From positions 1 through 23,381 of IMG/VR virus record IMGVR_UViG_3300035698_015889: a stretch of DNA of 23,381 bases; one strand, written 5' to 3'. Source of the DNA: a virus. Positions 1 through 23,381 of the stretch are shown piece by piece. Below the pieces are notes generated by a model. That model saw only the letters and a list, made by a program, of their open reading frames with translations, searched no databases and was not told where the DNA came from. The translations under genes were made by a program, and so were the position numbers. Numbering within the stretch: position 1 is the stretch's first letter; each line of letters opens with the position of its first letter.

Positions 1-27
1 GGCTGGCATATCGCAGATTATGATTAG
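1..27 (+). CDS. Possible 3' end of an upstream gene (partial)
   Basis: Frame 1 reads eight residues (GWHIADYD) to a TAG at 25-27, eleven bases before the next gene. This could be the tail of an upstream gene, and a small terminase subunit would be the usual neighbour. A second frame is also open, to a TAA at 35-37, so the choice of frame is uncertain. Nothing about function can be read from so short a piece. Confidence 0.25.
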   Translation, partial: GWHIADYD

Positions 28-37
28 AGGAGAATAA

Positions 38-550
38 ATGGGTAAAGATCATCCTAATGTAACACATGGACATTCATTAAAGGGTAAAAAAACAGATATC
101 TATCAATGTTGGGAAAACATGAAAAGAAGATGTAATTATCCCAAAAGCCCTTCTTACAAGAACTATGGCGCACGCGGCATTAAGGTCTGTAAGCGCTGGG
201 ATAAGTTTGAAAACTTCCTTGCAGATATGGGAGAACCACCTAAAGGGCTTACTATAGATCGGATTGATAATGATGGGAATTATGAAACCTCTAACTGTAG
301 ATGGGCAACATCTAGCGAGCAAGCATTTAACAGAAGAAAACGTGCACTAAAACATAGCAAATATATGGGTGTTTCTTGGAGCAAGGGAAGAAATAAGTGG
401 CAAGTACAGATAACAAAAAACAAAAAGCATATTAGTTTAGGGCGATATGAAAGTGAAGAAGATGCTGCCGAGTGTTATGATATGGCCAGGTATCTGTTGT
501 TAAACTTAAGGGACTGCCCTAACAGAAAAATAAGAAATGCTACAACTTGA
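38..550 (+). CDS. HNH homing-type endonuclease with AP2 DNA-binding domain
   Basis: A 170-residue protein that probably nicks or cuts DNA and may spread itself as a free-standing homing endonuclease. The N-terminal half carries the phage HNH pattern: YQCWENMKRRC near residue 22, then YGARGIKVCKRW, then LTIDRIDNDGNYETSNCRW near residues 71-89, including the D-N-C-W positions typical of this family. Residues about 107-155 look like an AP2 domain (KYMGVSWSKGRNKWQVQI, followed by a LGRYESEEDAA-type segment), a pairing common in phage homing enzymes. The start has a good SD (GAGGAG) upstream. The 3' end overlaps the terminase start by 14 bases, which suggests either precise insertion or coupled expression. 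HNH proteins beside terminases sometimes assist packaging, but the AP2 domain favours the homing reading. Confidence 0.9.
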   Translation: MGKDHPNVTHGHSLKGKKTDIYQCWENMKRRCNYPKSPSYKNYGARGIKVCKRWDKFENFLADMGEPPKGLTIDRIDNDGNYETSNCRWATSSEQAFNRRKRALKHSKYMGVSWSKGRNKWQVQITKNKKHISLGRYESEEDAAECYDMARYLLLNLRDCPNRKIRNATT

Positions 551-2012
551 AGATCCATCATGGAGGCTAAGCAATCTCTACTACATCAAAGATAAGCAGG
601 GAAAAAAGATTCTGTTCCAGCCAAACGTAATACAGCGATTAATTAATAAGCAGCGCACTAAGAGAATTATGATCCTTAAGCCAAGGCAAATAGGATGCTC
701 AACACAGGAGATCTTAAGGAAATTTGATAAGTGCATCTGGAAAAGAAACCAAACATTCTGTATTCTGGCCCATGAGCGCCCTGCATTAAAGAAGCTTTTC
801 GAAATAGTTAAATTTGCTTATAATAATATGCCTGAAAACCTTAAGCCTCCTCTTGACAAAGGTGAGGGGTCACTTTACGAGATGCGCTTTCCTGTTCAAA
901 ATTCAAAAGTATATGTAGCTTTGGAGTCTAGGGGTGATACAATTCAATTACTTCATGTCTCAGAATTTGCCTTCATCAAAGATCAGAAAAAGGTTGACGC
1001 AACGCTTCAGGCTGTACCTATCGACGGTGAGGTTACTTTGGAGACCACTCCCCACGGGATGAATTTCTTTTACGACGCATGGCTAGATAAAGAATCAACA
1101 TTTACAAAACTATTTTTCCCATGGTTTTTGAACCCTGAATATGCACTTGATTTGCCAGTTGGTAAGTATAGTGAGGATGAGAAAGCTCTAGTTGAAAATG
1201 CAATAAGATATAATGTCGATATCACTCCGCAGCAAATAGCATTTAGAAGGTTTAAACAAAGCGAGAGTAAAGAGCTATTCTTACAGGAGTACACTGAAAC
1301 ACCCACGTCCTGTTTCTTAGCATCGGGAGCAGCCTATTTTAACCTAGACATAGTAAAGCAACGAATGGACGCCCTGGGGGAACCTCAAGCCTCTGGTGAG
1401 ACTTATAATATTTATGCAAACGCTAATAACTTCTTGCATTATGTAATTGGGGCAGACACAAGTGAAGGAATAGGGGGAGATAATAGCGCTGCAAGTGTTC
1501 GCTGCGTTGAGACTCAAGAACAAGTTGAAGCAATATGCGGTGATTGGAAACCGAGTGACTTTGCTAAGATCCTATACGACCTGGGCAAAAAGTATCAACA
1601 TGGGTCAGGAATGTTCCCGCTCCTCGGCGTAGAAAGAAATAATCATGGACACGCTGTGTTACTAGAACTCTCCCCTCAACACCTTAATTATTCAAACGTA
1701 TTTTATGATAAAGATTCTCGGGCTGGATGGTTGTCAAACATGGTATCAAGACCTGTCACGATTAATACATATAAAGATTTTATTGAAGATTATCCAAACA
1801 AATTTAACGATAGAGAAACATTGGTTGAGTGTCTAAGTTTTGTGAACATAAAAGGTAAGCCTCAAGCGGTCGATGGCAAACATGACGATAGAATTATTGC
1901 AGACGCCATCTGCACAATGATGCTTACAAAATCAACAGTCCATTCTTCATTCCAAGAAATGGATGATAAAAAAACAACTACAGCCCCTGGCATTAACGAA
2001 ACTGTATGGTAA
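537..2012 (+). CDS. Terminase large subunit (DNA-packaging ATPase/nuclease)
   Basis: The 491-residue motor that pumps phage DNA into the prohead and cuts it. The N-terminal ATPase shows a variant Walker A, KPRQIGCST at 48-56, Walker B ending in the catalytic glutamate, LLHVSE at 138-143, and the coupling motif TTPHG at 170-174. The C-terminal RNase H-like nuclease shows acidic residues at D307 (IGADTSEG), E366 (VERNNHG) and D450/D451 (HDDRIIADA). Length and motif spacing are normal for a large terminase, so the protein looks intact despite overlapping the endonuclease gene upstream. The SD before its ATG is weak, so translation is probably coupled to the upstream gene. A DUF935-type portal gene downstream fits the Mu gp28 to gp29 order. 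Confidence 0.95.
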   Translation: MLQLEDPSWRLSNLYYIKDKQGKKILFQPNVIQRLINKQRTKRIMILKPRQIGCSTQEILRKFDKCIWKRNQTFCILAHERPALKKLFEIVKFAYNNMPENLKPPLDKGEGSLYEMRFPVQNSKVYVALESRGDTIQLLHVSEFAFIKDQKKVDATLQAVPIDGEVTLETTPHGMNFFYDAWLDKESTFTKLFFPWFLNPEYALDLPVGKYSEDEKALVENAIRYNVDITPQQIAFRRFKQSESKELFLQEYTETPTSCFLASGAAYFNLDIVKQRMDALGEPQASGETYNIYANANNFLHYVIGADTSEGIGGDNSAASVRCVETQEQVEAICGDWKPSDFAKILYDLGKKYQHGSGMFPLLGVERNNHGHAVLLELSPQHLNYSNVFYDKDSRAGWLSNMVSRPVTINTYKDFIEDYPNKFNDRETLVECLSFVNIKGKPQAVDGKHDDRIIADAICTMMLTKSTVHSSFQEMDDKKTTTAPGINETVW

Positions 2013-2021
2013 TGTGTTAAC

Positions 2022-2051
2022 CTGCAAATTCCCCTTGAAAAATAATATAAT
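2022..2051 (+). promoter_or_regulatory. Probable promoter for the head operon
   Basis: The 69-base gap between terminase and portal holds a perfect -10 hexamer, TATAAT at 2046-2051, with CTGCAA at 2022-2027 as a weak -35 at an 18-base spacing. The portal start follows 30 bases after the -10, behind an AGGGGG SD at 2070-2075. The 13-mer AAAAATAATATAA at 2038-2050 recurs in the leader of the tail operon at 13703-13715. An alternative -35, TTGAAA at 2035, has no well-spaced -10. Confidence 0.55.
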
Positions 2052-2081
2052 TGTGTTCTAATTATACATAGGGGGAAATTC

Positions 2082-4286
2082 ATGGCTAATTTTATTACGC
2101 GGCTTTTCAAAAAAAAGTCAGTTGAATTTAAAGAGGTTACGGATAATCGCGTTACTGTCTCTGAAAGTGGCACAAGCGGAACTGCTGTTTATTCAGGTTA
2201 TTTTGATGAAGAATATCTTACCGACCTACAAGGCAAAGAAGCCGCTGATGCATACGATAAGATGAGAAGAAACGACTCTCAGGTTAAGCTTGCTCTTTCT
2301 TCTGTCATGAACCCTATTATTGGAGCACAATGGAATGTTGAGCCTGCTGGTGATGAGGGTGAGCAAGAAAAACATGCCGAGTTTCTAAAGTTTATTTTCT
2401 TTGAGGATCTCGACAGAACCTGGGATGAGAAGCTTAGAGAAATACTTTCTTTCATAACATTTGGCTATTCTATATTTGAGAAAGTTCATAAGTTAGTAAA
2501 AGACAACAGCGAATGGGGCGATTATGTAGGCTTTAAGAAGTTAGGCTTCCGCTCCCCAAGGACTATTGAGAAATGGAACTTTGTAAATAAAGAACTTAGC
2601 AGTATTACACAAGAGGCGTACGGAGATTTAGAAGCATCAGTAGACATGCCGGTTGAAGACCTAGTCCTATTCAACATGGATCAGGAAGGTGATAACTACG
2701 AGGGCATAGCAGGGCTTAGAACTTGCTACGGCCCATGGTTCAGAAAAAATCAATACTTAAAATTCATGGGGGCTGGCATTGAGAAATCTGCCATTCCTAC
2801 ACCTGTCGGGAAGTACCCAGCAGGCCAGGGAAATAGTGGAGACTTCACTCGCTTCAAAAACGCTCTTGAAAGTCTAGTGTCACACCAGAAAAATTATGTT
2901 GTTCTACCCAATGCCGAAGGGCAAATATGGGATATTGAATTTGCTAAGATGAACTTCGATGCTGATAAAATAAAATCAGCAATAGACTATGAAGATCAGT
3001 CAATCATGCGCGCCTTTGTTGCTCAGTTCTTAATGCTAGGCTCTAGTAACACAGGCTCATGGGCACTTTCCACGGATCAGTCAGACTTCTTTTTAAATGG
3101 AATTATTTATATTGCAAATATCATCACCGATAAGCTTAACATCTTAGGTAAGGAACTTATTGACTTAAACTTTGGCCCTCAAGAAGCTTACCCATACCTT
3201 AAGCACAGTGGAATAAAAGATAAGGCAGGAAAAGAATTTGCAGAGGTTCTAGGGATACTTAAGAACGCTTCTCTCCTTCGCACTGATGATAGATTGTTTA
3301 CATTTATTCGTGAACGCTACGAGCTACCTGAAGAAGATGAGGAAAGCAGAACTCAACCACTAGCTATAAACCCACTACTGCCTCCAGCAGGTGATAAAAA
3401 AGAAGCTCCTAAAAATACTGCCATTCCAAAAGAAGTTGAGAAGGAAATTGAGGAAGAAAAAGAACTTGGTGAAGTAAACCTCTCAGAGCAAAAAAGACAA
3501 ATAGAACTCTCAACGAAAAAGCTTGATGAGTTTTATAAAGAAAACCTACCTAAGATATCTAACGATCTTGTTAATCAAGTAATAACCAATTTTAAGAAAG
3601 CAACAGACGCTCAAAAGGTAAACTCTGCGAAGGGCATTGAGCCTAAGTTTTCGGCTGCTTATAAAAAAGATTTAGCAGTTGTACTTCATGAGATTGTTAA
3701 CATGTCAGTGGTTAAGGCAAGCGCTGAATTTAAGAAGGGTGCCAAGCTCTCAGAGATACAGTTTAAAGATCCTAAGTATACAAGCAAGAATAAAAAATAT
3801 GTTTCCGCTTTAGCAGATGGCCTAACAATCACACAGCTTGATGATTTAAAGAAAGCTACTATATTAAAGTTTGCAAGCTCTGAGGCATACACTAAAGACC
3901 CTAGTCTTATACAGCAAGACCTTAACGAGGCAACAACATTCAAAGAAAAACAGATTGTTGCCGGAGCTGGAACTGTAGGTAGCCAAGCTTATAATACAGC
4001 TAGAGAGAACTTCTTCTTTGACGATGAGATGAAAAAGGAGATAGAATCTTTTACATACATGAACGATGTGCCTGTGTCTGCAATATGTATAGCACTAACA
4101 GGGAAAACATTCTCGATAGAAGATAGTAAATCTTTACAATACACACCTCCAAATCATCCAAATTGTAAAAGCTTTCTATCACCTAACTTTAGAGTAGCCA
4201 AGAATAACCCAAAGCCTACAGGACTAAAACCATCTGAGTCTTCGCAGAAGTCTAAAAGTTTAAAGGAGGAGAATAATGGAAAGTAA
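2082..4286 (+). CDS. Portal protein (DUF935/Mu gp29-like) fused to a MuF-like head morphogenesis domain
   Basis: A 734-residue protein. Residues 1 to about 440 match the DUF935 portal family in pattern: an early segment of about DAYDKMRRNDSQVKLAL, FGYSIFEKV, a GLRTCYGPW region, and the AQFLMLGSSNTGSWALS stretch typical of these portals. Portals form the ring at the vertex through which DNA enters. Residues about 440-480 are a highly charged linker. Residues about 480-720 resemble the MuF/SPP1 gp7 minor head protein: NTARENF near 638, a C-I-A-L-T-G-K-T-F segment near 670 and PPNHPNCKSF near 690, which corresponds to the usual H-P-x-C ending. The two functions are normally separate adjacent genes, so this is a natural fusion in one frame. 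The 3' end overlaps the protease gene by 11 bases. The portal half is secure and the MuF half is likely. Confidence 0.9.
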   Translation: MANFITRLFKKKSVEFKEVTDNRVTVSESGTSGTAVYSGYFDEEYLTDLQGKEAADAYDKMRRNDSQVKLALSSVMNPIIGAQWNVEPAGDEGEQEKHAEFLKFIFFEDLDRTWDEKLREILSFITFGYSIFEKVHKLVKDNSEWGDYVGFKKLGFRSPRTIEKWNFVNKELSSITQEAYGDLEASVDMPVEDLVLFNMDQEGDNYEGIAGLRTCYGPWFRKNQYLKFMGAGIEKSAIPTPVGKYPAGQGNSGDFTRFKNALESLVSHQKNYVVLPNAEGQIWDIEFAKMNFDADKIKSAIDYEDQSIMRAFVAQFLMLGSSNTGSWALSTDQSDFFLNGIIYIANIITDKLNILGKELIDLNFGPQEAYPYLKHSGIKDKAGKEFAEVLGILKNASLLRTDDRLFTFIRERYELPEEDEESRTQPLAINPLLPPAGDKKEAPKNTAIPKEVEKEIEEEKELGEVNLSEQKRQIELSTKKLDEFYKENLPKISNDLVNQVITNFKKATDAQKVNSAKGIEPKFSAAYKKDLAVVLHEIVNMSVVKASAEFKKGAKLSEIQFKDPKYTSKNKKYVSALADGLTITQLDDLKKATILKFASSEAYTKDPSLIQQDLNEATTFKEKQIVAGAGTVGSQAYNTARENFFFDDEMKKEIESFTYMNDVPVSAICIALTGKTFSIEDSKSLQYTPPNHPNCKSFLSPNFRVAKNNPKPTGLKPSESSQKSKSLKEENNGK

Positions 4287-5250
4287 AAAATGGATTACCA
4301 ACATCACCGAGAAAACAAATGTTCGCTTCAACGAGGAACTAAAAGACGACATAGAAGCAGGTGGCAAGCATGCTCCTGAGTGGATACAGATTTTAAAGAC
4401 TGGTGAATGGGATCATTACTTATATGGAAAAATGAAAATCACTTCTGAACATCTACAGCAAATGAAAAAGAACTTCGATGATAGAATCAGAGGTGTTGAT
4501 TTGGCCGTTGATTATTCTCACGATTCTGGTGGTGTGGCTGCTGGTTGGTTCGAGGCAATAGAGCTTGAGAAAGATAACACTCAACTCTGGGCTAGGATTA
4601 AATGGACGCCTTCTGCTAAACAGAAACTTGAGGATCAGGAATTTAGATATATTTCTGCTGATTTTGATTTTGACTATAAAGATGCAGAGACAAGAAAGGG
4701 GTTCAAGGCAGTATTGTTGGGGTGTGCTTTGACTAACAGGCCTTTCTTAAAAGATATGTCACCAACAACGGAACTTTCAGAAAAAAAGAAAATGGAGGAC
4801 GAATTAATGGAAAAACAGTTGGAAGAACTCAAAAAAGACAAAGTTACATTGTCTGAAAAGATTTCAACATTAGAGACAGAGAAAAAAGGTTTAGAAAAAC
4901 AACTCTCTGATTCTAAAGAAGAGATTGAAAAAGAGAAGAGAGCCAAAGACTTCCAGAAATTGCTTGACGAAAGAAAAGCTGTACCTGCACAAAAAGATGC
5001 ATATATGAAAAATGATATGAATGCTTTTGTAAAGGCTGCCACACAAGTTAAGCTAAATGAAGAAGAAAAAGGCGCTGGAGAAGAAAAGAAAAAGGAAGAG
5101 AATAAAGAGGAAGAAATTAAGGAAGCAGACCTAGACAAAAAAGTTGAAGAAGTTAAGGAAGAAAAGAAACTTTCTTATGCTGAAGCTCTAAGTTATGTCC
5201 TTAATGAGTTTCCTAAATATCGTGAATATTATGATAAGAAGGAGGCGTAA
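4276..5250 (+). CDS. Prohead protease with C-terminal scaffold (Mu gpI-like)
   Basis: A 324-residue protein expected to cleave head proteins and itself during capsid maturation. The N-terminal 170 residues resemble the Mu gpI protease family: EWIQILKTGEW, then VDLAVDYSHDSGG near 74-86 with its histidine and acidic residues, then FRYISADF and an ALTNRPF segment typical of the end of the protease. From about residue 172 the protein becomes a long lysine/glutamate-rich coiled coil (LEELKKDKVTLSEKISTLET and on), the signature of a scaffold that fills the prohead before DNA enters. The gene starts behind GGAGGAG and overlaps the portal by 11 bases. A nested start at 4807 probably also makes the scaffold alone, as in Mu I/Z. 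Confidence 0.88.
   Translation: MESKKWITNITEKTNVRFNEELKDDIEAGGKHAPEWIQILKTGEWDHYLYGKMKITSEHLQQMKKNFDDRIRGVDLAVDYSHDSGGVAAGWFEAIELEKDNTQLWARIKWTPSAKQKLEDQEFRYISADFDFDYKDAETRKGFKAVLLGCALTNRPFLKDMSPTTELSEKKKMEDELMEKQLEELKKDKVTLSEKISTLETEKKGLEKQLSDSKEEIEKEKRAKDFQKLLDERKAVPAQKDAYMKNDMNAFVKAATQVKLNEEEKGAGEEKKKEENKEEEIKEADLDKKVEEVKEEKKLSYAEALSYVLNEFPKYREYYDKKEA
4807..5250 (+). CDS. Nested scaffold protein from an internal in-frame start (Mu gpZ-like)
   Basis: ATG at 4807 is in frame with the protease gene (Met178) and lies 8 bases after a perfect GGAGG at 4794-4798, an SD better than those of several real starts here. Starting there gives a 147-residue protein (MEKQLEELKKDKVTLSE and on) that is just the coiled-coil scaffold without the protease. 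This arrangement is known from Mu I/Z and lambda C/Nu3. A competing in-frame ATG at 4792 has no SD. The product is inferred from position, not shown. Confidence 0.7.
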   Translation: MEKQLEELKKDKVTLSEKISTLETEKKGLEKQLSDSKEEIEKEKRAKDFQKLLDERKAVPAQKDAYMKNDMNAFVKAATQVKLNEEEKGAGEEKKKEENKEEEIKEADLDKKVEEVKEEKKLSYAEALSYVLNEFPKYREYYDKKEA

Positions 5251-5646
5251 ATGGCAAGCGTACCAAGTCATAGGTTTATGAAGAGTTACATTACAGCACA
5301 AGACTACGAAACAACTGGCCAATATTTGTTCATGAAAATTGGAACAAGTAACCAGATATGTACAATTTGTGATACTAAGGGCGAAGCAGCTCTTGGTGTT
5401 TTACAGAGTGCTTCAGGTTCAGCTAAAACATGTGAAGTCGCTTTAATCGGCGGCGCAGCTCTAGTAGAGTGTGGCGAATCAATTACAGCTTTAAATCAAG
5501 TTACTACCAATACTTCTGGAGAGGCCATCGTACCAGACACAGCCGGCCAGCAAGTTCTAGGAACTGCTTTAGAAGATGGCGTTGATGGTGACATCATTGC
5601 AGTAATGTTAAGTGCTGGTGGAGAAGCTCACGCAGCAGAAGCGTAG
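5251..5646 (+). CDS. Head decoration/cement protein (DUF2190-like)
   Basis: A 131-residue small protein between protease/scaffold and major capsid, the usual place for a capsid decoration protein that stabilises the shell after expansion. Its pattern fits the DUF2190-like group: a GEAALGVLQSAS region, then VALIGGAALVECGESITALN, a Gly-rich segment and a C-terminal LGTALEDGVDGDIIAVML, reading as a small beta-rich domain. The start follows the protease stop directly behind AAGGAGG. Assignment rests mainly on position and fold-like pattern. A minor head protein of another type is possible. Confidence 0.7.
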   Translation: MASVPSHRFMKSYITAQDYETTGQYLFMKIGTSNQICTICDTKGEAALGVLQSASGSAKTCEVALIGGAALVECGESITALNQVTTNTSGEAIVPDTAGQQVLGTALEDGVDGDIIAVMLSAGGEAHAAEA

Positions 5647-5671
5647 AAAATAATTTAAGGGAGGATTTAAA

Positions 5672-6607
5672 ATGGCAAAGTTAGAAGCACAGGTTGATAA
5701 ATATTTAACCAATGCAAGCCGAGGACTGTTCCCTTCAAAGTTCAATTTCATAGCAGACAAAGTTTTACCTAAAATTATGGTTAAACAAACATCTGGTTTG
5801 ATTGGATCTTATGATAAAGAACATCTTCGCATAGTAAACTCAGTTATGGGCGGACGTGGAGAAGCCCCTAGAGTTGATGTTGGAACAAAATCATCTAACA
5901 CATACCTAATTGAAAAACATGGATTAAGTGATATAGTTTCTGAAGAAGATTATGATAATGTTGAAGCTCCTTTTGATGCAGAGCTTGACTCAGTTAATTT
6001 TCTTCTTTCAAGATTATGGTTAGGCAAAGAGAAAGCACTTGCTGACTCTTTAACTTCAAGTTCAGTAATGACAAATTACACAACTCTTTCTGGCTCACAG
6101 CAATGGAGTGATTGGACAAATTCTGATCCACTCTCAGACCTTAAGACAGCTAGAGTTGCAGTAAGAGATGCTTGTGGTATAGCACCCAACAGTGCAATAC
6201 TTGAATGGGAAGTAGCTGATACTTTACGTTATCATCCAGCAATCCTTGAGAGCTTAGGTTTCTCAAGAGCACGCGCTGGTCAGCTAACTGACGATGATTT
6301 AAAGAAAGCCCTTGATGTACAGAATCTATATGTTGGAAGTGCAATGTATAATTCAAGCAATCAAGGTCAAACTGATTCTCTTGGTAAGATCTGGGGAACA
6401 AATGCAGTAATGTATTATTCACCCCCAGCTCCTACAAAAAGAGATCAAGCACTAGGGTTTTATGTGGCTAGAGGTAGTGAAAGACAGGTTTACAAAAACA
6501 ATGTTAATAACCCACCTAAAGCTAAAGAAATAATCGTAATTGACAGCTATGATTTTATAATCACTGATGTCAACTGTGGGTACTTAATCGCAGGAGCCAT
6601 TGGATAA
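5672..6607 (+). CDS. Major capsid protein (HK97-fold)
   Basis: A 311-residue protein likely to form the head shell. The sequence pattern fits HK97-fold capsid proteins of the Mu-like and related groups: an early LPKIMVKQTSGLIGSYDK segment, DIVSEEDYDNVEAPFDAE near residue 90, an E-rich long helix region (RLWLGKEKALADSL), and a C-terminal beta section (GFYVARGSERQVYKNN, then DSYDFIITDVNCGYLIAG). It has a strong SD (GGGAGG) and a size typical of this protein. The protease and decoration genes directly upstream support the call. No cleavable delta domain is obvious, as the scaffold is separate. Confidence 0.9.
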   Translation: MAKLEAQVDKYLTNASRGLFPSKFNFIADKVLPKIMVKQTSGLIGSYDKEHLRIVNSVMGGRGEAPRVDVGTKSSNTYLIEKHGLSDIVSEEDYDNVEAPFDAELDSVNFLLSRLWLGKEKALADSLTSSSVMTNYTTLSGSQQWSDWTNSDPLSDLKTARVAVRDACGIAPNSAILEWEVADTLRYHPAILESLGFSRARAGQLTDDDLKKALDVQNLYVGSAMYNSSNQGQTDSLGKIWGTNAVMYYSPPAPTKRDQALGFYVARGSERQVYKNNVNNPPKAKEIIVIDSYDFIITDVNCGYLIAGAIG

Positions 6608-6616
6608 GGAGGATTT

Positions 6617-7288
6617 ATGAAAAAAGTTTTAATTATCCTACTAAGCTTAGTGGCTTTTACATTACAAGCAAAATCCTATGATAGAAATTGGGGAAGGGAT
6701 CTTAAGCTTCCTTCTCAGCACCTTTTGGAAAAAATAACAATAAGCTCTCCAGCATTAGCAAGCACATCCCTTATTTTTGGGATAAATGCTAATGATGGTG
6801 ACACTACTGGCGTTGTAACAACTGTTACTACTGGCATCACTAACCCTGATGTTCCTAGAACTCTTGTTGTTAACACTGTAGAGTCAACCGCTGGTGACAT
6901 TCTACCTGGCTTTGTAACTATTACTGGAACAAATATTTTTAATGCAGTAATTAGCGAAGCCTTTTCTATTGCTTACGACCAAACATTAGCAAAAACAGGT
7001 ACCAAAGCATTTAAGACTATTACATCAATTCAATTCCCAATCGAAGGAGGCTCTTATGGGGCAAAGTGGTGGGTTGGAACAACTGATGCATTAGGTCTTG
7101 ATAAATGTATTGCTGTTGCTGGTGATATTGGTTGGGCGCATCTTGATGGAGCTTTTGAGACTACTGATCCTACTTGTGTTGCTGATGCCGATGAGGTAGA
7201 AAAGAATACATGTGATATCAATGGTACTCTAAATGACTCTAAAGATGTTGTTATTTATTTTATCCAGAACTTTAGGTGTTTACCTTAA
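6617..7288 (+). CDS. Virion-type protein with an N-terminal signal peptide
   Basis: A 223-residue protein directly after the major capsid gene (10-base gap, SD AAGGAGG). The N-terminus is a classic Sec signal peptide: MKK, a hydrophobic core (VLIILLSLVAF), then LQA/KS as a plausible signal peptidase site near residue 18. Residues about 80-165 (NPDVPRTLVV, FVTITGTN, SEAFSI, KAFKTITSIQFP, VGTTDALGLD) resemble a beta-rich domain seen in phage structural proteins. The last 65 residues hold all four cysteines (DKC, PTC, NTC and the final RC), an even number that fits disulfides outside the cytoplasm. A signal peptide inside a head operon is odd. It may be an exported accessory protein, or the hydrophobic N-terminus may have another role. 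Function unknown. Confidence 0.75.
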   Translation: MKKVLIILLSLVAFTLQAKSYDRNWGRDLKLPSQHLLEKITISSPALASTSLIFGINANDGDTTGVVTTVTTGITNPDVPRTLVVNTVESTAGDILPGFVTITGTNIFNAVISEAFSIAYDQTLAKTGTKAFKTITSIQFPIEGGSYGAKWWVGTTDALGLDKCIAVAGDIGWAHLDGAFETTDPTCVADADEVEKNTCDINGTLNDSKDVVIYFIQNFRCLP

Positions 7289-7297
7289 GGAGGAAAC

Positions 7298-7636
7298 ATG
7301 TCAGACTTTGTATGCTTAAAAAACTTCAAAAGTGGTCGAAGATATTTCAAAGCGGGTGAACTTTATGATGGTGATGACCAAAGACTTTTATTGAATGAAG
7401 GTTTTATAAAGGGGTCAACGGTAAAAGAAAAGTCAGCGGCTAAAGAATTAGAGATTGAAGTTAAAAAGCAAGCTGCTAAAAAGCAAGCCTTAACAAAAAA
7501 GCTTGAGGCTGAAAGAGAGCACGCAGTAAAAGCAAGAATGGCTGCTAGGAAAAAAATGGGATCTGTAAATAAAAAACTAGCCGTAGAAGGCAAGAAAGAA
7601 ATTTCAGAACTCAACAAAAAAGCATTAAGCAAATAA
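7298..7636 (+). CDS. Small basic coiled-coil protein of the head region
   Basis: A 112-residue protein of unknown function. The first 40 residues are a small mixed domain (FVCLKNFKSGRRYFKAGELY). The rest is a lysine/alanine/glutamate-rich helix, probably a coiled coil (KELEIEVKKQAAKKQALTKK, then repeats of AEREHAVKARMAARKKM). SD AAGGAGG lies 5 bases before the ATG. Position between the signal-peptide protein and the connector gene suggests a minor head or assembly factor. I do not recognise a family. Confidence 0.65.
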   Translation: MSDFVCLKNFKSGRRYFKAGELYDGDDQRLLLNEGFIKGSTVKEKSAAKELEIEVKKQAAKKQALTKKLEAEREHAVKARMAARKKMGSVNKKLAVEGKKEISELNKKALSK

Positions 7637-7643
7637 CATACTA

Positions 7644-7667
7644 TAGGGAGGGTGCAAGCTCTCCCTA
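7644..7667 (+). repeat. Perfect inverted repeat in the leader of the connector gene
   Basis: TAGGGAG at 7644-7650 is exactly complementary to CTCCCTA at 7661-7667, with a 10-base loop. It lies in the 47-base gap before the 7684 gene. No T-tract follows, so it is not a standard terminator. It may affect RNA stability or translation of the next gene. Confidence 0.5.
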
Positions 7668-7683
7668 GCTCTAAGGGGGACAA

Positions 7684-8133
7684 ATGGCAAACGAGTATAT
7701 GGATATTGACGATATACAAAACGAGTATAAAAATATTCCAGACTTTGCAACAACCACAAAGCCAACACTAGCCGCTGTAACTGAGTGGATGACTTGGGCG
7801 TCAAGGAAAATCGACAGTAAGATTGGAAATATTTATTCAACCCCTGTATCTGAGACAGCTTCTCCAAACTCTTATATAGTTCTTCAAGAGATAGGGATTA
7901 AGTTAGTGAAGTTTCGCCTTGAGAAAATATTAAATGTGAAAACAACAGCAGAGATTGAAGAAGAGTCTCCTGTTAATTTATATGAGCAGAGCATGAAAGA
8001 GCTAGATGAGATAGTTAAGGATAGGCTCTTGCATGATGGTGTCAGGCTAGCAACGAATACCTACGGAATAAAAGATTATAACTATGCCAATGATGTGGAC
8101 CCAACATTTGATGTAACAAAGGATCAGTGGTAA
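7684..8133 (+). CDS. Head-tail connector/adaptor protein (Mu gp36/HK97 gp6-like)
   Basis: A 149-residue mostly helical protein, fitting the adaptor that binds the portal ring and starts the neck. The pattern begins with a helix (MDIDDIQNEYKNIPDFA), has WMTWASRKIDSKIGNIYSTPV typical of DUF1320/gp6-like adaptors (long helix then the ring loop), then another long helix (LQEIGIKLVKFRLEKI). SD AAGGGGG precedes the ATG. The next gene begins inside its stop codon (TAATG), which implies coupling. The call rests on helix pattern, size and its place between capsid and gpG-like genes. Confidence 0.7.
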   Translation: MANEYMDIDDIQNEYKNIPDFATTTKPTLAAVTEWMTWASRKIDSKIGNIYSTPVSETASPNSYIVLQEIGIKLVKFRLEKILNVKTTAEIEEESPVNLYEQSMKELDEIVKDRLLHDGVRLATNTYGIKDYNYANDVDPTFDVTKDQW

Positions 8134-8660
8134 TGGCTCGCAAACCTCTAGTAGCAATGAGCTATAGTTTAGAGAATGATGAGGCTTGGAACCGCAGTGT
8201 CAATACTGCTATGAGAGCTATGGGTGATTTACGCCAACCCTTTAAGCTAATAGCTAATGATTTCTATAAGAGTGAGATGTCAATATTTAAGTTAAAGAGT
8301 TCTGGCAGATTTCCTGACTTTAAAAATGACAAATCAAAGAACGCAAAGATGAAAGATGTAGGTTTTGATTATCCGCTTCTTTTAAGAACTGGAAACCTCA
8401 TGAGTTCCGTTACAAATCCTTGGGATGCCGATGCTGTGTTAGACATCAAGCGAACCTACATGATAATTGGAACCGATGTTGAATATGGAATATATCATCA
8501 AACAGGCACTAAGAATATGAAGGAAAGAAAGTTCTTATTCATAGGGCCAGAGGCACCAAGGTCTGCAACAAATGAAACAAAGGGGCGTCTTGAGAGATGG
8601 GAAAGAACCTTAAAAGAATATACAAAGAAGAAACTTAAATCTGTAGGGAAGGTGAAGTAA
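8133..8660 (+). CDS. Virion morphogenesis/tail completion protein (Mu gpG-like)
   Basis: A 175-residue protein resembling the phage virion morphogenesis family (Mu gpG type), thought to act in head-tail joining. The key pattern is LLLRTGNLMSSV, then MIIGTDVEYGIYHQTGTKN, then ERKFLFIGPEAP, matching the RTG-L-S, GT-x3-Y-x2-IHQ-G and PRPF segments of the family. I chose ATG 8133, which overlaps the previous stop as TAATG and has AAGGA 9 bases upstream. A GTG at 8127 is possible but sits too close to that SD. The C-terminus is Lys-rich. Confidence 0.8.
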   Translation: MARKPLVAMSYSLENDEAWNRSVNTAMRAMGDLRQPFKLIANDFYKSEMSIFKLKSSGRFPDFKNDKSKNAKMKDVGFDYPLLLRTGNLMSSVTNPWDADAVLDIKRTYMIIGTDVEYGIYHQTGTKNMKERKFLFIGPEAPRSATNETKGRLERWERTLKEYTKKKLKSVGKVK

Positions 8661-9127
8661 TGGCAAGATGGGATGTTGAGAGCTTTCTTGATGAACTTAA
8701 AACATATTTACAGGCGAACCTAAACACTAAAATAGCTGCTATTAACACCGAGAAGGGTGATAGCTTACTATCCACCTTGGCCAATGACGCTTATCTTATC
8801 CAAGACCTTGAAAGTAAGACAATGACCTATGACCCCTTTGTTATAATGGGTGTTGTAGATGTTGAGACTATTCCCACAGGCCCATTAACGGCCAAAATTT
8901 ATACGATAGATGTAATTATGATTCTTCAACAACAGAATAATAGTGATAATTACAAGCGGCTCTTTAGATATCAAAGGGCTTTGGAAGATGTTTTTGACGC
9001 TGGATGGAACTCTATTAACCATCGCGTTAAGATAGAACTCGAAAGTCTCGTTCCTGGTTTTGCTCTTGTATCAGTACCCCAACAGCATAGAGCAATCGGA
9101 ATGGGTCTTAGGGTGACAATAACTTAA
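8660..9127 (+). CDS. Tail terminator/completion protein (probable)
   Basis: A 155-residue protein lying where the tail terminator normally sits, directly before the tail tube gene. It begins with a helix (WDVESFLDELKTYLQANL), then strands and a helix (KIYTIDVIMILQQQNNSDNYKRL, RYQRALEDVF), then beta strands at the end (GLRVTI), fitting the alpha/beta fold of lambda gpU/gp17-like terminators. The ATG overlaps the previous stop (TAATG), so translation is likely coupled; the SD is weak. Identity is by position and fold-like pattern. No diagnostic motif exists. Confidence 0.6.
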   Translation: MARWDVESFLDELKTYLQANLNTKIAAINTEKGDSLLSTLANDAYLIQDLESKTMTYDPFVIMGVVDVETIPTGPLTAKIYTIDVIMILQQQNNSDNYKRLFRYQRALEDVFDAGWNSINHRVKIELESLVPGFALVSVPQQHRAIGMGLRVTIT

Positions 9128-9138
9128 GGAGGAGTATT

Positions 9139-10032
9139 ATGGCTTTAAGTGCAGCAAGGCATATTTTTGGAATCCATTCAATCACTCCGTATTCACGCAC
9201 GACAGGGCTTAATTATGGAACATCAAAAGTTCTAAAAGGTGCTTCCTTAAACTTATCTGGTGAAACAGTGAAGTTGCAGGGCGGATCTTATGCTTACAGT
9301 TGGGCAGTTGAAGATGGATATATGAGTGGAGAGATATCTTTCACGCCGTCTGAATATCCTGAGTTTTTATTTGAGCTTTTTCTTGGTAAGGCACCAACAG
9401 AATCTACAAGTGGTTCTGGAAGTACAACCACGTTAACAAATAAAAGCGGGTCTAGCATCGTAGATGCGGCCACAGGGATTGCAAGCGTTGGCGTTACAGC
9501 AGGATCTCAATTAAATCTTAAGTTTGGAAAATATACCGCAAAATACGTATCCCCAACTACGATCGATATTTATTGTACGACAGATGCCGATTTTAATCGT
9601 GGAACGGACGTGGTTTTCCAGAATGATGATTTAAAAATTACAGAAACACCACTAACAATTACTACTGGTGGTTCAGTGGTAGCAGTACCTAACTTTGGTA
9701 TATCTTTAACTGGTGGCTCAGGGACTATCGCATTATCAGCGACGGACACCGCTACTTTTGAAGTATTACCTCCATCATCAAGGTCTTATGTAGTTAAGAT
9801 TGGTGGAACTTCAGACAGAACAGTTGAGTTTGGAGCTTATCTAGTTAGCGAACCTTTAGGGAATGGTGAATTTTTTGTAGCTGATTGTTATAGATGCCGA
9901 GGAATCGGTCTACCTATAGGACTCACGCCAAAAGAATTTAGTGAATCTGAAATAAAAGCAGACGTTCTTTATGATACATCAGAGAACGCAGTATGTCAGA
10001 TTAGATCTCTCACACCTTCTAGCGCATCATAA
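9139..10032 (+). CDS. Major tail tube protein (probable)
   Basis: A 297-residue beta-rich protein expected to form the stacked rings of the tail tube. The core is beta strands with glycine, serine and threonine (GASLNLSGETVKLQGGSYAY, WAVEDGYMSGEISFTPSEYP). The middle 100 residues (from about ESTSGSGSTTT) look like an added outer domain, as many siphovirus tube proteins have. The last third returns to strands (RTVEFGAYLVSEPLGNGEF) and ends with a Ser-rich tail. SD AAGGAGG is strong, as expected for an abundant protein. It sits after the terminator gene and directly before a hairpin terminator; the chaperone that should follow is displaced 3.7 kb downstream. Confidence 0.75.
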   Translation: MALSAARHIFGIHSITPYSRTTGLNYGTSKVLKGASLNLSGETVKLQGGSYAYSWAVEDGYMSGEISFTPSEYPEFLFELFLGKAPTESTSGSGSTTTLTNKSGSSIVDAATGIASVGVTAGSQLNLKFGKYTAKYVSPTTIDIYCTTDADFNRGTDVVFQNDDLKITETPLTITTGGSVVAVPNFGISLTGGSGTIALSATDTATFEVLPPSSRSYVVKIGGTSDRTVEFGAYLVSEPLGNGEFFVADCYRCRGIGLPIGLTPKEFSESEIKADVLYDTSENAVCQIRSLTPSSAS

Positions 10033-10062
10033 ATAGGAAGGCATTCGTAGCTATCCTTTTTC

Positions 10063-10087
10063 GGGGGCTTGACCAGCCCCCTTTTTT
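10063..10087 (+). terminator. Rho-independent terminator of the head operon
   Basis: GGGGGCT at 10063-10069 pairs with AGCCCCC at 10075-10081 around a 5-base loop, followed by six Ts at 10082-10087, 31 bases after the tail tube stop. On the minus strand the hairpin is not followed by a T-run, so it should stop plus-strand transcripts only. Confidence 0.88.
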
Positions 10088-10090
10088 ATT

Positions 10091-11188
10091 TTAGAGAATG
10101 TTAAGCCACGTGTCGCACAGCATCCTACACGAATCGCTACCGAACAAGGATGGATTATCTTGAAAATCTATAGCATATAAATCTGAGTTATCGGTAACTA
10201 TAAAGTTGTGGAGCATAGCGTCTTCATGATTATAATCTTTCATGACTGCCATCTGACGGCGAAGCTTTGAGCGATCATAAAATTGCAACATGGAGAACCT
10301 TAGGATTTCAGACAAAAGCATTCCCTCTATTTTCTTTGATATCTTATGATCGCTACCATCTGACTTTATAAAGTAATGGTCGTTAGTGCCTTCTTTTATA
10401 GCATAATAATAGTTCTTCTCTGTCTTTAGCATTACAGGATCGTCAAGCTCATCAACGTCAAGCCTTGGAAGCCCGAACTCTAAGTAAGGTGTGTGCCAGT
10501 TATCATAGGCTATATACTTTTCACCATTCACAAAAACATCTTTCTTTATCTTCCTGACAAGCTGATACATTGGGCGATAAGTGTTCATATGGGTCCTATG
10601 AACTCCGATTAACCTTATATTATATTCAAAGCATGTGGCCTTATCAAGCTCATGCTTCCAGTGCATATAGGGGTTACCATCGCACTTAATATTCTTTCCA
10701 AAGTAGCCCCACTCCTCATGTGTTGCCATCTCTACATAAATAACTTTAGCCCACTTTGATACCTTACTTAAAGAGCAATCTTGTTCAAACTTTGTGCCCC
10801 TAGTATAATGATGCAAGATGCTAAGGAATAAGTAAGCTTGGGTTTCAGGCAAATTATCCCTAAAGTCTTTATTCAAGAAAGAAATATTTTTAATATTATG
10901 AACATCTTTTATTTTATTGGACACTGCAACACAACTTTGGTCAGTATCAACACCCCAATGCTGACTAGGATTGTTTTCTGCTAACTTAAAAAGAAAATAC
11001 CCGAAGCTAGAACCAGCATCAGTAATAGAATAAGTGGATAACCTGTTACCATTAAAAGCTGCATCGGCTGTGAGAATAGTTTTAATTCTATCGTCGCACC
11101 TTCTAAGGCCATCATTTTCTTGACCCCATATTGGCTGGTAATTTTCTGCTACATTAAATTTCTTTCCATCAATATTTACAGTTATCAT
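10091..11188 (-). CDS. Methyltransferase-kinase fusion resembling the O-antigen capping enzyme WbdD
   Basis: A 365-residue bifunctional-looking protein. Residues 1 to about 215 form an S-adenosylmethionine methyltransferase: motif I DAGSSFGYF at 57-65, acidic loop GVDTD at 79-83, SILHHY near 123-128, and a closing RPMYQL at 205-210. Residues about 225-365 look like a small kinase domain: lysine K275 in HYFIKS, glutamate E288 in KKIEGM, catalytic loop HEDAMLHN at 321-328 (H-x-D-x4-N spacing), then AIDFQD at 339-344 as the metal-binding DFG-like site. WbdD, which caps polymannose O-antigen with methyl phosphate, has the same domain order but is about twice as long, with a C-terminal coiled coil absent here. 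This is the last gene of the minus-strand operon (SD AGGGG). Function as a glycan cap is inferred; a kinase of other substrates is possible. Confidence 0.75.
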   Translation of the reverse strand: MITVNIDGKKFNVAENYQPIWGQENDGLRRCDDRIKTILTADAAFNGNRLSTYSITDAGSSFGYFLFKLAENNPSQHWGVDTDQSCVAVSNKIKDVHNIKNISFLNKDFRDNLPETQAYLFLSILHHYTRGTKFEQDCSLSKVSKWAKVIYVEMATHEEWGYFGKNIKCDGNPYMHWKHELDKATCFEYNIRLIGVHRTHMNTYRPMYQLVRKIKKDVFVNGEKYIAYDNWHTPYLEFGLPRLDVDELDDPVMLKTEKNYYYAIKEGTNDHYFIKSDGSDHKISKKIEGMLLSEILRFSMLQFYDRSKLRRQMAVMKDYNHEDAMLHNFIVTDNSDLYAIDFQDNPSLFGSDSCRMLCDTWLNIL

Positions 11189-11199
11189 TTTAACCCCTA

Positions 11200-11451
11200 T
11201 TAATCACAATTAAACTCTCTCTTTATTCTCTTTACTAAGCCTTTAATAGTTGTTTCTCCAGCGGTTTCAATTATTTCCACTACTCTAGCTATCTCCCACC
11301 TATCATTCCAAGCGTTAATAGTTTTTTGCTTAGCTTCACCCTCTACGAAAATATCACATCCACTACAATATATTTCATAGTATTTATGCACACCATTAAA
11401 TTCTATCTCCGGTGCTGTTCCACAAAAAGGGCAAGCGCTAAGTTTGCTCAT
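11200..11451 (-). CDS. Lar-like zinc-ribbon protein 1
   Basis: An 83-residue protein with C7-x2-C10 (ACPFCGTA) and C29-x2-C32 (CSGC), then INAWNDR at 45-51. This is the Lar restriction-alleviation family pattern: CPFCG, a second CxxC, then A-x-x-x-WN-R. Lar-like proteins are common in phages; the founding member modulates type I restriction, but most are uncharacterised. The ATG follows the lipoprotein stop by 2 bases with no SD of its own, so it is likely made by reinitiation. The 30 C-terminal residues are a charged helix (KGLVKRIKREF). Confidence 0.75.
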   Translation of the reverse strand: MSKLSACPFCGTAPEIEFNGVHKYYEIYCSGCDIFVEGEAKQKTINAWNDRWEIARVVEIIETAGETTIKGLVKRIKREFNCD

Positions 11452-11453
11452 AG

Positions 11454-11792
11454 CTAGTCATTTATACATGCGGCATCAACAACATTCTTTGCAATCTCAA
11501 CCATGTTATTAGAGTTAACAAGTAATATTTCAGCACCCACTAGAGTTGCTTGTGCTCCATTTAAAACTTTCTTTGCATTCTCACAATTCAAAGGGTTTGC
11601 TTTAGCACCACATAATGATTCAACTAACATATTGGCTCCGTTATAACCAACCTTTGCATTATTAAGCACTAGTGTTGCTTTCTCTAGGCCATCAGTAACC
11701 TTTATAAGCCTCTCCCTAGCCTTATCACATTTTGTTTTCTCTTCATGACATGCAATTACAATTAAAAATAAAACTACCAATAGATACTTCAT
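11454..11792 (-). CDS. Small phage-encoded lipoprotein
   Basis: A 112-residue protein with a lipoprotein signal: MKY, hydrophobic LLVVLFLIVI, then lipobox VIAC with the lipid cysteine at C15. The residue after it is His, not Asp, so sorting to the outer membrane is expected. The mature part is helical with four further cysteines (C22, ESLC, LNC, AAC), an even number that would suit two disulfides in the periplasm. Small phage lipoproteins such as T5 Llp act in superinfection exclusion by blocking receptors. That role is inferred here from type, size and location. It overlaps the upstream zinc-ribbon gene by 4 bases (ATGA) and has SD GGGAGG. Confidence 0.75.
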   Translation of the reverse strand: MKYLLVVLFLIVIACHEEKTKCDKARERLIKVTDGLEKATLVLNNAKVGYNGANMLVESLCGAKANPLNCENAKKVLNGAQATLVGAEILLVNSNNMVEIAKNVVDAACIND

Positions 11793-12073
11793 ACATCCTC
11801 CCTTAAAAGTTTATCTAACTCACTAAACAAATTACAGATATCAACCTGACATGATGTCTCTACATTCTCATAGGAGTGTTTAACAATTAAGTCTCTAACA
11901 TTTCCCATGAAAATCTTTTGTCCTTCTTTATTATTCCATGCCTCTAATGCAATATCCTTATCTCCTCGTTCAATATTTAACCCACACTTAGAGCAAATAA
12001 TTCCTTCATTGTCCCTGGCAGAAATAAAACATGCAGTATTACCGCACAACTTACAATTACTTATATTATCCAT
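11789..12073 (-). CDS. Lar-like zinc-ribbon protein 2
   Basis: A 94-residue protein with C7-x2-C10 (CKLCG), C27-x2-C30 (CSKCG) and EAWNNK at 44-49, the same plan as the Lar-like gene nearby but too divergent for a recent duplicate. The C-terminal half is helical (MGNVRDLIVKHSYENV, then DICNLFSELDKLL). It overlaps the glycosyltransferase gene by 8 bases and the lipoprotein gene by 4, a fully coupled arrangement. Function unknown; a zinc-binding regulatory or anti-restriction role is possible. Confidence 0.65.
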   Translation of the reverse strand: MDNISNCKLCGNTACFISARDNEGIICSKCGLNIERGDKDIALEAWNNKEGQKIFMGNVRDLIVKHSYENVETSCQVDICNLFSELDKLLREDV

Positions 12074-13349
12074 TGAACCTCTTCATTAAAATATTAAATT
12101 CATTAAATACTTTATCAACCGTTGGGTGACATTTAAGTGGTTCATATTTAGCAAGTTCTGCAACTAATACATTGTAATAAAACTCTAATCTATTAATACA
12201 CTCTGGCTTAAGTGCTTTAAGATCCGCTTCAGTAATAAGCTTATAGTTCAAAAGAATATTCTCAATCTGATATTTGTTATAGTTAACATCATTATTAATA
12301 TCATTAAGAAGCTTTTTATAAAGCCTTACCCTAGAGCAAGTGTCAAGATTGGTTCTCTCAGTAATGAACTTTAAGTTACAGGTGCAGGAGCATTCTGAAT
12401 CTATAGCTCTGAACTTATAACCCTTAACACCGCTTCTTACTGGCAACCTATATCTTGAGTTAACTACTGTGAAGATCCCAAGCACTGGAAGTTCCTTTGT
12501 ACAGCCAGCCATATGGATCGGTGCTGTGTCCATAGTTATTAAAGCCGCTGCGTTCTTATGATCCATGAGAGCTACAGTCTCAAGTATTGGTAGCTTGTTA
12601 TACATGACGATGGTTCCACTGAACTCAGAAAAGTTTTTCATTTCTTTTACATTCCTACTACCACCTATGCAAACAAGCTTGTAATCAGGATAAGCCTCCT
12701 TAACCCTACCGATTAACTCTTTCCAGTTCTCGTTATCCCATGTTCTAGTTTTCCACTCGGCTCCATAGGGATGTAGTAGAATAAACTTATCCTTCTCAAG
12801 GTCTAGCTGATTATTCTTGCACTTCCTAACCATGTTATCTTTTTCAACATATGTATAAGGAACATTATACTCACAGCTTTCTACAGGGAGTTGTTTTCTT
12901 ATGGAACTATTAGCTACAAACTGAACACCGTCAAAAGTCCAGTGCCAAGGGATATTAGGAGCATTAGTTTTCCAAGCATCGATAAACATATCGTACCTAT
13001 CAAACATTCTCCCTGTTATTTTAGGATCGTAAACAAGGGCGTGCCTTACATCAGTATTATATTTAAAGATTTCAGGAAACATTGTTATCACATCAATAGA
13101 AGCCTTCGGATAGAGCCTCTTAAGCTCTCTTATAGAAGGTGTCGCAGTAATAGTGTCACCAATACTCCAGCAGCTTAGGTGAAAACAAATCTGCATTTCT
13201 TCTTCTCTGTTATAGAAGCTTCTACACTGTTTATGGCCAAGACCGTTGCTACCATAAGAAAGCGGCCCTGATTCTTTTCCATCATCATTAAGTAATCTCT
13301 CTCCGCAATAACAGCAAGCACTGTCTAGTGAAATTTCCTTATCACTCAT
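12066..13349 (-). CDS. Glycosyltransferase family 9 (heptosyltransferase-like) with N-terminal zinc finger
   Basis: A 427-residue enzyme likely to transfer a sugar in LPS or another surface glycan. GT9 marks: SIGDTITATPSIRELKRLYP at 62-81 (the G-D-x3-x-P acceptor side), LLHPYGAEWKTRTW near 191-204, KLVCIGG at 224-230 and ITMDTAPIHMAG at 271-282, matching the D-T/S-x2-x-H nucleotide-sugar loop. Residues 12-42 form a CxxC (C12, C15) and HxxC (H39, C42) zinc-finger-like unit, not usual in heptosyltransferases. A cysteine cluster (C320, C322, C324, C338) lies in the C-terminal part, and the last 90 residues are helical. It has SD GGGGGAG and overlaps the next gene by 8 bases. The exact sugar and acceptor cannot be told from sequence. 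Confidence 0.85.
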   Translation of the reverse strand: MSDKEISLDSACCYCGERLLNDDGKESGPLSYGSNGLGHKQCRSFYNREEEMQICFHLSCWSIGDTITATPSIRELKRLYPKASIDVITMFPEIFKYNTDVRHALVYDPKITGRMFDRYDMFIDAWKTNAPNIPWHWTFDGVQFVANSSIRKQLPVESCEYNVPYTYVEKDNMVRKCKNNQLDLEKDKFILLHPYGAEWKTRTWDNENWKELIGRVKEAYPDYKLVCIGGSRNVKEMKNFSEFSGTIVMYNKLPILETVALMDHKNAAALITMDTAPIHMAGCTKELPVLGIFTVVNSRYRLPVRSGVKGYKFRAIDSECSCTCNLKFITERTNLDTCSRVRLYKKLLNDINNDVNYNKYQIENILLNYKLITEADLKALKPECINRLEFYYNVLVAELAKYEPLKCHPTVDKVFNEFNILMKRFNG

Positions 13350-13358
13350 TTTCTCCCC

Positions 13359-13475
13359 CTATAGATAACCTATGAAAACACAATCCTCACATGGCTCTGA
13401 TACAAGAGGCCATTCATAAAAATCAAATAGCTGATCATCGTTCATACAATAATAAACTTTTATTCTTTCTTTCAT
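13359..13475 (-). CDS. Small acidic protein, 38 residues
   Basis: ATG at 13475 overlaps the previous stop (ATGA) and has AGGGGG 5 bases upstream. The product begins MKERIKVYYCMNDDQLFDFY and ends CVFIGYL, with three cysteines. It stops 9 bases before the glycosyltransferase ATG. Chained starts and strong SD sites at both ends support it as real. It is not recognised. Confidence 0.55.
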   Translation of the reverse strand: MKERIKVYYCMNDDQLFDFYEWPLVSEPCEDCVFIGYL

Positions 13476-13642
13476 TTCTTCCCCCTTAATTGTTCTGGCA
13501 CATAACGTAGGCAAGCCTGTCTAATCCAATTGGCATAAGTAAAACCATACAATTTAGCTAACCTCTTAGTTCTGTTTAAATCCTTGAGTGTAGTTCTCGC
13601 ACGATGCATGTAATTCTTTAGTTCATGTTTCTTTTTTTTCAT
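13472..13642 (-). CDS. Small basic protein, 56 residues, possibly ribbon-helix-helix-like
   Basis: First gene of the minus-strand operon. ATG at 13642 follows AAAGGGGG by 3 bases. The product starts MKKKKHELKNY and contains LAKLYGFTYANWIRQACLRY, a helix-turn-helix pattern reminiscent of the second half of ribbon-helix-helix proteins (LA-x3-G-x-s-x-x-WIR-A). It could be a small DNA-binding regulator acting at the adjacent divergent promoter, but this is inference from a short pattern. Very basic overall. Confidence 0.55.
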   Translation of the reverse strand: MKKKKHELKNYMHRARTTLKDLNRTKRLAKLYGFTYANWIRQACLRYVPEQLRGKK

Positions 13643-13672
13643 GGTCCCCCTTTGTGCTACAACCTAACTGTT

Positions 13673-13700
13673 TTTATATCATGCTTGCATTTATTTGCAA
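13673..13700 (-). promoter_or_regulatory. Promoter of the minus-strand accessory operon
   Basis: Read on the minus strand: TTGCAA (13700-13695), a 16-base spacer, then TATAAA (13678-13673), with TG one base ahead of the -10 as an extended -10. Transcription would begin near 13666, 24 bases before the 13642 start. The -35 is its own reverse complement and may be shared with the plus-strand promoter. Confidence 0.6.
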
Positions 13701-13704
13701 TAAA
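13690..13704. promoter_or_regulatory. Candidate operator: inverted repeat over the shared -35
   Basis: TTTATT at 13690-13695 and AATAAA at 13699-13704 are exact inverted arms around a TGC spacer, centred on the -35 hexamer used by both divergent promoters. A protein bound here could control both operons. AT-rich arms of six bases may also arise by chance. Confidence 0.3.
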
Positions 13705-13723
13705 AAATAATATAAAGTACAAT
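13695..13723 (+). promoter_or_regulatory. Promoter of the tail operon
   Basis: TTGCAA at 13695-13700, a 17-base spacer and TACAAT at 13718-13723 match a sigma70 promoter well. The leader would be very short, with AGGGGG at 13731-13736 just after the start point. An alternative -10, TATAAA at 13711-13716, lies in the 13-mer shared with the head promoter but lacks a well-spaced -35. A terminator upstream at 10063 makes a promoter here necessary. Confidence 0.55.
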
Positions 13724-13740
13724 TAAACTTAGGGGGTCAC

Positions 13741-14202
13741 ATGTCAGAATTACAATTACCTGAATTAGCTACGAAGGTTAAGATTGAGGATGTCGTTCCT
13801 CAGAGAGTAGAATTTAAGATTGGGAAAAAGACTTATGCTTTTAAGCCATTCACCATTAGAGACATCTCATGGGTTAAGTCTAAGTTCGACAAAGAACTGC
13901 AAGAAGTTTTAGCAGGGATGGACTACAAAGAAATGGCTATGTTATTATTCCATCAGCTTGAGGATAAGAGCGATTTCCTGGGGTCTATGGAAGAAGTTAC
14001 TGACGATGATGGCTTTCCAGCTACAATTAAAGTTACAGGGCCAGATAAGCTTGCTGACAGACTTGGGGCACAGGGAGAGCTTATGGATATCTTCAAAGCC
14101 CTAATGGAATCTTGTGGAACACCGAAGGAACTTATTGATGAAGTATTCGCAAATCACATGCCGCAAGATGTAAAAAAAAAGGAAGTAAAGAAAAAGAAAT
14201 AA
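13741..14202 (+). CDS. Tail assembly chaperone, short form (lambda gpG-like)
   Basis: A 153-residue protein placed before the tape measure gene, as tail chaperones are. The sequence has the usual small alpha/beta head (EFKIGKKTYAFKPFTIRDIS), a helical middle and an acidic segment, and ends in a run of lysines encoded over the slip site. It would coat the tape measure protein during tail assembly. SD AGGGGG. Most ribosomes should end here at the TAA at 14200-14202, while a minority shift frame to make the longer form. Confidence 0.85.
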   Translation: MSELQLPELATKVKIEDVVPQRVEFKIGKKTYAFKPFTIRDISWVKSKFDKELQEVLAGMDYKEMAMLLFHQLEDKSDFLGSMEEVTDDDGFPATIKVTGPDKLADRLGAQGELMDIFKALMESCGTPKELIDEVFANHMPQDVKKKEVKKKK

Positions 14203-23302: not shown

Positions 23303-23381
23303 TAGTATCAGCAGCAGCCGTATATTCATTTCCATGAAAGGTTGCATAGGCTCCTCTAGCTTGAGTGCCAAGGCCACCACC
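23283..23381 (-). CDS. Partial gene entering from the right edge (3' end, minus strand)
   Basis: The minus strand reads open from the right edge to TAG at 23285-23283, giving 32 residues that begin GGGLGTQARGAYATFHGNEY and end in KKEAS. The composition looks like real coding. The start lies outside the window. It is convergent with the upstream gene and overlaps its last 20 bases. No function can be assigned. Confidence 0.4.
   Translation of the reverse strand, partial: GGGLGTQARGAYATFHGNEYTAAADTTKKEAS

What the first reader, a model, noticed from the sequence alone, without database searches (positions are those of the whole stretch)
10091..11188. Phage-encoded methyltransferase-kinase fusion like the O-antigen cap enzyme WbdD
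The sequence shows an N-terminal methyltransferase (DAGSSFGYF, GVDTD) joined to a C-terminal kinase with all key positions in order: K275, E288, HEDAMLHN and IDFQD. WbdD of E. coli O9a has this order and ends O-chains with methyl phosphate. A compact phage version beside a GT9 gene suggests a way to cap or stop host O-antigen growth. The kinase domain is short and the WbdD coiled coil is missing, so the partner and target are open.
Basis: partly seen in the sequence, partly recalled or inferred. Interest (0 to 1): 0.85.

Follow-up and report, generated by a model that had tools for sequence, protein, structure and literature searches.

The report
Phage mini-WbdD methyltransferase-kinase
A divergent tailed phage carries a cut-down relative of WbdD, the bacterial enzyme that stops O-antigen chains by adding a methyl-phosphate cap, so the phage may be able to cap or reshape the sugars on its host's surface.

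Summary
The 365-aa minus-strand ORF at 10091-11188 is real and lies in a minus-strand gene cassette inside the tail region of a tailed-phage contig. It is a homologue of the catalytic module of WbdD (E. coli O9a). A WbdD-family HMM gives 69.5 bits, a profile alignment 98.7-99.4% over 314-344 columns. An alignment-guided AlphaFold2 model matches WbdD across both domains (Z 24.2 over 338 residues; next-best, methyltransferase-only, 16.5). Every methyltransferase residue whose mutation kills WbdD is kept (Y17, H126, H127, R205), as are the kinase Asp, Asn and metal Asp (D323, N328, D341). The C-lobe stops 24 residues after the metal Asp (40 relatives: 81 or more), and there is no coiled-coil ruler. 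No other WbdD-type protein was found in phage records or IMG/VR. Best reading: it adds a methyl-phosphate (or only a methyl) to a terminal sugar of a host surface glycan, altering or ending it. Homology is strong; substrate, kinase activity and biological role are inferred. Verdict: a new, phage-borne, ruler-less variant of a known enzyme.

The parts
10091..11188 (-). ORF, 365 aa: WbdD-like methyltransferase-kinase
   Evidence: WbdD-family HMM 69.5 bits; hhalign 98.7-99.4%; VIA-align Z 24.2 to WbdD 4azt over model 5-365
10559..11188 (-). N-terminal class I SAM methyltransferase domain, residues 1-210
   Evidence: Pfam Methyltransf_31 E=1e-6; family HMM 61.6 bits for this half; pLDDT mostly above 80
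11138..11140 (-). Y17, equivalent of WbdD Y16 (Y16F kills methyltransferase activity)
   Evidence: invariant alignment column; mutant data PMC3482155
10994..11020 (-). SAM-binding motif DAGSSFGYF, residues 57-65
   Evidence: aligned with WbdD DLGCAQGFF
10808..10813 (-). H126-H127, equivalents of WbdD phosphate-site H132-H133
   Evidence: H126 in 40/40 and H127 in 37/40 relatives; H132A and H133A kill methyltransferase activity
10565..10576 (-). RPMY, residues 205-208; R205 is the equivalent of WbdD R203
   Evidence: Arg in 39/40 relatives; R203A kills methyltransferase activity
10094..10564 (-). C-terminal compact kinase-like domain, residues 209-365
   Evidence: kinase-half hhalign 89.4%; residues 290-340 pLDDT about 80, 216-249 and 273-281 under 50
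10205..10228 (-). Catalytic loop HEDAMLHN, residues 321-328 (D323 = WbdD D351, N328 = N356)
   Evidence: Asp and Asn in 40/40 relatives; D351A kills kinase
10157..10171 (-). Metal-binding IDFQD, residues 340-344 (D341 = WbdD D369)
   Evidence: Asp in 40/40 relatives; Gly of DFG replaced by Gln
12066..13349 (-). GT9 (heptosyltransferase-like) glycosyltransferase in the same minus-strand cassette, with a Cys-rich N-terminal extension
   Evidence: Pfam Glyco_transf_9 E=2.2e-9, 37.4 bits against cutoff 22; below cutoffs of all named heptosyltransferases
11200..12073 (-). Three small genes between them: Lar-like Zn ribbon 11200-11451, putative lipoprotein 11454-11792, Zn-ribbon-like 11789-12073
10063..10081 (+). 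Terminator-like hairpin between the plus-strand tail gene and the convergent minus-strand cassette
   Evidence: 3 such sites found, 2.2 expected by chance; weak on its own
21943..23067 (+). Wzy_C-like membrane protein (O-antigen ligase/polymerase family, sub-threshold)
   Evidence: Pfam 26.8 bits against cutoff 31.7; 7 hydrophobic segments

Best explanation
The protein is a phage-borne, shortened homologue of the catalytic module of WbdD. Most likely mechanism: in the infected or lysogenised cell the kinase domain puts a phosphate from ATP on the non-reducing terminal sugar of a host surface glycan (O-antigen, or an outer-core chain to which the phage's GT9 may add a sugar), and the methyltransferase domain methylates that phosphate. 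The methyl-phosphate end can no longer be extended. Without a coiled-coil ruler the reaction would not be tied to chain length, so the expected result is shorter or altered chains, that is, receptor masking or superinfection exclusion. Shown here: homology over both domains and conservation of catalytic residues. Inferred: kinase activity, glycan substrate, chain termination, benefit to the phage.
For: BLASTP to WbdD 25% identity over 208 residues, pairwise E=3e-6, local score z=11.3 against shuffles. Family HMM from 42 sequences (one search lists 42 rows): 69.5 bits, kinase half alone 11 bits against 4.0 for the best of 400 shuffles. hhalign 98.7-99.4%. Structure: top five Foldseek hits are all WbdD entries; Z 24.2, 338 residues, against 16.5 for the next. 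Residues that PMC3482155 shows to be essential (Y16, H132, H133, R203, D351) and the Mg ligands N356 and D369 are all kept. WbdD W355 is His here; W355H in WbdD keeps about half the activity, and two relatives also have His. Coiled-coil truncation shortens chains in WbdD (PMC5082667). GT9 and Wzy_C-like genes lie in the same contig.
Against: No assay and no host is known. The N-lobe is reduced (R205 to hinge Gly 84 residues, family minimum 95) and the C-lobe ends 24 residues after D341 (family minimum 81), so the kinase may be weak or dead; WbdD without its bundle helix (WbdD459) is severely attenuated. The Mg ligand E274 and the beta-3 Lys have no sure counterpart. No wzm/wzt or mannosyltransferase genes in the contig. 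The structure model was guided by a WbdD-family alignment, so its match to WbdD is not independent evidence. The single-sequence model failed (pLDDT 33).
Confidence: 0.5

Rival explanations
1. The kinase half is degenerate or only structural, and the protein works as a sugar methyltransferase alone, as E. coli O8 WbdD does (methyl cap without phosphate).
For: Shortened N- and C-lobes; DFG Gly replaced by Gln; low model confidence at 216-249, 273-281 and 351-357. MTase-only relatives with YQP and HH motifs exist (L067, L068).
Against: D323, N328 and D341, invariant in 40/40 relatives, are kept on a very long branch, where an unused kinase would be expected to lose them. The phosphate-site residues H126, H127 and R205 are kept, whereas the O8 enzyme, which lacks the kinase, has no equivalent of them (PMC3482155).
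Confidence: 0.22
2. The enzyme, with GT9, builds or caps a glycan on the phage's own virion or modifies a core-LPS sugar added by GT9, rather than terminating a host O-antigen.
For: GT9 is in the same minus-strand cassette; the cassette sits inside the tail gene cluster; no O-antigen export genes in the window; GT9 enzymes typically act on LPS inner core (general knowledge).
Against: No signal in the data links the cassette to virion proteins; the Wzy_C-like gene points to host polysaccharide (sub-threshold).
Confidence: 0.18
3. It is an unrelated methyltransferase with a chance kinase-like tail.
For: No Pfam, NCBIfam or PHROG kinase match. Other methyltransferases can score 30-82 bits on the WbdD-family HMM, so the MTase score alone is not specific.
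Against: Kinase half alone beats all 400 shuffles and reaches 89.4% in profile alignment against at most 18.6% for shuffles; HxDx4N plus DF with family spacing arises in 0.07% of tail shuffles; RPMY with R203 equivalent present and absent in L067/L068.
Confidence: 0.05
4. A bifunctional enzyme with a non-glycan target (protein, nucleic acid or small molecule), recruited from a WbdD-like ancestor.
For: Very long branch (about 8 changes per site), loss of the substrate-selecting C-terminal elements, E274 region not conserved.
Against: Glycan genes in the cassette; methyl-phosphate site residues kept.
Confidence: 0.05

Closest known systems
WbdD of E. coli O9a / K. pneumoniae O3 (PDB 4azs, 4azt, 4azv, 4azw, 4ax8, 4uw0)
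   Same: Domain order methyltransferase then kinase; SAM residues R36 and D82; phosphate-site Y16, H132, H133, R203; kinase D351, N356, D369; W-x-PY linker with Y230 equivalent (Y235) by alignment; fold over both domains (Z 24.2).
   Different: 365 aa against 708; smaller N-lobe; C-lobe cut after the activation segment; no bundle helix, coiled coil or membrane/WbdA-binding tail; phage gene, not in a wzm-wzt O-antigen cluster; 20-25% identity.
WbdD of E. coli O8 type (methyltransferase without kinase)
   Same: WbdD-type methyltransferase.
   Different: O8 enzyme lacks the kinase and the H132/H133/R203 equivalents (PMC3482155); the phage protein has all of them.
K. pneumoniae O7 ORF6 methyltransferase-kinase (PMC11231755)
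   Same: Bifunctional methyl-phosphate terminator in methyltransferase-kinase form.
   Different: Its kinase differs from WbdD in sequence and structure, while the phage kinase matches WbdD. Not compared directly here.
Legionella Lcin_0519 and Lani_1194/NoeA kinase-methyltransferase families (PMC9758233)
   Same: Bacterial fusions of a kinase and a class I methyltransferase, predicted to decorate surface or signal glycans.
   Different: Described as remotely related and clearly different from WbdD; the phage protein matches WbdD. Not compared directly here.
Serotype-converting phage genes (gtrABC, D3 oac; reviewed in PMC11436027)
   Same: Phage-encoded change of host O-antigen that blocks further phage adsorption: the role proposed here.
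   Different: Those glucosylate or acetylate repeat units; none is a methyl-phosphate end cap.

Membership tests
WbdD (catalytic module) | N-terminal class I methyltransferase followed by C-terminal eukaryotic-like kinase in one chain | tested here: met
WbdD (catalytic module) | SAM residues R36 and D82 | tested here: met
   R34 and D81, both 40/40 in the family
WbdD (catalytic module) | Phosphate-methylation site Y16, H132, H133, R203 | tested here: met
   Y17, H126, H127, R205
WbdD (catalytic module) | Kinase D351, N356, D369 | tested here: met
   D323, N328, D341
WbdD (catalytic module) | Kinase N-lobe: beta-3 Lys, Y230, helix-C E274 | tested here: inconclusive
   Y235 aligns with Y230; Lys and E274 cannot be assigned; region 216-249 and 273-281 pLDDT under 50
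WbdD chain terminator | C-terminal bundle helix, coiled-coil ruler and membrane/polymerase-binding tail | tested here: not met
   protein ends 24 aa after D341; family minimum 81, median about 320; no continuation in other frames
WbdD chain terminator | Gene in an ABC-transporter O-antigen cluster with wzm, wzt and polymerase | tested here: not met
   phage structural genes around it; contrast with plasmid-borne WbdD loci L002 and L003
WbdD chain terminator | Phosphorylates and methylates the terminal O-PS sugar, ending the chain | not testable with these tools
   needs enzyme and LPS assays
GT9 heptosyltransferase (neighbour gene) | Pfam Glyco_transf_9 above its gathering score | tested here: met
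   37.4 bits against 22; no named heptosyltransferase equivalog cutoff reached
Lcin_0519, Lani_1194 and O7 ORF6 methyltransferase-kinases | Sequence and fold match better than to WbdD | not tested
   sequences were not at hand; literature only

The most novel reading that the evidence does not exclude
Phages have captured the WbdD capping reaction and stripped off its ruler: a free-standing methyl-phosphate capping enzyme that ends host O-antigen or core glycan chains early, a new chemical route to receptor masking and superinfection exclusion, with the smallest kinase of the family.
Probability: 0.35. Interest if true: 0.8.

Novelty: new variant of a known kind. Interest (0 to 1): 0.6.

Why it matters
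Known serotype-converting phages mostly glucosylate or acetylate repeat units. A methyl-phosphate end cap would be a different way to alter a receptor, acting on chain ends and chain length. A ruler-less WbdD also offers a natural test of which parts of WbdD are needed for catalysis: the literature says that removing the bundle helix nearly kills the O9a enzyme, so an active phage protein would show how the kinase can work without it. I found no earlier report of a phage-borne WbdD in the open literature searched.

Tried and rejected
Single-sequence AlphaFold2 gave pLDDT 33 and was discarded. phmmer of the protein against PDB gave only chance hits (nuclease S1, 2A protein). Close relatives were sought and not found in phage records, plasmids, IMG/VR and GTDB contigs with the single sequence, with two-family alignments, and in about 1,150 sampled whole genomes of four phyla. 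An IMG/VR scan seeded with a bacterial WbdD relative returned 8 loci that hold 227-231 aa methyltransferases without kinase. These scans need short conserved patterns, so a divergent viral relative could be missed. Capsid and terminase searches gave no close relative and no host. A tree of methyltransferase domains does not place the phage protein: branch of about 8 changes per site, neighbour support 80/73. A frameshifted longer kinase was considered and rejected: no continuing kinase sequence in the other frames downstream. K275/E288 as the Lys/Glu pair was considered and not accepted because E288-G289 fits the hinge motif.

Full report
What is there. The ORF at 10091-11188 on the minus strand is intact and codes for 365 aa. 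The window is the whole of an IMG/VR record (23,381 bases, linear, probably a fragment). It holds terminase, portal, Mu-like protease, major capsid and tape-measure genes, so it is a tailed phage; its capsid matches known phages at 30% identity or less, and no host could be named. The ORF is the last gene of a minus-strand cassette that interrupts the plus-strand tail genes: GT9 glycosyltransferase (12066-13349), a Zn-ribbon-like protein, a putative lipoprotein, a Lar-like Zn ribbon, then the fusion. GC skew flips over the same stretch, as expected for reversed genes.

Methyltransferase half. Pfam finds Methyltransf_31 at E=1e-6. Against WbdD of E. coli O9a (sequence checked against PDB 4ax8/4azs) BLASTP gives 25% identity over 208 residues, pairwise E=3e-6, and the local score is 11.3 standard deviations above shuffles. 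I fetched 56 WbdD-family loci from bacterial genomes and built a family HMM; this half scores 61.6 bits. The score alone is not specific: MTase-only proteins from two sampled genomes score 76-82 bits and ordinary phage methyltransferases about 31-33. What is specific are the residues: Y17, R34, D81, H126, H127 and R205 stand where WbdD has Y16, R36, D82, H132, H133 and R203. PMC3482155 reports that Y16F, H132A, H133A and R203A lose methyltransferase activity, and that the three positive residues form the phosphate site that O8-type WbdD, which has no kinase, lacks.

Kinase half. No library names it, but the WbdD profile does: about 11 bits for this half alone against 4.0 for the best of 400 shuffles, and 89.4% in profile alignment against at most 18.6% in 60 shuffles. 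The catalytic loop HEDAMLHN aligns with WbdD HDDVRPWN and IDFQD with IDFGS, with the same spacing of 13 residues between Asn and Asp. D323, N328 and D341 are the residues found in 40 of 40 relatives. WbdD W355 is His here, a change that in WbdD costs about half the activity. An HxDx4N...DF pattern arises in 0.07% of shuffled tails.

K275 and E288 cannot be accepted as the lysine-glutamate pair. IEGMLLSEIL (287-296) aligns with the hinge LPGRLLSDML, followed in both by DR[ES]K at nearly the same distance. The alignment-guided model places helix C at 251-265. The stretch 216-249 and the residues around K275 have low confidence, so the N-lobe lysine and glutamate stay open. From R205 to the hinge Gly the phage has 84 residues, the family 95-111; after D341 it has 24, the family 81 or more. 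No lost continuation is present in other frames.

Structure. A single-sequence model failed. With 40 family sequences the model reaches mean pLDDT 76.7 and pTM 0.64. Foldseek's five best PDB matches are all WbdD entries. VIA-align gives Z 24.2 over 338 residues (rmsd 5.3) to 4azt, covering model 5-365, and 16.5 for the best other chain, which covers the methyltransferase only. The alignment used is made of WbdD relatives, so this is consistency rather than independent proof.

How it most likely works. By homology: ATP-dependent phosphorylation of a terminal sugar, then methylation of the phosphate, which stops extension. In WbdD the coiled coil sets chain length, and shortening it shortens chains (PMC5082667); removal of the bundle helix severely weakens the kinase (PMC3482155). 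The phage enzyme has neither, so it either works without them, has a partner, or has a weak or lost kinase. The GT9 gene of the cassette and a Wzy_C-like membrane protein at 21943-23067 (sub-threshold) make host surface glycan the likeliest target. Phages that alter O-antigen to exclude others are well known (PMC11436027); a methyl-phosphate cap would be a new chemistry for that role. All of this paragraph after the first sentence is inference.

Relation to known families and novelty. It is homologous to the WbdD catalytic module but fails two features of WbdD as a chain terminator: the ruler and tail, and the O-antigen export cluster. I therefore file it as a new variant, not as a WbdD. Other methyltransferase-kinase families (Legionella Lcin_0519 and Lani_1194, K. 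pneumoniae O7 ORF6) are described as different from WbdD and were not compared directly. No second viral WbdD was found in 50,697 phage records or in pattern-seeded scans of IMG/VR; these scans can miss divergent relatives. A tree cannot place the protein, so its origin is unknown.

Noticed in passing
window 21943-23067 (+): Membrane protein with 7 hydrophobic segments and a sub-threshold Wzy_C (O-antigen ligase/polymerase) match, after the putative tail fibre gene; GC drops to 0.31 there. Possibly a second surface-glycan gene of the phage.
   Followed up: partly
window 11200-11451 and 11789-12073 (-): Two small Zn-ribbon proteins, the first above Pfam's cutoff for Lar (restriction alleviation), flank a small putative lipoprotein (11454-11792).
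   Followed up: no
window 12066-13349 (-): The GT9 protein carries a Cys/His-rich N-terminal extension of about 50 residues (CCYCGERL...HKQC) before the GT domain.
   Followed up: no
window 38-550 (+): AP2-domain protein (Pfam E=2.6e-9) just upstream of the terminase; resembles mobile HNH-AP2 endonucleases.
   Followed up: no
L067, L068: Methyltransferase-only proteins (231-251 aa) with the WbdD-like YQP and HH motifs but without R203/RPMY and without a kinase: a standalone sister type.
   Followed up: partly
BFVD K7YUZ4 (Megavirus) and A0A5K0UC94 (Yasminevirus): Giant-virus methyltransferase proteins align with the phage model over 363 and 355 columns, at high rmsd; their C-terminal parts might be checked for a kinase.
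   Followed up: no
L014, L055, L056, L059: WbdD-family matches longer than the open frame at the start of the match, which suggests broken copies; L014 and L055 are from Sodalis symbionts.
   Followed up: no
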